A DNA stretch of 59,501 nucleotides from a virus: IMG/VR virus record IMGVR_UViG_3300023179_005665, positions 1 to 59,501 of that record; one strand, given 5' to 3'. Shown one piece after another: positions 1 through 59,501 of the stretch; within the stretch, counting starts at the first letter, position 1, and each line of letters starts with the position of its first letter. A program made the position numbers and the translations under genes. The notes below the pieces were generated by a model, which saw nothing but the letters and a program-made list of their open reading frames with translations, was not told where the DNA came from and made no database searches.

Positions 1-503
1 CCGATTGTATTGTTAGAGGAAGAATTAAGCATCAACTGTAGTCCATTAATATTGCTTCCTATTAATGAACCACTACTGCTTCCTGTTCCTATCAAGCCAT
101 TAGAGACTAAAGACGATGGTGATCCTGCAAGAAAAATACTTATATGTTTATTATTTTGAGGATCAGCATTTTCTAGTCTATTAGTCAATAAATATTTAGT
201 ACTACCATCTCCTTTTAATCCAGTCTCCCTATTATAGTCCGCACTCACAAAATTATAATTAGTTGGCGCTGTTCCTTTTAGTGGCACCAAAGCTCCAGCT
301 AGAGTTCTAGCCCCACACAACAAACAACAACTCTTAATAGCTCCCCAAATTCCCCTAGTTTTACAGTCTATAACAAATTGATTAATGGCTCTTTTAACTC
401 CAATTTCTAAAGTTTGACCATCAGCAGTTTCAACCGCTGAAATATATGTTGCAGCATCTTTATCCCATGATACTCTGCGATCACCTAGCAATGCTAATGT
501 CAT
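1..503 (-). CDS. Phage tail/appendage protein, C-terminus cut by window edge
   Basis: The reading frame is open from an ATG at 503 to the window edge, so at least 167 residues are present and the C-terminus is missing. The start overlaps the stop of the upstream gene (ATGA). The protein begins MTLALLGDRRVSW and has a Cys-rich stretch (SCCLLCGA) followed by ARTLAGALVPLKG and a TGLKGDGSTKYL segment. These resemble the N-terminal part of phage appendage proteins that carry a LamG/concanavalin-like domain. Its first five residues (MTLAL) match the gene before it, which suggests a shared attachment sequence. A virion role is inferred from family resemblance and from its place at the end of the tail module. 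Confidence 0.7.
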   Translation of the reverse strand, partial: MTLALLGDRRVSWDKDAATYISAVETADGQTLEIGVKRAINQFVIDCKTRGIWGAIKSCCLLCGARTLAGALVPLKGTAPTNYNFVSADYNRETGLKGDGSTKYLLTNRLENADPQNNKHISIFLAGSPSSLVSNGLIGTGSSSGSLIGSNINGLQLMLNSSSNNTI

Positions 504-1042
504 AATATTCTCCATCTAGAAGCATTACTATCATATAATACCACAACAGAATATCCTGCTTCTAAATAATAGTCGGCCGCAAAAGGACTTAAAAATCTAT
601 TTTCCGCAGTGCTAGCGGTGTCCTGATGATCTAAAATAATAGTATATAAGCTGGTATTAATTAATATTTTTATAGTATTTGCGGGGGCACTAGCTAATCC
701 AGTAATTTTATAAGCCGCAGTAGAACTTAAATAAATTATATCGCTATCATTATGAGCGTAATTGTTAACATTAGCAACTAATGCGGAAGGATAATATCCG
801 CTATTAACTACTGTGCTAGATTGAACATAGGAAGCATTACCCAAAGCCCCACTATCTGGTCCTATTTCGGCGTAAAAATTTCCTGTCCACTGATACATTC
901 TACCATCATCAGTAGATCTATAAATATAATTAAGATTACCAGAGGCTGGAAAAGCACTTGCTGCCATATATTCTAATAGCGGATCAAAAGATGGAGTTAA
1001 TCCGCTTCGTGCTACTAAAACATTATTTAAAGCTAGTGTCAT
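500..1042 (-). CDS. Putative tail-fibre-type virion protein
   Basis: This 180-residue protein starts MTLALNNVL. Residues around 40-60 hold a YIYRSTDDGRMYQWTGN segment of the kind often seen in phage fibres ('x-TYRWTGSxYVEI'). The rest is rich in Ser, Ala, Asn and Tyr with predicted beta character and no enzyme motif. It sits between a beta-solenoid gene and another MTLAL-starting gene, all in one minus-strand series. The assignment as a structural appendage protein rests on composition, the short fibre motif and context. Confidence 0.6.
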   Translation of the reverse strand: MTLALNNVLVARSGLTPSFDPLLEYMAASAFPASGNLNYIYRSTDDGRMYQWTGNFYAEIGPDSGALGNASYVQSSTVVNSGYYPSALVANVNNYAHNDSDIIYLSSTAAYKITGLASAPANTIKILINTSLYTIILDHQDTASTAENRFLSPFAADYYLEAGYSVVVLYDSNASRWRIL

Positions 1043-1055
1043 AATAATTTCTCAT

Positions 1056-2321
1056 TTAAAATGTTGATAAAGAGCTTGCTAGTTGTTGACCAGCAGAAGC
1101 TACTGTTGAGCAATTTTTTAGTCTTTCTCCGATACTGCCAGAAACATTTAGTCCTGATGTCGCTATATTCCATATGTCGTTAGCATTTAAAACGGCTGTG
1201 CCAACAGTATTATCTACAGATACTCCTAAAGCCACATTAGCCGCATTTGGTACACTCATTGTTCCAACATTATTACTATAATTATAGTATACACCTGAGC
1301 GAACATCTGATGGTGCGGGTAGCAGATTGGCCGTGCTGTCTGCTGATATTAGTGTTTTTTTAGAAGATCCTGGTCTATGAACTAAACAAACATTAGTTGT
1401 GGCATTTAGGAGAACAATAGGCCCACTCGTTGGACTTTGACCAAGATCGCCGTATTCTATTTCGTATACTCTTACGTTTGTATTAGCTAAATTATTAGCA
1501 ACGCCTACCACAGAGAATAAACCAGATGATCCTAGTCCAAACCCATTTCCTTTTGCTCTAGTAACGGTCATTAAACCGGTGGAGTTATTTTCAGCGCCAG
1601 GAGCGGCCGATCCACCAATAGCTGTGCCAAAAATATTAACCGTTCCATTTATTGAATTAAACACTCCTCTCGCATTACTTAGCCCTCCTCCTGTAACAGA
1701 CCCTGTTATATTTAGTGTTCCTGTAGATCCTTGATGCAAAACTCCATGACACGTTGCTGTATTTCCTGCTACAACATTACCTATAATATTTAGTGTGCCA
1801 TTGTTACCAGCATGAATAACACCCACAGCAGATGAACCTGCTCCCCCATTAACATTTCCTGTAATATTGATAGTTCCACCGGAGCCAAGCCAAACACCAC
1901 CAGATCCAGCACCAGATCCTCCAAATACATTACCGGTTATATTTAATGTTCCTGTTCCTGCCATTAAAACTGAAGTATACACAGCACTAGAACCTCCATA
2001 TATATTACCAACAATAGTAGCTGTATTGGGAGCATTTCCGTTATAAGTTAAACAAACAGCCGCTCCAGAATAAATATTAGAAGACAGGGTAACACCATCA
2101 TTTATAGTAAAACCTCCTCCAGCAGTTGCGCTGTTTGAGTTATCATTCTTTATTTCTAAAACAGTTGTATTAACATTAATCGTAATAGCAAAACCATTAG
2201 ACATTAATGTATCAGCATTAGTAAAAGAAGAGAAAACATTACCGGCTGTTCCTGTTGGAGTTGTGGCCCAAACATCAGCAGCATTAATATTTCCAGTTTT
2301 TCTAGCATAATAAGTAGCCAT
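1056..2321 (-). CDS. Beta-solenoid repeat protein (virion appendage)
   Basis: The 421-residue protein contains about seven imperfect repeats of the pattern G-T-L/I-N-I-T-G-N-V-x-G-G, spaced roughly 20-28 residues apart (residues about 75-235). This is the look of a Gly/Asn/Thr-rich right-handed beta-solenoid. The N-terminus (MATYYARKTGNINAADVWA) and the C-terminal SPTSGPIVLL / SGVYYNYSNN stretches match the next gene, so the two are paralogues. Start and stop of the pair overlap as TAATG, which suggests translational coupling. Likely a fibre or surface-display protein; no catalytic residues are recognisable. Confidence 0.7.
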   Translation of the reverse strand: MATYYARKTGNINAADVWATTPTGTAGNVFSSFTNADTLMSNGFAITINVNTTVLEIKNDNSNSATAGGGFTINDGVTLSSNIYSGAAVCLTYNGNAPNTATIVGNIYGGSSAVYTSVLMAGTGTLNITGNVFGGSGAGSGGVWLGSGGTINITGNVNGGAGSSAVGVIHAGNNGTLNIIGNVVAGNTATCHGVLHQGSTGTLNITGSVTGGGLSNARGVFNSINGTVNIFGTAIGGSAAPGAENNSTGLMTVTRAKGNGFGLGSSGLFSVVGVANNLANTNVRVYEIEYGDLGQSPTSGPIVLLNATTNVCLVHRPGSSKKTLISADSTANLLPAPSDVRSGVYYNYSNNVGTMSVPNAANVALGVSVDNTVGTAVLNANDIWNIATSGLNVSGSIGERLKNCSTVASAGQQLASSLSTF

Positions 2322-3625
2322 TATAATACTTGCTCCAACTGTTTACCTATAGTTGATACTGTGGCACAGTTTTTCATTCTAGATCCTATAGTTCCACTAG
2401 TTGATATATTAGAAGTTAAATAATTCCACACAGAAGCTGGAGTTAAAATACCACTACCAACAGTATTATCTACTGGAACTCCAAAAACAACGCTATTGGC
2501 ATTGGGAATAATACAGGTTCCTGTGTTAGTTCCAAGATTATAGGAAACTCCGCTTCTAACATCGGAAGATGCCGGTACTCCGCCAGCAACTATACTAGAA
2601 TCTATTAGTGTTTTTTTAGTTGTTCCAACTCTATAAAATACTGCCACATTAGAACTTTTATCTACAAATCGTATAGGGCCGCTAGTAGGACTTTGACCCA
2701 AAGATCCATATTCTATTTCTTCAACATTAGTTAATGAACCGGCGACACTACTGACTACTCCTGGTTGAGATGTCATACCGCTAGTTCCTAATCCAAAATT
2801 ATTTCCAACTGCTCTTGTCACATTTAATACTCCAGTACTAGCATTATTAGCTGCTGCACTAATATTACCGCCTATTGCTGAACCGGTGATAGATACAGTA
2901 CCCGTACTAGCATTGTTCACTGCAAATGTATATGCGCCATAAACATTCCCTGTAATATTTATAGTACCAGTAGAATTATTATTAACTCCAAATTGAGAAC
3001 TAGATACATTAGTTCCTCCGAATACATTTCCTATAATATTTATTATAGCAGTACTAGAGCCATTTTGAACTCCGTGAGACTGCTGCGAAGAACCTCCCGT
3101 TATGTTTCCAACAATAGTAATTGTGCCACTACCTGTTGCCCATACGCCGAAACATTGAAATGCTATTCCGCCTATACAATTACCTGTAATATTTATAATT
3201 CCATTTGATGTATTATTGACTCCGCTTCCTCCGGAACCCCCAGCACAATTGCCTGTAATATTTAATGTTCCACTACTAGTATTAGCTACAGCATGAGCAG
3301 TACCATTAGCAGAACCTCCATATAAATTTCCTATGATATTAGCACTATTAGGACTAGCTAAAGAAAAATTTACACAAACAGCACCTACAGTTGATCCTCC
3401 ATAAATATCTGCTCTAAGAGTAATTCCGTTATTCAAATTAAAACCCCCGCCGGCCGTCCCTCCCCCCGTAGCGTCATTTCTCACTTGACTAACAGTTGGA
3501 CTAATATCTATTGTTACTGTTTTATTATTAGCAACAACAACGTCTCCGCTACTTGGTACTACTCCACCAACCCATGTGCTAGTTGCACTCCAGTTTCCAT
3601 TTTGATTTGCTAATATAGTTGCCAT
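2321..3625 (-). CDS. Beta-solenoid repeat protein, paralogue of the downstream gene
   Basis: The 434-residue protein starts MATILANQNGNWSATSTWVGG, a G8/'NANGNWSSxxTW'-like opening found on extracellular repeat proteins. It carries about seven NITGN(V/C)xGG repeats between residues 80 and 255. Its C-terminal third (SPTSGPIRFV, SGVSYNLGTN, a GSRMKNC ending) aligns by eye with the neighbouring 421-residue protein. The pair probably arose by tandem duplication. It begins on the stop codon of the 95-residue gene (TAATG). A structural role in the tail is inferred. Confidence 0.7.
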   Translation of the reverse strand: MATILANQNGNWSATSTWVGGVVPSSGDVVVANNKTVTIDISPTVSQVRNDATGGGTAGGGFNLNNGITLRADIYGGSTVGAVCVNFSLASPNSANIIGNLYGGSANGTAHAVANTSSGTLNITGNCAGGSGGSGVNNTSNGIINITGNCIGGIAFQCFGVWATGSGTITIVGNITGGSSQQSHGVQNGSSTAIINIIGNVFGGTNVSSSQFGVNNNSTGTINITGNVYGAYTFAVNNASTGTVSITGSAIGGNISAAANNASTGVLNVTRAVGNNFGLGTSGMTSQPGVVSSVAGSLTNVEEIEYGSLGQSPTSGPIRFVDKSSNVAVFYRVGTTKKTLIDSSIVAGGVPASSDVRSGVSYNLGTNTGTCIIPNANSVVFGVPVDNTVGSGILTPASVWNYLTSNISTSGTIGSRMKNCATVSTIGKQLEQVL

Positions 3626-3912
3626 TAATAACCTTTACTTTTTAATAAATTATTAATAGTAGAAATTAAATTAGATGCAAAAACTTGTTCATTTTCATCC
3701 ACTAACTCATTTAATCTTCCTCTAAATATTCCAATGCTTTTACTATCTTCAGTAACTGCTCCTAAAACTGGATCTAATCTTGTTGGGACTAATCTTAATG
3801 CGAAGCTTAAATCTTCGTCTCCATCTTTTTCACATTTTGTGGAAATGGCCAAATTAATAGTTAAATGATCATAAGTTACACTATCAATAGTTACCGGGTC
3901 TGTAATTTTCAT
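3625..3912 (-). CDS. Small conserved phage protein in tail module
   Basis: This 95-residue protein (MKITDPVTIDSVTYDHLTI...) has no recognised motif. An AAGGA ribosome binding site lies upstream of the ATG at 3912. The sequence alternates charged and hydrophobic residues and ends in a helix (VFASNLISTINNLLKSKGY). Its position between the 901-residue fibre and the beta-solenoid pair suggests a small structural or chaperone-like tail component. Function unknown. Confidence 0.65.
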   Translation of the reverse strand: MKITDPVTIDSVTYDHLTINLAISTKCEKDGDEDLSFALRLVPTRLDPVLGAVTEDSKSIGIFRGRLNELVDENEQVFASNLISTINNLLKSKGY

Positions 3913-3924
3913 GATAATTTCCTT

Positions 3925-6630
3925 TTAAATGTATGTTGCAGTTAATCTGTCGGTCCACCTAACATTTGTAGCTGTTGTTGTTATTATAGTTGTTCCATCA
4001 CTATTTATCACGTTTTGTTTTATTCTCCAAACACTACTACTTTCTGAACTACCAGCAGCTGCTACTCCAATATAATTAATATTACCAACATAATCACTCC
4101 TAACTTCTCCCAAACTTAAATTAATTTTAGGAACACTAATAAAACCTGTCCATTCCACAACATCTCCACTAACTGCGGGACTAGTTAATGTAAAAGAAGT
4201 TCCATTAGAAGCTGTAAAATCTTCACTATTAACTAATTTAATTCCATTATGATAAACATCTATATTATTAACAGAGTAGCCTCCATCAACAACAAATGAA
4301 CTTTTAGTAGTATTAACTAATTCATAATTTCTAAAACTAGAGGGCGAACTTACTGTAATGGTATTAGAAGCATCATTATAAGATACGCTGGTTGATCCTG
4401 AACCTACTATATTTAAATTTTCCGATAAATTATAAGATATTACTGTTCCTGAACCGTTACCAATAAGAGCAGTGCTAGATAATCCACTAACAGATACTGT
4501 TAAACTATTAGCATTATCATTATAGTTTAAATTAATTCCACTTCCTGCTACTAATAATGCTGCTACTCTATCATCAACTTCTTCTGTGGTCAATCCTAAA
4601 CTACCACTAACACTAACAGTATAATTACCACTAGTATTAACGACTGATATATTTGATCCTCCAGTTATATTTTTGACCGGCAGTAATCCGCTAACACTAC
4701 TATTAAAATCAGTAATATAATTAGAACCTATTCCTGAACTAGTGGTTAATATTCCACTCGCTCCTGTTGTTATTAATAAACCGCTAGTTGATCCGATAGT
4801 GCCGCTATTAGTAATATTCCCATGAGAATGACTTGTAGCTGCAAAATTTTCACTATTTGCCGTTGCAGCACTCCCTAGTCCGAGATTGGTGCGAGTGGTG
4901 GCGGCGATTGCGGCGGCATTTGCCCCAGTGAATAAAATAGGCAGATTGATTTGCATATTGCTTGTGCCGATCTGCATGTACGCAGATTCTCCAACTTCAA
5001 TAAGCAGCGCCCCGTCGGCGTAAACATGAACGGGAACGTCACTTTGATTAAAATCTACGGCATAGCATCTCACGGTGCCGTCTGTTTCGATGTCGCTGTT
5101 TTCGACGTACAGACTACCCCCAATAGTCACGCTACTGTCGAAAGAAATATCACTACTGCTCAACGGCAAATTAACAGTCGCGGCCGTGCCAAGGCCGAGA
5201 TTTGTACGGCTTGTCGCCGCCGCCGTTCCGCTGGTGTCATTGATAAATGACAGCGGCTTGGCAATGGCGAACGCCGTAGTGTCGGCAATCAGAATTGTTC
5301 CGAATCCACCGACATCAACCGAGATTCCGCCCTCGTTGTAAATCACGGCAGCAGGTTCGCCGCCAAGTGTGATTTGCCCGCCTGCGAACGTCCCGTAATC
5401 TTGAATGTCCGTACTGCTCAACGGCAAATTAGCAACGGCAGCACTTCCAAGACCAGTAACACTAACAATATAGTTTCCAGAACTAGAATTTACATTAATA
5501 TATCCACTTCCAGCTATATTTGTAACTGGTAATAGTCCGCTAACGCTACTATTAAAATCATAGATACTCTCTGATCGGATACCGCCTACAGAATTACATG
5601 CTTCAGTTAAGCCGTTTATATTTAATTGTTGTAAAAATATTGTTGTATCAGATCCTTTGTAAAATGTAGTACTATTATAGTCATCTGATTCTATTAATAT
5701 ATCATCTCCTTTGTGAATATGACCACTAATACTCACCGGAACATTATCAACATTTAAAATATTAAAATTTCCACTATTACACACTAACTGTCCGCTAGGA
5801 AGCAAATTAATATTTTTAGCACCAATACTAAAAGCATTAATATATGAGCTAGTCAAATATATACTATTTAATCCACTAGCATCAACTATACCTTTAACAT
5901 CAAGTTTATGACTAGGACTATTAGTACCCAAACCAATATATCCACCACTGGTAATCACAAAATCGTTTTGATCTGGTCTACCAGCAACTAATCTTCCGTC
6001 TTTAAAAACTTGAAAAACTGATTGTCCAATTTCATTATTAGCATTTAAGACAACATCACTATTATTATCAGAAATACTAAATAAAACTCCATTAGATCCC
6101 TCGACAGTAAATAAACTAGCCCCACTAACCGGTGAATAAACATGAAGAGTTGATAGTGGTTCTTGAGTACCTATGCCAATATTTCCACTATTACTTATTA
6201 AATTAATATTTCCATTAGTATTGACTATATTAATATCGCCACTATTACTAGAATTTGATTCTATATTAAAATCATAATAGCCAGATCGTCCAACTTCTAA
6301 AGCATTACCTTCTATAGATACCTTTCTATATGCTGTGGCCGGATTACCTAATCCAGAAGGTTTTAATACAATATTTCTACCAGTAAAAGATTCTATAGTA
6401 TCAACTTTAATTTTATCATTTGCTGATAATTGTGCAAAAATTCCAGTAGATGCTGTAAAACTAGGTATATTACTATTAATAATAGGTAAACTATTCCATG
6501 ATGAAGATCCATCACCAATTTTTAATATATTATTAGTAACATCAAAACCAGGTTCGCCGCTAGCTAAAACTATATTAGCAGCTTCCCACTGAGTTGATAA
6601 TCCTCTTTTTAGTAGTATAGTATTACTCAT
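3925..6630 (-). CDS. Long tail fibre with Mtd_N-like head and mosaic shaft
   Basis: A 901-residue fibre. Residues 1-50 (ILLKRGLSTQWEAAN...GEPGFDVTNNILKIGDG) match the N-terminal domain found on many phage fibres and named for the major tropism determinant. The shaft repeats VSGLLPVxNI and NYxVSVSG elements. Residues about 390-590 hold LGLG(T/S)AA-type collar repeats, RTNLGLGTAA and TRTNLGLGSAA. The C-terminus has a VDGGYSVNNIDVYHNG module, then a YIGVAAAGSSESSSVWRI module ending TDRLTATYI, both common at the ends of cyanomyovirus fibres. The middle is much more GC-rich than the flanks (separate entry). Receptor binding is inferred from this architecture. Confidence 0.88.
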   Translation of the reverse strand: MSNTILLKRGLSTQWEAANIVLASGEPGFDVTNNILKIGDGSSSWNSLPIINSNIPSFTASTGIFAQLSANDKIKVDTIESFTGRNIVLKPSGLGNPATAYRKVSIEGNALEVGRSGYYDFNIESNSSNSGDINIVNTNGNINLISNSGNIGIGTQEPLSTLHVYSPVSGASLFTVEGSNGVLFSISDNNSDVVLNANNEIGQSVFQVFKDGRLVAGRPDQNDFVITSGGYIGLGTNSPSHKLDVKGIVDASGLNSIYLTSSYINAFSIGAKNINLLPSGQLVCNSGNFNILNVDNVPVSISGHIHKGDDILIESDDYNSTTFYKGSDTTIFLQQLNINGLTEACNSVGGIRSESIYDFNSSVSGLLPVTNIAGSGYINVNSSSGNYIVSVTGLGSAAVANLPLSSTDIQDYGTFAGGQITLGGEPAAVIYNEGGISVDVGGFGTILIADTTAFAIAKPLSFINDTSGTAAATSRTNLGLGTAATVNLPLSSSDISFDSSVTIGGSLYVENSDIETDGTVRCYAVDFNQSDVPVHVYADGALLIEVGESAYMQIGTSNMQINLPILFTGANAAAIAATTRTNLGLGSAATANSENFAATSHSHGNITNSGTIGSTSGLLITTGASGILTTSSGIGSNYITDFNSSVSGLLPVKNITGGSNISVVNTSGNYTVSVSGSLGLTTEEVDDRVAALLVAGSGINLNYNDNANSLTVSVSGLSSTALIGNGSGTVISYNLSENLNIVGSGSTSVSYNDASNTITVSSPSSFRNYELVNTTKSSFVVDGGYSVNNIDVYHNGIKLVNSEDFTASNGTSFTLTSPAVSGDVVEWTGFISVPKINLSLGEVRSDYVGNINYIGVAAAGSSESSSVWRIKQNVINSDGTTIITTTATNVRWTDRLTATYI
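4860..5460 (-). other. GC-rich, compositionally foreign cassette inside the tail fibre gene
   Basis: Within the 901-residue fibre gene this stretch is visibly richer in G and C than the AT-rich sequence either side (runs such as ggcggcgattgcggcggc). The reading frame continues without interruption. Both ends carry the same collar repeat motif (LGLGSAA / GLGSAAVANLPLSS), and a third copy lies inside. This is what recombination between fibre repeats with a foreign fibre gene would leave. Confidence 0.6.
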
Positions 6631-6642
6631 AATTATTTTTTG

Positions 6643-7460
6643 TTATTTTGATGATTTTGACCCGCAGCTCATAATGCCAAGACAAGTTTTGAAATATTCA
6701 ACAAGCTCCGACTTCTGAACGCCGCACATCATTTTCTAAAATTTCTTTTAGGATTGGACTATATCTTTTATACACTAGTATAATCAGGGCGCTCTTGCCT
6801 GTTATTAAGACAAACCATTTTGTCTCAGGTAGTCTCTACACCTTCGCAAAGATGGCTTTGCGCTTGGCTCGGTATTGCCATCAGCATTATCTGTTAAGGT
6901 TTCACCGAATTCACCCCGAATGGGCCTTTAAATTTTTTAACTTATATGTTCCTCCTATTATTTCTAAATAAAACTATAGTATTATTAACTATAACTCCAT
7001 ATCTATATATTCTATATTGGTATAATGGTTTAATTTTAATTGGCGGATTAAGACCTGGGTTTTTATCTGTATATTCTAAAAATAATACTTCAATAAACAC
7101 TTTACTATTATTAGGTAGTTCATCAGTAAACATGAGAGGTATAGTATCAGATATTTCTGTCGGTGGATTTTCATTGATAATATCAGTACAATAAACTCGA
7201 CTTTTTAAATTTAACGTTCGAAGGTCCATTTTTTCAGATTTTTTATTAAAAACAGCATTTGTGGTTTTTTCAAAAGTGAAAATATTATTGCTATAATTAT
7301 AGTAATATCGTCGTACTGATTTTTTAGTTAAATTAGGCAATGTTGTATCTGGTCCATAGCATCTAGCATTAAAAAAATCCTGATTTTGATTATTATAAAT
7401 ACCAACTTTATTTAAACAATTTTGAATTTTAACTATATTTTTTGGTCCATAAGTTCTCAT
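6643..7460 (-). CDS. Tail-module protein apparently split by a group I intron
   Basis: Exon 1 runs from the ATG at 7460 through about 172 codons (MRTYGPKNIVKIQNCLNK...VLFRNNRRNI) to a TAA at 6942-6944 that probably lies inside the intron. After the intron core an open frame resumes and ends at 6643 (ELVEYFKTCLG, IMSCGSKSSK, stop). I could not fix the 5' splice site exactly, so the joined protein is tentative. The second part could also be a short separate ORF from ATGs near 6733-6738. The start overlaps the 1110-residue fibre gene (ATGA). Exon 1 contains RRYYYNYSNNIF and YQYRIYRYGVIV stretches but no known domain. Confidence 0.55.
6715..6945 (-). ncRNA. ORF-less group I intron, IA-like
   Basis: The minus strand carries the ordered group I core: P element GAATTCGGTGAAACC (about 6898-6912), Q element AATACCGAGCCAAGCG (6861-6876), R element GTGTAGAGACTA (6830-6841) and S element AAGATATAGTCC (6756-6767). 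P6 is a perfect hairpin, CGCAAAG with CTTTGCG. Between R and S are a perfect GACAAA/TTTGTC hairpin and a CAGG/CCTG hairpin, as expected for the P7.1/P7.2 extensions of subgroup IA, then ATAC/GTAT. After S a stem CTAAAA/TTTTAG closed by a GAAA tetraloop fits P9. There is no endonuclease ORF inside. The ends given are approximate. Confidence 0.85.
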
Positions 7461-10400
7461 AATGATCCTCCATCAATAATACAATTAGTCAATACTGTTG
7501 GATTATTAATATTATTTCCTACTATACTAGTGAGACCAGATAATGATCCATAGGTTCCACCAATACTAACTGTTGTTGATCCTAAAGTTAAACTATTAGA
7601 TATTGTTGATATTAATCCGTTACTTGTTGTGCTTAATAATACACCAGAAGTTGAACCTATCGTACCACTATTGGTTATATTGCCATGAGAATGAACGCTA
7701 TTAGCATAATCTCCACTGGGTTGTACTCCAGTAATATTAATTGTATAAGTACCACTAGTATTAGAAATATTAGCATATTCACTACCAACTATATTTTTAA
7801 CCGGTAATAAACCACTAACACTACTATTGAAATTAGTTATATCAGAACTAATATGAGAGTGACCGCTAACGCTAACTCTAATCCCATTCTGCTGTAAGGT
7901 TGTAAAATTACCACTAGGAGCTGTAATGGCTCCTATAAAAGAAGCTCCGTTAAGATTAGCTTTACCAGCCAAACTGTTAGTAACCGTTGTGCTAAAATTA
8001 GCATCATTCCCTAATGCGCTTGCTAACTCATTAAGAGTGTCTAATGTTGACGGGGCCGAGCCAACAAGATTACTAATCTCATTTCTTACAAATGCTGTAC
8101 TAGCGATTTGATTAGTATTTGTTCCACTACTAGCTGTTGGAGCTGTCGGTATTCCTGTTAATGCTGGACTATTTAACGGAGCATATATTCCACTCACCAA
8201 ACTATTTACACTACTATTAAAATTAGTAATATCATTAGACAAATGACCATGTCCAACTAAACTATAATTACCGCTGGGCTGTAAGCCTGTAACACTAACA
8301 GTGTATGTTCCATTAGAGTTACTAATATTAACATATCCAGAACCAGACACATTTTTAACGGGTAATAGCCCGCTTACTCCACTACCAAAATTAGTTATAT
8401 CAGAAACTATATGACTATGGCCAACGGTGCTGTAATTACCACTAGGCTGTAATCCAGATGTAGAAATGGTTAATGTATCTAGTACTGAATCATAATTGAT
8501 CGTTATAAATGATCCTGCTAATAATGTGGTAGTTAAATTATTTTGAACCCCACTAGCAAAATTAGCGATATCAGTATAATTATGATAGTGTCCAGAAACT
8601 GAAACGGGAATTCCACTAACTGATAAACTATTAAAATTAGCTCCAGAGGTATACGCTAAACCAGTAGCAGATATATTAAAATTAGTACCAATAGTTGAAA
8701 TATATATTCCACTATTACCTGTTATATTTGTAATTGGTAATAAACCACTTACGCTATTATTAAAATTAGTAATATAATTAGAACTTATTCCTGAACTAGT
8801 TGTTAATAAACCACTTGGTCCTGTTGTTACTAATAATCCACTAACCGATCCTATATTTCCACTAGAAGAAATATTGCCAAGATTATTTAAACTAGCTAAA
8901 GATCCTACTCCTGATACTTGAGACAAATTAATATTTTCTGCTGATCCTAATAATACATATAATCCAGAATTAAAAACTGATCCACTATTACCATCGGGAG
9001 ATTTTTTTTGATATACTCGACCATTATATGTATATCGACGATAAATATATTGATCTTGATTGGGCTGCCAGATGACTGATGGTAATAAAGATCTATATCT
9101 AAATAAGTCAAAATCTGGTAATATTGAAGATAACTGAGGACTAACAATATTTCCACCCTGGTCTTGATAGCTTAAAGAATTGCATATTATTAAATTATCA
9201 ATAATTCCCCCAAAACTATCTATAGCATCAGTTAGTCCATTTGCTTCTAGTTGTGCTAGAAATCCATCGGCACTACCATTATCAGAATAATTACCTCCTA
9301 AATTATCTGATACTATATCACTTATCTTTATATAATTTTTTGTTGCAAGACTTCCCAAATCTGAGTTTTTTGCGTAATTACCGCTAGGCTGCAATCCTGT
9401 TACACTGATATTATAAATTCCACTAGTATTAGTAATATTAACATATCCCGATCCTGTAATATTTTTAACTGGTAATAGTCCACTAACCGCACTACCAAAA
9501 TTAGTATTTAACAATAATACATTAGATGATAATCTAGCATCGGGCAAAATACCAGTAGTTAATAAATTAGCATTAATTGTGGGAGGAGCTGTAGCTATTA
9601 CAGCGCTTGTAAAATCAGTAATTTGACTAGATGGTATTCCAGAAACAACAGTTAGTAGTCCGCTTGTGGTTGTTATTACTAATTGTCCGGATAGTGATCC
9701 TATTCTTCCATCATTAGTAATATTGCCATGAGTATGAGATAAAGATGCTTTGGTATCTAATCCAGATTGAGTAGCTAAACTAATTGGTTTATTAAGATCA
9801 CTAGTATTGTTAACATTACTTAATCCAACATCATTTTTAGTTAGAGTAACAATGCCTATACGACCAGCAACACTTTGTACGGGGGCAGCGCCGCTAGCTC
9901 TAGCATCAGTATAATATTTATTTATACTACCTTCTGGCACACTATCAGTACTACCAGGAGAAGAGCTAATTTCTATATAACTACTACCACCCCATCTATA
10001 GGTTTTATTATTATCTAGAGTAACATAAATTTTACCAGGTTCACCAATAGATGGAAAATTTCCACTACTACTATATTCTAACACATCATCAACATAGCTG
10101 GGTAATTGAGATGCTGGAATCAATCCATTCACCAGTATAGCATAACTACCCGATATTTGTTTGTTATCTAAAGCAGACTGAAGTCCTGTAACGTCACCAA
10201 TATTATGAATATGTCCAACAACACTGTAGTCACCAGATGGTTGTAGTCCAGTTACATTAATAGTTAAAGTATTATTAGGATCATTATAATTTAAATCTAT
10301 ATACGATCCACTCTTTAGCAAATCATTTACTCTATCATCAACTTGTTCGCTAGTTAATCCAAATTGCCCAGTGACACTTACTTGAAAATCTTTATCAGTA

Positions 10401-10789
10401 ATACTGACCGATATGCCACTACCAGCACTAACATTTTGAACAGGCAATAAACCACTAACAGCACTATTAAAATCTGTTACTTCAGAAACAGTATGACGAT
10501 GTCCTACCGTGCTATAATTACCACTTGGTTGTAATCCAGTAGTATAAATTTTAATTATACCAGAATTTAATGGATCTATAGATATACCTGATGATCCAAC
10601 TATAGTATTATTTAATACAGTTTGAATATTATAGCTAAAGTCATTTGGTAACAAAGCTATATCGTGAGATACTAATATCTCTGATGAATTATTTTGTATA
10701 ATCTCTATTGTTGGAGGATTATCTCCAATAGTAGCTTCTAGCTCTATAAAATTAGAAGATGATTCTACAATCTCTACGCTATAACTCAT
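7457..10789 (-). CDS. Giant tail fibre with VTGLQPSGNY repeats
   Basis: A 1110-residue fibre built from repeated blocks: VTGLQPSGNYSxVGHxH, then DITNFxSxVSGLLPVKN, then SGxGYVNISNxxGTYxVSVTG. Each block is roughly 60-80 residues and recurs at least six times. A domain at about residues 870-940 (TAPTASSGTNTNQIASTAFV, then SAPSTLDTLNELASALGNDA) is the classic phage collar/tail-fibre repeat. The N-terminus (SVEIVESSSNFIELEATIG) lacks a Mtd-type head. The last three codons overlap the split gene. Probably a long trimeric adhesin shaft; no enzyme motif seen. Confidence 0.88.
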   Translation of the reverse strand: MSYSVEIVESSSNFIELEATIGDNPPTIEIIQNNSSEILVSHDIALLPNDFSYNIQTVLNNTIVGSSGISIDPLNSGIIKIYTTGLQPSGNYSTVGHRHTVSEVTDFNSAVSGLLPVQNVSAGSGISVSITDKDFQVSVTGQFGLTSEQVDDRVNDLLKSGSYIDLNYNDPNNTLTINVTGLQPSGDYSVVGHIHNIGDVTGLQSALDNKQISGSYAILVNGLIPASQLPSYVDDVLEYSSSGNFPSIGEPGKIYVTLDNNKTYRWGGSSYIEISSSPGSTDSVPEGSINKYYTDARASGAAPVQSVAGRIGIVTLTKNDVGLSNVNNTSDLNKPISLATQSGLDTKASLSHTHGNITNDGRIGSLSGQLVITTTSGLLTVVSGIPSSQITDFTSAVIATAPPTINANLLTTGILPDARLSSNVLLLNTNFGSAVSGLLPVKNITGSGYVNITNTSGIYNISVTGLQPSGNYAKNSDLGSLATKNYIKISDIVSDNLGGNYSDNGSADGFLAQLEANGLTDAIDSFGGIIDNLIICNSLSYQDQGGNIVSPQLSSILPDFDLFRYRSLLPSVIWQPNQDQYIYRRYTYNGRVYQKKSPDGNSGSVFNSGLYVLLGSAENINLSQVSGVGSLASLNNLGNISSSGNIGSVSGLLVTTGPSGLLTTSSGISSNYITNFNNSVSGLLPITNITGNSGIYISTIGTNFNISATGLAYTSGANFNSLSVSGIPVSVSGHYHNYTDIANFASGVQNNLTTTLLAGSFITINYDSVLDTLTISTSGLQPSGNYSTVGHSHIVSDITNFGSGVSGLLPVKNVSGSGYVNISNSNGTYTVSVTGLQPSGNYSLVGHGHLSNDITNFNSSVNSLVSGIYAPLNSPALTGIPTAPTASSGTNTNQIASTAFVRNEISNLVGSAPSTLDTLNELASALGNDANFSTTVTNSLAGKANLNGASFIGAITAPSGNFTTLQQNGIRVSVSGHSHISSDITNFNSSVSGLLPVKNIVGSEYANISNTSGTYTINITGVQPSGDYANSVHSHGNITNSGTIGSTSGVLLSTTSNGLISTISNSLTLGSTTVSIGGTYGSLSGLTSIVGNNINNPTVLTNCIIDGGSL

Positions 10790-11190
10790 GAGTTACAATC
10801 CAATATATTATTGGTTTTACTGAATCGTTTAGTTATATTAATAGTTCCGTATAAAAGTCTTATAGTATATTTGCCACCATCCTCATATAAATCTTGTGGA
10901 CTTTTTAATTCTAGATCATATTTAGCAGACCCGAAATTAATACTATTAGTGTAGTGTGCTGAAAATAATAGCACTATTAACCCATTTGCTTCATCTATAT
11001 AGAATTTATAGTTAGAGTTGGGCGGGTCAGTTGTTAACAGTGTAGTAATTTCGCCAGTATTGGTTGACCATATTATTCGGCCACAATATCCGGTTAGGGG
11101 TACCACATCACCATTATTATCCTTATATTTTAAGCTTAATTTATAGCTACTGCCTTGTTCAATACTAAAATCATACTTACTAGCGGCCAT
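10786..11190 (-). CDS. Baseplate/tail Ig-like protein (BppU-N-like)
   Basis: The 134-residue protein starts MAASKYDFSIEQGSSYKLSL. It has the order expected of small phage tail proteins of the beta-sandwich type: YDFxIEQGSxxxLSLxYKD, then PLTGYxxRxxW, then a late KYDLELxS and YTIRLLYGTINITK. The size matches that family. It overlaps the giant fibre gene by four bases, so the two are probably made together, with this protein as a fibre anchor or cap. Role inferred from family resemblance. Confidence 0.7.
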   Translation of the reverse strand: MAASKYDFSIEQGSSYKLSLKYKDNNGDVVPLTGYCGRIIWSTNTGEITTLLTTDPPNSNYKFYIDEANGLIVLLFSAHYTNSINFGSAKYDLELKSPQDLYEDGGKYTIRLLYGTINITKRFSKTNNILDCNS

Positions 11191-11230
11191 AATATCCCCT
11201 TTATACTAGACGGTATGATTATTAATACAC

Positions 11231-12232
11231 CTAACTATATTTAGCGTATACAGATCCCAAATCTACGGGAGTTAATGAATATCCTTGACCCGGAGATAAA
11301 CTTTCTATTATAGAATTTACTTGATTATATCTATTTGTAATAAAAGGACCGCCAGATGGTATCCACCAAGCGCATAAAACTACTAGCTCATTATCTATAA
11401 TTAAAAATAAGGGATTTCCACTATCTCCAGTTATTATTGGTTCACTAAAATTAGCAAATTGTCCAGGATAAGGTACGGTTGTTCCGCTCCAAGTATATTG
11501 AAGATTGGGGTCAATATCACTGGCTGACACTAATTGAAACCATATGGTATTAGGAGAGTTGCCACTACTATACAGATCACATCCATTAAATATTTTTACA
11601 ATGGCTTTTTCTTCTTGATCTAAGCCAATAGCATATAATAATGGCATATTTCTAAAACTATTTATTTGAATATTATAATTATCATAAATTGATCCTATAA
11701 TTGAAATATTCATATAATCAGTAAAATTAGGAGGCAAAACTTTAGCTATTTTAATATTAGAAGGAACCTCGCTATCTAAAAGAGCTATAGCAATATCGGT
11801 AGAGTCATAACCATATTGTATAATATTTCGTTTTATAGCATTATTATTTTCGTCAACAAATATGAGAGGAGTTCCGCCGTTGGGTAATATGCTAGTTACA
11901 AAGTGTTTAGCGAACAGTGCATGTTTTTTTGTTATTAATGTTCCTGCTCTTTGCCACCAATTTGCTCCGCTTCTTTGAGCAGGACTAAAACAACTAATAT
12001 TGCTAACTCCATTTAACCAGCAATTAGGATTACGAACCCATATTCCAGCATCTATTGGTCCTCCGTAAGGATTTTGATATGAGTATACATATCTAGTATC
12101 AGGACTTTTCCCAAACAATCTATTAGTTGTTGATATATTAATATGATTAGAAATAATATTTTTATTTATAGAAGTATCTTTAAAAGATATTTTATCTTTT
12201 AAAATTTTATTATTTTTCATATAAAATGGCAT
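11231..12232 (-). CDS. Trypsin-like serine protease encoded within the tail module
   Basis: In this 333-residue protein the segment GTLITKKHALFAKHF (97-111) matches the histidine strand of the chymotrypsin fold. YDSTDIAIALLD (142-153) supplies the aspartate and IITGDSGNPLF (267-277) the serine. The likely triad is His110, Asp146, Ser271. There is no signal peptide; the N-terminal 45 residues are basic and low in complexity. It starts on the stop of the downstream-coupled appendage gene (TAATG). A protease among fibre genes could cleave fibres or chaperone domains, or act on host surface proteins as a virion enzyme. Confidence 0.78.
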   Translation of the reverse strand: MPFYMKNNKILKDKISFKDTSINKNIISNHINISTTNRLFGKSPDTRYVYSYQNPYGGPIDAGIWVRNPNCWLNGVSNISCFSPAQRSGANWWQRAGTLITKKHALFAKHFVTSILPNGGTPLIFVDENNNAIKRNIIQYGYDSTDIAIALLDSEVPSNIKIAKVLPPNFTDYMNISIIGSIYDNYNIQINSFRNMPLLYAIGLDQEEKAIVKIFNGCDLYSSGNSPNTIWFQLVSASDIDPNLQYTWSGTTVPYPGQFANFSEPIITGDSGNPLFLIIDNELVVLCAWWIPSGGPFITNRYNQVNSIIESLSPGQGYSLTPVDLGSVYAKYS

Positions 12233-12888
12233 TAGACTACTCCTAATAAACTAGATCCATTAATTCCACGTTTTAGGGGATAAGAGGTTCTATTTTGGAA
12301 TGTTACAGTTCCGCCATATGATGCTCCTGCTGAAGTTGGATAGGCGAAGGAGCTGTGATTGAATGTGGCGTTGCCAAAGATCATGCCGGCATTAAACGAA
12401 TTGTCATTAAATGTAGCATTTCCGTTAATAGTTCCTTCGTTAGTTGAAATATAATTTAATGTTACAGCTCCATTTATAATGGAAGAGGTATATGAATTAT
12501 TGAGTATTGTATTACCATTTAAAGTACCACGATTCCATGACATATTATTAAAAATTGCATAACCATTAACATTAATAGAATAGTTCTCTGAATAGTCATT
12601 AAAAATAGCATCTCCTAAAACCGTGCCGCCACCATCGGTTGATGAACCATTATTAAAAGTTGCTGAATTTGTAGCAATGAATGCGATATAAAAGACACAA
12701 GATTCACAAATTATATTTGCAACAGTGGGTGTGTCTCCCGTGTTGTTATCACACGTTCCACTCAACACAACATCATCTATACTTGTTGGTAAGTTTGTTG
12801 CTGGAATAGTATGTAGACTATCGATCCACCAATTTGATATATTATTCCAATCAGTATCAACCGCCGCGTTGTAATACAGTGTTGCCAT
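12232..12888 (-). CDS. Asn-rich beta-repeat appendage protein
   Basis: The 218-residue protein starts MATLYYNAAVDTDWNN, an N-terminal module also present inside the next gene (residues about 422-470 there). It continues with short repeats of the type GNATFNDxSxNxGxIxGNATF from about residue 85 to 195, typical of a beta-solenoid. The C-terminus is YPLKRGINGSSLLGVV. Its start is coupled to the neighbouring 603-residue gene through TAATG. It looks like a partial duplicate of that gene's C-terminal half. Likely structural. Confidence 0.7.
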   Translation of the reverse strand: MATLYYNAAVDTDWNNISNWWIDSLHTIPATNLPTSIDDVVLSGTCDNNTGDTPTVANIICESCVFYIAFIATNSATFNNGSSTDGGGTVLGDAIFNDYSENYSINVNGYAIFNNMSWNRGTLNGNTILNNSYTSSIINGAVTLNYISTNEGTINGNATFNDNSFNAGMIFGNATFNHSSFAYPTSAGASYGGTVTFQNRTSYPLKRGINGSSLLGVV

Positions 12889-14699
12889 TATATCATCCCC
12901 AGAATGTTAGAGTTGTTGATTCCGTATCGTAATGGATAGGGTGTGCGAGTTCCAAGAAATATTGTTCCTATTGATGAGTTTACGTCTGTGTATGAGCTGT
13001 CGTTGAATGTGGCGTTGCCGTTCACGTAGCCAGAGTAATTGACCGAACTGTTGTTGAAAATGGCGTTGCCAAGGACAAAGCCATTGTTGTTCGAATATTC
13101 ATTGAATGTCACGTTGCCATTGATAGTGCCAGTGTTGTATGAACTATCGTTGAATGTAACATTGCCTGTAATAGTACCAACATTGACTGAAAAGTTACTG
13201 AATATCGCATTGCCAGATACGGCGATAGTAATAGCTAAAAACAATTCATTCGGAGCATTGAAAGTAAGGTTCACAATAGTCGGCTCGCTACCGCTGTTAG
13301 TAGAACACATTGCAGTCATGATAGCATCATCAATACTCGTTGGTAAACTTGTTGCTGGTACTGTGTGATTGCTGTCCATCCACCAGTTGCCTAGATTATT
13401 CCAATCAGTATCAACAGCGGCGTTATAATAGAGGGTGCGTGGTTGTGGAACTATTTGGCCGTTGAGGTAAGTATTCCCATTCCAACTACCAGACCCGCTA
13501 CTGTCTAATGTTGTTTGTTGACCATTTATGTAATATGTATTATCGCACTCGTTCCAACCACTAAAATTATATGCTGGCGAGCCACTAGCGTATTTAGTAT
13601 TATTCCAACAGCCATCGCCATTTTGGTCAAGCGTGGTTGGCTCGCCGTAAAGGTAATATGTATTATTCCAATAGCCATCACCATTTTGATCAAGAGTTGT
13701 TGCTACCGATAAAATATAAAAAGTTCCAAGCCAATAGCCAGTATTGTTTCCGTTGTCTATTACCGAACCGTTTGAACCATCAAAATTTCCATTCTCAGAA
13801 GGGTCACCTAATCCCTTACTTACAGATATTATCTTAAATGTAGCATATTGAATTGTAACAATACCGCCAGAACCACCATGACTAAAGCCACTATTTCCCC
13901 CATCAGAATATATATTATTACTATTGCTGTTATTTAATGATATAGAACCACCACTACCAGCTGAACCATTATAAATATAACCACCATTAGAATATATATC
14001 TCGTGATGTGCTATTGGTAAGAGTTATGGAGCCGCCATTGCCTGCTTGCATACTAAAGCTATCATTACCATTAGAAATTATATCTCTACTAATACTATTA
14101 ACAAGAGTTACAGAACCTCCAGTGCCTCCAGTATTATCTCCACTAGCGTTGGTATATATATCTTTACAAGTACTATTAATAAGATTTATTGATCCGCCAT
14201 CGCCAAATCCTTCTGTTTTTCCGCCATTAGAATATATATCTTCACTAACAGTATCAGTAAGAGATATTGATCCAGCAGATAAACCATTCTGTCCGGGAGT
14301 TACGTCGCCAGCATTAGCGTATATATCTCCAAGATTAATTGATTTATCGCTAACTACAGATATATTGTTTCCACTTGTACCGGGAGTAATCTCGGTATTA
14401 GTATCATAATCAAAAACCGCATCGATACCATTACCATCTATTCCACCAAGAAAACTTTGAGTTGCCCCAGCACCCCTGACAGCAATCCTGTTAGGCCATT
14501 CGCTAGCATTTGCAACATTAAGATCAACACCTCCAAAGTTACCCGCACCAAAATCTAAAACCTTGTTGCCACTTCCAGCATAAGCAACTTCAAAAGCTTT
14601 CTGAGCAGTTAAAAAAGGAGATCCGATGCTACCGTCTCCAGTAGCATCATTCCCGTTACTTCTTACATAGATTGGCGAATAGCCAGACAAATCTGCCAT
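12888..14699 (-). CDS. Pectate-lyase-like beta-helix appendage protein with several repeat blocks
   Basis: The 603-residue protein opens with YVRSNGNDATGDGSIGSPFL, the classic start of parallel beta-helix proteins. Residues 115-290 hold about six repeats of GGSIxLxNSxSxDIYSNGG. Residues 325-415 hold a different tandem repeat (TTLDQNGDGYWNNTYYLYGE type). The last 180 residues (TLYYNAAVDTDWNNLGNWW, then FNDSSYNTGTINGNVTF repeats) are paralogous to the downstream 218-residue protein. No catalytic residues of pectate lyases are recognisable, so binding or display is more likely than glycan cleavage. Confidence 0.75.
   Translation of the reverse strand: MADLSGYSPIYVRSNGNDATGDGSIGSPFLTAQKAFEVAYAGSGNKVLDFGAGNFGGVDLNVANASEWPNRIAVRGAGATQSFLGGIDGNGIDAVFDYDTNTEITPGTSGNNISVVSDKSINLGDIYANAGDVTPGQNGLSAGSISLTDTVSEDIYSNGGKTEGFGDGGSINLINSTCKDIYTNASGDNTGGTGGSVTLVNSISRDIISNGNDSFSMQAGNGGSITLTNSTSRDIYSNGGYIYNGSAGSGGSISLNNSNSNNIYSDGGNSGFSHGGSGGIVTIQYATFKIISVSKGLGDPSENGNFDGSNGSVIDNGNNTGYWLGTFYILSVATTLDQNGDGYWNNTYYLYGEPTTLDQNGDGCWNNTKYASGSPAYNFSGWNECDNTYYINGQQTTLDSSGSGSWNGNTYLNGQIVPQPRTLYYNAAVDTDWNNLGNWWMDSNHTVPATSLPTSIDDAIMTAMCSTNSGSEPTIVNLTFNAPNELFLAITIAVSGNAIFSNFSVNVGTITGNVTFNDSSYNTGTINGNVTFNEYSNNNGFVLGNAIFNNSSVNYSGYVNGNATFNDSSYTDVNSSIGTIFLGTRTPYPLRYGINNSNILGMI
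13455..13727 (-). repeat. Tandem coding repeat of about 20-22 codons
   Basis: About four to five imperfect copies encode TTLDQNGDGYWNNTYYLYGE-like units. The second and third copies are almost identical at the DNA level (agccatcgccattttggtca versus agccatcaccattttgatca), a sign of recent repeat growth. Confidence 0.7.
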
Positions 14700-14701
14700 A
14701 G

Positions 14702-14983
14702 TTAATTATTCTTGGTTGGTGGTTCAACATACAATTTTGCCAGTTCAGTTGCGGGATCGCTGCCCAACAACTCCAAAAATCTTGCTTCAGCCTGACTCTG
14801 GGTATAATCACCAACGGCATCATAACTTTCACCTTCCCATAGGGTTAAAGTTTTATAGAACGGAGCAGACTGTGCCTTGCAAACTTTACTTCTTTGAACA
14901 TCAACAACTACTAGTGGTAACTCTGCCACCTTGATAGTTTTATCTTTTACTACTACTTCTAGTGGTGGATCAAATTTAATCAT
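14702..14983 (-). CDS. Small tail-module protein, tandem duplicate (copy 1)
   Basis: The 93-residue protein contains LTLWEGESYDAVGDYTQSQA (46-65) followed by ELLGSDPATELAKL. The upstream gene has the matching series LVLWEGDAYTTAGDYTQAQV and NELLGSEPAKVLEGL, so the two are tandem paralogues. Similar small proteins accompany fibre genes in other phages, but their function is not known to me. Start at the ATG at 14983. Confidence 0.65.
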   Translation of the reverse strand: MIKFDPPLEVVVKDKTIKVAELPLVVVDVQRSKVCKAQSAPFYKTLTLWEGESYDAVGDYTQSQAEARFLELLGSDPATELAKLYVEPPTKNN

Positions 14984-14997
14984 ATCTATATCCTTAT

Positions 14998-15309
14998 TTA
15001 TCTAGATGGTGGTGCTGGCGGAACAAACAAGCCTTCTAATACCTTGGCTGGTTCACTACCAAGCAACTCATTAACTCTACTCTCAACCTGAGCCTGGGTA
15101 TAATCACCAGCGGTTGTATAAGCATCACCTTCCCAAAGAACTAGTGGTCTTGGACAGGGACGAATTTGGGCCATTACACTCTTACGCTTGTTGTTATCAA
15201 TAATAGTAACATCAAGTTCAGTTAAAGTGATAGGATTAAAGGTCTTAACAGTACCATCAGTTTTAGTAATAGCTGGTGGTGTTACAGTAACTGGGTTAGC
15301 TAAAATCAT
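14998..15309 (-). CDS. Small tail-module protein, tandem duplicate (copy 2)
   Basis: The 103-residue protein starts MILANPVTVTPPAITKTDG. The ATG at 15309 follows AGGAGAG at good spacing. An in-frame start 48 bases further upstream would lack this site and run into the preceding gene, so the inner start is chosen. It shares the LWEGxxYxxxGDYTQxQ core with the neighbouring 93-residue protein. It ends in a Pro-rich tail (VPPAPPSR). Unknown function, probably structural. Confidence 0.68.
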   Translation of the reverse strand: MILANPVTVTPPAITKTDGTVKTFNPITLTELDVTIIDNNKRKSVMAQIRPCPRPLVLWEGDAYTTAGDYTQAQVESRVNELLGSEPAKVLEGLFVPPAPPSR

Positions 15310-15334
15310 AATTTCTCTCCTTAAGTTTAAATTA

Positions 15335-16441
15335 TTAGTAACCGGGAACAAAAGCAACGATATCCCACTTATCTCGTCCAGAGTGATATGTTGCTGCTAA
15401 TACATCCATTTTATTCGCACTTGTACTCCAAGGTAGTGGAGACGAAGCTGAAGATGGAAGATTAAACTTATTTCCTAGTGTTACAGCTCTATTGCCTGTA
15501 GAGTCTTGAGATATTCTCCAACGAAGAGTTTTACCGTTGACTGGATTTGTTGGGTTAGCCAAAGTAGCATTACCTGTGAGAGTAATATCAGTTATATCAA
15601 TTTCACTAGCATCTACATTAATAGTTCCACTAGTATTACCTAAAACGTTTATATTTGGTAAACTTGATCCCGCAGCAGTAGTTTGAGTTGAACCGTCTGA
15701 AAAAACAATTCCAGCGGGAATTTCTAGATTTCCTTGATTGTTGAAATTCCATTCATACGATGGAGAGCCGAATGTCCAATTAATAGTCTGCTGAACTGGT
15801 CCCTGTGGAAAAACATCAGTTGGACTAATATATAAAATAGGATCTGGACCTGGACTTGGATTAGGATCGATATCGGTAACAGTAACAAAAGTTCCATTAA
15901 CAAAAAATGTGGCGCCAACCGGTGGAAGAGGAGAAAAAGCTTCTATATGACCATCTGGACGAGAGTAATTAATGTATGTTGATCCAGTTTGTACTCCCAA
16001 TCCTCCAGCTTTAATTTGTACTTTATGATCATAATCTGTTACTTTAACATGAGCTTGCTCACCTCCCACTATCAATTCAGCATCACTACCATCCTGAGTT
16101 CCACCGGCTCTTAAATGAATATGATTAGGGGCTGTTGGATCAATAATTAAGTATTGGTCATTATTATATAAAGTATTATCTGGAACAAGCTCAATAGTTC
16201 CCTTATTACTACCATCTCCAGAACCAGTACCACTGCCGATAATTTTTATACTATCAAATGTAATATCTCCGGTATCCGCAGTTCCAGAAACTCCTCCTCC
16301 ACCAATAGCATTTGCAATTTGACTTAAACTAATTTTCTTAGTAATTCCACCATTAGATGGATCGTCCATAAATAAGAAAACATCATCATTACTTAAACTA
16401 CCGCTACCTTCTGGAAATTGATTTATTCTTTTAATACTCAT
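15335..16441 (-). CDS. Tail fibre / short-fibre-type protein
   Basis: A 368-residue protein starting MSIKRINQFPEGSGSLSNDD with DVFLFMDDPSNGGITKKISL, the usual opening of cyanomyovirus-like short fibres. The middle has metadata-like fibre modules (HIHLRAGGTQDG, then DAELIVGGEQAHVKV, IEAFSPLPPVG). The C-terminus (LTGNATLANPTNPVNGKTLR, WRISQDSTGNRAVTLGNKF) ends WDIVAFVPGY, a common fibre tip module. Start overlaps the stop of the 73-residue gene (TAATG-like). Probable role: adsorption. Confidence 0.85.
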   Translation of the reverse strand: MSIKRINQFPEGSGSLSNDDVFLFMDDPSNGGITKKISLSQIANAIGGGGVSGTADTGDITFDSIKIIGSGTGSGDGSNKGTIELVPDNTLYNNDQYLIIDPTAPNHIHLRAGGTQDGSDAELIVGGEQAHVKVTDYDHKVQIKAGGLGVQTGSTYINYSRPDGHIEAFSPLPPVGATFFVNGTFVTVTDIDPNPSPGPDPILYISPTDVFPQGPVQQTINWTFGSPSYEWNFNNQGNLEIPAGIVFSDGSTQTTAAGSSLPNINVLGNTSGTINVDASEIDITDITLTGNATLANPTNPVNGKTLRWRISQDSTGNRAVTLGNKFNLPSSASSPLPWSTSANKMDVLAATYHSGRDKWDIVAFVPGY

Positions 16442-16662
16442 TATGCACCTACTATGGTTTGGCCACCAATCAATTGTACAAAGATGCCGTTATAGAATCT
16501 ATTCCCATATTTGCTTTGAATATCTTGTATCAATGGATAGTTTTGAGTGTATGTATTCAATGTGTTATAATTACCATGAAAGGTAGTAGAAATAACACAG
16601 GAACCATTTTTAATGGGATTATTACTATTAGCTTGTATAATATCTGTATATGGTCTGGGCAT
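16441..16662 (-). CDS. Small protein of tail module
   Basis: The 73-residue protein (MPRPYTDIIQANSNNPIKNG...) has no recognised domain. It has aromatic and Asn-rich composition like its neighbours and is coupled to the following fibre gene by overlapping stop and start codons. It could be an assembly factor or a minor structural protein. Function unknown. Confidence 0.55.
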   Translation of the reverse strand: MPRPYTDIIQANSNNPIKNGSCVISTTFHGNYNTLNTYTQNYPLIQDIQSKYGNRFYNGIFVQLIGGQTIVGA

Positions 16663-16675
16663 GATTTACTCCAAT

Positions 16676-16918
16676 TTAAAGTATGATTTGTGAACTATTT
16701 AAAATCAGATTATTATCTTGATCTAGTATCTCTATCTTAGATACACCGTTTATTTCTTGCAGATATTCAACGAGTTTTTTAGGAGTATCTAATGTGTTGA
16801 TTATTAATAAATTATCGTTAATATGAGCAATATCTACTGATATATGATCTAAGCCATATAGTTTTATTAAATAATTATTTATTGTTAATTCATATGCTAA
16901 AATAAAAGAATCCGACAT
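16676..16918 (-). CDS. Hypothetical small protein of tail module
   Basis: The 80-residue protein starts MSDSFILAYELTINNYLIKL. It contains a KLVEYLQEINGVSKIEILD stretch that suggests an alpha-beta fold. No motif was recognised. It lies between the FGE-like protein gene and the 73-residue gene, all on the same strand. Confidence 0.5.
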   Translation of the reverse strand: MSDSFILAYELTINNYLIKLYGLDHISVDIAHINDNLLIINTLDTPKKLVEYLQEINGVSKIEILDQDNNLILNSSQIIL

Positions 16919-16947
16919 TGTATAAATACTCCTTAAATAATTAACTT

Positions 16948-18288
16948 TTAGGTGGTAATGCCATTTCCTTGACTATCTAGAGATACGCATGATGGTGCAA
17001 TGTTGCTCTGTGTTGCAAACAACCAGTATCCGCTATTCGTCCCATTTCCTTTATAGAAAGCGGCTTTATACCATTCGTTTTCTGAACACAAAAAGAATAA
17101 AGCGTTATTGGATCTAGAAGGATTATTTTGACTCATATTATATGCTCCAGTTTCTGTAGTAGAAGCATCTTGTAAACCACTAGGTTTACCATTATGTAGC
17201 CAATTACAATATCTAGCACAACTATTCCATGTTACTAAATTTACTGGTTTATTAGCCATGTTTGTTTTAGCAGAGTATGTATAATTTCCAACAGATCCTG
17301 ACCTATTGATTCCGCCATATGGTGAAAAATACATATTATTTACATACAATCCATGAGTATCTGTTTTAGCTACTGCATTTAAAAATTCTATATATTCTTG
17401 ATTAGTAACTTCATATGTTCCTATATAATATAGATATGAAACACTACCATATCCAGTAGTATCACTACTATTGTTTATATCTCCAACAGGCAATAAATTG
17501 GTATATATATTAGATGATTGTATTGCGGCAACTCTCATACCTATATATTCGCTATATGACGAAGCAGATGTATAGTTTCGATAAGAAGAACTCAGATAAG
17601 CAGCATCATAAGCTAGATTACCACCTCTAAAAACTCTAGAGTCTGAACCTACTAAGCCCTCCGTCCATTCCCAAACATTACCAGCAAAATCATAGGCTCC
17701 ATAATAGCTTGGTTTACCATTAGTACCAACTGTTGAAACATTACCTCCGCAATTATTATAGTTTGCAGTATTAGAAACTAATACTATTGCTTTAGAAGGT
17801 GTGATAGTAGGAGTAATTGAGGGCGTTAATGTTGATGTTGCGGTTACTGTTGGCGTGATTGATGTAGTAACTGATGGAGTAATAGTATTGGTCACTGATG
17901 GCGTTGGAGAAACTAGTGAAGAAGTCGGTGTTTGAGTTAAAGACGTAGTAATAGATGGAGTAATGGTATTGGTTACTGTTGGTGTGGGTGTTATTGGAGA
18001 AGTTGTTGGAGTCGGAGTAACTGGAGTTATAGTAGGTGTTGGTGTTAGTGATTGTGTTGGAGTAGGAGATAAAGGCACATATACTAGAGGGTCTGATAGC
18101 CATAGATTATATTCTATGTCGTTGTTAATAAATTTATTACTATATTTTAAATCTATATTATTGATATTAGCAATAGATCCATTGTATTCTCTATGATAGG
18201 TACTATTTTTATTACCAACACTAACAGAAATAGATAACCTATTATTTACAGGTTGTCCACTAATTGCGCTATAAATAATAGGTGACAT
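16948..18288 (-). CDS. Fibre-like protein with circularly permuted FGE/SUMF1 (C-type-lectin-fold) domain
   Basis: In this 446-residue protein, residues 1-73 are a head and 74-165 a Pro/Thr/Ser linker. Residues 174-256 carry what is normally the C-terminal half of an FGE-sulfatase domain: ANYNN, YDFAGNVWEW (199-208), RVFRGG (218-223), then IGMRVAA. Only afterwards, at 264-446, comes the usual N-terminal half: GDxxNxxDTTGYGSVSYLY, IGTYEVTNQEYIEFL (289-303), NKPVNLVTW, YCNWL (360-364), CSENEWYKAA (401-410), YWLFATQSN. The motif order is a circular permutation. The domain is likely a ligand-binding display fold, not a sulfatase maturase, as in phage tropism proteins. Neighbours are fibre genes. 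Start at ATG 18288. Confidence 0.85.
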   Translation of the reverse strand: MSPIIYSAISGQPVNNRLSISVSVGNKNSTYHREYNGSIANINNIDLKYSNKFINNDIEYNLWLSDPLVYVPLSPTPTQSLTPTPTITPVTPTPTTSPITPTPTVTNTITPSITTSLTQTPTSSLVSPTPSVTNTITPSVTTSITPTVTATSTLTPSITPTITPSKAIVLVSNTANYNNCGGNVSTVGTNGKPSYYGAYDFAGNVWEWTEGLVGSDSRVFRGGNLAYDAAYLSSSYRNYTSASSYSEYIGMRVAAIQSSNIYTNLLPVGDINNSSDTTGYGSVSYLYYIGTYEVTNQEYIEFLNAVAKTDTHGLYVNNMYFSPYGGINRSGSVGNYTYSAKTNMANKPVNLVTWNSCARYCNWLHNGKPSGLQDASTTETGAYNMSQNNPSRSNNALFFLCSENEWYKAAFYKGNGTNSGYWLFATQSNIAPSCVSLDSQGNGITT

Positions 18289-18301
18289 AGTATTTATTTT
18301 T

Positions 18302-18619
18302 CTATTTTTCTATACGATCTTCTAATGCTTCTAAAGTTTTACTAAGCATAGCGATCTGAATTTTAAGTTCATTCATCACTTCTGTATTTCTTTGTAAAGC
18401 ATTGGCAAACGCAGCTTGAGTTTCTTTATTTGTTGCTAGTCTTTCCATAATAAATTGACGATCATGCAAATATGGACTTTGTGTTTCTATCATATGAGAT
18501 ACCTCTGCTTTAGTCGCCATATTTCTGCCTATAGCGACCCAAAACCCTACCATAGTTACTATAATTCCTATACTCGTTGTGGCAATATTTTCCCAGAAAT
18601 GTATGATAGTATCACTCAT
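18302..18619 (-). CDS. Single-pass membrane protein with coiled coil (holin/spanin-like candidate)
   Basis: The 105-residue protein starts MSDTIIHFWENIATTS. A longer start 17 codons upstream lies inside an inverted repeat and lacks a ribosome site, whereas this ATG follows AGAAAG. One hydrophobic segment (IGIIVTMVGFWVAIG, about residues 16-30) is followed by a charged helical region with an LKIQIAMLSKTLEALEDRIE coiled coil. The topology fits a holin or inner-membrane spanin. It sits at the end of the structural module, but no endolysin is recognised beside it. Confidence 0.6.
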   Translation of the reverse strand: MSDTIIHFWENIATTSIGIIVTMVGFWVAIGRNMATKAEVSHMIETQSPYLHDRQFIMERLATNKETQAAFANALQRNTEVMNELKIQIAMLSKTLEALEDRIEK

Positions 18620-18641
18620 ATTATTCTTTCTATATAAATTA

Positions 18642-18687
18642 AATAAGCCAACGACACTTTTATGCATCATTGGCTTATTATGTCGTT
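18642..18687 (-). other. Interleaved inverted repeats (pseudoknot-like or terminator)
   Basis: On the minus strand the order is AACGACA, then AATAAGCCAA, a spacer, TGTCGTT, then GGCTTATT. The arms AATAAGCCAA/TTGGCTTATT (18642-18651 with 18670-18679) pair perfectly over 10 bp. The arms AACGACA/TGTCGTT (18681-18687 with 18650-18656) pair over 7 bp. The two pairings cross, so they form either a pseudoknot or two exclusive hairpins. It lies between two genes, just 5' of the membrane-protein ATG. Confidence 0.6.
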
Positions 18688-18705
18688 AATTGTAATAAAA
18701 CTAAA

Positions 18706-19248
18706 TTAGTGCTTTTCTTTATAGCTCGTTACAACTGGAGTTGATTTACCCAACATGTATGTTAAACGACCAGGAACTAATGTTGTGGGGTTAGCAGCAA
18801 CGTCGTTACCAAAACTATCTGTGGGTGATAAAACAGAACCGTTAGCATACTTACCAGTATACAAATTAAAATTACCAGCCCTGAAAGCTGTGGCAGTTTT
18901 ATTTGTTACGACTGATTCTAGTTTATTGATACTACGAGTAACAGTATCGCCAGTATCGGTAATAGCAGTTGACGCTACACCTGCAAGTTCTGTTGTGACT
19001 CTAGCAGCAATTGGCTTGATATGCTGATGAGCAAAAACTCCACCACTTACGGCCTTGGTATTGCCTACAACAGCACTTTCTACAACTACTGAACCAAATA
19101 CTCCAACATTAGAGCCTTTTGGATTTTGCTTTGAAACTACCGAAGAATTAGATCCTCCAGCAATAATCGAACCGCCATTATTTTTAGTTGATGTACCTTG
19201 AAAATAATTTCCGGTTGTATCGCTAAGGTTTTGTTGAATTGTGGCCAT
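18706..19248 (-). CDS. Putative structural protein of tail module
   Basis: The 180-residue protein starts MATIQQNLSDTTGNYFQGTS. The ATG at 19248 follows GGAGAG, which excludes the in-frame ATG four codons upstream because that one contains the ribosome site. The composition is Gly/Ser/Thr/Val-rich with no Cys. It has a GGSIIAGGSNSSVV stretch and a C-terminus VPGRLTYMLGKSTPVV. No known domain. It probably starts the structural module after a 50-base gap. Function inferred from context only. Confidence 0.6.
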   Translation of the reverse strand: MATIQQNLSDTTGNYFQGTSTKNNGGSIIAGGSNSSVVSKQNPKGSNVGVFGSVVVESAVVGNTKAVSGGVFAHQHIKPIAARVTTELAGVASTAITDTGDTVTRSINKLESVVTNKTATAFRAGNFNLYTGKYANGSVLSPTDSFGNDVAANPTTLVPGRLTYMLGKSTPVVTSYKEKH

Positions 19249-19313
19249 ATTACTCTCCATTATTGTAAATAAAGATGACTAGTCAACAAAATATACCCCA
19301 AATATGTATAAAA

Positions 19314-19961
19314 TTAAATATTTTGAAGTAAAAGCGGAATATTAGCTATATAATGTGCCCTAACGCCATAAATACCAGAAGACTTTAGTGTTTCTATATG
19401 CTTTGGAGTCCAAATATTTCCATTACAAATAGTATGTATATTAGATTTAGCTGTAAGATATTTAGAAGCAATTAAATTATCATTAATATCATCAATCATA
19501 TGTCCCGTAGACGGTAGCACATATTCAACACCAAAACTTTTTAATATTTGACAAGTTTTAGCTAGTGTCTCATGGTTAAATACTCTATATTCTAGAATAT
19601 ATCTAAGTATAATATTATGGGTTTTACAAATGTCTATATTATTTTGTATATCTTCTCTTAATTTTTCATATTTTCTATTGGCAATAAATTTAGCCGGTGC
19701 TACAACATCTATAACCGAAACTCCTTGTTTGGCCGCTATAGCAACAGAGGAGGATCTGGTTTTAAGATCAGAAATACCGTAGGGATAATCTATAGGACAT
19801 GATATATTAATAGAATCCATATCTACTAAAGATTTAATAGTAGATAAATGTATAAAATGTAATGCGATATTTGATACGCCTAATTTAATAGCAGACGCGA
19901 TATTATGCTTAATCTCATCATCAGATAGTGAATAATCATAGCAAGCATACTCTATATACAT
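19314..19961 (-). CDS. DeoC-like TIM-barrel protein lacking the Schiff-base lysine
   Basis: The 215-residue protein follows the deoxyribose-phosphate aldolase plan: a CPIDYPYGISDLKTRSSSVA segment (matches IGFPxGxxxxxxKxxEA), QGVSVIDVVAP (aspartate strand), REDIQNNIDIC, ILRYILEYRVF and FGVEYVLPSTGHM. In true DeoC the last motif is (I/V)KTSTG and its lysine forms the Schiff base; here it reads VLPSTG. The second lysine motif (KPAGGVRT) reads ICNGNIWT. Aldolase activity is therefore unlikely, and a binding or altered role is possible. It lies directly downstream of the ClpP-like gene. Confidence 0.7.
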   Translation of the reverse strand: MYIEYACYDYSLSDDEIKHNIASAIKLGVSNIALHFIHLSTIKSLVDMDSINISCPIDYPYGISDLKTRSSSVAIAAKQGVSVIDVVAPAKFIANRKYEKLREDIQNNIDICKTHNIILRYILEYRVFNHETLAKTCQILKSFGVEYVLPSTGHMIDDINDNLIASKYLTAKSNIHTICNGNIWTPKHIETLKSSGIYGVRAHYIANIPLLLQNI

Positions 19962-19963
19962 TA

Positions 19964-20641
19964 CTATTTTCTTTTTACATAGGTTTTTAAAAAGTCTATA
20001 TTTGGATATTTTTTAGTACCAAGTATACCATCTGCAAAACCATAATCTACAGCTTCTTGTGCTGTCAGAATCCAATCGCATTTATTGGCTAATTGTGACA
20101 CAATATGCTTTTTGGCCATCATTCTTTTCCAATTTTTTTCTTTACATATGCTACTATTCATACACCTATCGGTAAATACATCAACCATCTTATCGCATTC
20201 TTTTTCGTTCCATTGGATACCAGCAACGGCCGCTTTACTATGTTCTCCATCTAGAGTGAACGAACCATAATGAATCATCATATTTGTATTGGGCATCAAT
20301 ATTCTTAAATCCGCAGCCTGAAACAAAAAGCTACTAGAAGACTCAGCTTTGGCATAAGATAGTATTATTACTCTAGCTTTGGATGCTTTGACAGCATCGT
20401 ACATGCCTAAACAGTCTTGCCAATCTCCTCCGGGAAGATGCATATGAATTAGAATAGGTTCCAAAGAAAGTAAATTTAGGTATCTTAAGTTTTTTTCAAA
20501 TGAAATGGCTGAACGATAATCAACACCGCTTTCTTCTTCAGTATCAGATAAATATGAATGTAGATATATTTCTCTATTAAGAGGATCTATATTATAGTTA
20601 TGAAGTAAAGATAGATCCAAATCTTTTTGATTATTAGACAT
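19964..20641 (-). CDS. ClpP-type serine protease (possible prohead protease)
   Basis: The 225-residue protein has the ClpP/crotonase protease order: HMHLPGGDWQDCLGMYDAV (66-84), then IILSYAKAESSSSFLFQAAD (92-111) with the nucleophile serine near 101, and PNTNMMIHYGS (117-127) with His124. A later WILTAQEAVDYGFADGIL matches the usual LTAxEAxxxGLxDxI element. Phages often use such proteases for head maturation, though no capsid gene lies beside it here. It is coupled within a few bases to the DeoC-like gene. Confidence 0.82.
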   Translation of the reverse strand: MSNNQKDLDLSLLHNYNIDPLNREIYLHSYLSDTEEESGVDYRSAISFEKNLRYLNLLSLEPILIHMHLPGGDWQDCLGMYDAVKASKARVIILSYAKAESSSSFLFQAADLRILMPNTNMMIHYGSFTLDGEHSKAAVAGIQWNEKECDKMVDVFTDRCMNSSICKEKNWKRMMAKKHIVSQLANKCDWILTAQEAVDYGFADGILGTKKYPNIDFLKTYVKRK

Positions 20642-20646
20642 AATAA

Positions 20647-21096
20647 TTATTCCAGATATTCATAAACACTATTATTTATTCTTGTCATAACATCAGAATC
20701 TTTGAATGCTTTACCAATACCAATTCTAAATCTGTATCGCGTAAAAATATCTAATGTTTCTACTCCAGGAGTTACCTCAATAATATTAGCTACTGTTTCT
20801 GTGATATTAAAATTTGTATGCCCCACCCAAAAATTAAAAATTTTACTGCTGGCAGTATTTTCTGTAAGTGGTATTATTCCCATAGGCGTGGCTATTACTT
20901 TTATATTCTTTTTGTTATATGCTAAAAAACTCGTTTCGTGTTTTTCTTCATCGCCATCATACATTACATCATCATCTTGATTATCTTCGGTATCTTTTTT
21001 AAGCTGATTAATTAATTCTTGTTTATCATCTTCTCCAAAGGGATCAAACCATTTCTGCCACATAATAATATTTTCTGGTTTATGATAGGTAGTCAT
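20647..21096 (-). CDS. Conserved phage protein, unknown function
   Basis: The 149-residue protein has an acidic first third (QDDDVMYDGDEEKHE) and a C-terminal part of alternating beta-type residues (IFNFWVGHTNFNITETVANI, then VETLDIFTRYRFRIGIGKAF). No domain recognised. An internal ATG (twelfth codon, WQKWFDPFGED) is an alternative start; neither has a strong ribosome site. It follows a structured leader and precedes the ClpP-like gene, which suggests a virion-assembly operon. Confidence 0.6.
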   Translation of the reverse strand: MTTYHKPENIIMWQKWFDPFGEDDKQELINQLKKDTEDNQDDDVMYDGDEEKHETSFLAYNKKNIKVIATPMGIIPLTENTASSKIFNFWVGHTNFNITETVANIIEVTPGVETLDIFTRYRFRIGIGKAFKDSDVMTRINNSVYEYLE

Positions 21097-21102
21097 TTAC
21101 AT

Positions 21103-21160
21103 ATACCGCATAGAATGAGTGTTTGTGTTCATGTCTTATAGTAAGACCAGACAACGGTAT
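21103..21160 (-). promoter_or_regulatory. Structured leader upstream of the 149-residue gene
   Basis: An outer helix ATACCG/CGGTAT (21155-21160 with 21103-21108) encloses a perfect hairpin GTCTTA-CTA-TAAGAC (21133-21147). The element fills the gap between two minus-strand genes and ends six bases before the start codon. It could be an RNA processing or translation-control structure. Confidence 0.4.
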
Positions 21161-21161
21161 T

Positions 21162-21605
21162 TCAATTGATTTCACCACTAAATACAGATAATGGTCTAAT
21201 TACCGGTTGATCATTTTTTTCTTGGTATTGTTTAGATTTTAATAACTCAGTATGAAATAATGACCATGCTATAATAATATTGTCACATAATAGTGTATGC
21301 ATATCTTCTTGATTGGTTTTTTTGTGTTGTTTTAATATATTAATTAGGTCATTTTTTAAATACCCCTCATTAATAGATAACAAAAATTGACCATATTTTT
21401 CAGCTAAACTGGTTATCTCTGTCAAGTTTTTACCATTGGTTTCTGGCAAAATACAGGACACATCAATATCTAAATCATTAGTTAAAGCAAATATCAATCC
21501 TCCGATATATTGCTCTTTATCTAAGAGTGATGTTTTTTTAACTGGCTGCGGTTTATCAAAAAAATACTTATATAATCTGATAAAATATTTATTTAGATTA
21601 AGCAT
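21162..21605 (-). CDS. Hypothetical helical phage protein
   Basis: The 147-residue protein starts MLNLNKYFIRLYKYFFDKPQ and is mostly predicted helix, with two conserved-looking stretches (EQYIGGLIFALTNDLDIDVS and IIIAWSLFHTELLKSKQY). It overlaps the sigma factor gene by 13 bases, so it is probably co-translated with it. T4-like phages encode small proteins of this kind near late-gene regulators, but I see no specific match. Confidence 0.6.
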   Translation of the reverse strand: MLNLNKYFIRLYKYFFDKPQPVKKTSLLDKEQYIGGLIFALTNDLDIDVSCILPETNGKNLTEITSLAEKYGQFLLSINEGYLKNDLINILKQHKKTNQEDMHTLLCDNIIIAWSLFHTELLKSKQYQEKNDQPVIRPLSVFSGEIN

Positions 21606-22186
21606 TTGTCTGCGTTTCTAATTATCTCCAGTCCTCTTTTAATATTCTGTCGCACAGCTTCTCTTGAAACGCCAAAAACTTTTCCTATTTCTGATAATGT
21701 TTTATCCTGAAAGTAATACATTTCTATCTGCTTCTTCTGTTTAGCAGATAAGACATTATTATTATTGAGTAGTGAGTTGATATCCTGTTCTAAATTATTT
21801 TGGCTTTCATTATCTATTAATATTTGCAAAGGAGACTTTTGCTTTGAGTCTGGTAATAAAGCATCAAGCTTTTGCTCATTGTCATTATCCATATCTAAAC
21901 TATAATGCTTTTTATTTTTGTATCTTTGTGTAATATAGGTTTTAATTGCCCATATAGCGCATTGATTTCTATAAGAATAGATGGTCTTTTTCTGTCCAGA
22001 TTTACCTGTCCTATCGGCATCAAATCTCCAATCAGCATACATAATGGCAGTAGCAACATCGGATATCGCTTCTTCGTTCTTAAGCATCTCAGCAGATAAA
22101 CCATTGTAAAACTGCGGACCGAATTTAGAAATTGTTTTTTTTGCTAAAGATATATATTGCGATAAAGAATCAAACTTTTTTTCCAT
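21593..22186 (-). CDS. Phage-encoded RNA polymerase sigma-70-family factor
   Basis: The 197-residue protein starts at the ATG at 22186, which follows GAGGA; a TTG-initiated extension of four codons is not needed. A region-2-like part (MYADWRFDADRTGKSGQKKT, YSYRNQCAIWAIKTYI) is followed by a clear region 4: QIEMYYFQDKTLSEIGKVFG then VSREAVRQNIKRGLEII, a helix-turn-helix for -35 recognition. It would redirect host RNA polymerase, most likely to late genes. It heads the ClpP-like/tail gene series, in keeping with a late regulator. The cognate promoter motif is not evident here. Confidence 0.85.
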   Translation of the reverse strand: MEKKFDSLSQYISLAKKTISKFGPQFYNGLSAEMLKNEEAISDVATAIMYADWRFDADRTGKSGQKKTIYSYRNQCAIWAIKTYITQRYKNKKHYSLDMDNDNEQKLDALLPDSKQKSPLQILIDNESQNNLEQDINSLLNNNNVLSAKQKKQIEMYYFQDKTLSEIGKVFGVSREAVRQNIKRGLEIIRNADKCLI

Positions 22187-22228
22187 TTTAGTCCTCAAAT
22201 ACTTGACATCAAACCGCCAAAATATACG

Positions 22229-22675
22229 CTATTCGGGCTTTTTGCTGTCCTTCGTTAGTTTATTCCATGTCTCAGGATCGGGTCTATCCTTATCTCCTGG
22301 TTTGGCCGGGCGATATTTTTTTCCTTCTCTTTCTTTTTTCTTCCTGATGTTTTCCCACAATCCAGGTTTAGAGCCTCCTTCGGAGGTATCGTCATTTTCC
22401 GTAACATACATGACAAAATCATGAATTGTTCTCATGTAGTCCTCAGTTATGGCGATTTTACCCTGAAGCCAGCTCTCTGTCAAGTTTTCTTTTACGGCTG
22501 GGTTATTTAGGGCATCAAGTATATTTTGTGCGTGTGTGCGTATCGCTTTGATTGATCCTAAGCTCATATTATAAAAATCTTCTTTGTACTCTTGCAAATC
22601 TTCATTAGCTACAGGCTTATTGTTAGATAATAAATTTTCGTTAAGATTATTCAAGATTTTATGAAATCTGTCCAT
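22229..22675 (-). CDS. Conserved phage virion-associated protein
   Basis: The 148-residue protein is helical in its first 95 residues (GSIKAIRTHAQNILDALNNP, VKENLTESWLQGKIAITEDY). It ends with a Lys/Pro-rich tail (LWENIRKKKEREGKKYRPAK, then PGDKDRPDPETW). That tail recurs at the ends of diverse phage head and scaffold-type proteins. It overlaps the PAP2-like gene by 25 bases. Function unknown; a structural or scaffold role is the best guess. Confidence 0.65.
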   Translation of the reverse strand: MDRFHKILNNLNENLLSNNKPVANEDLQEYKEDFYNMSLGSIKAIRTHAQNILDALNNPAVKENLTESWLQGKIAITEDYMRTIHDFVMYVTENDDTSEGGSKPGLWENIRKKKEREGKKYRPAKPGDKDRPDPETWNKLTKDSKKPE

Positions 22676-23349
22676 TGTCGTTCTTTCTGTAACAAGGGGT
22701 GTAGCTCTTTGAAGAGATATTTTGCTAATATTATAGAAGCATCGTTGTCTGATTTATAATGTACACCTTGGCGTATGCGGGCATTAGCCGTATTATTAAC
22801 CTGCTCTTTTAGCTCGTATTTTAATGACGAATATAGCTCGCTTAATATTTCGCAGGCTAAAGCTGTATAGAATGTGTGTCCGGAGGGATATGATGGGGTG
22901 TGATGTGTTTGTGTCTCTAATACATCTATGTTTAAGCCATAAATTTTGCCAATAGTTTGTGGTCGTGGTCTATTATATAGATATTTAATATTCATCATTA
23001 CTGGTTTTGTAATACTATAAAACATATCGAAATAAGCAGAAGGAAACGCTAAACTTCTTTGTTCAAGAAGTTTTTTAATTCCGTAATTTGGATCGTCGTC
23101 AATATCTAGTATCGATTGTTTATCTGCTATTGATCTGTGTGACGATGATTGATCCTGAACATAAACTACTTCGTTGTATGTTTTCTTACTACTATTAGCG
23201 GCTGGGGGTTCTAGTTTTGTTTCCCAGTTAAAAGATATAACTTTGGCTACAGGATATTCTATGATCGAATCTGAATATTTTATTGAGTCTATATCAAGAT
23301 GAGTTAACTTATGATCTATATCAAATAATAGTTTATTAATTGCTCTCAT
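22651..23349 (-). CDS. PAP2-superfamily phosphatase / haloperoxidase-like protein
   Basis: The 232-residue protein carries all three PAP2 motifs: KYLYNRPRP (122-130), YPSGHTF (154-160) and ARIRQGVHYKSD (190-201), which gives R191, H197 and D201. PAP2 enzymes hydrolyse lipid or sugar phosphates, and relatives are vanadium haloperoxidases. There are no strong membrane segments, so it may be soluble. It sits between a ferritin-like gene and a virion-associated gene. The substrate is not evident; a role in modifying host envelope lipids or polyprenyl phosphates is possible. Confidence 0.82.
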   Translation of the reverse strand: MRAINKLLFDIDHKLTHLDIDSIKYSDSIIEYPVAKVISFNWETKLEPPAANSSKKTYNEVVYVQDQSSSHRSIADKQSILDIDDDPNYGIKKLLEQRSLAFPSAYFDMFYSITKPVMMNIKYLYNRPRPQTIGKIYGLNIDVLETQTHHTPSYPSGHTFYTALACEILSELYSSLKYELKEQVNNTANARIRQGVHYKSDNDASIILAKYLFKELHPLLQKERQWTDFIKS

Positions 23350-23354
23350 TTTAA

Positions 23355-23915
23355 TTATGCTTGAAGGCTTAAGAAATTATCCAGACCCATTTGCTCGATA
23401 AGCTTAAGATATCCCTCGTATAATTTAATACCGTCTTCGCTACCCTGTAGCAAAGGAATCATAATATTGGCAGTGAGTTCATCTCCTACGGCTCGTGCGG
23501 CGGCAATAGTGGCTCTTTCGGCAGATGATGCTTCTCTTACGGAAGCTAAATTATAGTTAATCATTGCTACCATATCATGTCTTGTCCAAGATGGTGGTGA
23601 AACTATTAGTGGTTGATAATCACTATCAAAAAATTCTAATCTTTCTATATTTATCATGGCGTGTCTATGTTCTTCTATAGCGTCTTTCTTGATAGCGTCC
23701 GCTAGTTTTTTATAGCCCCATCTATCTAAATGAATAGCCTGAGCCGACAGCGCTGTTGTTTGCTGCCAGTGAATATTCAAAGATTTTTTAAGTAGTTCGA
23801 TGACAGTTTCTGTAGAATAATTAGTAATTTCTTGAGATTCTGTGTTTTCTAATTTTTTATCCATATTTAGTATTACTCTTTCTTGATCTTGTAATAGTTC
23901 TGATATTGTTTTCAT
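23355..23915 (-). CDS. Ferritin-like (Dps/bacterioferritin-fold) protein
   Basis: The 186-residue protein is a four-helix ferritin-like protein: helix 1 SLNIHWQQTTALSAQAIHLD (45-64), then LADAIKKDAIEEHRHAMINI (71-90) with the E/H metal-ligand pattern (EEHRHA), and a later LASVREASSAERATIAAARA helix. Bacterial relatives store iron or protect DNA. In a phage it could be virion-associated or protective. It stands tightly between the PAP2-like and Arg-rich genes. Ferroxidase activity is inferred from the visible carboxylate/histidine motif only. Confidence 0.75.
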   Translation of the reverse strand: MKTISELLQDQERVILNMDKKLENTESQEITNYSTETVIELLKKSLNIHWQQTTALSAQAIHLDRWGYKKLADAIKKDAIEEHRHAMINIERLEFFDSDYQPLIVSPPSWTRHDMVAMINYNLASVREASSAERATIAAARAVGDELTANIMIPLLQGSEDGIKLYEGYLKLIEQMGLDNFLSLQA

Positions 23916-23919
23916 ATTA

Positions 23920-24489
23920 TCACCAAGCTCGACATGACCAGTATCGGGCTTTCCATTTTGGGCCAGGATTATCGCAGTTGTGTCTGGCTCTAAAACTTTT
24001 TCTTCTTTCTGGAATATTTTTCTTGATTTTCATATTTTTGTCACCGAATCTCACGATAACAACCTTACCCTTATCATTCTTGACATAAACTGCAGATTTT
24101 TTAGGACCGTCTGGTGTTCTAAAGGGTTTATTTAAAGTTACTTTACGTCCCTGATACTCTGCTGCTGTTAAATGAGAAATATCGTATTCTTCTGTAGCTT
24201 CTCCATAATCTATATAGTCTTCATTTTGAGGAAAGATTAAATTAGAAAGCGTAAGTAATTCTTCTGGTTGTTCATCATCTTGACAACCTTCACAGTCAAA
24301 AGCTAAACTAAAACCTAAAATTTCTAAAACTTGATCTAATAAATTGCCTTTAGTTTTTTTAGTTTGTCCTAAGCACACAGCTACTCTTTGCTTAGTATCT
24401 TCGTAGTCCTTCTTCATAGTTTCGTCGCCCATACAGCGACTTATAAACTTTTGACGATCTTCATTTTTTTCTGGTTGTGGAATGGGCAT
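23920..24489 (-). CDS. Conserved phage protein with basic RKSFRARHxC tail
   Basis: The 189-residue protein starts MPIPQPEKNEDRQKFISRCM; the ATG at 24489 has GGAG upstream, and a GTG start ten codons earlier would overlap the glycosyltransferase. This opening and the ending (NIPERRKSFRARHNCDNPG, then PKWKARYWSCRAW) recur in phage proteins linked to head or portal genes. The middle has an acidic stretch (CEGCQDDEQPEELL) and a VYVKNDKGKVVIVRFGD strand pair. Probably structural or a maturation factor; function not established. Confidence 0.68.
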   Translation of the reverse strand: MPIPQPEKNEDRQKFISRCMGDETMKKDYEDTKQRVAVCLGQTKKTKGNLLDQVLEILGFSLAFDCEGCQDDEQPEELLTLSNLIFPQNEDYIDYGEATEEYDISHLTAAEYQGRKVTLNKPFRTPDGPKKSAVYVKNDKGKVVIVRFGDKNMKIKKNIPERRKSFRARHNCDNPGPKWKARYWSCRAW

Positions 24490-24503
24490 CAATAGAGTCT
24501 CCT

Positions 24504-25562
24504 TCAACTCTTTATACACCTTTCTATCAGATTGGCAGTATTACTCCATGATAGTTTTTTGGCCGTTTCTAAGCCACTAGAATTAGTTCTAATATTATTT
24601 TTATATAAATATCTCATATGTTCTATGCATTGATCTTTTTGTTTTGATTCTATTTTAGCCCAATAGCCTTGATTTCTAAAAGCCTTCCCATCAAAAGCTA
24701 ATTCTTTATCGTATATATCAATCAAATAACAATTATCTTTATTGCAAAATTCTTTATGTGCTGAATAATTTGTTGCTATAACTGGTTTGTTCATAGCCAT
24801 ACATTCCAGCAACTCTAAATTCCAACCTTCTGCACGCGAAGGGAAAATTCCACAAGAAGCTGCACCAATAATGTCTGCTATTTGAGCATGAGTTTCTACC
24901 CCGGTTGATATTTTAACCCTAGTATCACTAGAGTACATTTTTTTCCAATAATTTAGTTCGTCCTCATTTGAATAGCTATTAGTATGTTCAGAAGCCAATA
25001 TCCATAGTTCAACATCATTATTGTCTGGAAAAGCAGTTTGAAATAATTCTAATAATATATCATGTCCCTTGCGAACTTCCCATTTACCTATATTAAGAAA
25101 TATGTATTTATCCGAAAATTTATTAGTAGTTTTTGTATAAGAAAATGTGTTGGTATTAACGCCAAGAGGAATAACATCTACAGGTTGAGTTACCCCATTA
25201 TTAATCATAACCTGCTTTGCCCAATCACTAGTCACAAAAATACTATCCGGTACTTTGAGATGATTTTTCTCATGATCAGAAAAAGTGTCCAATTCAAAAA
25301 AGGGAAAAGCATAATATTTACCGTTACCAATATGTTCTGCTAAGTCAAACTGATGCCAGATTTTTAAACAAACATCATGTGGATAAAGTTTAGGATTTTC
25401 TATCCAGGGCTTAACAAGATCGTAGTCCTCTTGATTATCAACTACTGGTGAGCCTTTAGGGAAATATGCTATATTGTTATTTTTAGATAGCTCTTTCAAA
25501 ATATTAAAAGAAGCTATTCCATAACCTGTATTATTTATAGGTCCACAAAAATTAATATTCAT
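24504..25562 (-). CDS. GT-B family glycosyltransferase
   Basis: The 352-residue protein begins NINFCGPINNTGYGIASFNI, a GT4-like glycine loop. It has YIFLNIGKWEVRKGHDILLE (acceptor/linker) and the C-terminal nucleotide-sugar motif FPSRAEGWNLELLECMAMNK with the E-x7-E pattern. The fold is GT-B, retaining type. The donor is not predictable. It starts on the stop of the GMP reductase gene. It is separated by about 2.7 kb from the main glycan island but probably serves the same pathway. Confidence 0.85.
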   Translation of the reverse strand: MNINFCGPINNTGYGIASFNILKELSKNNNIAYFPKGSPVVDNQEDYDLVKPWIENPKLYPHDVCLKIWHQFDLAEHIGNGKYYAFPFFELDTFSDHEKNHLKVPDSIFVTSDWAKQVMINNGVTQPVDVIPLGVNTNTFSYTKTTNKFSDKYIFLNIGKWEVRKGHDILLELFQTAFPDNNDVELWILASEHTNSYSNEDELNYWKKMYSSDTRVKISTGVETHAQIADIIGAASCGIFPSRAEGWNLELLECMAMNKPVIATNYSAHKEFCNKDNCYLIDIYDKELAFDGKAFRNQGYWAKIESKQKDQCIEHMRYLYKNNIRTNSSGLETAKKLSWSNTANLIERCIKS

Positions 25563-26686
25563 TAAACACCTAAAGTAGGATTGTTATTGTTGTGTATTTT
25601 ATTTACTCGACAGAATTGGCTACATTTTGCCATATGTTTTATATGAGATGCTCCTATATAACAACAACAAGAGCGTATACCACCTAAAAGTTCTTGTATC
25701 ACTTTGTCTAAAGAGCCTTTATATTTAACTGCTATTTTCGTGCCTTCGCTTGCTCTATATTCTTTCACTGTATCTTCATATAGTTGTTGAGAGTGATGAG
25801 TACTCATTCCATAATAAGAAAATTTGACTTTGCGTTTTTCTGTTGTGTATCCCGGATCATTCGGTTGATAAAAGTTACCGTGACGAGACAGATATTCGTA
25901 TTCCCATTCTCCATCGCATGGTTCGCTACCAGCGAAGTACCCGCCAAGCATAACAAAATCGCTTCCGGAGCATAGTGATTTACATACATCACCAGAGGTT
26001 TTGTGCCCGCCGTCCGAAACGATTAGACCCAGTTTCTTCGGTCCGTTTTGAAGGCCATGAGCCACATAAGCATTTTCTAAACAAGCGGACAACTGAGGCA
26101 TTCCGCAGCCAGTCAAAAATCTTGTTGTACATGCTGATCCACCGCCTATACCAACCTTAACAATATCTACGCCGCCATAAATCAAAAGTTCTTGAGTAGA
26201 CGATGTATTGGTAACATTTCCTGCAATAATGATTGATTCTGGAAAATGTTCTCTAACCTTATGACAATACTTGACAAAAACATCCATATGTCCATTGGGA
26301 ACATCTATGCAAATATTAGGCTGTTTTCCGAGTTTGTTTTTTAGTTCTAATAAATGATTAAGATCACTTTTTTTATAACCTATTGAAACAAAAGTATAAT
26401 CTATGTTGGATTGATGATCGATAAAATATTTATATAGCTCTTCAACAGTATGATATTTATGTAAACATGCTATCATCTTATGATTCGCCAATTCAATAGC
26501 CATATCAAAACTACAAAAACTCATATTAGCACACATAATAGGTATGCCCGTCCAAGTTCTTGGACTATGATAAAAACTAAATGTTCTTTCTAAATTAATT
26601 TCTGATCGGCTAGTAAGAGTGGATCTTTGTGGTACAATTAACACATCGTCAAAATCTAGTTTAGTTTCATTCACAATCTTCTGCAT
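25562..26686 (-). CDS. guaC: GMP reductase (IMPDH/GMPR family)
   Basis: The 374-residue protein has KLDFDDVLIVPQRSTLTSR (9-27) at the N-terminus, the usual GMPR/IMPDH opening. The catalytic loop KVGIGGGSACTTR contains the active cysteine. It then has LIVSDGGHKTSGDVCKSLCS and DFVMLGGYFAGS. There are no CBS domains, and the length fits GMP reductase rather than IMP dehydrogenase. The reaction is NADPH-dependent deamination of GMP to IMP, which would tilt purines toward AMP during AT-rich phage replication. The last 40 residues are Cys-rich (IRSCCCYIGAS), slightly longer than usual. Confidence 0.9.
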   Translation of the reverse strand: MQKIVNETKLDFDDVLIVPQRSTLTSRSEINLERTFSFYHSPRTWTGIPIMCANMSFCSFDMAIELANHKMIACLHKYHTVEELYKYFIDHQSNIDYTFVSIGYKKSDLNHLLELKNKLGKQPNICIDVPNGHMDVFVKYCHKVREHFPESIIIAGNVTNTSSTQELLIYGGVDIVKVGIGGGSACTTRFLTGCGMPQLSACLENAYVAHGLQNGPKKLGLIVSDGGHKTSGDVCKSLCSGSDFVMLGGYFAGSEPCDGEWEYEYLSRHGNFYQPNDPGYTTEKRKVKFSYYGMSTHHSQQLYEDTVKEYRASEGTKIAVKYKGSLDKVIQELLGGIRSCCCYIGASHIKHMAKCSQFCRVNKIHNNNNPTLGV

Positions 26687-26687
26687 C

Positions 26688-26891
26688 TTATACTTTCTTT
26701 AAGAAATCATCTATGTCGTAGCATTTCCAATTTTTAAAATCTTCAAATCCAGTTTCACTCACACATATCCTAGATCCATACATAATATTTTTCTTTTTAT
26801 AGTGATACATCGCAGAGAGGATGGCTGACTCTGGATCGGTAGTATCAATAATATATCTTATTTCGCCAGATTTTACATAGTATTTTGGCAT
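26688..26891 (-). CDS. Small conserved phage protein
   Basis: The 67-residue protein (MPKYYVKSGEIRYIIDTTDP...) is a small alpha-beta protein with a conserved-looking PESAILSAMYHYKKKNIMYG stretch and an ending CYDIDDFLKKV. Similar small proteins are common near nucleotide-metabolism genes in cyanophage-like genomes, with unknown function. It ends just before the GMP reductase start. Confidence 0.6.
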   Translation of the reverse strand: MPKYYVKSGEIRYIIDTTDPESAILSAMYHYKKKNIMYGSRICVSETGFEDFKNWKCYDIDDFLKKV

Positions 26892-26956
26892 TTTGGTTTT
26901 TTTGTGCGATTTCCAATGATCTGGTGTATCAACATATAGTACGAGGAGATATGTTT

Positions 26957-27634
26957 ATGTCAACCAAAACTTGCGTAAAGTGCAAAGTATCAAAAGCTTT
27001 GTTAAATTTTACAAATAATAAAACAAAAAAAGACGGAAAAAATAATTATTGTAAAGTTTGTCAACAAACATATAGAAAACAAAACAGAAAAAAAATTCAA
27101 AAATATCTAAAAAAATATAGAACAAAAAATAAAAAAAAATTAACAAATCTATATAAAACATATAGACATAACAATAAAGAAAAAATTAAATATAAAGATG
27201 CTCAATATAGAGAGAAAAATAAAGAAAAAATACAAAAATACAATAAAAAATGGAGAAAAAAAAATAAGCTTTTGATTAATAAAAAAAAGAAAGAGTATTA
27301 TTACCGACGTATAGTAGATATAGATTATAGAATTCTTAATAATTTAAGAAGTAGAATAAGAATAGCTATTAAAAATGGGAAAAAATGTTCAAAGACGATA
27401 GATATTTTAGGAGCAAGTATAGAAGAAGTTAGATTTCATATACAGAAACAATTCAAGGAAGGTATGAGCTGGGAAAATTATGGTTTATATGGATGGCATA
27501 TAGATCATATTATCCCTTGTGATAAATTCGATCTTTCAAAAACTAATGATCAAAAAAAATGTTTTCATTATACAAATCTTCAGCCTTTATGGGCAAAAGA
27601 CAACATTAAAAAATCAAATAAAATCATATATTAA
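26957..27634 (+). CDS. Free-standing HNH homing endonuclease
   Basis: The 225-residue protein starts MSTKTCVKCKVSKALLNFT at the ATG at 26957, spaced eight bases from GGAG; an ATG six bases earlier is too close to that site. Two CxxC pairs (CVKC, CKVC) form a zinc-binding head. A long Lys/Asn-rich region of NKEKI-type repeats follows, then the HNH core GWHIDHIIPCDKFDL and YTNLQPLW. It is the only plus-strand gene in this stretch and its 3' end overlaps the next convergent gene by 11 bases. Both facts mark a mobile insertion. Confidence 0.85.
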   Translation: MSTKTCVKCKVSKALLNFTNNKTKKDGKNNYCKVCQQTYRKQNRKKIQKYLKKYRTKNKKKLTNLYKTYRHNNKEKIKYKDAQYREKNKEKIQKYNKKWRKKNKLLINKKKKEYYYRRIVDIDYRILNNLRSRIRIAIKNGKKCSKTIDILGASIEEVRFHIQKQFKEGMSWENYGLYGWHIDHIIPCDKFDLSKTNDQKKCFHYTNLQPLWAKDNIKKSNKIIY

Positions 27635-28154
27635 AAAATTGCCATCTTCTATAAGATTCAATGTTTTCATCAGCATCAATATGCTTAAGATAGTTTTTAA
27701 GATCATCCCATGAAGAAAAAATCATTTGATGAGGAATAGTTCCAAATATCCAATCAGGAGCATTTATTTTCCCTTGCTCGACATGAATAAGAATGGGTTT
27801 CTTACATCTGTTTGCACTGAAAATTTCCTCATATGTTCCGCATGGATGTATATCTAAATTCAGATTTACTATTAGAAAATCACTGATATCTACTAATCTC
27901 AAATCAACACGACGTATAACTTTCATCATTTCTGAAAGTTCGTCGTATCTTTCTTTTTGTTTTAGTTTTGTCTTAACCAGATGAGAATCGTGATCTTCCA
28001 TTCCTGTTGTTGTTGGTTTTGTTATGGGGTTAAAAACTACAATACCCATTTGCTCCAAAAACGGAGTTATATTATCTCTCCATGTAGCTCCTCTATCGGC
28101 AACTCTATCCATAGCGCCGGCTAAGTAAACTCTTTGATTTTTCAGTCTATTCAT
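27624..28154 (-). CDS. Nucleoside 2-deoxyribosyltransferase-like protein
   Basis: The 176-residue protein has the opening RVYLAGAMD (8-16), a later acidic DISDFLIVNLNLDIHPCGTY strand and EEIFSANRCKKPILIHVEQG. These are the hallmarks of the nucleoside 2-deoxyribosyltransferase/YtoQ-type Rossmann fold. Such enzymes cleave or exchange the base of deoxynucleosides and occur in other phages. With GMP reductase two genes away, a nucleotide-salvage role is likely. The exact substrate is unknown. Confidence 0.72.
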   Translation of the reverse strand: MNRLKNQRVYLAGAMDRVADRGATWRDNITPFLEQMGIVVFNPITKPTTTGMEDHDSHLVKTKLKQKERYDELSEMMKVIRRVDLRLVDISDFLIVNLNLDIHPCGTYEEIFSANRCKKPILIHVEQGKINAPDWIFGTIPHQMIFSSWDDLKNYLKHIDADENIESYRRWQFFNI

Positions 28155-28276
28155 TCGCCTAACAAAAAAGTTAATAAGTTCTTACTGGAAGATATAGAAT
28201 TACCAGATAAACATTGAGATAGTCCATGTATGATACCAAATATAATAGCCAATGTAAAAAATAATCCTAAATGCAT
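28151..28276 (-). CDS. 41-residue hydrophobic small protein
   Basis: This short gene reads MHLGLFFTLAIIFGIIHGLS then a polar C-terminus ending LLTFLLGE. GGAG lies ten bases before the ATG at 28276. Its TGA overlaps the ATG of the deoxyribosyltransferase-like gene (ATGA), the same coupling seen through the region. It has one N-terminal hydrophobic segment, so it is either a single-pass membrane peptide or an exported peptide. Function unknown. Confidence 0.6.
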   Translation of the reverse strand: MHLGLFFTLAIIFGIIHGLSQCLSGNSISSSKNLLTFLLGE

Positions 28277-28280
28277 AATG

Positions 28281-29003
28281 TTAAACTCCAATATTGTTAT
28301 ATTTTGCTCTCATAGAAACTACTTCATGAATCATTTGTTGTAAAGTTTCTGGGTTCGTAGATCTACCGAGAGGGTTTTCATAGTACAGGCCAACCGGATG
28401 GTTCACTAATTCTATTGTAGCACCACCGAACGCACAACGCAACCAAAAATCTCCATCGGCAGCAGTTTTATATTTTTCATCAAACCAACCAAAACGATCA
28501 TGTAAATTTTTTCTCCATAAAGGCATGCAATGGGGGCTGTTGTTTTTAAGTAAATTATTGAATGAATGGGGTAGGTATGGATATATTTCTAAAAAAGAAT
28601 TGTCTATATATTTTTCATTAGCTATATGGGATACATATGTAAATCCATAAACAATATCTAATTTAGAATTGTTTAAAAATTTATTTATTAATATTTCTAC
28701 TCCTTCTTTATTTTTACGATCATCAGCATTCCAATTACCTACAATTGGGGCCGAACATAATTTAATAGCCTGATTCCAACCAGCGTAAAGCCCAGGATCA
28801 TCATTCAATTTAAAGTATTTAATATTAGCATATTTACGGGTCAATGGCGATAAATACTTTTCTTCATTTTCTGGTGAATTGCAATTTAAAAAAATAAACT
28901 CTATTTGATCAAATATTGTTTGTTCAAACATATTTTCTATATAACCTAAAATAAACTTTTCTGCTTTATAAAAAGAGCAAAATAAAGAGCATATATAATT
29001 CAT
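28281..29003 (-). CDS. GT2-family glycosyltransferase (GT-A fold)
   Basis: The 240-residue protein starts at the ATG at 29003, which overlaps the preceding stop (ATGA); an ATG six codons upstream is less likely. It begins NYICSLFCSFYKAEKFILGY and has IEFIFLNCNSPENEE, then DDPGLYAGWNQAIKLC and IVGNWNADDRKNKEG, where NADD is the metal-binding DxD equivalent. An acceptor-side FGWFDEKYKTAADGDFWLRC follows. It is the last gene of a minus-strand glycan series whose starts and stops overlap. Confidence 0.85.
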   Translation of the reverse strand: MNYICSLFCSFYKAEKFILGYIENMFEQTIFDQIEFIFLNCNSPENEEKYLSPLTRKYANIKYFKLNDDPGLYAGWNQAIKLCSAPIVGNWNADDRKNKEGVEILINKFLNNSKLDIVYGFTYVSHIANEKYIDNSFLEIYPYLPHSFNNLLKNNSPHCMPLWRKNLHDRFGWFDEKYKTAADGDFWLRCAFGGATIELVNHPVGLYYENPLGRSTNPETLQQMIHEVVSMRAKYNNIGV

Positions 29004-29686
29004 TTTGATATAGTGATCCATTCTCTAATTGGAAATATATCCCCGTGCCACTTAGTATATTCTAATGGATTGGGGCAAAATATTTTATTGTTACATCCTA
29101 AGAATCCTATCCACCAACTAAATGTTCCAAGCGATAATATTTTATAGGTAAATTTTGATGCAAATTTAATTGTATTTTCTGGAGTATTGTTATATGGTGT
29201 CAAATTAAATTCTTGAATTAGTTTTTTAACTATCGAATGATTTGGAGAATCCGTACTGATATAATTAATATCTCGTCTACTAGAGGCAATACTATCGTAA
29301 TAATATTTGTAAGTAGGTATTTTATCTGTTTCGTCTTCTATATCGCCAAGCCTAACATGAACAAATAAACCATCTATATAATGGGAGTCATGATAAAATA
29401 AATTTAAATTTTGTTCTAGTAATTTTACCATATGATAATTTTGAAAAAAACCATTTAAGTATATATTACTGTATAATAATGTTTCGTTATCAATTTCTAA
29501 AAAATTGTCATCTGTAATCTCGGTTGTTTTTAAAAATTTTGTATCTTGTCCATAATTATTTGAGTCAACAATACTATTATTTAAAGGATTATAAATAAGT
29601 TGATTATATTTATTTGATAATATTTTTGCTATAGCATACTGAAAAAGGTTATTACCAAGTCGGCCTTGATAGTTTATATATATCAT
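29000..29686 (-). CDS. GT11-like alpha-1,2-fucosyltransferase
   Basis: The 228-residue protein starts MIYINYQGRLGNNLFQYAIA at the ATG at 29686 (ATGA overlap with the FkbM gene). GGRLGNNLFQY-like N-terminus, LFVHVRLGD (H-x-R-x-G-D nucleotide-binding motif) and ILSLGTFSWWIGFLG are the three signatures of GT11/PF01531 fucosyltransferases. GDP-fucose is the expected donor, but related enzymes use other sugars. It is shorter than typical members (about 290 residues). Confidence 0.78.
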   Translation of the reverse strand: MIYINYQGRLGNNLFQYAIAKILSNKYNQLIYNPLNNSIVDSNNYGQDTKFLKTTEITDDNFLEIDNETLLYSNIYLNGFFQNYHMVKLLEQNLNLFYHDSHYIDGLFVHVRLGDIEDETDKIPTYKYYYDSIASSRRDINYISTDSPNHSIVKKLIQEFNLTPYNNTPENTIKFASKFTYKILSLGTFSWWIGFLGCNNKIFCPNPLEYTKWHGDIFPIREWITISK

Positions 29687-30300
29687 GATAATCTGTTTTC
29701 TTTTATATACAAAGCATCTCCCCACTCATTGTACATGACGGTCTCTTTACGATAAAAGTCATAAGTCTCTAAATAGGCGTCCATATCTGTAATTAATGGG
29801 CAGTTTTTATATACGTGCGATATATTTATTTCGCTATATATATAATCAAATTTATTAATATATTCATCAAAACTTTTTATAGCTTCTAGTTCATATCCCT
29901 GAATATCTATGTTAAGAAAATTATATTTATTCATATTTATGTGATATTGATCTATTAGCGTTGACATTCTACGCATTTCAACAGAAATAGTATTTGTGTA
30001 AAAAATATCTGGATGCAATTCAAGATGCCTTCCCATTTCTAAAACAGATGAAGACTGCCCGTTGTTGGCTATATTCAGATTAATTGTACTATTTTTATTT
30101 CCTATAGCAGAAATTATTACTGTGTCTTCTGGTGAGGATTTTTGTTGCAAAAATTTAAAATACTCAGGGTTAGCTTCTATCCAAACAACTGGACGAATGT
30201 TATTATTCGTATACCAATCAGAATCCTCCCCCTTGTGTGCGCCTATATGAATAGCGCCAGTTACATTTTTAAGATAGGTATTTACGTTATTAATTAACAT
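29683..30300 (-). CDS. FkbM-family methyltransferase
   Basis: The 205-residue protein starts at the ATG at 30300, inside the end of the preceding gene. It has GAIHIGAHKGEDSDWY (SAM-binding loop), then VVWIEANPEYFKFLQQ, FLNIDIQGYELEAIKSFDEY and a closing YSEINISHVYKN. This is the usual FkbM layout. FkbM enzymes O-methylate sugars or polyketides, and here the neighbours point to glycan methylation. Two further FkbM genes are in this window (38155-38829 and 55144-55986). Confidence 0.82.
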   Translation of the reverse strand: MLINNVNTYLKNVTGAIHIGAHKGEDSDWYTNNNIRPVVWIEANPEYFKFLQQKSSPEDTVIISAIGNKNSTINLNIANNGQSSSVLEMGRHLELHPDIFYTNTISVEMRRMSTLIDQYHINMNKYNFLNIDIQGYELEAIKSFDEYINKFDYIYSEINISHVYKNCPLITDMDAYLETYDFYRKETVMYNEWGDALYIKENRLS

Positions 30301-30920
30301 ATATTTTGTATTAGTATCAAACAATTATCATGCTGATTCGTGGTATGTTCTAGATTTTTAATGATAAAATTAAAAGGATATTTTTTTTGTAAAATTGTGA
30401 GTTTATTTTTATATTCTGGAATATAATGTATATTTACATCCTCTATAATATACATTCCGTTATTATTTAGTTTATAGATAGAATTTTCTAAAAATATTAA
30501 ATTGGCATTAATTTCGTGTAATCCATCATCTATTATAATATCAAATTGATGTTGCAAATCTGCATTTTCCCATAGTTCTATTATGGAATTTTTATTTGTT
30601 TGGTCAACAAAGAATGTTTTTATTCTATCTTCGCTAAATAAAACTCTTTTATCTATATCTGCTCCGTATATGGTAGCGTTTTTAAAAAATCTTTTCCATC
30701 CTCTTAATGATGCCCCTGGTATACCATTCGGCCCCATAGAAGAAGCCACGTCGATATAGTTTGTACCTAGACCTAATTCAAATACATGTTTTATATCATA
30801 CTTTGTTGAATTAAATAGTGAATAATATTCTTCTGTATAGTTATGATGTTTTTGCAAAATATTACTTTTATCACTTCCTTCTTCAGCCATAATCTCACAA
30901 AGCTCTGTTGGCCTAATCAT
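30294..30920 (-). CDS. Class I SAM methyltransferase, macrocin-O-methyltransferase type
   Basis: The 208-residue protein has KHVFELGLGTNY (SAM loop), a PGASLRGWKRFFKNATIYGA segment with IYGADIDKRVLF, then FDIIIDDGLHEINANLIF and GMYIIEDVNIHY. That is the pattern of TylF/CmcI-like sugar O-methyltransferases. Its first bases overlap the exostosin-like gene (ATGA). Likely methylates a sugar made by the flanking glycosyltransferases. Confidence 0.78.
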   Translation of the reverse strand: MIRPTELCEIMAEEGSDKSNILQKHHNYTEEYYSLFNSTKYDIKHVFELGLGTNYIDVASSMGPNGIPGASLRGWKRFFKNATIYGADIDKRVLFSEDRIKTFFVDQTNKNSIIELWENADLQHQFDIIIDDGLHEINANLIFLENSIYKLNNNGMYIIEDVNIHYIPEYKNKLTILQKKYPFNFIIKNLEHTTNQHDNCLILIQNIC

Positions 30921-31756
30921 TCATCATTCACCTTTCTAAGAATTTTTCTACATACACTGTCTAATGTAAAATAGTCATTATATATCTGATTAATGTTGTC
31001 TAGCATATTTATATACTGTTTATCATCTATAGAATTAAGGACGTCTTCTATCGTATCGATTTCATTTTCTTTTATTAATATACAAATATCTTTCCAGTTA
31101 ATATCGTTAACCCATGGTAAATAATGCCTATCACTTACATATACAGGCACAGATTTGAGCTGCATCGCTTCATACAGTCGAAAACTACTAGGACCATAAC
31201 CGCGAGGACATAACGAAAATTTGCTTCTGCTTGTAAAATTTAAGAATATATCCAGATCTTCTTTTGATACGTTTGGCGACCAGGTTTTTTGATAAAAAAA
31301 GTATTTTGTATTATTAAAATAGGTTTTAAATAATTTAGCTCGAATAGGATTAGTATTAGAACCAACAAAAGAGCAAAAAATATCCTTATCCTTAGCGTTA
31401 ATAATAGGAGGATTCGATATACCTGAACATATCAATGGAATTGGTATAACGTTTTTATTTTGATAATTACCTCCGGCCGAGAAAACCATTGTGTCTGGTG
31501 GCAAAATTTCTCTGGGAGCATCGTCATGCTGACAAACTATAAAATACTTATCATTTTTAGATAAGCTATCAAGATAACTTACAAGTTTTTGAATATCGCA
31601 ACCATTATTATAATAGCTTGTCCATCCAACATTTATAAATTTTCTAGATGTTTTTATATTGTTGTTTTTAACAAAATCAATAAAATAATCTTCTAAATAT
31701 AAACCTTTATGATAAGGAGGGTATGTGGGATAATTTGGAGCGGGCGTCAGGGACAT
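30917..31756 (-). CDS. Exostosin-like (GT47-type) glycosyltransferase
   Basis: The 279-residue protein matches exostosin-family proteins: FIVCQHDDAPREILPPDTMV, then IFCSFVGSNTNPIRAKLF (the FxGxxxxxxR element), SKFSLCPRGYGPSSFRLYEA and MQLKSVPVYVSDRHYLPW. The last two form the nucleotide-sugar pocket. Bacterial members transfer sugars to capsular or surface glycans. It overlaps both neighbours by a few bases. Confidence 0.8.
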   Translation of the reverse strand: MSLTPAPNYPTYPPYHKGLYLEDYFIDFVKNNNIKTSRKFINVGWTSYYNNGCDIQKLVSYLDSLSKNDKYFIVCQHDDAPREILPPDTMVFSAGGNYQNKNVIPIPLICSGISNPPIINAKDKDIFCSFVGSNTNPIRAKLFKTYFNNTKYFFYQKTWSPNVSKEDLDIFLNFTSRSKFSLCPRGYGPSSFRLYEAMQLKSVPVYVSDRHYLPWVNDINWKDICILIKENEIDTIEDVLNSIDDKQYINMLDNINQIYNDYFTLDSVCRKILRKVNDE

Positions 31757-32385
31757 ACGACTACTTTCTTTATTTCATCTAGTAGTTTTCGCTTATTGTC
31801 TACCCCAACAGTAAAATTAGCATGTGCCATTAATATATTTTTATCTATATAAGGAATTTTGATCGTTGGATCCCATCGTCTACCTATACTGAAAGAAACA
31901 TTGTAATATAATTTATTCAAAAATTTAAATGATATCTTATTGTGTTTCAAATGGTTTAATGCAACCTGATCATTCAAGTAGCTGTCTATATTTGTTCTAA
32001 TTTTTTGAAACAGATTTTTGATTCTGTCATTAGCTCTACAAATAAAAAAACCGCAACAAATATTATCTGGACCATCATCTATTCCAGCTAAATCATATTC
32101 CCCTAATTGCTCAACCAGATCTTTGGTTATTGGTTTATAAAACTCAATATCGCAATCAGCATGAATAAAAACGTCCCCATAACACTCATCTATGCTTCTG
32201 AGTATATAATCAACTTTTCTTTTCATGGTGATATTCCAACCACCATCCATATAATTCCCTGTTTCACATTCTTGAGGCATTTTCTCTACTATTAATTCCA
32301 AATTATCATTTTTGGGTATTGAGGGCAAAAAATAATTATTTAAAAGAACAGAATGAGATTCTGTATAAAAAGTATATAATTTCAT
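31747..32385 (-). CDS. GT-A glycosyltransferase, nucleotide-diphosphosugar type
   Basis: The 212-residue protein has DVFIHADCDIEFYKPITKDL, where ADCDIEF is the DxD metal site, then LAGIDDGPDNICCGFFICRA (a donor-pocket element) and a YLNDQVALNHL catalytic-loop-like segment. This is the order of GT77-like nucleotide-diphospho-sugar transferases. It ends in overlap with the exostosin-like gene and begins at the macro-domain gene's stop. Family-level call only. Confidence 0.72.
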   Translation of the reverse strand: MKLYTFYTESHSVLLNNYFLPSIPKNDNLELIVEKMPQECETGNYMDGGWNITMKRKVDYILRSIDECYGDVFIHADCDIEFYKPITKDLVEQLGEYDLAGIDDGPDNICCGFFICRANDRIKNLFQKIRTNIDSYLNDQVALNHLKHNKISFKFLNKLYYNVSFSIGRRWDPTIKIPYIDKNILMAHANFTVGVDNKRKLLDEIKKVVVCP

Positions 32386-32942
32386 TATTTTTTATAATTA
32401 TAAACGTAGACAGTATACTTACCCCAAATATCGTCAATCAAATCACTAATGAAATTCCAATTACCACCGGCCAAACCGCTACCAAACTTGGGTGCGTGAA
32501 TTTCTATATTCTCTGTTTGTTTTGTCGAGCCTGTATTCATATGAATAAAATGAGATAGTTGAACCATACTTTTTGTTAATGCCGCATAGTTTAATGGTCT
32601 AGTATTCGATGGATTTCTAATACCATTTTGAGCAATCATGTTTACGACATATAAAGAATGCTTGTATTTTGAGTCTTCTTTAATTTTTATAATTTGAGCA
32701 TGTCCTAGATTTTGTCGTAAAAAATTCTTACCTAACATATGATAATTGGCTTTTGCTTCCGGATATCTTTCTGCAACAGCAGCGGCAAAACCTGCTCCAA
32801 ATAGATCTATATTATTACATACATGAGGAATAAAGACCGTGGATCCATTATGTTCTGCTTTAAGTCTGCTCTCTGCTATATCAAAAATATCTTTATTACT
32901 AATTATATATTTTTTATTATTATCAAATGTTTTGGTGCTCAT
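32385..32942 (-). CDS. Macro-domain protein (ADP-ribose binding/hydrolysing)
   Basis: The 185-residue protein starts MSTKTFDNNKKYIISNKDIF at the ATG at 32942 with AAGGAT upstream; an in-frame ATG ten codons earlier would overlap the next gene. The macro-domain signatures are VFIPHVCNNIDLFGAGFAAA (NxxxxFGxGxA loop) and IEIHAPKFGSGLAGGNW (GxGxxGGxW loop). Such domains bind ADP-ribose or its 1''-phosphate. In phages they may reverse ADP-ribosylation or process tRNA-splicing by-products. It is coupled to the neighbouring glycosyltransferase gene. Confidence 0.85.
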   Translation of the reverse strand: MSTKTFDNNKKYIISNKDIFDIAESRLKAEHNGSTVFIPHVCNNIDLFGAGFAAAVAERYPEAKANYHMLGKNFLRQNLGHAQIIKIKEDSKYKHSLYVVNMIAQNGIRNPSNTRPLNYAALTKSMVQLSHFIHMNTGSTKQTENIEIHAPKFGSGLAGGNWNFISDLIDDIWGKYTVYVYNYKK

Positions 32943-32947
32943 TGGTA

Positions 32948-33202
32948 TTATCCTTTTTGAATTTTGCCCCATTTATCTAATGGACATGATTGATCAGCCC
33001 AAGCTAATTTATTCAGAAAAATCTTTTTTCTATTAATAGCACAACCACATACTCCGCATTCTTGTTTGTTTTTATTAAATTGATCACAGGCAAAACAAAT
33101 AAGATATCTGCTATCTATTTCTTGTTGTGTTGATTTGGGAAATCCCGCCCACACATGAAATAGTAGGGATTTAAGAAATGTTTTGAGCTTTATAAGTATC
33201 AT
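32948..33202 (-). CDS. Small zinc-ribbon phage protein
   Basis: The 84-residue protein has CFACDQFNKNKQECGVCGCA, a CxxC then CxxC zinc-binding pair, and a later SCPLDKW tail. Its N-terminus (MILIKLKTFLKSLLFHVWAG) is amphipathic. Similar short C-x2-C...C-P-x-x-x-W proteins are common in phage genomes next to glycosylation genes. It overlaps the upstream gene by 32 bases. Function unknown. Confidence 0.7.
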   Translation of the reverse strand: MILIKLKTFLKSLLFHVWAGFPKSTQQEIDSRYLICFACDQFNKNKQECGVCGCAINRKKIFLNKLAWADQSCPLDKWGKIQKG

Positions 33203-33428
33203 CTTTTTTGGTCTCTTTGATTGGTATAATATTATTATCTTTGTCCATAGTATAAATTTGTATTTTTTCTATTATTGTATTTCCTTTAAACCATCTTGGA
33301 CTACCATCTATCAAAGAAATGCCTAATTTTGATCCATCTTTTTTGTGATCAATACTCAAAACATAGTATATAGAATCCAACAAAAAAGAATCTCCTGACT
33401 CTAATTCTTCTATGAATTTATCATTCAT
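33171..33428 (-). CDS. Hypothetical small phage protein
   Basis: The 85-residue protein starts MNDKFIEELESGDSFLLDSI at the ATG at 33428, which overlaps the upstream gene by eight bases. It is rich in charged residues with a beta core (YYVLSIDHKKDGSKLGISLI). No domain recognised. Confidence 0.5.
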   Translation of the reverse strand: MNDKFIEELESGDSFLLDSIYYVLSIDHKKDGSKLGISLIDGSPRWFKGNTIIEKIQIYTMDKDNNIIPIKETKKDDTYKAQNIS

Positions 33429-33618
33429 AATCTTGCCAATCTTCCCACAACTCATCTTGTCTTAGGTCTTCTATCTTCCGCTTATTTTCTTTTTTCCCCT
33501 TAGGAGAGTTCCAATCTTCATCTATATTATCTCTTTTATCCAAAGCTTTATTCTTAAGATGTTTTCTACGACCATTTTTACGCTCTATAAAATCATCTTT
33601 ATTTCGTTCTGATTTCAT
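33421..33618 (-). CDS. Highly charged small protein, first gene of the leftward series
   Basis: The 65-residue protein (MKSERNKDDFIERKNGRRKH...) is almost entirely Lys, Arg, Glu and Asp and ends WEDWQDYE. It is the first gene downstream of the leftward promoter at 33672-33699. No motif recognised; it may be disordered. Confidence 0.5.
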   Translation of the reverse strand: MKSERNKDDFIERKNGRRKHLKNKALDKRDNIDEDWNSPKGKKENKRKIEDLRQDELWEDWQDYE

Positions 33619-33671
33619 TGTATATTACCAGTAATCTCCCGAGTATCTTTTAAAATTACAAGCCATGTATT

Positions 33672-33699
33672 GTTATATGTCGAGCACCAGATTTGTCAA
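33672..33699 (-). promoter_or_regulatory. Leftward sigma70-type promoter
   Basis: TTGACA (33699-33694), a 16-base spacer and TATAAC (33677-33672) precede the leftward gene series that starts at 33618. Its -35 box lies 24 bp from that of the rightward promoter, so the two are divergent and could share a control site. Confidence 0.65.
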
Positions 33700-33723
33700 G
33701 CCAATCCTTAAAAAGTATAGCTG

Positions 33724-33752
33724 TTGACAAAGTAGCTTTAGGACACTAATAT
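33724..33752 (+). promoter_or_regulatory. Rightward sigma70-type promoter of the glycan island
   Basis: TTGACA (33724-33729), a 17-base spacer and TAATAT (33747-33752) lie 45 bases before the first plus-strand glycosyltransferase ATG. The predicted start site is near 33759, giving a leader of about 40 bases without a clear Shine-Dalgarno site. Confidence 0.75.
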
Positions 33753-33797
33753 TATGCAGGTCGGGTGATTTATACTCTTATATACTTACAATTCCAA

Positions 33798-35447
33798 ATG
33801 AATTCTACTCTAGTTACCGGAATATGGGATCTCGACAGAGCATCCGCCTCAGAGGGTTGGGGAAGGAATTACGATCACTATATTAAGAATTTACAGAAGT
33901 TACTGTCTTCTTGTTATGATATAAATTTTATAGTATTTATAGACCCTAAAGATGAACATTATGTTTGGGAAGTAAGAGATAAGAATAATACTGTGGTCTA
34001 TCATCACACAAAAGACCAATTTAATGGTAATTTCTTCCCATTTTTTGATAAGATACAGGATATAAGAAATAATCCAGCATGGTACAATCAAGCTGGTTGG
34101 TTGAAAGAGAGTACGCAAGGATCCATGGAATACTACAACCCTATGGTTATGAGTAAACCGTTCCTATTGCATAATGCAAAGATATACAATCCGTTTAATA
34201 GCGATTATTTGTATTGGATAGATGGTGGAATAACGAATACTGTTCATCCCGGTTATTTTAGTCATGATAAAGTTTTAGATAAAATAGAAAAACTAACTAA
34301 AAAATTCTTATTTATAGCTTTTCCCTATGAGACTAATAGCGAAATCCATGGATTTGATATAGCAAAAATGGACAGTATAGCAGGGCAACACGTAAATAGA
34401 GTTGCTAGAGGAGGATTTTTTGGAGGGAAAAAAGAATATATTTCGGCAGCTAATGATATGTATTATGGTCTTTTAAATGATACTCTTAATCAAGGGTATA
34501 TGGGTACAGAAGAGAGTATTTTTACATTAATGACCTATTTAAAACCGGAAATGTATCAATATGAAATGATTAATGATGACGGTTTAATAAATACTTTTTT
34601 TGAAAATGTGAAAAATAACAAAACAGACTTGCAAAAAATGTTAGCAACTAAACCATATAAGAATGAAGATATTTATTTATATATTAATGCTTTTAATTCT
34701 CCAGAACAATTGCAGATGGTTCTTGATAGTTTTGAAGTTTATGATCCTAAATTTTTAACACACACTAAAAAAGTTCTCATTAACAATACAACCAAAGAAG
34801 AATTGTTCTCTAAATATGATATTATTACTAAAAAATATAAATTTGATGAAGAAATAAGAAAAGGCAATTTAGGAGTATGTAGGGCAAGACAAGAGGCTGC
34901 CGAGCATTTCAAAAACACAGAATCAAAATATATGATGTTTTTTGAAGATGATATGTTATTAAGCATGAGTGGCGGCGATTATTGTAATTTTGGGCTTAAA
35001 CGCAAAGTTAATAATCTTTTCGATACTATAATAAATATTATGGATAATGAAGAGTATGATTTTTTAAAATTAAGTTTTAGTGAGTTTTATGGTCATAATG
35101 GAGAGCAATGGAGTTGGCATAATGTTCCTCAAGATAAACGCATAGAGTACTTCGGTAGTGTTAATGACAAACCCCCAACCCAATTTAATTGTATAAAAAG
35201 CCTAAATAATACACCATATGCAGAAGGAGAAATTTACTATTGTAACTGGCCTCATATTATAGGACAGAATGGTAATCAAAAGTTGTTCTTAGACACAAAA
35301 TGGAATCATCCATATGAGCAAACATGGATGAGTCATATTTATACTCTTACTAAGGAAAATAAAGTTAAACCAGCAATATTATTAGCTAGTCCCATCTTAC
35401 ATAATAGGATACATTTTTATGAAGCGAGCGAAAGAAAAGAAAACTAA
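33798..35447 (+). CDS. HtrL/YibB-like protein with a glycosyltransferase-like C-terminal half
   Basis: The 549-residue protein starts MNSTLVTGIWDLDRASASEG. A GTG start eleven codons earlier is possible, but the promoter start site would leave almost no leader. The first half matches HtrL/YibB-type proteins (LVTGIWDL, then FPFFDKIQDIRNNPAWYNQA and YLYWIDGGITNTVHP). The second half has NEDIYLYINAFNSPEQLQMV, GNLGVCRARQEAAEHFKNTE and YMMFFEDDMLL, a GT2-like donor site. A two-domain enzyme is likely. It is the first gene of the rightward island. Confidence 0.7.
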   Translation: MNSTLVTGIWDLDRASASEGWGRNYDHYIKNLQKLLSSCYDINFIVFIDPKDEHYVWEVRDKNNTVVYHHTKDQFNGNFFPFFDKIQDIRNNPAWYNQAGWLKESTQGSMEYYNPMVMSKPFLLHNAKIYNPFNSDYLYWIDGGITNTVHPGYFSHDKVLDKIEKLTKKFLFIAFPYETNSEIHGFDIAKMDSIAGQHVNRVARGGFFGGKKEYISAANDMYYGLLNDTLNQGYMGTEESIFTLMTYLKPEMYQYEMINDDGLINTFFENVKNNKTDLQKMLATKPYKNEDIYLYINAFNSPEQLQMVLDSFEVYDPKFLTHTKKVLINNTTKEELFSKYDIITKKYKFDEEIRKGNLGVCRARQEAAEHFKNTESKYMMFFEDDMLLSMSGGDYCNFGLKRKVNNLFDTIINIMDNEEYDFLKLSFSEFYGHNGEQWSWHNVPQDKRIEYFGSVNDKPPTQFNCIKSLNNTPYAEGEIYYCNWPHIIGQNGNQKLFLDTKWNHPYEQTWMSHIYTLTKENKVKPAILLASPILHNRIHFYEASERKEN

Positions 35448-36702
35448 AGAAAATACTATTTTTATTCAGATAGCTTCTTACAGGGACCCTCAATTAATAT
35501 TGACTATTAAAGATGCTATAGCTAATGCTTCTGATCCTGATAATTTAGTTTTTGGTATAGCTCGTCAATATAGCCCTAATGATAAATTTGACAATATAGA
35601 CGAATATAGAAATGATAAAAGATTTAGAATATTAGATATTCCATATCAAGAATCTAGAGGCGTATGCTGGGCCAGAAACCAAGTACAGCAGCTATACAAA
35701 GACGAAAAATACACATTACAAATTGATAGTCATATGAGATTTGAGAAAAATTGGGACGTTGAATTTATTAAAATGATTACTGATTTACAATCTCAAGGCT
35801 ATAAGAAACCTCTATTAACTGGGTATGTATCTTCTTTTGACCCAGACAATGATCCTGCTGCCAGAGTACGAGAACCATGGAGAATGGTTTTTGATAGATT
35901 TATTCCAGAAGGAGCTGTTTTCTTTTTGCCGGAGACTATTCCAGATTGGCAAAATCTAACAGGACCTGTTCCTGCTCGATTTTATTCTGCTCATTTCTGT
36001 TTTACTTTAGGAGAATTTAGCAAAGAGGTCCAGCATAACCCTGAATATTATTTTCATGGAGAAGAAATTAGTATAGCGGTACGAGCATATACCCATGGGT
36101 ATGATCTGTTTCATCCTCATAAAGTTCTTATATGGCACGAATATACAAGAAAAGGACGAACAAAACAATGGGATGATGATCCTAAATGGGTAGATAAAAA
36201 CAATAAATCTCATTTGACAAATAGAAAACTGTTTGGAATGGATGGAGAAACCCAAGAAGGTCACAACGGTCCTTATGGTTTTGGAGAGACTAGAACTCTA
36301 AAAGATTATGAAAAATATGCGGGTTTATTATTTAGTAAACGATCAATTCAACAACCAACAATAGATAAGCAATATCCTCCTAATCCTGATATTTATAAAA
36401 CTGAAGAAGAATGGTTAAATAGCTTTTCTCGTATTTTTAAACACTGTATAGATATACAGTATGTTCAAGTGCCAGAAAACGATTATGATTTTTGGGTAGT
36501 GGCATTTCATGATGAAAAAGATAATACTTTGTATAGAAAAGATGCAGATCTCTCAGAGATACAAAATATGAAAAACGACCCGGATAAATATTGTAAAATT
36601 TGGAGAGAGTTTCCAACAACAGTTGAACCAAAATACTGGGTGGTGTGGCCTCATAGCGATAGCAAAGGCTGGTGTGATAAAATTACTGGGAATTTATACT
36701 AA
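35419..36702 (+). CDS. GlcNAc-transferase-like glycosyltransferase (PF11397 type)
   Basis: The 427-residue protein starts MKRAKEKKTKENTIFIQIAS and overlaps the preceding gene by 29 bases. IFIQIASYRDPQLILTIKDA, then ESRGVCWARNQVQQLY and YTLQIDSHMRFEKNWD (DSH metal site) match the GlcNAc-transferase family known from eukaryotic Skp1 modification and from viruses and phages. Further on are ARFYSAHFCFTLGEF and YFHGEEISIAVRAYTHGYDL. The last 110 residues form an extra domain. Acceptor unknown. Confidence 0.82.
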   Translation: MKRAKEKKTKENTIFIQIASYRDPQLILTIKDAIANASDPDNLVFGIARQYSPNDKFDNIDEYRNDKRFRILDIPYQESRGVCWARNQVQQLYKDEKYTLQIDSHMRFEKNWDVEFIKMITDLQSQGYKKPLLTGYVSSFDPDNDPAARVREPWRMVFDRFIPEGAVFFLPETIPDWQNLTGPVPARFYSAHFCFTLGEFSKEVQHNPEYYFHGEEISIAVRAYTHGYDLFHPHKVLIWHEYTRKGRTKQWDDDPKWVDKNNKSHLTNRKLFGMDGETQEGHNGPYGFGETRTLKDYEKYAGLLFSKRSIQQPTIDKQYPPNPDIYKTEEEWLNSFSRIFKHCIDIQYVQVPENDYDFWVVAFHDEKDNTLYRKDADLSEIQNMKNDPDKYCKIWREFPTTVEPKYWVVWPHSDSKGWCDKITGNLY

Positions 36703-36704
36703 TT

Positions 36705-37409
36705 ATGATTACAATTAATCAATATAAGTTTGCTGATATAGGTTTTTATATTAATTTAGATAGCAGAATAGATCGTAAAGATAAATTAGAGTTACAATTA
36801 TATAATTATAATATAAGAAACGTAGTTAGATATTCAGCAAATACACAAACATCGTCTGGTCCTCAAAATTGTAAATCCAGTCATTATGAAATATATAGAA
36901 AATTTTTAGATACAGAATATGAAACTCTATTAGTCTTGGAGGATGACTGTTTATTTCTGCCGTATCTATATAATAATACTGAAGAGGTATATAATAATAT
37001 ATTTTCTTTAAATTTTGACTTATTTTGGTTAGGATGCAGAAATCGTCGCTGGCCAAAACCGTACAAGAATAAATGTTACCAAGTCCAGTCCGTTGCTCAT
37101 ACTCAGTCTTATATTATAAATCGCAAACTATGTGAATATATACTAAATTTTTTTCCAGAACATGGACACAACTCTTTAGCAATAGACGAGCTGTTATGTT
37201 TAGTACCATTTGGTTATGACGTCGCGTATGACCCAAATAAATTTAATTTTTATGAAATGGATAATCCTTTAGAGCAATTAGAGCAACATTTTTTATCTTT
37301 ATGCTATGAAAGAGCCCTTACTACACAGTATCAATCTTATAGCGATTTATGGCATACAGAAGCTAATTATGAATACTATCTATCTTCTTCTTTTCCGGTT
37401 GTAGATTGA
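36705..37409 (+). CDS. GT25-family glycosyltransferase
   Basis: The 234-residue protein has IGFYINLDSRIDRKDKLELQ (the INLDxxxDR donor-loop signature), a KSSHYEIYRKFLD segment and ETLLVLEDDCLFLPY with the LVLEDD metal site. These define GT25, the LOS/procollagen galactosyltransferase family. It starts two bases after the preceding stop and ends on the next start (TGATG), so the genes are coupled. Confidence 0.85.
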   Translation: MITINQYKFADIGFYINLDSRIDRKDKLELQLYNYNIRNVVRYSANTQTSSGPQNCKSSHYEIYRKFLDTEYETLLVLEDDCLFLPYLYNNTEEVYNNIFSLNFDLFWLGCRNRRWPKPYKNKCYQVQSVAHTQSYIINRKLCEYILNFFPEHGHNSLAIDELLCLVPFGYDVAYDPNKFNFYEMDNPLEQLEQHFLSLCYERALTTQYQSYSDLWHTEANYEYYLSSSFPVVD

Positions 37410-38140
37410 TGAAAGTTTTATCTATTACATGGTCATATAACGACGATTTAATATACAAAGACAGCTTGTTGTATAAATCTTTCATTAAGTATAATTCTGC
37501 TAACGATTTTTTAAATATTCATTTTAATAGAAATAATTACATAGATGTAGAAGAAAAATTTAAAAATAAATTTGGATTTCAATACGAATATATTCTTTAT
37601 AAAATATTTTTATTGAAAGAAAAACTTAATATAATAAATGATAACTTTATAATATATGCAGATACTAATGATGTTGTTTGTATATCAAATATATTAAAAT
37701 TAAATAATTTTTTACCTGATAATCATGTTCTATTTTCTTCAGAATCTAATCAGTATCCATCGGCTGGTAAATTATGGAATTCGTATTCAATAAAAAATAT
37801 ATCGAAAGATACGTTTTTGAATTCTGGATTATTCATGGGGTCAAAAAAAAATATAGAGAGATTACTTAATAAGTGCCTAGAAGACATTTTGCCTTTAGAA
37901 TATAAAGATTTCGGAGGCGATCAAGGCGTTTACACATATAATTATATAAATTATGACGATATCATTTTAGACACAACAAATAATATTTTTTTAAGCACTT
38001 ATTTAAAATCTTCCGATTCTTATAATTTTGAGAATAATCGTATAGTTTGTAAAAAAAATAATACAAAACCGATATTTATTCATGATAATGGGTGGAACTA
38101 CGGTAGTCCTAGATTTATAGAAAAATTTAATCTAATTTAA
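37409..38140 (+). CDS. PLOD/procollagen-glycosyltransferase-like enzyme (copy 1)
   Basis: The 243-residue protein starts MKVLSITWSYNDDLIYKDSL at the ATG that overlaps the previous TGA. The motif FIIYADTNDVVCIS supplies a DxxD metal site. Further motifs are VLFSSESNQYPSAGKLW, FLNSGLFMGSKKNIERLL and GGDQGVYTYNYI, then a closing PIFIHDNGWNYG. This is the order seen in the GT domain of procollagen-lysine glycosyltransferases. The gene at 38839 is a divergent paralogue. Confidence 0.76.
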   Translation: MKVLSITWSYNDDLIYKDSLLYKSFIKYNSANDFLNIHFNRNNYIDVEEKFKNKFGFQYEYILYKIFLLKEKLNIINDNFIIYADTNDVVCISNILKLNNFLPDNHVLFSSESNQYPSAGKLWNSYSIKNISKDTFLNSGLFMGSKKNIERLLNKCLEDILPLEYKDFGGDQGVYTYNYINYDDIILDTTNNIFLSTYLKSSDSYNFENNRIVCKKNNTKPIFIHDNGWNYGSPRFIEKFNLI

Positions 38141-38154
38141 TAGAGATATATAAA

Positions 38155-38829
38155 ATGAATAAAATTGAACTACAAGAACACATAGAATATCTATATAAAA
38201 AAGATGATTTACCTAGAAGTCATAAAGATTATTTATCTACTATAAGAGAAAGATTTAATTTTGAGCCTAAAGTAATATACGATATAGGATCCTGCGTCCT
38301 TCATTGGACCAAAGAGGCGGAAAAAATATGGCCAAATGCTAAGTTTTATCTTTTTGAGACGATGGAGACTGTAGAGTTTCTTTATAATAAATTAGGATAC
38401 GATTATAATTTAGGCGTGTTAAGCGACACGGAAAAAGAATTAATCTTTTATCAATCATCTGTCAGTCCGGGAGGCAACTCTTATTATAAAGAGAACAGCT
38501 GGGCTACCGATATTCATTACGGAGAAGACAGTAAAAGATATGTTAGAACTCAAACCGTTGATAATATAGTAAAAGCTAAAAGTTTTACATACGCCGATTT
38601 GATCAAAATAGACGTTCAGGGCTGTGAAATAGACATATTAAAAGGTATGGAAAAAACTTTAAAACATTGTCAGCATCTTATTGTGGAACTACAACACTCT
38701 CAGTATAATACAGGAGCCCCATTAGCAGACGAATCTATACCTATAATTGAATCTTTAGGATTTAAATTAGAAACTAGACTATTTTGCAATAACGGTCCAG
38801 ATGGAGACTATCATTTTGTTAAAAAATAA
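38155..38829 (+). CDS. FkbM-family methyltransferase
   Basis: The 224-residue protein has KVIYDIGSCVLHWTKEAEKI (SAM loop), KFYLFETMETVEFLY, then DLIKIDVQGCEIDILKGMEK and HLIVELQHSQYNTGAPLADE. The DVQGCE motif is the FkbM signature. It lies between two PLOD-like glycosyltransferase genes, so sugar O-methylation is likely. Confidence 0.85.
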   Translation: MNKIELQEHIEYLYKKDDLPRSHKDYLSTIRERFNFEPKVIYDIGSCVLHWTKEAEKIWPNAKFYLFETMETVEFLYNKLGYDYNLGVLSDTEKELIFYQSSVSPGGNSYYKENSWATDIHYGEDSKRYVRTQTVDNIVKAKSFTYADLIKIDVQGCEIDILKGMEKTLKHCQHLIVELQHSQYNTGAPLADESIPIIESLGFKLETRLFCNNGPDGDYHFVKK

Positions 38830-38838
38830 TTTTATATA

Positions 38839-39570
38839 ATGAATAAATATTGTTTAATTACTACATATTATGGACTTAATGCTACTTGTCCCTCCAAACA
38901 AGCAACCAAACATAAATTTAATTACGATGGGGATGAACAAAATTTATATATCAATTTCAGTAATGATTTCGATCCTTGGCATAAAGACCATTTAATTGTT
39001 GGTAATTCAGGTAGAAAAGATTTAATATATAGTAAAATTTTTTTATTAAAAGACTTTATAAAAGAGCATATTGTAGGCCGCTACGACATAATATGTCATA
39101 TAGATTATAGCGATGTTAAATTTGCACAAAGTTTTAATTCTATGATGACTAAATTTGACAAAACAGGCTTAGATTTCTGCATAGCAACAGAGAAGTCATG
39201 CTGGCCATATTTAGAAATAGTTCAAAAATGGACAAATAAAGAACTTTCACTTCAAGAATTTGATTACATAAATAGCGGATGTATAATATCAAAAACAGAC
39301 ACACTACTTAATTATTTAGACGAATTATCTCATCTTTGTTTGAATTCAGATATAGATTTTTGGGATGATCAAGGGGTTTGGCAGTATTACAACATAAATA
39401 TACAAAAATTAAACGCAGATAAAACTTGTGAATATTTCTTTTGCACGGGCTTACTGGATAATACATACTACTCTTTTGAAAATAATATAATCACAACAAA
39501 ATTTAATACTTGTCCATATATTATTCATGACAATTCTAGTTTCAGTTTAAATCTTATTCATCAAATTTAA
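38839..39570 (+). CDS. PLOD/procollagen-glycosyltransferase-like enzyme (copy 2)
   Basis: The 243-residue protein shares the layout of the gene at 37409: KIFLLKDFIKEHIVGRYDII, then CHIDYSDVKF (metal site), FCIATEKSCWPY, DYINSGCIISKTDTLLNYLD, FWDDQGVWQYY and a closing CPYIIHDNSSF. The paralogues are about the same length, which suggests tandem duplication with an FkbM gene between. Donor and acceptor unknown. Confidence 0.74.
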   Translation: MNKYCLITTYYGLNATCPSKQATKHKFNYDGDEQNLYINFSNDFDPWHKDHLIVGNSGRKDLIYSKIFLLKDFIKEHIVGRYDIICHIDYSDVKFAQSFNSMMTKFDKTGLDFCIATEKSCWPYLEIVQKWTNKELSLQEFDYINSGCIISKTDTLLNYLDELSHLCLNSDIDFWDDQGVWQYYNINIQKLNADKTCEYFFCTGLLDNTYYSFENNIITTKFNTCPYIIHDNSSFSLNLIHQI

Positions 39571-39583
39571 TGGAGAACATACA

Positions 39584-40201
39584 ATGTCTATTAGCGGTCA
39601 TTTTGTTTATAAAAATTTAGCAATATCTCAGCACCATAATATTCAACATCCTTTCACAAATATGCTTATTTCTACAAAACCTAATAAAATAATAGAAATA
39701 GGAACATCTCAAGGCGGATTGACTTTGATGTTGAGGCATATATTAGATGAGAATAATTTAAAAGAAACCAACTTAATAACATACGATGTCTATGATCCTG
39801 TTTTTTTAAAACAAATAATTGTTGAAAATAATGAATTAATTTCTACTAAAGTAGAAACTTTATTTTGTCAACAATATAAGGTATTTAAAGATGAAGAAAC
39901 TAAAAATTCATTAAAAGATTATATTAGAAAAGATGGGGTGACGGCAGTAATTTGTGATGGCGGTAATAAATCTTCAGAATTTAATCTGTTTGCTGAACTT
40001 CTAAAGCCTAATGATATCATAATGGCTCACGATTATGCTCCCAACAAAGAGTATTTTGAACAACACATGAAAGATAAAATTTGGAACTGGCACGAGATAC
40101 AGGATTCTGATATCATAGAAAGTTGTCAAAAGTATGGTTTGGTTCCTTACATGAGGGAAGAATTTTTAAACGTTGCTTGGGCGTGTTTTAAGAAAGAATA
40201 A
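39584..40201 (+). CDS. CmcI-like/sugar O-methyltransferase
   Basis: The 205-residue protein has NKIIEIGTSQGGLTLMLRHI (SAM loop), NLITYDVYDP, then VTAVICDGGNKSSEFNLFAE, and NDIIMAHDYAPNKEYF. This is the class I fold in the CmcI/rhamnosyl-O-methyltransferase style. It follows AGGTGG-poor, GGAGAA ribosome sequence at the ATG at 39584. It is the last methyltransferase of the rightward series. Confidence 0.76.
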   Translation: MSISGHFVYKNLAISQHHNIQHPFTNMLISTKPNKIIEIGTSQGGLTLMLRHILDENNLKETNLITYDVYDPVFLKQIIVENNELISTKVETLFCQQYKVFKDEETKNSLKDYIRKDGVTAVICDGGNKSSEFNLFAELLKPNDIIMAHDYAPNKEYFEQHMKDKIWNWHEIQDSDIIESCQKYGLVPYMREEFLNVAWACFKKE

Positions 40202-40202
40202 A

Positions 40203-40616
40203 ATGAAAAATTTAGCGATATTGTTGGCGTGTGGCTTATTGTCTTTTGGATACGACGCATCGTATGCTCAACAGTATAATGGCAATACATCGAACCCTTC
40301 TCAAGTATATGGATTGTTCGGTTTTGGGGTTGGCTCTGCTCCTAGCTCTATGATGCTAGGAGATGCTGCTGTGATCAATGCACAAGCCAATCTAGTATTA
40401 AGTCAATCGTATGCTAATATTAATTACGAAACAGCTTATGCCATGAGGATGGATAATAATATTTTGAGAACACAAACATTTTTTCAGATGAGACAGATAA
40501 ATAGGTATTATAGAGATTTGGAGAATTGGCAAAAGCAAGAAAGAGCTATGCTTAAACATTCTGGTCTTTATGACAGAGAATCAATTGAATATATATATAA
40601 TGGTGTTAAAAAATAG
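40203..40616 (+). CDS. Small exported protein
   Basis: The 137-residue protein starts MKNLAILLACGLLSFGYDAS with an AYAQQ end, a Sec signal peptide with likely cleavage after Ala-Tyr-Ala at about residue 22. LLAC at residues 7-10 could alternatively be a lipobox. The mature part is Asn/Gln/Tyr-rich with an NAQANLVLSQSYANINYETA helix and no domain. The ATG is chosen over an in-frame start ten codons upstream inside the previous gene. Its 3' end overlaps the convergent subtilisin by 11 bases. Confidence 0.65.
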   Translation: MKNLAILLACGLLSFGYDASYAQQYNGNTSNPSQVYGLFGFGVGSAPSSMMLGDAAVINAQANLVLSQSYANINYETAYAMRMDNNILRTQTFFQMRQINRYYRDLENWQKQERAMLKHSGLYDRESIEYIYNGVKK

Positions 40617-41535
40617 GATACAATATCCCATATCCCTGATATTTTTTAACCCCGGCATATCTAGGATCTGCTAAATTTTTTGCTTTTTTCTTAAATACTC
40701 TTACATAATCATCTGATGTCTTTAACATACCTGCTATTGGAGTGTAAGGAACTCGTCTTGCATGACTAAGGAGTAGAGCAGCGCACCCTACAGCAAATGG
40801 GGTACTCATGCTAGTGCCGCTCATAATAGCATATCGGCTTCCTGGAACGCAACTTAAAATATCGTGACCAGGAGCTAGAAAATCTAAAGTCTCTCCGCTA
40901 CAAGTGAAATCTGTTCGTCTTAAGTCTTGATCAATCGCTCCTATAGCTATGGTATGATCGTACTTAGCAGGATACATAATATCCACATCCTCTCCAGAAT
41001 TTCCAGCAGCACAAAATACTATACATCCACGAGATGCTGCGTATTTTATAGCATTCTCAAGAGCTGGCACAGACTGTGGGCTTCCTAAACTCATACTAAT
41101 AAAATCTGCGTTCTGGTCTGCTGACCATATAATAGCCTTGACTATGTCGTTTATATTACCATTTCCTTCGGCATTTAGTGCTTTAACAGGTATTATTTTT
41201 GATTTTGGAGATATGCCGACCATTCCTAGACCATTATCCGATGCCGCTATCGTGCCGGCAACATGAGTACCATGACCATTATCATCGTATGGGTCTTTTG
41301 CCGGGTCAATACAATTAAATCCATTAATTATGTTATCTTTTAAATCAGGATGATCTAAATCACAACCTGTATCTATAACAGCTATTGTTACATTTTCTCC
41401 TCTAGATTGTTGCCATTGATCTTGTATATTAAACTTTTTTATTTCCCATCCATAAATCTGAGCACTGTCCGGGGACAATCCGAAGATATCTTGCCTAACA
41501 TAAGGAAGCAGCCCTATTTTTTTATTTCTTCTCAT
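40606..41535 (-). CDS. Subtilisin-like serine protease (S8)
   Basis: In this 309-residue protein the triad is Asp55 (TIAVIDTGCDLDHPDL), His88 (DDNGHGTHVAGTIAA) and Ser242 (AIMSGTSMSTPFAVG); Asn179 (FCAAGNSGED) forms the oxyanion hole. It has no signal peptide but a short basic prosegment-like head (MRRNKKIGLLPYVRQDIFGL). GGGAG lies seven bases before the ATG. It overlaps the exported trypsin-like gene by 14 bases, so both are probably made together. Possible roles: processing of phage proteins, or attack on host proteins at lysis. Confidence 0.92.
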   Translation of the reverse strand: MRRNKKIGLLPYVRQDIFGLSPDSAQIYGWEIKKFNIQDQWQQSRGENVTIAVIDTGCDLDHPDLKDNIINGFNCIDPAKDPYDDNGHGTHVAGTIAASDNGLGMVGISPKSKIIPVKALNAEGNGNINDIVKAIIWSADQNADFISMSLGSPQSVPALENAIKYAASRGCIVFCAAGNSGEDVDIMYPAKYDHTIAIGAIDQDLRRTDFTCSGETLDFLAPGHDILSCVPGSRYAIMSGTSMSTPFAVGCAALLLSHARRVPYTPIAGMLKTSDDYVRVFKKKAKNLADPRYAGVKKYQGYGILYPIF

Positions 41536-42304
41536 TTCTCAGCTCCCTATGTTGTAAAAATTGTACTGTGCTATTGATCCATTCTACATGATTGCTAATT
41601 CTAGTATGACCACTTTCTGTTTTATAGTCTGACTTAGCTTTATGTCCATTGGCCATAATACATGAATGAATACCAGCTAATTTATTTCCAATAAATAAAC
41701 CACCGCCACTATCTCCCGGTGCTATTATAAATTCTAATTCTGTTTTTTTAATATTTATAGACGGAGTACATACTAACATCCCTCTATCTATTCCATCTAT
41801 AGTATTAGATCCGGCTCTTTTGAATCTATCAGACTTTATAGCCCCAGTATTAAATGTACCAGTTATGCCGAATCCAGATAAGCTACATATCTTCCCATGC
41901 TCATCTTCTTGTTGGTATAGTTCAGGATACCAGTCAAGACCTATCGAATCTTTTAATTTAATAATTCCTATATCGTAGTATCCAAAATTATTAGAATTAT
42001 ATTTTTGATGAATTATAACAGTATCTGTTGTTAAATTTTTGTTATTAATATTAACTTTAATTATTTGATCTTTGGTTGCTGATAAAACATGTGCGGCAGT
42101 GATAATAATATTATCGCTGTAAGCCACACCAGATGCAAAATATGGCTCATTATCATCTGAGATACCGCTTATTTGTGCTATATATGGAAATTTTGAACCG
42201 TAATCAATATATTTTTGATCCGGAGTATTGGGGTCTATAGTCCCAGCTATTAGCTTATAACTATAAAGAAATAATAGAATAACGATTAAAGTTATTTTAT
42301 TCAT
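41522..42304 (-). CDS. Exported trypsin-like serine protease (S1)
   Basis: The 260-residue protein has a signal peptide (MNKITLIVILLFLYSYKLIA) followed by GTIDPNTPDQKYIDYGSKFP. The triad is His72 (IIITAAHVLSA), Asp111 (YYDIGIIKLKD) and Ser199 (IIAPGDSGGGLFIG). The GTIDPxxPDxKYIxYGxxF start is one I associate with planctomycete-type secreted proteases. It would act in the periplasm or outside the cell. It is paired with the subtilisin gene downstream. Confidence 0.88.
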   Translation of the reverse strand: MNKITLIVILLFLYSYKLIAGTIDPNTPDQKYIDYGSKFPYIAQISGISDDNEPYFASGVAYSDNIIITAAHVLSATKDQIIKVNINNKNLTTDTVIIHQKYNSNNFGYYDIGIIKLKDSIGLDWYPELYQQEDEHGKICSLSGFGITGTFNTGAIKSDRFKRAGSNTIDGIDRGMLVCTPSINIKKTELEFIIAPGDSGGGLFIGNKLAGIHSCIMANGHKAKSDYKTESGHTRISNHVEWINSTVQFLQHRELRNEKK

Positions 42305-42320
42305 AGCTCCCCTTTACAAA

Positions 42321-42632
42321 TTATGGTCTAGTTTTAACCTTCTGCAAATATGACGAACAATCAGATTCTACAAACTTATTGTAACTTCTGTAATTGTATA
42401 GATGACCGAATATTAAATGACAAGGATTATCACAAAGAGTAATTAGATTATCAAATTCTAGTTCTAGTTCTGGATTTATATGTACTGGTATTTTGTGATG
42501 AACCTCCAACTTTTTATTTGCCCCACAAGCAGCGCAATAAGGATATTTTTCTAAATGTTTTTTACGAATACTGCTCCATTTAGGAGATCTAACAGAATAT
42601 CTGACTTTACTAAATAAACCTAAAATATTCAT
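42321..42632 (-). CDS. HNH endonuclease
   Basis: The 103-residue protein has CAACGANKKLEVHHKIPVHI then LEFDNLITLCDNPCHLIFGH, a compact HNH/McrA-type domain with two cysteine pairs around the metal site. Its start overlaps the stop of the actin-like gene. It could be a mobile endonuclease or, given its position near DNA-handling genes, a processing nuclease. Confidence 0.82.
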   Translation of the reverse strand: MNILGLFSKVRYSVRSPKWSSIRKKHLEKYPYCAACGANKKLEVHHKIPVHINPELELEFDNLITLCDNPCHLIFGHLYNYRSYNKFVESDCSSYLQKVKTRP

Positions 42633-43636
42633 TATAACACTTTAGATGCAATTAAGCATCCTTTAGCAACTGCGTGTAAGGGGTCTTGAGCGTGCTTGAC
42701 TATCTTGATAGGTAAAGGAAAATTATTTTCTTTTAATTTTTCAGTAAAAGTATCTACATATCCTTTAGCTAAAGAGGTTCCACCTGCTATGACAACCGTT
42801 AATGGCTCTTTGAATTTTGGTAATAAAGGATGATTATTCAAAGCCTGACTGATATATTTAGTAACATAATCAATTAGTCTCACATAATATGCAGACATAG
42901 CATTTAAAATAGGGTTGTCGTTTTCTTCTCCTACGGTAAAATCCCCGTGCTCTTTCTCTGCTTGTACAACACTATCTTTTTCACCAGTAGCAACAGCGAC
43001 CATTCTATCGAGCCAATCCCCGCTATGAGTCACAGAGAATTTCACAGTTGGCTCTCCATTAAGCATAACACATACGTTTTGCATACCAGAGCCGCACGAC
43101 ACAGCGATCCCTGTATAATCTTCTTTTTCTAATTCAGCATAACATAAGGCTTCTGCTTCGTTTATAGCTCTAGCATCATACCCGCATTCTGCTAAAATTG
43201 ATTTAACAACATCTTCATGATAGCCTACATCAAAATCATCGTCTTGAATATCTACTGGTTGTGCGGGGACGCAGAACACAAGTTTAGTATTAGGCTCTGG
43301 GGCTGTCCCCGCGACCTCTTTTAAAATAAAAGACAAAACACGGCGAGCGTCTTTTTCTTTTGCTGACACGACCCCTTTGTACATCGGTCTTTTTGCTGTG
43401 TCATTTCTTTCTATTGCTTTTTCTATGGCATCTTTTCCTAAGAGAATAAAAGATCCATCTGTATCTTTGATAAAAACTTTACCAGCAAGACCTTTCTCTA
43501 TCATTTTGCTCGCTACTGGAGTTGTAGGTCTGATAACATAAAAAGCATCTCTAAACTCTGTGTATTCTATACCTTTATTAGATTCTTTTGATAGAACAAT
43601 AAAACTAGTACCGACGTCTAAACCTATTCCTGCCAT
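42632..43636 (-). CDS. Actin/ParM-like ATPase
   Basis: The 334-residue protein has an actin-superfamily fold. Phosphate-1 motif is IGLDVGTSFIVLSK (4-17), a phosphate-2-like motif is YTGIAVSCGSGMQNVCVMLN, and the adenosine motif is LTVVIAGGTSLAKGYVDTF. This matches plasmid and phage segregation actins or Hsp70-type ATPases. In phages such filaments segregate or position DNA. No ParR-like partner is recognised next to it; the gene downstream is a small HNH gene and upstream a membrane protein. Confidence 0.82.
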   Translation of the reverse strand: MAGIGLDVGTSFIVLSKESNKGIEYTEFRDAFYVIRPTTPVASKMIEKGLAGKVFIKDTDGSFILLGKDAIEKAIERNDTAKRPMYKGVVSAKEKDARRVLSFILKEVAGTAPEPNTKLVFCVPAQPVDIQDDDFDVGYHEDVVKSILAECGYDARAINEAEALCYAELEKEDYTGIAVSCGSGMQNVCVMLNGEPTVKFSVTHSGDWLDRMVAVATGEKDSVVQAEKEHGDFTVGEENDNPILNAMSAYYVRLIDYVTKYISQALNNHPLLPKFKEPLTVVIAGGTSLAKGYVDTFTEKLKENNFPLPIKIVKHAQDPLHAVAKGCLIASKVL

Positions 43637-43655
43637 ATAGCACTCCTATCATTTA

Positions 43656-43979
43656 TTATTTTTTTAAATTTTTAAGTTTATTTACCGACTCTATTATATC
43701 TTCTTGGGTTTCTTTTTTATCGCCTAATGAGTCGTATTTTTTTTCCAAATGATCTGTTTTAATTTTAGTAACTATTTTTGTTTCGTCTATAGAAATATTA
43801 GTAGGTTTATGTAAGTTAGAGCTTTTTAATGGTTTATTATTGATGTTATTAAATACACCGCTAGGTCTTTGTGATCCCAATATATAACCGGTCAAAAAAA
43901 AACACGCCCCTATTGCTAGGAGCGTGATTGATACTAATAAAAGTGTTGGTAAATTAAGAGATATGTATTGTTCTGTCAT
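43656..43979 (-). CDS. Single-pass membrane protein
   Basis: The 107-residue protein has one strong membrane segment (LLLVSITLLAIGACFFLTGY, about residues 12-31), preceded by a short periplasmic tip. The rest is charged and mostly helical (LEKKYDSLGDKKETQEDI). Its start overlaps the RuvB gene stop, and the actin-like gene follows. It could anchor the actin-like filament or act alone; unknown. Confidence 0.6.
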   Translation of the reverse strand: MTEQYISLNLPTLLLVSITLLAIGACFFLTGYILGSQRPSGVFNNINNKPLKSSNLHKPTNISIDETKIVTKIKTDHLEKKYDSLGDKKETQEDIIESVNKLKNLKK

Positions 43980-44890
43980 ATTTTTATATTGCCTATAATT
44001 CTGCCTTTCTGTGTTCTTATTACATACCCCATACGCACCAAGAAGGGCTCGATACTGTTTTCTATCGTTTCGATAGCGATACCGGTCATAGCAGACACGC
44101 TCTTTAAACCTAGTGGCTGACCCTTGGCTTTCTTTAAAGCATCGATGTAGAGCCTGTCGTATGTGTCCAGACCATCGCTATCAATACCTTGGTTCACAAA
44201 CACTTCGTTTATATCAATTTTAATATCTTTATAGTAAGACACATAATTTTTATACCAATTTAATCTAGCATTAAGAATACGAGGAGTACCCTTGCTTCTT
44301 TTAGCAATTTCGATTAAATGGTTATCTTCGATCATTAGTCCGAGCTTATTTGCGTTCAACCTTGCGAGTTTAGCTAGTTCATCTATGTCATAGTATGACA
44401 AATGTTCTTTAATAGTAAACCTATCATAGAATGGCTGACTTAAACTTCCACCACTAGTTGTAGCACCAGCAACCGTAAATTGAGGCAAGTCTATAGTCTC
44501 GGGTTTGTCTTTATCGTCATCTCCTTTGACTGTAATATTGATTACGAAATCTTCCATTACAGGATAAAGAAATTCTTCTACAATTTTTGGTAGACGATGA
44601 ATTTCGTCGATGAACAAGATAGATCTTGGAGCAATACCCATTAAATATGGTAATAAATTTTTAACACTACGAATATTGGCAGCATTAAGAGTATAAAGAT
44701 TAACATTGAGTTCATTAGACATTGCTTGAACTATAGTTGTTTTTCCAAGCCCAGGAGGACCGTCAATTAAAGTATGAGGCATTACTCCATCAGCTTCTTT
44801 ACATCCATGAATAATAATTTTTAATCTGTCGATAACAGATGATTGTCCAATGATACCATCAAAACTAGATGGTCTAAGATGATTAGCCAT
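43976..44890 (-). CDS. ruvB: RuvB-like Holliday-junction branch-migration ATPase
   Basis: The 304-residue protein has the RuvB layout: LRPSSFDGIIGQ start, Walker A GPPGLGKTT (44-52), Walker B ILFIDEIHRL (91-100), sensor 1 AGATTSGG (141-148), and the arginine-finger DRF (156-158). A SKGTPRILNARL sensor-2 and a winged-helix C-terminus (VSAMTGIAIETIENSIEPF, then GRI) follow. Its start overlaps the zinc-ribbon gene, whose C-terminus resembles RuvA domain III, the RuvB-binding domain. The role is branch migration or replication-fork processing. Confidence 0.92.
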   Translation of the reverse strand: MANHLRPSSFDGIIGQSSVIDRLKIIIHGCKEADGVMPHTLIDGPPGLGKTTIVQAMSNELNVNLYTLNAANIRSVKNLLPYLMGIAPRSILFIDEIHRLPKIVEEFLYPVMEDFVINITVKGDDDKDKPETIDLPQFTVAGATTSGGSLSQPFYDRFTIKEHLSYYDIDELAKLARLNANKLGLMIEDNHLIEIAKRSKGTPRILNARLNWYKNYVSYYKDIKIDINEVFVNQGIDSDGLDTYDRLYIDALKKAKGQPLGLKSVSAMTGIAIETIENSIEPFLVRMGYVIRTQKGRIIGNIKI

Positions 44891-45308
44891 TATTTTTTAT
44901 CTCCAAAAGGGCATTTTTGATCAAAAGTGATAAATCGTCTATAGGATACTTTATATAAGTTTTTTGTAGCAGATCTACTGCCTCTGGCTTGGTGAATCCA
45001 AGATCGACTAGTGACGGAACTGCTTGATTAATTAATGAGTTATTTATTTGTGGTTGTGGTATTGTTTTCTCAACAGGTTTTTCTTGTTTAGTATTTTTCT
45101 GTTTTTTGTGGTTATATACAACTTTGATTTTTTTTATTAGTTTTGGTCTGAAAACACAACCGCACTCACAAACTATCTTAAAGTTTTTTGTTTGAGTTTC
45201 CAATAAAGATAGCCAATGTTCGTATCCGCAATTATTATTCGGACATCTATACTTTAGATGAACATCTAAACTAATTGGTTTTTGGTTTTTTATTGGTTTT
45301 GTTATCAT
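44883..45308 (-). CDS. Zinc ribbon fused to a RuvA-domain-III-like module
   Basis: In this 141-residue protein residues 15-56 form a zinc ribbon (CPNNNCGYEHW, then CECGCVFRP). A Lys/Pro-rich linker covers 60-90. Residues 95-136 (AVPSLVDLGFTKPEAVDLLQ, then DDLSLLIKNALLEI) match the three-helix domain III of RuvA, with the typical LxxLGFxxxEA turn. RuvA domain III is what binds and regulates RuvB. The RuvA junction-binding core (domains I and II) is absent. The gene is directly upstream of and overlaps ruvB, so the two probably form a complex in which the zinc ribbon supplies a new target. Confidence 0.75.
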   Translation of the reverse strand: MITKPIKNQKPISLDVHLKYRCPNNNCGYEHWLSLLETQTKNFKIVCECGCVFRPKLIKKIKVVYNHKKQKNTKQEKPVEKTIPQPQINNSLINQAVPSLVDLGFTKPEAVDLLQKTYIKYPIDDLSLLIKNALLEIKNNG

Positions 45309-45696
45309 CTTCTTTGACCCAAAAAACGAAATCGTTCAATTCATCGTCATAGGCAGATTCGATTAAACCTTTTTTATTCAGATTAGACAGAATATTACTA
45401 ACAAGTCTAGCATTAAGTGCTTCAAGAATATCATTAAAAATTTTCTCGTTAACTACATACCTTGTTTTTTGAGTTTTTTTATTCGTTTGTTTCTTCACTA
45501 TAGACTCTACTATTAACAGAGACTCTTGTTGACTAAGAACCTCATTCATCTCATGTTCTTCATCATCAGATAGTGCTTCAAGCATATCTGTAAAATCATC
45601 CTTAGTTTCTTCTACGCTTTTACCAAATCCTCCAAATACAACTCGTCTAGCACTTTCAGTAAATTCTTCTAAATTTTTTATTTCGTATTTAGCCAT
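45271..45696 (-). CDS. Conserved phage protein with winged-helix-like core
   Basis: The 141-residue protein is acidic in the middle (SDDEEHEMNEVLSQ) and has a helical segment NDILEALNARLVSNILSNLN, then KKGLIESAYDDELNDFVFWV, which looks like a small winged helix with a terminal aromatic patch. Its 3' end overlaps the zinc-ribbon gene by 38 bases. It may be a transcription or replication co-factor like the small T4 clamp-associated proteins. That is a guess. Confidence 0.55.
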   Translation of the reverse strand: MAKYEIKNLEEFTESARRVVFGGFGKSVEETKDDFTDMLEALSDDEEHEMNEVLSQQESLLIVESIVKKQTNKKTQKTRYVVNEKIFNDILEALNARLVSNILSNLNKKGLIESAYDDELNDFVFWVKEDDNKTNKKPKTN

Positions 45697-45700
45697 AATT

Positions 45701-46108
45701 TTAATTCAGTATATCGAATAATCCTTTATAGTAATGAGGTTGTTTCATAAAATATACAGCATGAGATTGTATATGATTAATATACTGATGTTGTATGGGA
45801 TCATATACAAAATATTTCTTTTTCCAAACCTGACTATTCTGATAGTTACTCCCCAAATACTGGAAGGTTTGATCCTTGCCAGTATTGGAGAAATAACTAC
45901 TCATAGGAAACTTTTTTGGGGGGAAGCCAGTAACATACCATACGTTTGGCGAAGATTCAACTATGTCGTTTAGAGCGTCATATAGCATTTTACCCCAAGC
46001 GTCCCATGCTTCTGGATCAAACTTAAAGTAATGTTTATACTTGTTCTCTAAATCGTCCTGACTATCATCATAGTCATCGTAATCATTATAGTCGTAATCT
46101 TCATGCAT
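45701..46108 (-). CDS. Hypothetical Asp/Tyr-rich phage protein
   Basis: The 135-residue protein starts MHEDYDYNDYDDYDDSQDDL and continues with an aromatic-rich region (WDAWGKMLYDALNDIVESSP, YFSNTGKDQTFQYLG). It resembles no family I know. It lies between the primase-like gene and the winged-helix-like gene, on the same strand. Confidence 0.55.
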   Translation of the reverse strand: MHEDYDYNDYDDYDDSQDDLENKYKHYFKFDPEAWDAWGKMLYDALNDIVESSPNVWYVTGFPPKKFPMSSYFSNTGKDQTFQYLGSNYQNSQVWKKKYFVYDPIQHQYINHIQSHAVYFMKQPHYYKGLFDILN

Positions 46109-46114
46109 TATATG

Positions 46115-47203
46115 TTAGCCTATACAAAATTTGTCACTAAGTTGAGAAGCAAGGTCTTTTGCGGCACTGGCAAGGAACCGATTGTTACTAAAGTATAGTG
46201 CTGTAGACGCTTGGTTGAGGTACTCGACCACCGTTTTTAAAAGTTTGGTCTGTGACCCATCAAGGTTTATATCCTCGTCTGAGGGATGCTCTAGAGCATC
46301 GTCCTCGTCCACAGGCACCACAGGCATGGGATCGCCATAGACACGTTCAGCTATGGAATATTTGTTCAAGCCTTTTTGCCCAGCATTTTGCAGTTCATTA
46401 AGAATCTTTGATGCAACATCTACTGATACAGGAACACCAGTTTCGTCGGCTTCCTTATAAGCCTTGGCATACCCCTTATACCATTCATCGCTGCATTTAT
46501 CTGGAATGATCTGTAGTGTCGCTGGCTGACCAGTAAGAGCCGACTTAAGATCGGCAACATTAATTGCTTGACCAGTGCTACCGGGAAGCAAACTGGTAAA
46601 GTAAGGAGCCTTCTTTTCCCAGCACTTACGCCACCAAGTATAAGGAACTCTATAAATCTGATTAGGCTTGATGGCTCGCGGATCGCCACCAAAATAGTTA
46701 ACAAGTTTCTTTTGTAGGCCATTCCAAAAGGTTTTATTTGATCCAATCATTTGGCGACTAGCATCATCAAAAATCCAGTAGCATTGATAACCGTTACGGG
46801 TATCAACAACCCAACTTGGCCTTACCGGAAACTCGTTAATCTTTTTGAGAAACTGCTTCTTCTTTGTCATTACGACGCTGGGTTTAAAATACTTACCTTC
46901 ATTGTCTCTGCCAGCATCCATATCACAAAAACAACAAGTAAACTCTTTGATAGCGTATAATTTACGACCACCATTTACATAAAAGTAAACATCAGAGTTA
47001 TTACTAATATTAGCCTCTAGTGCTTCATTAATATCATTAGTATGATTCATATTACTAATTTTCTTGCGAGGATTACCATTGTAGCAGAAAATATTATTCT
47101 GCTTGAAAGAACTCAAAAAGCGGTTTCTTTCACCGGCATGACCATTAGCGTAAGTGCTATTATCGTTTGAAAACGGATTAAATCCAAGAGTATCATTAAA
47201 CAT
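46115..47203 (-). CDS. Primase-like protein of the AEP/RepB-primase type
   Basis: In this 362-residue protein the segment AIKEFTCCFCDMDAGRD (85-101) gives the DxD metal pair, WVVDTRNGYQCYWIFDD (131-147) the middle motif and NYFGGDPRAIKPNQIYRVPY (169-188) the closing region. This is the pattern of archaeo-eukaryotic primases, RepB-type. The last 150 residues are helical (VASKILNELQNAGQKGLNKY) and carry an acidic patch. Expected role: RNA or DNA priming in replication, in line with the RuvB and actin-like genes downstream. Confidence 0.75.
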   Translation of the reverse strand: MFNDTLGFNPFSNDNSTYANGHAGERNRFLSSFKQNNIFCYNGNPRKKISNMNHTNDINEALEANISNNSDVYFYVNGGRKLYAIKEFTCCFCDMDAGRDNEGKYFKPSVVMTKKKQFLKKINEFPVRPSWVVDTRNGYQCYWIFDDASRQMIGSNKTFWNGLQKKLVNYFGGDPRAIKPNQIYRVPYTWWRKCWEKKAPYFTSLLPGSTGQAINVADLKSALTGQPATLQIIPDKCSDEWYKGYAKAYKEADETGVPVSVDVASKILNELQNAGQKGLNKYSIAERVYGDPMPVVPVDEDDALEHPSDEDINLDGSQTKLLKTVVEYLNQASTALYFSNNRFLASAAKDLASQLSDKFCIG

Positions 47204-47279
47204 ATTAGTTCTAACTTTTCTGTGTTATTTATCTACTAGATATTGGGACAGCAACCTCTACTATCATTAGCAATATCAA

Positions 47280-47344
47280 AACGTGGAAGGGAATCGAACC
47301 CTCAAAATTAGCGATGCTTTATTTTAGTCACCAGACTCCACTTT
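47280..47344 (-). pseudogene. Degenerate tRNA-like sequence overlapping an HNH gene end
   Basis: The minus strand has a perfect TPsiC arm (GAGGG-TTCGATT-CCCTT at 47303-47287) and acceptor arms AAAGTGG/CCACGTT with one A-G mismatch (47344-47338 with 47286-47280). A shrunken D-like hairpin (GTC-TGGT-GAC) follows. Only about 34 bases lie between acceptor and T arm, some 8 fewer than normal, and no proper anticodon stem forms. It overlaps the last 21 bases of the HNH gene. This is either a decayed tRNA or a tRNA-like element. The intact tRNA at 57079 does not share this T arm. Confidence 0.6.
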
Positions 47345-47902
47345 ATATTTTTGTTTTAAGTTTATTATTGTCCTATCAATTTTTGATTTACTTTTAGTTA
47401 TAAAACCAATCGTATCTGATTCTTCGTAGTGTAATTCTCTATGGCATCTATTACATAGTAATTTACATTTATTTATTTCTTTAAGAAGTTTACTGAAATC
47501 TGTATTAATTTCTCCAATTGCATATTCTTTATACTCTGGATCTATATGATGAAAATCTAAAGCATTTTGATATTTATTATATCCGCATATTTCACACTTA
47601 TTACCAAGTAGTTCTATCAAAATTTTCTTTTTCGCAATTTTAATTATTTTATTAGCACATCTGGTACAAGTTCTTAAAGATCCGTTCTTACCACAAATTT
47701 CACAATTAGTAATCCCAAGAGCTTTTCTATTAGTTTTATCTTGAGGTCGTAATTTACGACTCAGATATCCTAATCTATTTTTTACCTCATGAATTGTACT
47801 TTTTGAACAATTATATATTTCTGATAGATCTTTGGCTGTTTTTCCTTCAATGATAAGTTTTTTAAATCTGTTTTTGTCTTTGATAATTTCTTTTATAGTC
47901 AT
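47324..47902 (-). CDS. HNH endonuclease with helix-turn-helix head
   Basis: The 192-residue protein starts MTIKEIIKDKNRFKKLIIEG at the ATG at 47902. The N-terminus has a helix-turn-helix (KTAKDLSEIYNCSKSTIHEV), then a two-CxxC finger (CEICGKNGSLRTCTRC) and the HNH core (CEICGYNKYQNALDFHHIDP, then CKLLCNRCHRELHYEE). It ends ESDTIGF...ESGD. Its stop codon lies inside a tRNA-like sequence, as expected for an endonuclease that entered beside a tRNA gene. Confidence 0.85.
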   Translation of the reverse strand: MTIKEIIKDKNRFKKLIIEGKTAKDLSEIYNCSKSTIHEVKNRLGYLSRKLRPQDKTNRKALGITNCEICGKNGSLRTCTRCANKIIKIAKKKILIELLGNKCEICGYNKYQNALDFHHIDPEYKEYAIGEINTDFSKLLKEINKCKLLCNRCHRELHYEESDTIGFITKSKSKIDRTIINLKQKYKVESGD

Positions 47903-47974
47903 AATATAACCCTGGAGGATGAATGTATACTTTATATTACACCATTCAAACTCCAAAGGGTCATATTATATTAT

Positions 47975-48823
47975 TTAGTAATTGTCATCCTCGTCATCTT
48001 CGTATGCCTCTTCATCGTCGAATTGATCCCAATAAGACTCATTATAATCTTCGATATCCTCGTCGTCATTATAATTTTCTGAGTAATCAAAATTATCAGA
48101 ATAGAGAGGCTTCAATAATTCCCCCTCATATTCAGCGACTACTTCATAACGACAAGTACGAAGTTTTTCACAATTACTATCTGACGGAACACTAACAACA
48201 TCTTTTGGATTGATTTTGACAATCACGATCTTATCGCCAGCATCTATACTGCCATAACTAGCAACATAGTTCAAAGCACCAGCATGAAGTCCTTGAGAAC
48301 AGCCTCTAGATCTATTATCGTCAACTTTTGCTCTAGTCATTTCGCAAACGTCACCGACTTGATTACGAAATTTTCCAGCATACTTATCCATATAATCTCC
48401 ACGAACAGCCTTATAGGCAAGGAAATAACCGTCAGAAGTGATTGCCAGGTTTTCATGCTCCAAGAAATCATACAGTTCTTTCTGACTTTGCATACTTGGA
48501 TTTTCCATAAGGTTTTCCAAGAAATTAACAAGAGGCTGGAAAGGCAGACCCTTACTCATAAATTCAAGAATACGCTTACTGATAGCACCATGAACTTCGT
48601 CACCATCATAGTAAACCTTACCATTCTTGATCTCAATAAGACCCTGACCAAAAGACTGAACAGCCTTTTCAATATCTACAAGTTCCAGCAGTTCATCCTC
48701 ACCAGCACTATGTAGACTATCCATAATCTGTCGATAATTCAGATGGTCTGGCAGAACTTGATAAGCCTTATTCTGCAAAATCACCGTCAAATTACCATCA
48801 ACCCACATAAACGGAACACTCAT
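47975..48823 (-). CDS. rIIB: rIIB-like protein
   Basis: The 282-residue protein starts MSVPFMWVDGNLTVILQNKA and contains VLPDHLNYRQIMDSLHSAGE and a LVDIEKAVQSFGQGLIEIKN segment, then FLEHENLAITSDGYFLAYKA and a CSQGLHAGALNYVASYGS stretch. These are rIIB-type landmarks, the last near a possible GxHxG-like site. The C-terminus is acidic (DEEAYEDDEDDNY). It follows the rIIA-like gene by 26 bases, as in T4. The T4 rII proteins act in membrane integrity and superinfection exclusion of lambda-type prophages; the exact role here is unknown. Confidence 0.85.
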   Translation of the reverse strand: MSVPFMWVDGNLTVILQNKAYQVLPDHLNYRQIMDSLHSAGEDELLELVDIEKAVQSFGQGLIEIKNGKVYYDGDEVHGAISKRILEFMSKGLPFQPLVNFLENLMENPSMQSQKELYDFLEHENLAITSDGYFLAYKAVRGDYMDKYAGKFRNQVGDVCEMTRAKVDDNRSRGCSQGLHAGALNYVASYGSIDAGDKIVIVKINPKDVVSVPSDSNCEKLRTCRYEVVAEYEGELLKPLYSDNFDYSENYNDDEDIEDYNESYWDQFDDEEAYEDDEDDNY

Positions 48824-48849
48824 TTTTTAAATCTCCTGTGAAATTAATA

Positions 48850-51504
48850 TTACTTGATTGAATCACTCACCGCTTTTCTGAATGATTCAACATCATCCAG
48901 TTTACTAGACCAAACACCATTTCTGCGATAATACCCGCTATCATTCAATACAGCCAAAGGATTATCTGCCTTAAGTTCACGCAGATTGCCTCGACTGTCT
49001 GTGCTACACACAATATACTTGAGCATCGGCTGTTTGTCAAGAGTCTCTTTAATTTCTTTTCTGAGGTCATTGACATTTGACAACTTATTCTGCAAAGAAC
49101 TATCGCTCTTGATAGTTTTAAGCATATCATTATTGCTCGGATAAAGTTTGGTAATCCAGTACGACAGTTTATTATAGGCTATATTAGCAGATCGAATATC
49201 TTTGCTATTAATACCATTAATACCCATACCATGTAGTATCTTAGTAATATGAGCAAAGTAATCTACTTGCTTAAACTTACCAAGATCAAATGGACTCTTG
49301 CTGATAGTTACAGCAAAAAACTCCATAACCATACACTTATCTACAAGATCAATAATAGCTTGATCATTGATATACTTAGCATAATCCAACCCAAACATAT
49401 TCAAAATATGCCACAAGAAATTCTTGTCGATTGAATACGAATTATAGTAATAATGACTCTCTTTATTTTCTTGCTTGGAGTATTCAGCCTGAGCGTACTC
49501 TATCAAACCATTATATGCTGACAGATCTTTAAATTCCTTGTTATATAGATCCTTCAGACCCTTCTTAAAGAAGTCATTGAAACTAACAAGATTATATCCA
49601 TCCTTGATGAGTTTCTTAGCATAACTATCTTTAATAGCAAAAATCTTAGTATCTCCAAACAATTGCTTAATATTACTATCACAATCTTTGTCAGCAATCA
49701 TTTGTATAATACTTTCGATACTAGGACAATCTCCAACGGAGGCATATCGTAGAATAGGAATATAGACAATAGTATCTTGATCCAAAATACCGTCTCTTTC
49801 TGATTGATCTGTTATCTCTTCTAGATAACCAGCATCATTCATAAGATTGTCACTTTTAATGGCTTCTGCACTATCCATATCTCCGTAAATCAAAAAGATA
49901 CTATCACTACTAACAGAACCAAGAGGATCGCGGGTTCCTTTATTACGGTTAGTATTAGCAATCAATGATTTATGTTCAGACACTAACACAACATTAGATT
50001 CTCCACCAATATCTCTAATAATATCATCAAAACCTTCGGCTGAATCTTCTGGAGTATCACTATCGACCATAAGATAAGCATAGCAATCATTTTGATTGCA
50101 ATATTTAGTCACAATCTTTTTGGCAGTCTCGGCTCCCTTAAGATCGCATCGGAAAAATACAAGTTTTCCAGCCTTGCTACTACCGTAGTATCCATACGCT
50201 TTACCACTAAGGGTTTCATAATGAATTTTATCAGTAAGATAAACCATACGGCGACTACGATAACCAGCAGTTCTATAATTAAAAGCATACAACTGCTTAC
50301 TCTTCTTGAATTTATACTCAAGGTCTGAGCCGCTTTGAAGATCATGCACCTTACCATTTGGATCAGTCCAAGATGCACCAGCAGTCCAGCCACCAGCGAT
50401 ATCACTCAAATTATAATATGTTTGATATGCTTCAACTAGACTTTTAGCACCAGCAAGTTTATTAGTCATATCTTCCTTGAGTTGAAGATAAATATCCTGA
50501 GTTCTATCGCGTAGAACTTGGATTACTTGCTTAGTATACTGCAATCCTTCTCGACTAACATCCATTTCCAATTCACCAATACCAAATTGAATTTCAAGGT
50601 ATAGACCTTGATTAAGGATTTCTCTTACAAGATTCTTCCAGTTATCAACGTCAGCCTTTCGGAAAGCCCTATTCCATGCCTGAATATGATCTGGCTGATC
50701 TGGTCGATCTTCGCCAACAATTTTACTAGCATCAACAGGGTATGCAATATTACCCATGATAGCGACCACGCCGCTACCGGGGCTATTGTGTTGACTAGGA
50801 TATTTAGTCCAATCACTACTAACTCGCCCAATCTTCCACCCCTTTCCTTCGATCACAACATTGTGATGAGAATAGGTATTATCATTCAGTGATGGGCAAA
50901 CACCACCATCAATAATGGGCTTGAGTCTAAAATAGTGGAAAACTCGTTTGGCCTTGGTGCTAAATTCTGTAAAATCATGCTGCTTAACAGCAAACTTAAT
51001 TTCAAGACCGTTAGGCTCCTTGGCATCAGTGACCCCAAAAAGGTTCAGACTAGGAACTCCATTATCATCCATAGCAGCAATATAAGCATAAGCCTTGCCG
51101 TTGTAATAAGAGGTTGTGGTAAAACTCTTAGTATAAGCAAAAGGACTTTTACTACCAAGACCAAGACAACCCACAAAATCATTGCTATCGTTCTTATTAC
51201 TGGCTCCGTATGTTGTATACAGATTCTCCATATCTTCCTGACTCAATCCTGTGCCGTAATCACGCACAATAAAATTAGGATTGGCCTGTGTGGGCAGGGT
51301 AACTTTAAAAGGATTCTTATTTCCCGCCGCAATATGACTATCGTATGCGTTTGTAGACAGTTCACGAATAACTGCCATGATCTTATCGGAATATAAAGAG
51401 TCCGAAAGAATACGAAACATTTTGGCGCTTTGTTGAATCGTGAACCTATTATGAGATTCAACGCCGCTGGAATGAATTTCGATAGTCTTGTCTGCCAATT
51501 TCAT
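48850..51504 (-). CDS. rIIA: rIIA-like protein, GHKL-type ATPase
   Basis: The 884-residue protein has a GHKL (Hsp90/MutL/histidine-kinase) ATP site: N-box VIRELSTNAYDSHIAAG (45-61), G1 VRDYGTGLS (80-88), G2 VGCLGLGSKSPFAYT (111-125). Length exceeds T4 rIIA (about 725). GGAGAA lies before the ATG. A consensus promoter sits 45 bases upstream. It pairs with rIIB. The mid part (YGDMDSAEAIKSDNLMND) and a C-terminal helical part (LRKEIKETLDKQPMLKYIV) have no recognised motif. Confidence 0.9.
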   Translation of the reverse strand: MKLADKTIEIHSSGVESHNRFTIQQSAKMFRILSDSLYSDKIMAVIRELSTNAYDSHIAAGNKNPFKVTLPTQANPNFIVRDYGTGLSQEDMENLYTTYGASNKNDSNDFVGCLGLGSKSPFAYTKSFTTTSYYNGKAYAYIAAMDDNGVPSLNLFGVTDAKEPNGLEIKFAVKQHDFTEFSTKAKRVFHYFRLKPIIDGGVCPSLNDNTYSHHNVVIEGKGWKIGRVSSDWTKYPSQHNSPGSGVVAIMGNIAYPVDASKIVGEDRPDQPDHIQAWNRAFRKADVDNWKNLVREILNQGLYLEIQFGIGELEMDVSREGLQYTKQVIQVLRDRTQDIYLQLKEDMTNKLAGAKSLVEAYQTYYNLSDIAGGWTAGASWTDPNGKVHDLQSGSDLEYKFKKSKQLYAFNYRTAGYRSRRMVYLTDKIHYETLSGKAYGYYGSSKAGKLVFFRCDLKGAETAKKIVTKYCNQNDCYAYLMVDSDTPEDSAEGFDDIIRDIGGESNVVLVSEHKSLIANTNRNKGTRDPLGSVSSDSIFLIYGDMDSAEAIKSDNLMNDAGYLEEITDQSERDGILDQDTIVYIPILRYASVGDCPSIESIIQMIADKDCDSNIKQLFGDTKIFAIKDSYAKKLIKDGYNLVSFNDFFKKGLKDLYNKEFKDLSAYNGLIEYAQAEYSKQENKESHYYYNSYSIDKNFLWHILNMFGLDYAKYINDQAIIDLVDKCMVMEFFAVTISKSPFDLGKFKQVDYFAHITKILHGMGINGINSKDIRSANIAYNKLSYWITKLYPSNNDMLKTIKSDSSLQNKLSNVNDLRKEIKETLDKQPMLKYIVCSTDSRGNLRELKADNPLAVLNDSGYYRRNGVWSSKLDDVESFRKAVSDSIK

Positions 51505-51548
51505 TTGTTTTCTCCAAAATTTCCTGTGAGTATCGAACCTGTCTCCGT

Positions 51549-51577
51549 AGTATACTATCGGTTGTCGGTCTTGTCAA
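51549..51577 (-). promoter_or_regulatory. Sigma70-type promoter of rIIA
   Basis: TTGACA (51577-51572), a 17-base spacer and TATACT (51554-51549) precede the rIIA gene. Five of six -35 and five of six -10 positions or better match consensus. The -35 core lies inside the end of the preceding gene's neighbourhood (51555-51824). Confidence 0.85.
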
Positions 51578-51824
51578 CCTTGAATTTCTTTTTGCTGCTA
51601 CTAAGAACTATTTTAAGTCCTATAAAAGCATCCACTAATCCGTAGTATCTAATTGCTGGGATAGGTAAAAGAAACCACCAGACCCCAACAAAAATACAAC
51701 ACAATCCTAATAACCATACTATGAATCGCGGCATCCAATCAAATAAAGAAAATAAATAACTTAATGGGCCTATGAGTAAAACCACAATAAAAATTAAGGA
51801 TACAAGCAAGGCCAAACTAGCCAT
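51555..51824 (-). CDS. Small membrane protein
   Basis: The 89-residue protein has three hydrophobic segments: LALLVSLIFIVVLLIGPLSY, FIVWLLGLCCIFVGVWWFLL, and a weaker PAIRYYGLVDAFIGLKIVLS. It is probably an inner-membrane protein of unknown function. Its end overlaps the rIIA promoter region; the preceding gene's stop and this start share one base (TAATG-like). Confidence 0.65.
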   Translation of the reverse strand: MASLALLVSLIFIVVLLIGPLSYLFSLFDWMPRFIVWLLGLCCIFVGVWWFLLPIPAIRYYGLVDAFIGLKIVLSSSKKKFKVDKTDNR

Positions 51825-52141
51825 TACTCATTATCCTCGTTATCGTCATAATTTTCTTCCCAGTTATTTACTTCTGGTAGCCAGCCCTCATTAGACTGAT
51901 AATCCTCATCATGATCTTCTTCATCCACAATAGATTCAGTATCTTCTATAAAAATAGTTAATGTATTAAGTATTTCTAATATTTCATCTAGTTTAGAAGA
52001 TAATCCTCTTACTTCTTTTCTGAGATTTTGAATATCTTTGTCCAATAAACTTATTTCTTTAGAAAATTTATGATCTATCCTATTAAGGTCTTTGTTGCTT
52101 TTCATTACCTCTTTAATAATATTATCAAAATCACGAGACAT
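51824..52141 (-). CDS. Small coiled-coil protein
   Basis: The 105-residue protein is a heptad-rich helix in residues 10-60 (DIQNLRKEVRGLSSKLDEIL) with an acidic tail (EDHDEDYQSNEGWLPEVNNW). No enzyme motif. It probably forms a homo-oligomer. It overlaps the gene before it by 11 bases. Confidence 0.6.
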   Translation of the reverse strand: MSRDFDNIIKEVMKSNKDLNRIDHKFSKEISLLDKDIQNLRKEVRGLSSKLDEILEILNTLTIFIEDTESIVDEEDHDEDYQSNEGWLPEVNNWEENYDDNEDNE

Positions 52142-52433
52142 TTTTATATTCCTTTATATCCCCATGCTGAAGAATTTTTTTATTTTCATAGTTTTCGGCC
52201 ACTCGTCTATAGAACTCTTGTTTTATATTCTCTAATACACCAGTTATCATAACTATTTTATTATAAGAAGGCTGAGCCATTAATCCTGTTAAAATACGAG
52301 AAAAAGTATAGTTAATATCCCCTAAAATTTCTTCCAAAGAATCCGTATTATATCTACCACCATCCAAACAATTGACCATTTCGGCTATACAATCATCTAA
52401 TCTTAATCTGCGATTTTCTTCAATATATGGCAT
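52131..52433 (-). CDS. Hypothetical small helical protein
   Basis: The 100-residue protein starts MPYIEENRRLRLDDCIAEMV and is mainly helical, with a conserved-looking NCLDGGRYNTDSLEEILGDI and YTFSRILTGL. Small proteins of this style are common in T4-like early regions. Function unknown. It overlaps its downstream neighbour by 11 bases. Confidence 0.55.
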   Translation of the reverse strand: MPYIEENRRLRLDDCIAEMVNCLDGGRYNTDSLEEILGDINYTFSRILTGLMAQPSYNKIVMITGVLENIKQEFYRRVAENYENKKILQHGDIKEYKNVS

Positions 52434-52435
52434 AA

Positions 52436-53674
52436 TTATATTATTCTCCTGATATTTTTGGATAGTAGTAACTTTTTCTCACCAGTAAGAGTATTTTCTG
52501 CAAAAATAGATACAGTATTTATTCCTCGTATAAAATATTTACGATTTAGTGAAATATCAAATCCATGATATTTATTTTCAAATTTGTACAAATCTTTTCT
52601 ATATTTGGATGCTTGAATAATATAAGTATTATTATTTATCATAATTTTTACTAAAATTTCATCTTGAGTATTTCCACTATCAAGAACCCACCCACGTATT
52701 CTGAATAGGTTTAATGTATCAACTTTAAAAATAATTCTATCTTGCCAGGTTTTTTGAATAATATTTATTGAAGGTGGTACTATTTTGTATTCTATATTTC
52801 CTAAAGATTTTTGAATATTCAACGATCCACCTGTTATAACTTTATTAGATAACGATTCTAGTTTATCAACACAATCAAATATTTTATGTTTTATTTGATC
52901 CACATTTAAATCACCATATTTATTACATATCGCTGCTATTGCTCCTGCGATTTGTGGAGCGGCCATGCTTGTTCCGCTCATATATCCGTAAGTATTATTT
53001 GGCAAAGTAGAGTATATTGATGTGCCGGGAGCCGCGATACTAACAGTATTTTTCCCATAATCAGAATACCCCGCCAAATCATTTTTATCATAATTCAAAG
53101 CAGCAACACTAATAATATTAGGCTGGTTATATGAACTAGGATATTTTGGAGAAACATCGTGGTTGGAACCAGTATTCCCAGCACTTGTTACAAAAACTAT
53201 ATTGTTATCATTAGCATTTTTTATAGTATCTTCTAACAAATTAGAATAACCAGATGAGCCGCCCCAACTATTGTTAATAGCAACAATATCTATACCATAT
53301 TTTTTTTTCATCATTATAGCATAATTAATAGCATTAATAGCGTCTCCAGTATATCCAATACCTTTATTATCTTGAAATTTTAAGACCATGATAGATACTG
53401 GACCATAACCAGCAACAATTCCGGCAACATGGGTTCCATGACCATAACCATCTTGCACATTATTATTGTTATTTGCAAAATTCCAACCATTTATATCATC
53501 AATATAACCATTATGATCATCATCAAAACTATTATTTGGTATCTCGTTAGGATTATGCCAAATATAACTTTTTAATGAATTATGATTAAGATCTATTCCG
53601 CTATCTATAATCGCTACAACTGGAGTTAAAACACATTTATTTTCTAATATCTCTATCCCTAGATTAGTTTTCAT
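52436..53674 (-). CDS. Subtilisin-like protease with C-terminal beta-sandwich
   Basis: The 412-residue protein starts MKTNLGIEILENKCVLTPVV, an opening like the LExLExR-type N-terminus of planctomycete secreted proteins. The triad is Asp24 (VVAIIDSGIDLN), His79 (DGYGHGTHVAGIVAG) and Ser236 (YMSGTSMAAPQIAG), with Asn167 (TSAGNTGSNHD) as oxyanion residue. The last 110 residues (FRIRGWVLDSGNTQDEILVK, then YHGFDISLNRKYF) match the GWxLDxx...GFxFxL beta-sandwich found beside bacterial secreted proteases. It has its own promoter upstream (53718-53745). Likely extracellular or virion-borne. Confidence 0.9.
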   Translation of the reverse strand: MKTNLGIEILENKCVLTPVVAIIDSGIDLNHNSLKSYIWHNPNEIPNNSFDDDHNGYIDDINGWNFANNNNNVQDGYGHGTHVAGIVAGYGPVSIMVLKFQDNKGIGYTGDAINAINYAIMMKKKYGIDIVAINNSWGGSSGYSNLLEDTIKNANDNNIVFVTSAGNTGSNHDVSPKYPSSYNQPNIISVAALNYDKNDLAGYSDYGKNTVSIAAPGTSIYSTLPNNTYGYMSGTSMAAPQIAGAIAAICNKYGDLNVDQIKHKIFDCVDKLESLSNKVITGGSLNIQKSLGNIEYKIVPPSINIIQKTWQDRIIFKVDTLNLFRIRGWVLDSGNTQDEILVKIMINNNTYIIQASKYRKDLYKFENKYHGFDISLNRKYFIRGINTVSIFAENTLTGEKKLLLSKNIRRII

Positions 53675-53717
53675 TAGAGTCCTTTCAGGAGTTTGAATCT
53701 TTTATGAACTAAACATG

Positions 53718-53745
53718 AAATTTAGCAGAAATATAGATTTTGTCA
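53718..53745 (-). promoter_or_regulatory. Sigma70-type promoter of the second subtilisin
   Basis: TTGACA (53745-53740), a 16-base spacer and TAAATT (53723-53718) lie 44 bases before the ATG at 53674. The -10 is weaker than in the other promoters of this window. Confidence 0.6.
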
Positions 53746-53756
53746 ATAGAAAAATT

Positions 53757-54284
53757 TCATTGGTCACTACCACATTTACATTGATAAGTATGACAATAAC
53801 TGCATTTTGGTCCAGGCGTAATCCCTCCCCACGCATTACTTATGCCATTAAAACTTTCTTTTCCAGTATCAATACAAACCAACTTAGCACATTTATTTCG
53901 TTTTACTAAACCTACATTATACCAATGACAATCCCAAAACTTTAATCCTGTTTGATTATAGATATTTTCAACCAGATTTTGAATATCTTTCATAGTTTTG
54001 TCATTATGGTTAACCGAATATGCTCTTTCGGTGATATATCCCCAATCGCTAGGTTCATCGGGATCATAACCATCTTCAGGCATAAAATTTAATCTACAAA
54101 GTTTACTATAAATTTGCGGAGCCAAATCATATTGAGCTAATTTTTTTTGCAAACTAAGGCTCTCTTGGGCTTTCTTTTTATTCTTAAACTCTTTGAATAC
54201 CCAACCTTGTTTATCTTTAATAGGATAAACCTGACAATATCCACCCTCGTCGCTCCAACCACTATAGTCTATTAAGTATTCCAT
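53757..54284 (-). CDS. Small protein-kinase-fold protein, catalytic core altered
   Basis: In this 175-residue protein GWVFKEFKN (27-35) resembles the VAIK strand with Lys31, and a QESLSLQKKLAQYDLAPQIY helix follows. WDCHWYNVGL (117-126) resembles the HRDxxxxN loop, with Asp118 and Asn123, and CIDTGKESF (137-145) the DFG region with Asp139. The fold is that of aminoglycoside/protein kinases, much shorter than usual. The end has Cys/His pairs (CSYCHTYQCKC) that may bind zinc. A phage kinase for modifying host proteins is possible, but phosphotransfer is not proved. Confidence 0.65.
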   Translation of the reverse strand: MEYLIDYSGWSDEGGYCQVYPIKDKQGWVFKEFKNKKKAQESLSLQKKLAQYDLAPQIYSKLCRLNFMPEDGYDPDEPSDWGYITERAYSVNHNDKTMKDIQNLVENIYNQTGLKFWDCHWYNVGLVKRNKCAKLVCIDTGKESFNGISNAWGGITPGPKCSYCHTYQCKCGSDQ

Positions 54285-54285
54285 G

Positions 54286-54603
54286 TTAGTATGAAATAAT
54301 TACGGGAATTTCTCCAGTAAGATAGTATATAAATTGTCTAGCGTCGTTTAAATTATAGAATTCGCCAAGAAAAATGGGACCACTCATAACATCATCAATA
54401 TATCGTTTTCCATAAACTCTATAGAATGGATCGTCTATGGCACCCCAAGCGTCTGTTAAAAAATGTTCAGCATCTTTAACTTGTTCTATGATGGTTCCAT
54501 TTTCGTAATCATCATATTCACGAACAGTAATAAGTTCAAAATATTGTATAGGCGATTTAGGATTATTATTTTTTATTAATCCATTACATAACCTATTATC
54601 CAT
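54286..54603 (-). CDS. Conserved phage early-type protein
   Basis: The 105-residue protein starts MDNRLCNGLIKNNNPKSPIQ and contains ITVREYDDYENGTIIEQVKD and VYGKRYIDDVMSGPIFLGEF. A single alpha-beta domain is expected. Similar proteins occur in large phage genomes near the FkbM and Mtd-like mini genes, function unknown. It is spaced one base from the kinase-fold gene. Confidence 0.55.
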   Translation of the reverse strand: MDNRLCNGLIKNNNPKSPIQYFELITVREYDDYENGTIIEQVKDAEHFLTDAWGAIDDPFYRVYGKRYIDDVMSGPIFLGEFYNLNDARQFIYYLTGEIPVIISY

Positions 54604-54607
54604 TACG

Positions 54608-54925
54608 CTATATCCTATATAAAGGCATTACCGTATTTTGATCTATATAAGGATTATTTTGAAGCCTCAGATCAAACAAATCTCCTGAACTATTTATTCT
54701 AGCATATGCTGCCGGTTTTGCAAGTTTATTATTTAGTTCGTCAACACTTTTACGAAGTCTTTTAAGTTCATCTTTAGCATTATTTACCCAAAACATATCA
54801 GCGCCACTTGCCCAAGCAAAATCAATAATAGATTCAAGAGGATCAGAGTTTTTATCCATATAAGTTGCCAGTTCTATAAAGGTTCTTCTTATACAATCTT
54901 CCCAGTTTTCATATTCTTCTATCAT
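54608..54925 (-). CDS. Conserved small phage protein (paralogue of 56138-56329)
   Basis: The 105-residue protein has DPLESIIDFAWASGADMFWV (28-47) and NNAKDELKRLRKSVDELNNK, shared almost word for word with the gene at 56138. Its C-terminus (YARINSSGDLFDLRLQNNPY) is a common phage ending. It overlaps the mini fibre gene by 17 bases. Function unknown. Confidence 0.65.
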   Translation of the reverse strand: MIEEYENWEDCIRRTFIELATYMDKNSDPLESIIDFAWASGADMFWVNNAKDELKRLRKSVDELNNKLAKPAAYARINSSGDLFDLRLQNNPYIDQNTVMPLYRI

Positions 54926-55142
54926 TTTCTAATTTTGCTATTTTTTCTTCTAAAATTCTTACTCGTTCATGAATATCGTAATCGGCTATTGCTGGAAGGT
55001 CTTTAACTGGTGTTTTACCATCTCCAACATGAACTGTCAACCAAGTTCCATCTCCTAGTCTATCATATTGAATAGTCTCGCCTCTTTTTGGAATGTATAG
55101 ACTATTCTGAGGAGCTTTACCCATCATAAATTCAGCTCTCAT
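54909..55142 (-). CDS. Small protein with Mtd_N-like fibre head motif
   Basis: The 77-residue protein starts MRAEFMMGKAPQNSLYIPKR and has GETIQYDRLGDGTWLTVHVG then DGKTPVKDLPAIADYD. This is the 'x-R-GDG-T...GDG-T-VxDLP' logic of fibre heads in miniature. It continues with a coiled coil (IHERVRILEEKIAKLENDRR). ATGs at codons 6 and 7 are alternative starts. It could be a short fibre or a domain-sharing partner of a fibre. Confidence 0.55.
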   Translation of the reverse strand: MRAEFMMGKAPQNSLYIPKRGETIQYDRLGDGTWLTVHVGDGKTPVKDLPAIADYDIHERVRILEEKIAKLENDRRI

Positions 55143-55143
55143 A

Positions 55144-55986
55144 TTAATAGAATAAATTCATAGTATCAAAATATTTTTTACAATCTTCGTTACTATTATC
55201 ATAGCCATTTTTAGCTATTGATATGAGTTGAAATTTGGGAATTGGTTTAGAGAAATTATATTTGTTAGAGTATTTTTGTACAATGTCTTTATGTATAGCA
55301 ATAATATCAATAACACAAAAGGGGAATATTTCTTCTTTGTCTATATTTATTAAGTTTTGTCCATCAATTAAGAAATATCTATAATCAATAGAATCTAAAA
55401 CATCAAAAAGATCTTTTGGTCGTCTATTTTGTAATCTCAAACAATGACCATTTACCTCTATAAGCATAGGTGGCTTATTAGAGTTTAATGTTTTAGTTGC
55501 TCCTAAAAGAGCTTGAGCTTCATTACCTTCAATATCTAATTTGATCGCAGATACGGGTCTACCATCTACTATATCATCTATAGTAGAGGAGGTAAAAGCT
55601 CCGTTGTCATCATTTTTAGCAGAGCCGAACGGCCCATAATCTGAATTAAAAGAGCATTTCCTTGAACTATCCAATAGGATTTTATTATGTATCTCTACAT
55701 TAGAAATTCCATTGAAGGTTTTTTCTAGACAATCAGTATTCTTACTCGCCCCATCAATTAAAATCATTTTCTTATTATCAAACATAGCAGGAATAAAAGA
55801 AAATGTACCTATATGAGAGCCACAATCAAGAATATAGGAGTTTTCATTAGTATCAAGTATAAACTTATTAAGGATTACCCAGTTATGATATCCGTATAAT
55901 TGTTTATTTTTGATGTATCTTACTACCGGATCTTCACTATCAATATAGTATATAGATTTTCCATTAATCTCTTGAGATACAATCAT
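55144..55986 (-). CDS. FkbM-family methyltransferase
   Basis: The 280-residue protein has NSYILDCGSHIGTFSFIPAM (SAM loop), KMILIDGASKNTDCLEKTF, then VSAIKLDIEGNEAQALLGAT and PPMLIEVNGHCLRLQNR. The DIEGNE motif is the FkbM signature. It lies outside the glycan island, among small early-type genes. Target not known. Confidence 0.85.
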   Translation of the reverse strand: MIVSQEINGKSIYYIDSEDPVVRYIKNKQLYGYHNWVILNKFILDTNENSYILDCGSHIGTFSFIPAMFDNKKMILIDGASKNTDCLEKTFNGISNVEIHNKILLDSSRKCSFNSDYGPFGSAKNDDNGAFTSSTIDDIVDGRPVSAIKLDIEGNEAQALLGATKTLNSNKPPMLIEVNGHCLRLQNRRPKDLFDVLDSIDYRYFLIDGQNLINIDKEEIFPFCVIDIIAIHKDIVQKYSNKYNFSKPIPKFQLISIAKNGYDNSNEDCKKYFDTMNLFY

Positions 55987-56013
55987 TTTATTACAATCCT
56001 TATTTTAAGATGG

Positions 56014-56164
56014 TTAATTGTTTTTTGTAGAATCATAATAGCCAGTATCATATCCTTGTCCATGACCCACAGTATAAGCTGCCATGAGCCATTTTATAAT
56101 CTCATCAGTTGTATTTTCTGCAACATTAAGTTTTATCTCACTGATGATTCGATCTATTCTTGGA
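56014..56164 (-). pseudogene. Open reading frame without a start, likely C-terminus of a frameshifted gene
   Basis: On the minus strand, after the end of the gene at 56138-56329, an open frame shifted by one base reads LIYPRIDRIISEIKLNVAEN then TDEIIKWLMAAYTVGHGQGY and DTGYYDSTKNN, stop at 56014. It has no ATG, GTG or TTG early enough to explain the first part, and its upstream stop (TAG) lies at the end of the other frame. It looks like the C-terminus of a gene split by a +1 shift. A separate gene starting at the internal ATG (MAAYTVGHGQG) is the alternative. Confidence 0.45.
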
Positions 56165-56329
56165 TATATTAGCCCATGCTACCGACCCATGAAAGCCAGC
56201 ATCTTTTTCTGCTTTAGCAGTTAGTCTTTTCAGCTCGTCTTTTGCATTATTCACCCAAAAACGATCAGCACCAGATGCCCATGCAAAATCAATAAGGGTT
56301 TCAAGAGGATCAGAAAACTTATCCATCAT
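56138..56329 (-). CDS. Conserved small phage protein, possibly truncated by frameshift
   Basis: The 63-residue protein starts MMDKFSDPLETLIDFAWASG and shares ASGADRFWVNNAKDELKRL with the gene at 54608, then diverges (AEKDAGFHGSVAWANISK) and stops. The alternative frame just after it continues as a good protein. It begins on the stop of the upstream gene (ATGA). Either a short gene or the first half of a frameshifted one. Confidence 0.6.
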   Translation of the reverse strand: MMDKFSDPLETLIDFAWASGADRFWVNNAKDELKRLTAKAEKDAGFHGSVAWANISKNRSNHQ

Positions 56330-56541
56330 GCAAATCCGATTTTAGTTTTTTCGCCTACCATAACATCAATTTCATTTTCATGAAACCACTTGCTGTCGTG
56401 AGAGCGACCATTCCACCAAGCACACTCATAAGTAACATGATTATTACCACGAATACACACAGCACTAATAGTTCCAAATACATCATCAGCCAACTTAACC
56501 TTACTTCCAATCTTATAAGTATCTAGCGAATTTTTGCTCAT
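56326..56541 (-). CDS. Small SH3-like/KOW-type protein
   Basis: The 71-residue protein (MSKNSLDTYKIGSKVKLADD...) has a YKIGSKVKLADDVFGTISAV strand pair and a WWNGRSHDSKWFHENEIDVM end, the look of a small beta barrel of KOW/SH3 type common in phage early regions. A promoter lies just upstream (56579-56606). Function unknown; nucleic-acid binding possible. Confidence 0.6.
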   Translation of the reverse strand: MSKNSLDTYKIGSKVKLADDVFGTISAVCIRGNNHVTYECAWWNGRSHDSKWFHENEIDVMVGEKTKIGFA

Positions 56542-56578
56542 AAATTTTCCTTTGTTTAAAACGTAATGGTATATGTCT

Positions 56579-56606
56579 ATTGTAGCGTTTGCTTTTTAGA
56601 TGTCAA
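56579..56606 (-). promoter_or_regulatory. Sigma70-type promoter for the leftward small genes
   Basis: TTGACA (56606-56601), a 16-base spacer and TACAAT (56584-56579) precede the ATG at 56541 by 38 bases. It faces the plus-strand HNH gene, so the two start from the same gap. Confidence 0.75.
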
Positions 56607-56618
56607 GAGGAATTAAAT

Positions 56619-57080
56619 ATGAATATTAAATATCATTATAGCAAAGAAAACTTAAGCAAAATTTGTGCCAAGTCTTTTAGTTATAGAGAGTGTTTAACTA
56701 AAATGGGTTTAACTCCTGCCGGTGGTAATTATGCTTCATTAAAAAAACATATTAAACTATATAACATTGATATTTCACATTTTACTTTACAGGGATGGTC
56801 AAAAGGCAAAATAATTGGTCCTAAAAGAGAACTAATAGATTATCTTTCTAACAAGCAAACAATAACAAGTTGGAAACTCAAAAAAAGATTATTAAGCGAA
56901 AAAATATTTGAACATAAATGCTTAAATTGTAATAGTAAAACTTGGCTAAATGAAAAAATTCCACTAGAATTGCATCATAAAGATGGTAATAATATGAACA
57001 ATAATCTTTCTAATCTTGAATTACTATGTCCTAATCGTCATGCTTTAACTGATAATTATAGATCTAAAAATAGAAAATAG
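56619..57080 (+). CDS. HNH endonuclease abutting a tRNA gene
   Basis: The 153-residue protein starts MNIKYHYSKENLSKICAKSF at the ATG at 56619, eight bases after AGAGGA. A helix-turn-helix-like region (SYRECLTKMGLTPAGGNYAS) precedes KHIKLYNIDISHFTLQGWSK. The HNH core is CLNCNSKTWLNEKIPLELHH, then KDGNNMNNNLSNLELLCPNR with HALTDNY. It is on the plus strand amid minus-strand genes, and its stop overlaps the 3' end of the tRNA by two bases. Both facts indicate a mobile element beside the tRNA. Confidence 0.87.
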   Translation: MNIKYHYSKENLSKICAKSFSYRECLTKMGLTPAGGNYASLKKHIKLYNIDISHFTLQGWSKGKIIGPKRELIDYLSNKQTITSWKLKKRLLSEKIFEHKCLNCNSKTWLNEKIPLELHHKDGNNMNNNLSNLELLCPNRHALTDNYRSKNRK

Positions 57081-57152
57081 CCCGGATCGGATTCGAACCG
57101 ATACTGTATCGATTTTAAGTCGATTGTCTGCTGCCAGTTGGACTACCGGGCC
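57079..57152 (-). tRNA. tRNA-Leu, anticodon UAA, short variable loop
   Basis: A 74-base cloverleaf: acceptor GGCCCGG/CCGGGCT, D arm GTC...GAC with a GG-containing loop, anticodon stem ATCGA/TCGAT with loop CTTAAAA (anticodon TAA at 57117-57115), variable loop ACAGT and T arm ATCGG-TTCGAAT-CCGAT. The anticodon reads UUA (Leu). Bacterial tRNA-Leu normally has a long variable arm, which is missing here. UUA is a frequent codon in this AT-rich genome, so the tRNA may raise translation of phage genes. No CCA is encoded. Confidence 0.92.
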
Positions 57153-57161
57153 ATTATACAT

Positions 57162-57228
57162 CTGACTACACAAACCAATTTTATGAGGTTGACTATTGTT
57201 GAGCCTCAAATGTAGTCTATGTAGTCAG
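57162..57228 (-). terminator. Inverted-repeat element between a small regulator-like gene and the tRNA
   Basis: Arms CTGACTACA/TGTAGTCAG (57162-57170 with 57220-57228) enclose a hairpin TGAGG/CCTCA (57184-57188 with 57204-57208). It lies downstream of the 93-residue gene and upstream of the tRNA on the same strand. It may be a transcript end, a processing site for the tRNA, or both. There is no long T-run, so intrinsic termination is not certain. Confidence 0.4.
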
Positions 57229-57247
57229 AATGTATTTTGTTTTATAA

Positions 57248-57529
57248 TCAACCGTTAGCGTGAGCCTTGAGGCGACGAACAATGTCGGCCATAGCCTCAA
57301 CATTATCAACCGTCTTAACAGGCTTGGCACGTTCCATAGTCGGAAGTTCAATACCCTTCTTAGTCAGAGCGGCCTTAGTACGAGCAAAACGAGCCATTGT
57401 ACTAGCAATCTTCTGACCAGTCTTTGACGCAATTTCCGCATACGTCTTAGACGAAAAAACCGCCTCAAGGAACTGCTCATCACTGCAACGAACACGCTTC
57501 TGCTTCTCAGTCGAAATAAGTTCTGACAT
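57248..57529 (-). CDS. Small HTH-like DNA-binding protein with strong promoter
   Basis: The 93-residue protein starts MSELISTEKQKRVRCSDEQF at the ATG at 57529, seven bases after GGAGGT. It has a helix-turn-helix-like core (TYAEIASKTGQKIASTMARF) and a basic tail (ARTKAALTKKGIELP, then IVRRLKAHANG). It is preceded by the best promoter of the window (57608-57636). Its base composition is more GC-rich than its neighbours. It is probably an early regulator. Confidence 0.68.
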   Translation of the reverse strand: MSELISTEKQKRVRCSDEQFLEAVFSSKTYAEIASKTGQKIASTMARFARTKAALTKKGIELPTMERAKPVKTVDNVEAMADIVRRLKAHANG

Positions 57530-57607
57530 AATCAACCTCCAAATCATTTTCCAATTACTTGCCGAATCAAGTTGGTCACGCGACCAATCTCTTGCTTCGA
57601 CTTATGT

Positions 57608-57636
57608 ATTGTACAACAGAGTATCGGTCTTGTCAA
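57608..57636 (-). promoter_or_regulatory. Near-consensus sigma70 promoter
   Basis: TTGACA (57636-57631), a 17-base spacer and TACAAT (57613-57608) precede the regulator-like gene. A long leader of about 75 bases follows, with AGGAGG-type ribosome site near its end. Confidence 0.85.
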
Positions 57637-57680
57637 TGGAGAGCCTTGAAAAAAATTTGAGTCACGCCAGATTTTTCTGA

Positions 57681-58472
57681 TTAGTCAACAAAAATCCCGT
57701 CAAACTCAGTTTTTAAAAACTGTCTGATTGGCTCTGCGTCTTTATCTTTTAAAAGAGCCTGTTGTAGTCTGTCCTGTTCCTTATTACGAAATTCTGGAAT
57801 GTCCGCACCAGCACTAAAAGCCCGTTCTGAACGAATAAGATTATATTTTATAAATGCTTTAAAATGACTATTATTTTTCCAAAAAAAAGGATCGTGTTCT
57901 TTAACCGCCATTGCAAAAGCAACTGAATAAATACTAAATTCTAATGCTCCAGACACAGCATTGGTTTTTTCTAATTGTCTACCTCTTTTACTATCATCTA
58001 TTGCACATTCTGCACCTAGAATGTAGCAAGTCCATTCATCAAATATGTATGTTGGGGTATCATCCCAATATTGTAATTGGTCTACTAAATATAACTTATA
58101 TCTTGACGATCTTAAAACTTCTGGTACATATGGACCGATATGTCTCATTTTTATTTTTGGATCATCAACTATAACAGCCTTACCATTTAAACAATATAAT
58201 ACATTAATAGGACTTTTAATAATTGGTCTGTATTGATTTCTTAATTCGCTATGTATTCCATGAGCAGTTTCATGAACATTGGTATATCTTCCATCATGAT
58301 CTCCATGAGGTTTTTGTTTAGAATGATTAAGAACATCACCATAAACACAGTTACTATCTATATTCCTATATTTAGGAACAATAATAAAATCTATACCATC
58401 ATCTGTGTCGTTAGCCATAAGAGGTTGGCTAAGTAAAATCGCCAATATGGTAATAAAAAATTTAATCATCAT
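57681..58472 (-). CDS. Exported putative zinc metalloprotease (HExxH)
   Basis: The 263-residue protein has a signal peptide (MMIKFFITILAILLSQPLMA, cleavage near residue 20). The motif NVHETAHGIHSELRNQ (65-80) has HExxH at 67-71, and a likely third ligand is Glu146 or Glu155 (YIFDEWTCYILGAE). The protein would act in the periplasm or outside. It sits between a PspC gene and the regulator-like gene. Similar proteins are known from planctomycetes. Activity is inferred from the motif. Confidence 0.75.
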   Translation of the reverse strand: MMIKFFITILAILLSQPLMANDTDDGIDFIIVPKYRNIDSNCVYGDVLNHSKQKPHGDHDGRYTNVHETAHGIHSELRNQYRPIIKSPINVLYCLNGKAVIVDDPKIKMRHIGPYVPEVLRSSRYKLYLVDQLQYWDDTPTYIFDEWTCYILGAECAIDDSKRGRQLEKTNAVSGALEFSIYSVAFAMAVKEHDPFFWKNNSHFKAFIKYNLIRSERAFSAGADIPEFRNKEQDRLQQALLKDKDAEPIRQFLKTEFDGIFVD

Positions 58473-58491
58473 AGTGTACCTCTTATCCCTA

Positions 58492-58521
58492 AGTAAAATA
58501 CACTATATGCTATATTTTACT
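58492..58521 (-). other. AT-rich inverted repeat at the end of the PspC gene
   Basis: AGTAAAATA (58492-58500) pairs with TATTTTACT (58513-58521) across a 12-base loop, spanning the PspC stop. It could be a weak terminator or an AT-rich hairpin that protects the transcript end. Confidence 0.4.
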
Positions 58522-58699
58522 CTTCATTTGGCAATATTAATGCCAACAATAGGTAAAGCCAAAACACCAAACTCCCTGTAAATATAGCACCTAATACAAA
58601 GAGGATTCTGACTAAAGATACGTCCAGATTAAGCCACTTGGCTATACCTCCACAAACCCCAAATAGCGAACGATCTTTAGATTTACTTAGTTTGTTCAT
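58517..58699 (-). CDS. PspC-domain small membrane protein
   Basis: The 60-residue protein (MNKLSKSKDRSLFGVCGGIA...) has the complete PspC signature: SLFGVCGGIAKWLNLDVSLV, then RILFVLGAIFTGSLVFWLYL and a C-terminal ALILPNEE. Two membrane segments are expected. Phage PspC proteins may tune envelope stress or superinfection. It is followed, after a short gap, by the exported metalloprotease gene. Confidence 0.88.
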   Translation of the reverse strand: MNKLSKSKDRSLFGVCGGIAKWLNLDVSLVRILFVLGAIFTGSLVFWLYLLLALILPNEE

Positions 58700-58778
58700 A
58701 ATTTATACTTATTGGGTTATATCTATAAATTAGTAATGCTTGATATAGTCCCACAACTGGGATTAATTCTTCTATCAT
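58683..58778 (-). CDS. 31-residue small ORF overlapping PspC
   Basis: A short frame reads MIEELIPVVGLYQALLIYRY and ends NPISINYEQTK. Its ATG overlaps the stop of the upstream gene (TAATG), with AAGGAT upstream. It ends inside the start of pspC. It may be a real small protein or a coupling leader. Confidence is low because it is so short. Confidence 0.4.
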   Translation of the reverse strand: MIEELIPVVGLYQALLIYRYNPISINYEQTK

Positions 58779-59062
58779 TATTTATCCTTATTATCTAATG
58801 TAATTTTTGCAATAATATAATTGACCTTATCACTATCAACTAAATCTATACCAATAATCTTTCCACGACCCAAAAAGTTATGACCAATATGAATTAAAGG
58901 CCCACAATCAAAGTCTATATAACTTATAGCGTATTCGCTTTCGCCGCCAATTTTTGTGTTGTCTGAATCGCCTTCGATCAAAAACTGAGTATCGCTAATT
59001 TGAGTAAATGTTAATCGTTTCCCACTCTTACATTTTGGTGGACTAGACACAAACTGCCTCAC
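58778..59062 (-). CDS. Hypothetical beta-rich small protein
   Basis: The 94-residue protein (MRQFVSSPPKCKSGKRLTFT...) is beta-rich with a GPLIHIGHNFLGRGKIIGID stretch and a KVNYIIAKITLDN end. It overlaps the upstream coiled-coil gene by 20 bases. No family recognised. Confidence 0.55.
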   Translation of the reverse strand: MRQFVSSPPKCKSGKRLTFTQISDTQFLIEGDSDNTKIGGESEYAISYIDFDCGPLIHIGHNFLGRGKIIGIDLVDSDKVNYIIAKITLDNKDK

Positions 59063-59243
59063 TATCGAGAACTAAATCTTTATTATTTTCTGACGCTAGA
59101 TTTATAAGAACGTCTTTGAGTCTATGGTTTTCAATCTCTAATGTATTTATAATATTCTCTGCTTGAGTTAGTGCAAATTGTAGGTGTTTTACTTTATTTG
59201 CAAGTTCATCAGCCACATAACTATTCATACTTCTTACTACCAT
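59043..59243 (-). CDS. Small coiled-coil protein
   Basis: The 66-residue protein starts MVVRSMNSYVADELANKVKH after a full AAGGAGG site. It is a helix with heptads (FALTQAENIINTLEIENHRL). It starts the leftward series, about 40 bases below a possible TATATT -10 box without a clear -35. Function unknown. Confidence 0.6.
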   Translation of the reverse strand: MVVRSMNSYVADELANKVKHLQFALTQAENIINTLEIENHRLKDVLINLASENNKDLVLDSEAVCV

Positions 59244-59292
59244 AGGTAAAACCTCCTTGAAAAAGAAGATGTGATGAACATAATATACACCA

Positions 59293-59478
59293 CTATGATC
59301 GTAGATCTAAGTCTGATAAAAAACTTTTAAGATCATTTAATTGGTTATGATCCAACACTATTTGATCAGCATATGGTTTTTTATTAACCAAAACCTGATA
59401 GCAATAACGCATCCTTTGCCAAAAAGAAAGTTTATATTCATAAGACGATCTATTTCCAAATATAGCAAAATCAGCCAT
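59293..59478 (-). CDS. Hypothetical small protein
   Basis: The 61-residue protein (MADFAIFGNRSSYEYKLSFW...) is mostly helical with QRMRYCYQVLVNKKPYADQI. It is followed by a 49-base gap. No domain recognised. The end of the window lies just upstream of its start. Confidence 0.5.
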   Translation of the reverse strand: MADFAIFGNRSSYEYKLSFWQRMRYCYQVLVNKKPYADQIVLDHNQLNDLKSFLSDLDLRS

Positions 59479-59501
59479 ATTTATTTCATAATCATATTCA
59501 A

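Follow-up and report, generated by a model that had tools for sequence, protein, structure and literature searches.

A 446-aa viral protein carries one complete FGE-sulfatase domain that is circularly permuted. Its gene lies in the window, i.e. the whole stretch of DNA analysed, which is a complete virus record of 59,501 bases, and forms a single, uninterrupted frame. The FGE-type domain spans about 277 aa and extends to the stop codon (Table 1). The protein is a member of a large phage clade and not a one-off. In the absence of virion proteomics, binding data or an experimental structure, we consider it probable that it is a modular phage surface adhesin with the complete permuted FGE-type domain as its C-terminal tip, and that the phage family stems, most simply, from one permutation.

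Table 1. Features of the window gene, its neighbourhood and the second permutant. Positions refer to the window unless another record is named.
Feature	Position	Strand	Basis
Complete gene: N-terminal domain, Pro/Thr stalk and permuted FGE-type C-type-lectin-fold domain	16948..18288	−	open frame; PF03781 E 3.4e-17
Small N-terminal domain, aa 1–76 (about 76 aa)	18061..18288	−	pairwise BLASTP E 1e-8
Pro/Thr/Ser-rich stalk, about aa 77–167	17788..18060	−	read from sequence
Segment d (GNVWEW, RVFRGG, IGMRVA), the C-terminal half in native order and here the first, about aa 173–256	17521..17772	−	PF03781 profile 156–254; A3 profile 192–282; entropy
New linker AIQSSNIYTN, about aa 255–266, from old C-terminal to old N-terminal strand	17488..17523	−	AlphaFold2 strands on both sides; A3 alignment pieces end and start there
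Segments a, b and c (helices with YEVTN, CNWLHN and NEWYKAA, then YATQ), the N-terminal half in native order and here the last, about aa 265–446	16951..17496	−	PF03781 profile 37–125; A3 profile 4–183
Gene two upstream, 184 aa	18706..19260	−	homologue in L008
Second permutant, order c-d-a-b	L010:3822-4721
Second permutant, order c-d-a-b	L073:4974-5948

The FGE-sulfatase domain of the window protein is circularly permuted

The motifs of the domain were placed by script. GNVWEW (residues 203–208), RVFRGG (218–223) and IGMRVA (249–254) come first, followed by YEVTNQEYIEFL (292–303), YCNWL (360–364), SENEWYKAA (402–410) and YWLFATQ (421–427). The PF03781 profile matched the protein with 63.4 bits against a curated cut-off of 23.3, which both halves also exceeded individually. 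Profile positions 156–254 were matched at window 17527–17766 and positions 37–125 at 17050–17430. On the minus strand this is the swapped order, as the part expected second along the chain lies ahead of the part expected first. Each half is present once, and the stop follows directly after the native N-terminal half. The swapped motif order in one frame, which the original prediction had claimed, is thus borne out; all motifs it named were found in the order given there, except that the first starts at residue 203 and not at 199. A DNA pattern specific for this order did not occur in 100 shuffles of the window, and the order is therefore not due to chance. The same pattern was found in three further viral contigs.

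We compared the domain with A3, a profile of 283 positions built from 32 native-order bacterial relatives. Aligned as read, the domain matched in two pieces, profile positions 192–282 followed by 4–183. After the halves were swapped back, a single piece covered positions 4–281 of 283 with 323.5 bits, so nothing is missing from the domain. This agrees with the earlier proposal of a permutation rather than a fragmented duplicate. When 28 rotations in steps of 10 residues were aligned to A3, the best single alignments were obtained at the expected joint, with 324.7 bits at rotation 90 versus 257.1 bits without rotation. The new ends were made by a cut between ...CVSLDSQGNG and NTANYNN..., two stretches whose counterparts adjoin each other in native relatives, and the former termini are connected via about ten residues.

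In C-type-lectin folds the N- and C-terminal strands form an antiparallel pair, β1/β5, and the β3–β5 stretch is the putative ligand site (PMC6328139). Since the terminal strands pair, the old ends can be joined. Computation showed that the chain was opened in the long loop that leads from the second helix region to the ligand-face sheet, ahead of the first strand of that sheet, and that the old terminal strands, β1 and β5, are now joined by a short linker. All parts occur once, their order is rotated, the old termini are joined and the new termini lie within one loop, which meets the criteria of a circular permutation.

For structure prediction, 78 permuted family members served as AlphaFold2 input and the domain was modelled as a single chain. 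It was predicted as one closed domain (pLDDT 95.1, pTM 0.93), and not as the two half-domains that would have refuted the original prediction. A native-order bacterial relative, modelled as a control, reached pLDDT 92.9 and pTM 0.92, and the permuted model shows the strands and helices of this control in rotated order. In a Foldseek search against the PDB, the control matched FGE, TvpA, PvdO and CarF over their full length, with E-values down to 1e-10 and more than 300 columns. The permuted model yielded only partial matches, TvpA and FGE among them, mostly of about 50–125 columns (best E 0.08, TMq 0.24, about 100 columns). Such fragmentary matches are expected of a permutant, since Foldseek depends on chain order. 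Order-dependent structure and profile searches detect these proteins as fragments only. A structure search of BFVD returned no match. Judged from the rotated AlphaFold2 elements and the Foldseek results, without an order-independent superposition, the predicted structure qualifies as an FGE-type C-type-lectin fold.

Trimers are common among phage fibres, and one subunit could in principle supply the d half that completes the a-b-c half of its neighbour in a fibre oligomer. The domain would then be permuted in its sequence and swapped in space. We consider such an arrangement unlikely, because the single chain closes by itself in the model (pLDDT 95, pTM 0.93) and the linker between the old termini is short, as expected of a β5–β1 turn. 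Moreover, some proteins of the family are barely larger than one permuted domain, and others hold two to four copies at irregular spacing.

Permuted domains in viral and native domains in cellular sequences

A profile search of IMG/VR gave 158 relatives, and 77 loci were kept. The order of each domain was read with four segment profiles, the native order being a-b-c-d. The order d-a-b-c was the full reading of 59 viral ORFs and was contained in about 19 more; about 75 viral ORFs have it. With Pfam alone, the swapped order was seen in 22 records. Permuted domains lie on dozens of IMG/VR contigs of up to 244 kb, and a viral protein holds up to four copies with irregular spacing. In 15 ORFs they lie no more than 25 aa from the protein start and in 23 no more than 15 aa from the stop. 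A few proteins consist of scarcely more than one permuted domain (e.g. L044, 315 aa; L065, 329 aa). Where enough flanking sequence was available, linkers rich in Pro and Thr stood ahead of 41 of 74 and behind 46 of 73 permuted domains.

The cellular relatives display the native order. Among relatives from the best 80 of at least 592 genome stretches, a-b-c-d was read in 81 bacterial ORFs, and d-a-b-c as a unit of its own was absent from the bacterial ORFs of these 80 stretches. Permuted cellular copies in the stretches outside the best 80 are not excluded. The kept viral relatives had E-values of 1e-55 to 1e-112, and a cellular permuted copy of that similarity would outrank the best cellular relative among the matches listed, which had 7e-52. 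It should be noted that the two scans, viral and cellular, did not start from identical alignments but from related ones (A1, A2). Searching IMG/VR from native bacterial sequences recovered both orders. The native-order relatives found there (n = 30) are mostly standalone proteins of 300–400 aa. Several come from short contigs, and part of the 30 may be cellular.

Four permuted domains used as tblastn queries against the genomes of isolated phages (INPHARED) gave no permuted match and only weak partial ones. The permuted domain is shared by a large family of phages that are uncultured and often very large, and this family appears to be undescribed. A published survey of 224 jumbo phages found no FGS domains (PMC7824862). 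Unlike that survey, we found the FGE domain on contigs of jumbo-phage size (201–244 kb).

As for the window itself, an actin-like protein (Volactin, PF25216) is encoded at 42632–43636 on the minus strand, and its only relatives in the phage collection belong to a pair of huge phages known from metagenomes, with genomes of 485 and 595 kb. Because this protein is closest to those of the two huge phages, the window may derive from a large phage. The T4-like major capsid protein gp23 gave no match anywhere and was an uninformative marker here.

Putative function of the permuted domain

Most likely, the permuted domain is the ligand-binding tip of a virion adhesin. This is inferred from the gene neighbourhood, the stalk and the partner domains, and both presence in the virion and binding are themselves inferences. 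Tail-fibre-like proteins are encoded near the gene (window 7457–10789 and 3925–6630). A 504-aa protein of L008 begins with a homologue of the product of the gene two upstream (48% identity over 178 aa, E 6e-54), and this homologue is fused to a stalk and a permuted domain like those of the window protein. This fusion ties the permuted protein of the window to the neighbourhood of the upstream gene. The N-terminal domain of the window protein shares 30% identity (pairwise BLASTP) with the N-terminus of L010, which also has permuted domains; it is possibly a virion-attachment domain, a function that is again inferred. Large family members combine the permuted domain with Laminin_G_3, RCC1- and NHL-type propellers and DUF285. 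According to the mechanism we infer, the domain would be displayed at the end of the Pro/Thr stalk or strung as beads among other adhesion modules, and it would bind host surface ligands via its variable β3–β5 region, without FGE catalysis.

Within the permuted family, variability is highest from WEW to GFR, with an entropy of 2.74 bits versus 1.0–1.8 bits elsewhere. The idea that permutation brings the usual variable half next to the Pro/Thr linker holds. The same tendency was seen in the cellular native relatives (2.41 bits for WEW to GFR). Since the putative ligand region is most variable there too, variability alone is no proof of receptor binding.

The superfamily contains catalytic as well as non-catalytic members, and the permuted domain could accordingly be an enzyme of the FGE, EgtB or PvdO type that modifies host or virion components. 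We regard this as very improbable: the two cysteines after RGG that FGE chemistry requires are missing in 70 of 70 domains, and repeated beads beside lectin-like and propeller domains suit binding over catalysis. There is a similarly slim chance that a reverse transcriptase encoded elsewhere in the genome diversifies the domain, which would make it a DGR variable protein. Its fold subtype is that of Mtd, TvpA and TaqVP (PMC6328139), its variability peaks where DGR proteins have their variable region, and the window encodes a protein with Mtd_N. Against this, the reverse transcriptase profile RVT_1 had no match in 43 viral records, which are possibly incomplete and include contigs of 200–244 kb, and it did match three control genomes; without RVT_1 in these records, a DGR is unlikely. 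The variability is also of the ordinary divergent kind found in native cellular relatives. Of the comparison with DGR proteins made in the original prediction, only the part on the fold stands, since no reverse transcriptase was found in the 43 records. Binding at the tip of an adhesin remains our preferred reading.

Two observations concern the genes nearby. The tail-fibre-like protein at 3925–6630 (minus strand, 901 aa) is the one that bears Mtd_N, a domain with which the tropism determinant of Bordetella phage begins, although no reverse transcriptase was found in this record. Near the fibre genes, 12232–12888 and 12888–14699 (minus strand) encode Asn/Gly/Ser-rich repetitive proteins with GNATFNDSS-type repeats, which share a duplicated 'TLYYNAAVDTDWNN' module.

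Origin, further rearrangements and relation to known systems

For phylogenetic analysis, 223 domains were brought into one segment order. FastTree placed all 93 rows labelled as permuted, together with two native bacterial rows, into one set with a support of 99. A smaller IQ-TREE tree likewise united 43 permuted rows with the same two native rows (L136, L153). When the permuted rows were constrained together, the likelihood was better than that of the free tree (p-AU 0.776), and one origin is therefore the simplest reading. The position of the native-order domains L136 and L153 inside an otherwise permuted phage clade appears in the free trees and is not required by the AU test; transfer with reversion and tree error are both possible. 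A candidate third row of a second permutant, L075_VP2_1363, proved to be a parsing artefact of neighbouring domains and was excluded from the smaller tree.

We infer that a native domain may have been tandemly duplicated, after which the outer halves would have been lost. The presumed intermediate corresponds to native tandem proteins as they exist in bacteria: several bacterial proteins, e.g. in L086, L088 and L110, read a-b-c-d/a-b-c-d, with short linkers between the native domains. The inner halves of such tandems resemble d-a-b-c, but a misread tandem, like an assembly join, can be ruled out for the window protein, which has each half once, with a stalk before and a stop after, and whose order and breakpoint recur in about 75 viral ORFs on many independent contigs, at protein ends or between Pro/Thr linkers. 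This also removes the objection of an assembly join that had been raised with the original prediction. A true permutation remains the reading that we adopt.

As further REARRANGEMENTS, L010 and L073 hold a second permutant with the order c-d-a-b, cut between GAYPL and YWIPS, in which the c-d junction is continuous as in native proteins. In L010, both permutants occur within one chain. A wider search for the second permutant found none beyond these two records. In L022 (1–3378), a permuted domain is directly followed by a native one (dabcabcd), and its native copy clusters in the tree with native domains of bacteria (L154). L075 (408–9599) encodes a 3063-aa protein in which a native domain interrupts a permuted one between its segments a and b, and which has other permuted copies as well. 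In L007 (5054–6337), segments b and c of one permuted domain are separated by an insertion of roughly 140 aa; the insertion contains GRLYLGIND, which may resemble a LecA-like galactose-binding motif. On balance we favour, with some reservation, the view that a phage-specific superfamily of permuted C-type-lectin-fold domains arose once, serves as an interchangeable bead on giant stalked adhesins of uncultured large phages, and continues to be re-cut, with the second permutation point, the native domain set into a permuted one and the permuted–native tandem as instances. If true, permutation would be a route for phages to re-mount a ligand-binding domain.

In the open-licence literature searched, we found no report of a permuted FGE domain. 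Among the scaffolds on which phages and bacteria build hypervariable binding proteins, the C-type-lectin fold is a main one. The permuted family is natural and widespread, and together with its native relatives, the tandem intermediates and the second cut point it provides a good system for studying the origins of permutation and its effects on a binding module. Circular permutants have been described in jumbo phages for M.EcoKI-like and M.MboIIA-like DNA methylases (PMC7824862); there, likewise, a conserved domain is permuted in large phages, in an unrelated fold. The DGR variable proteins Mtd, TvpA and TaqVP, of FGE-type C-type-lectin fold, share the most variable region with the permuted domains. 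They have the native order, whereas the phage family is rotated and no reverse transcriptase was found in 43 viral records. Microcystis phage LMM01-type records match weakly and in the C half only. Phage FGE-domain proteins collected in PHROG phrog_18508 (annotated 'kinase') are homologous to the window protein in both halves, and the profile is in native order, with the N half matching at 53–114 and the C half at 164–264. The PF03781/SUMF1-like proteins of Planctomycetota and Verrucomicrobiota (L086–L165) are also homologous in both halves, with A3 positions 4–281 of 283 all present in the window domain. In comparison with these cellular proteins of native order, the phage proteins have swapped halves, are stalked and often carry the domain in multiple copies.
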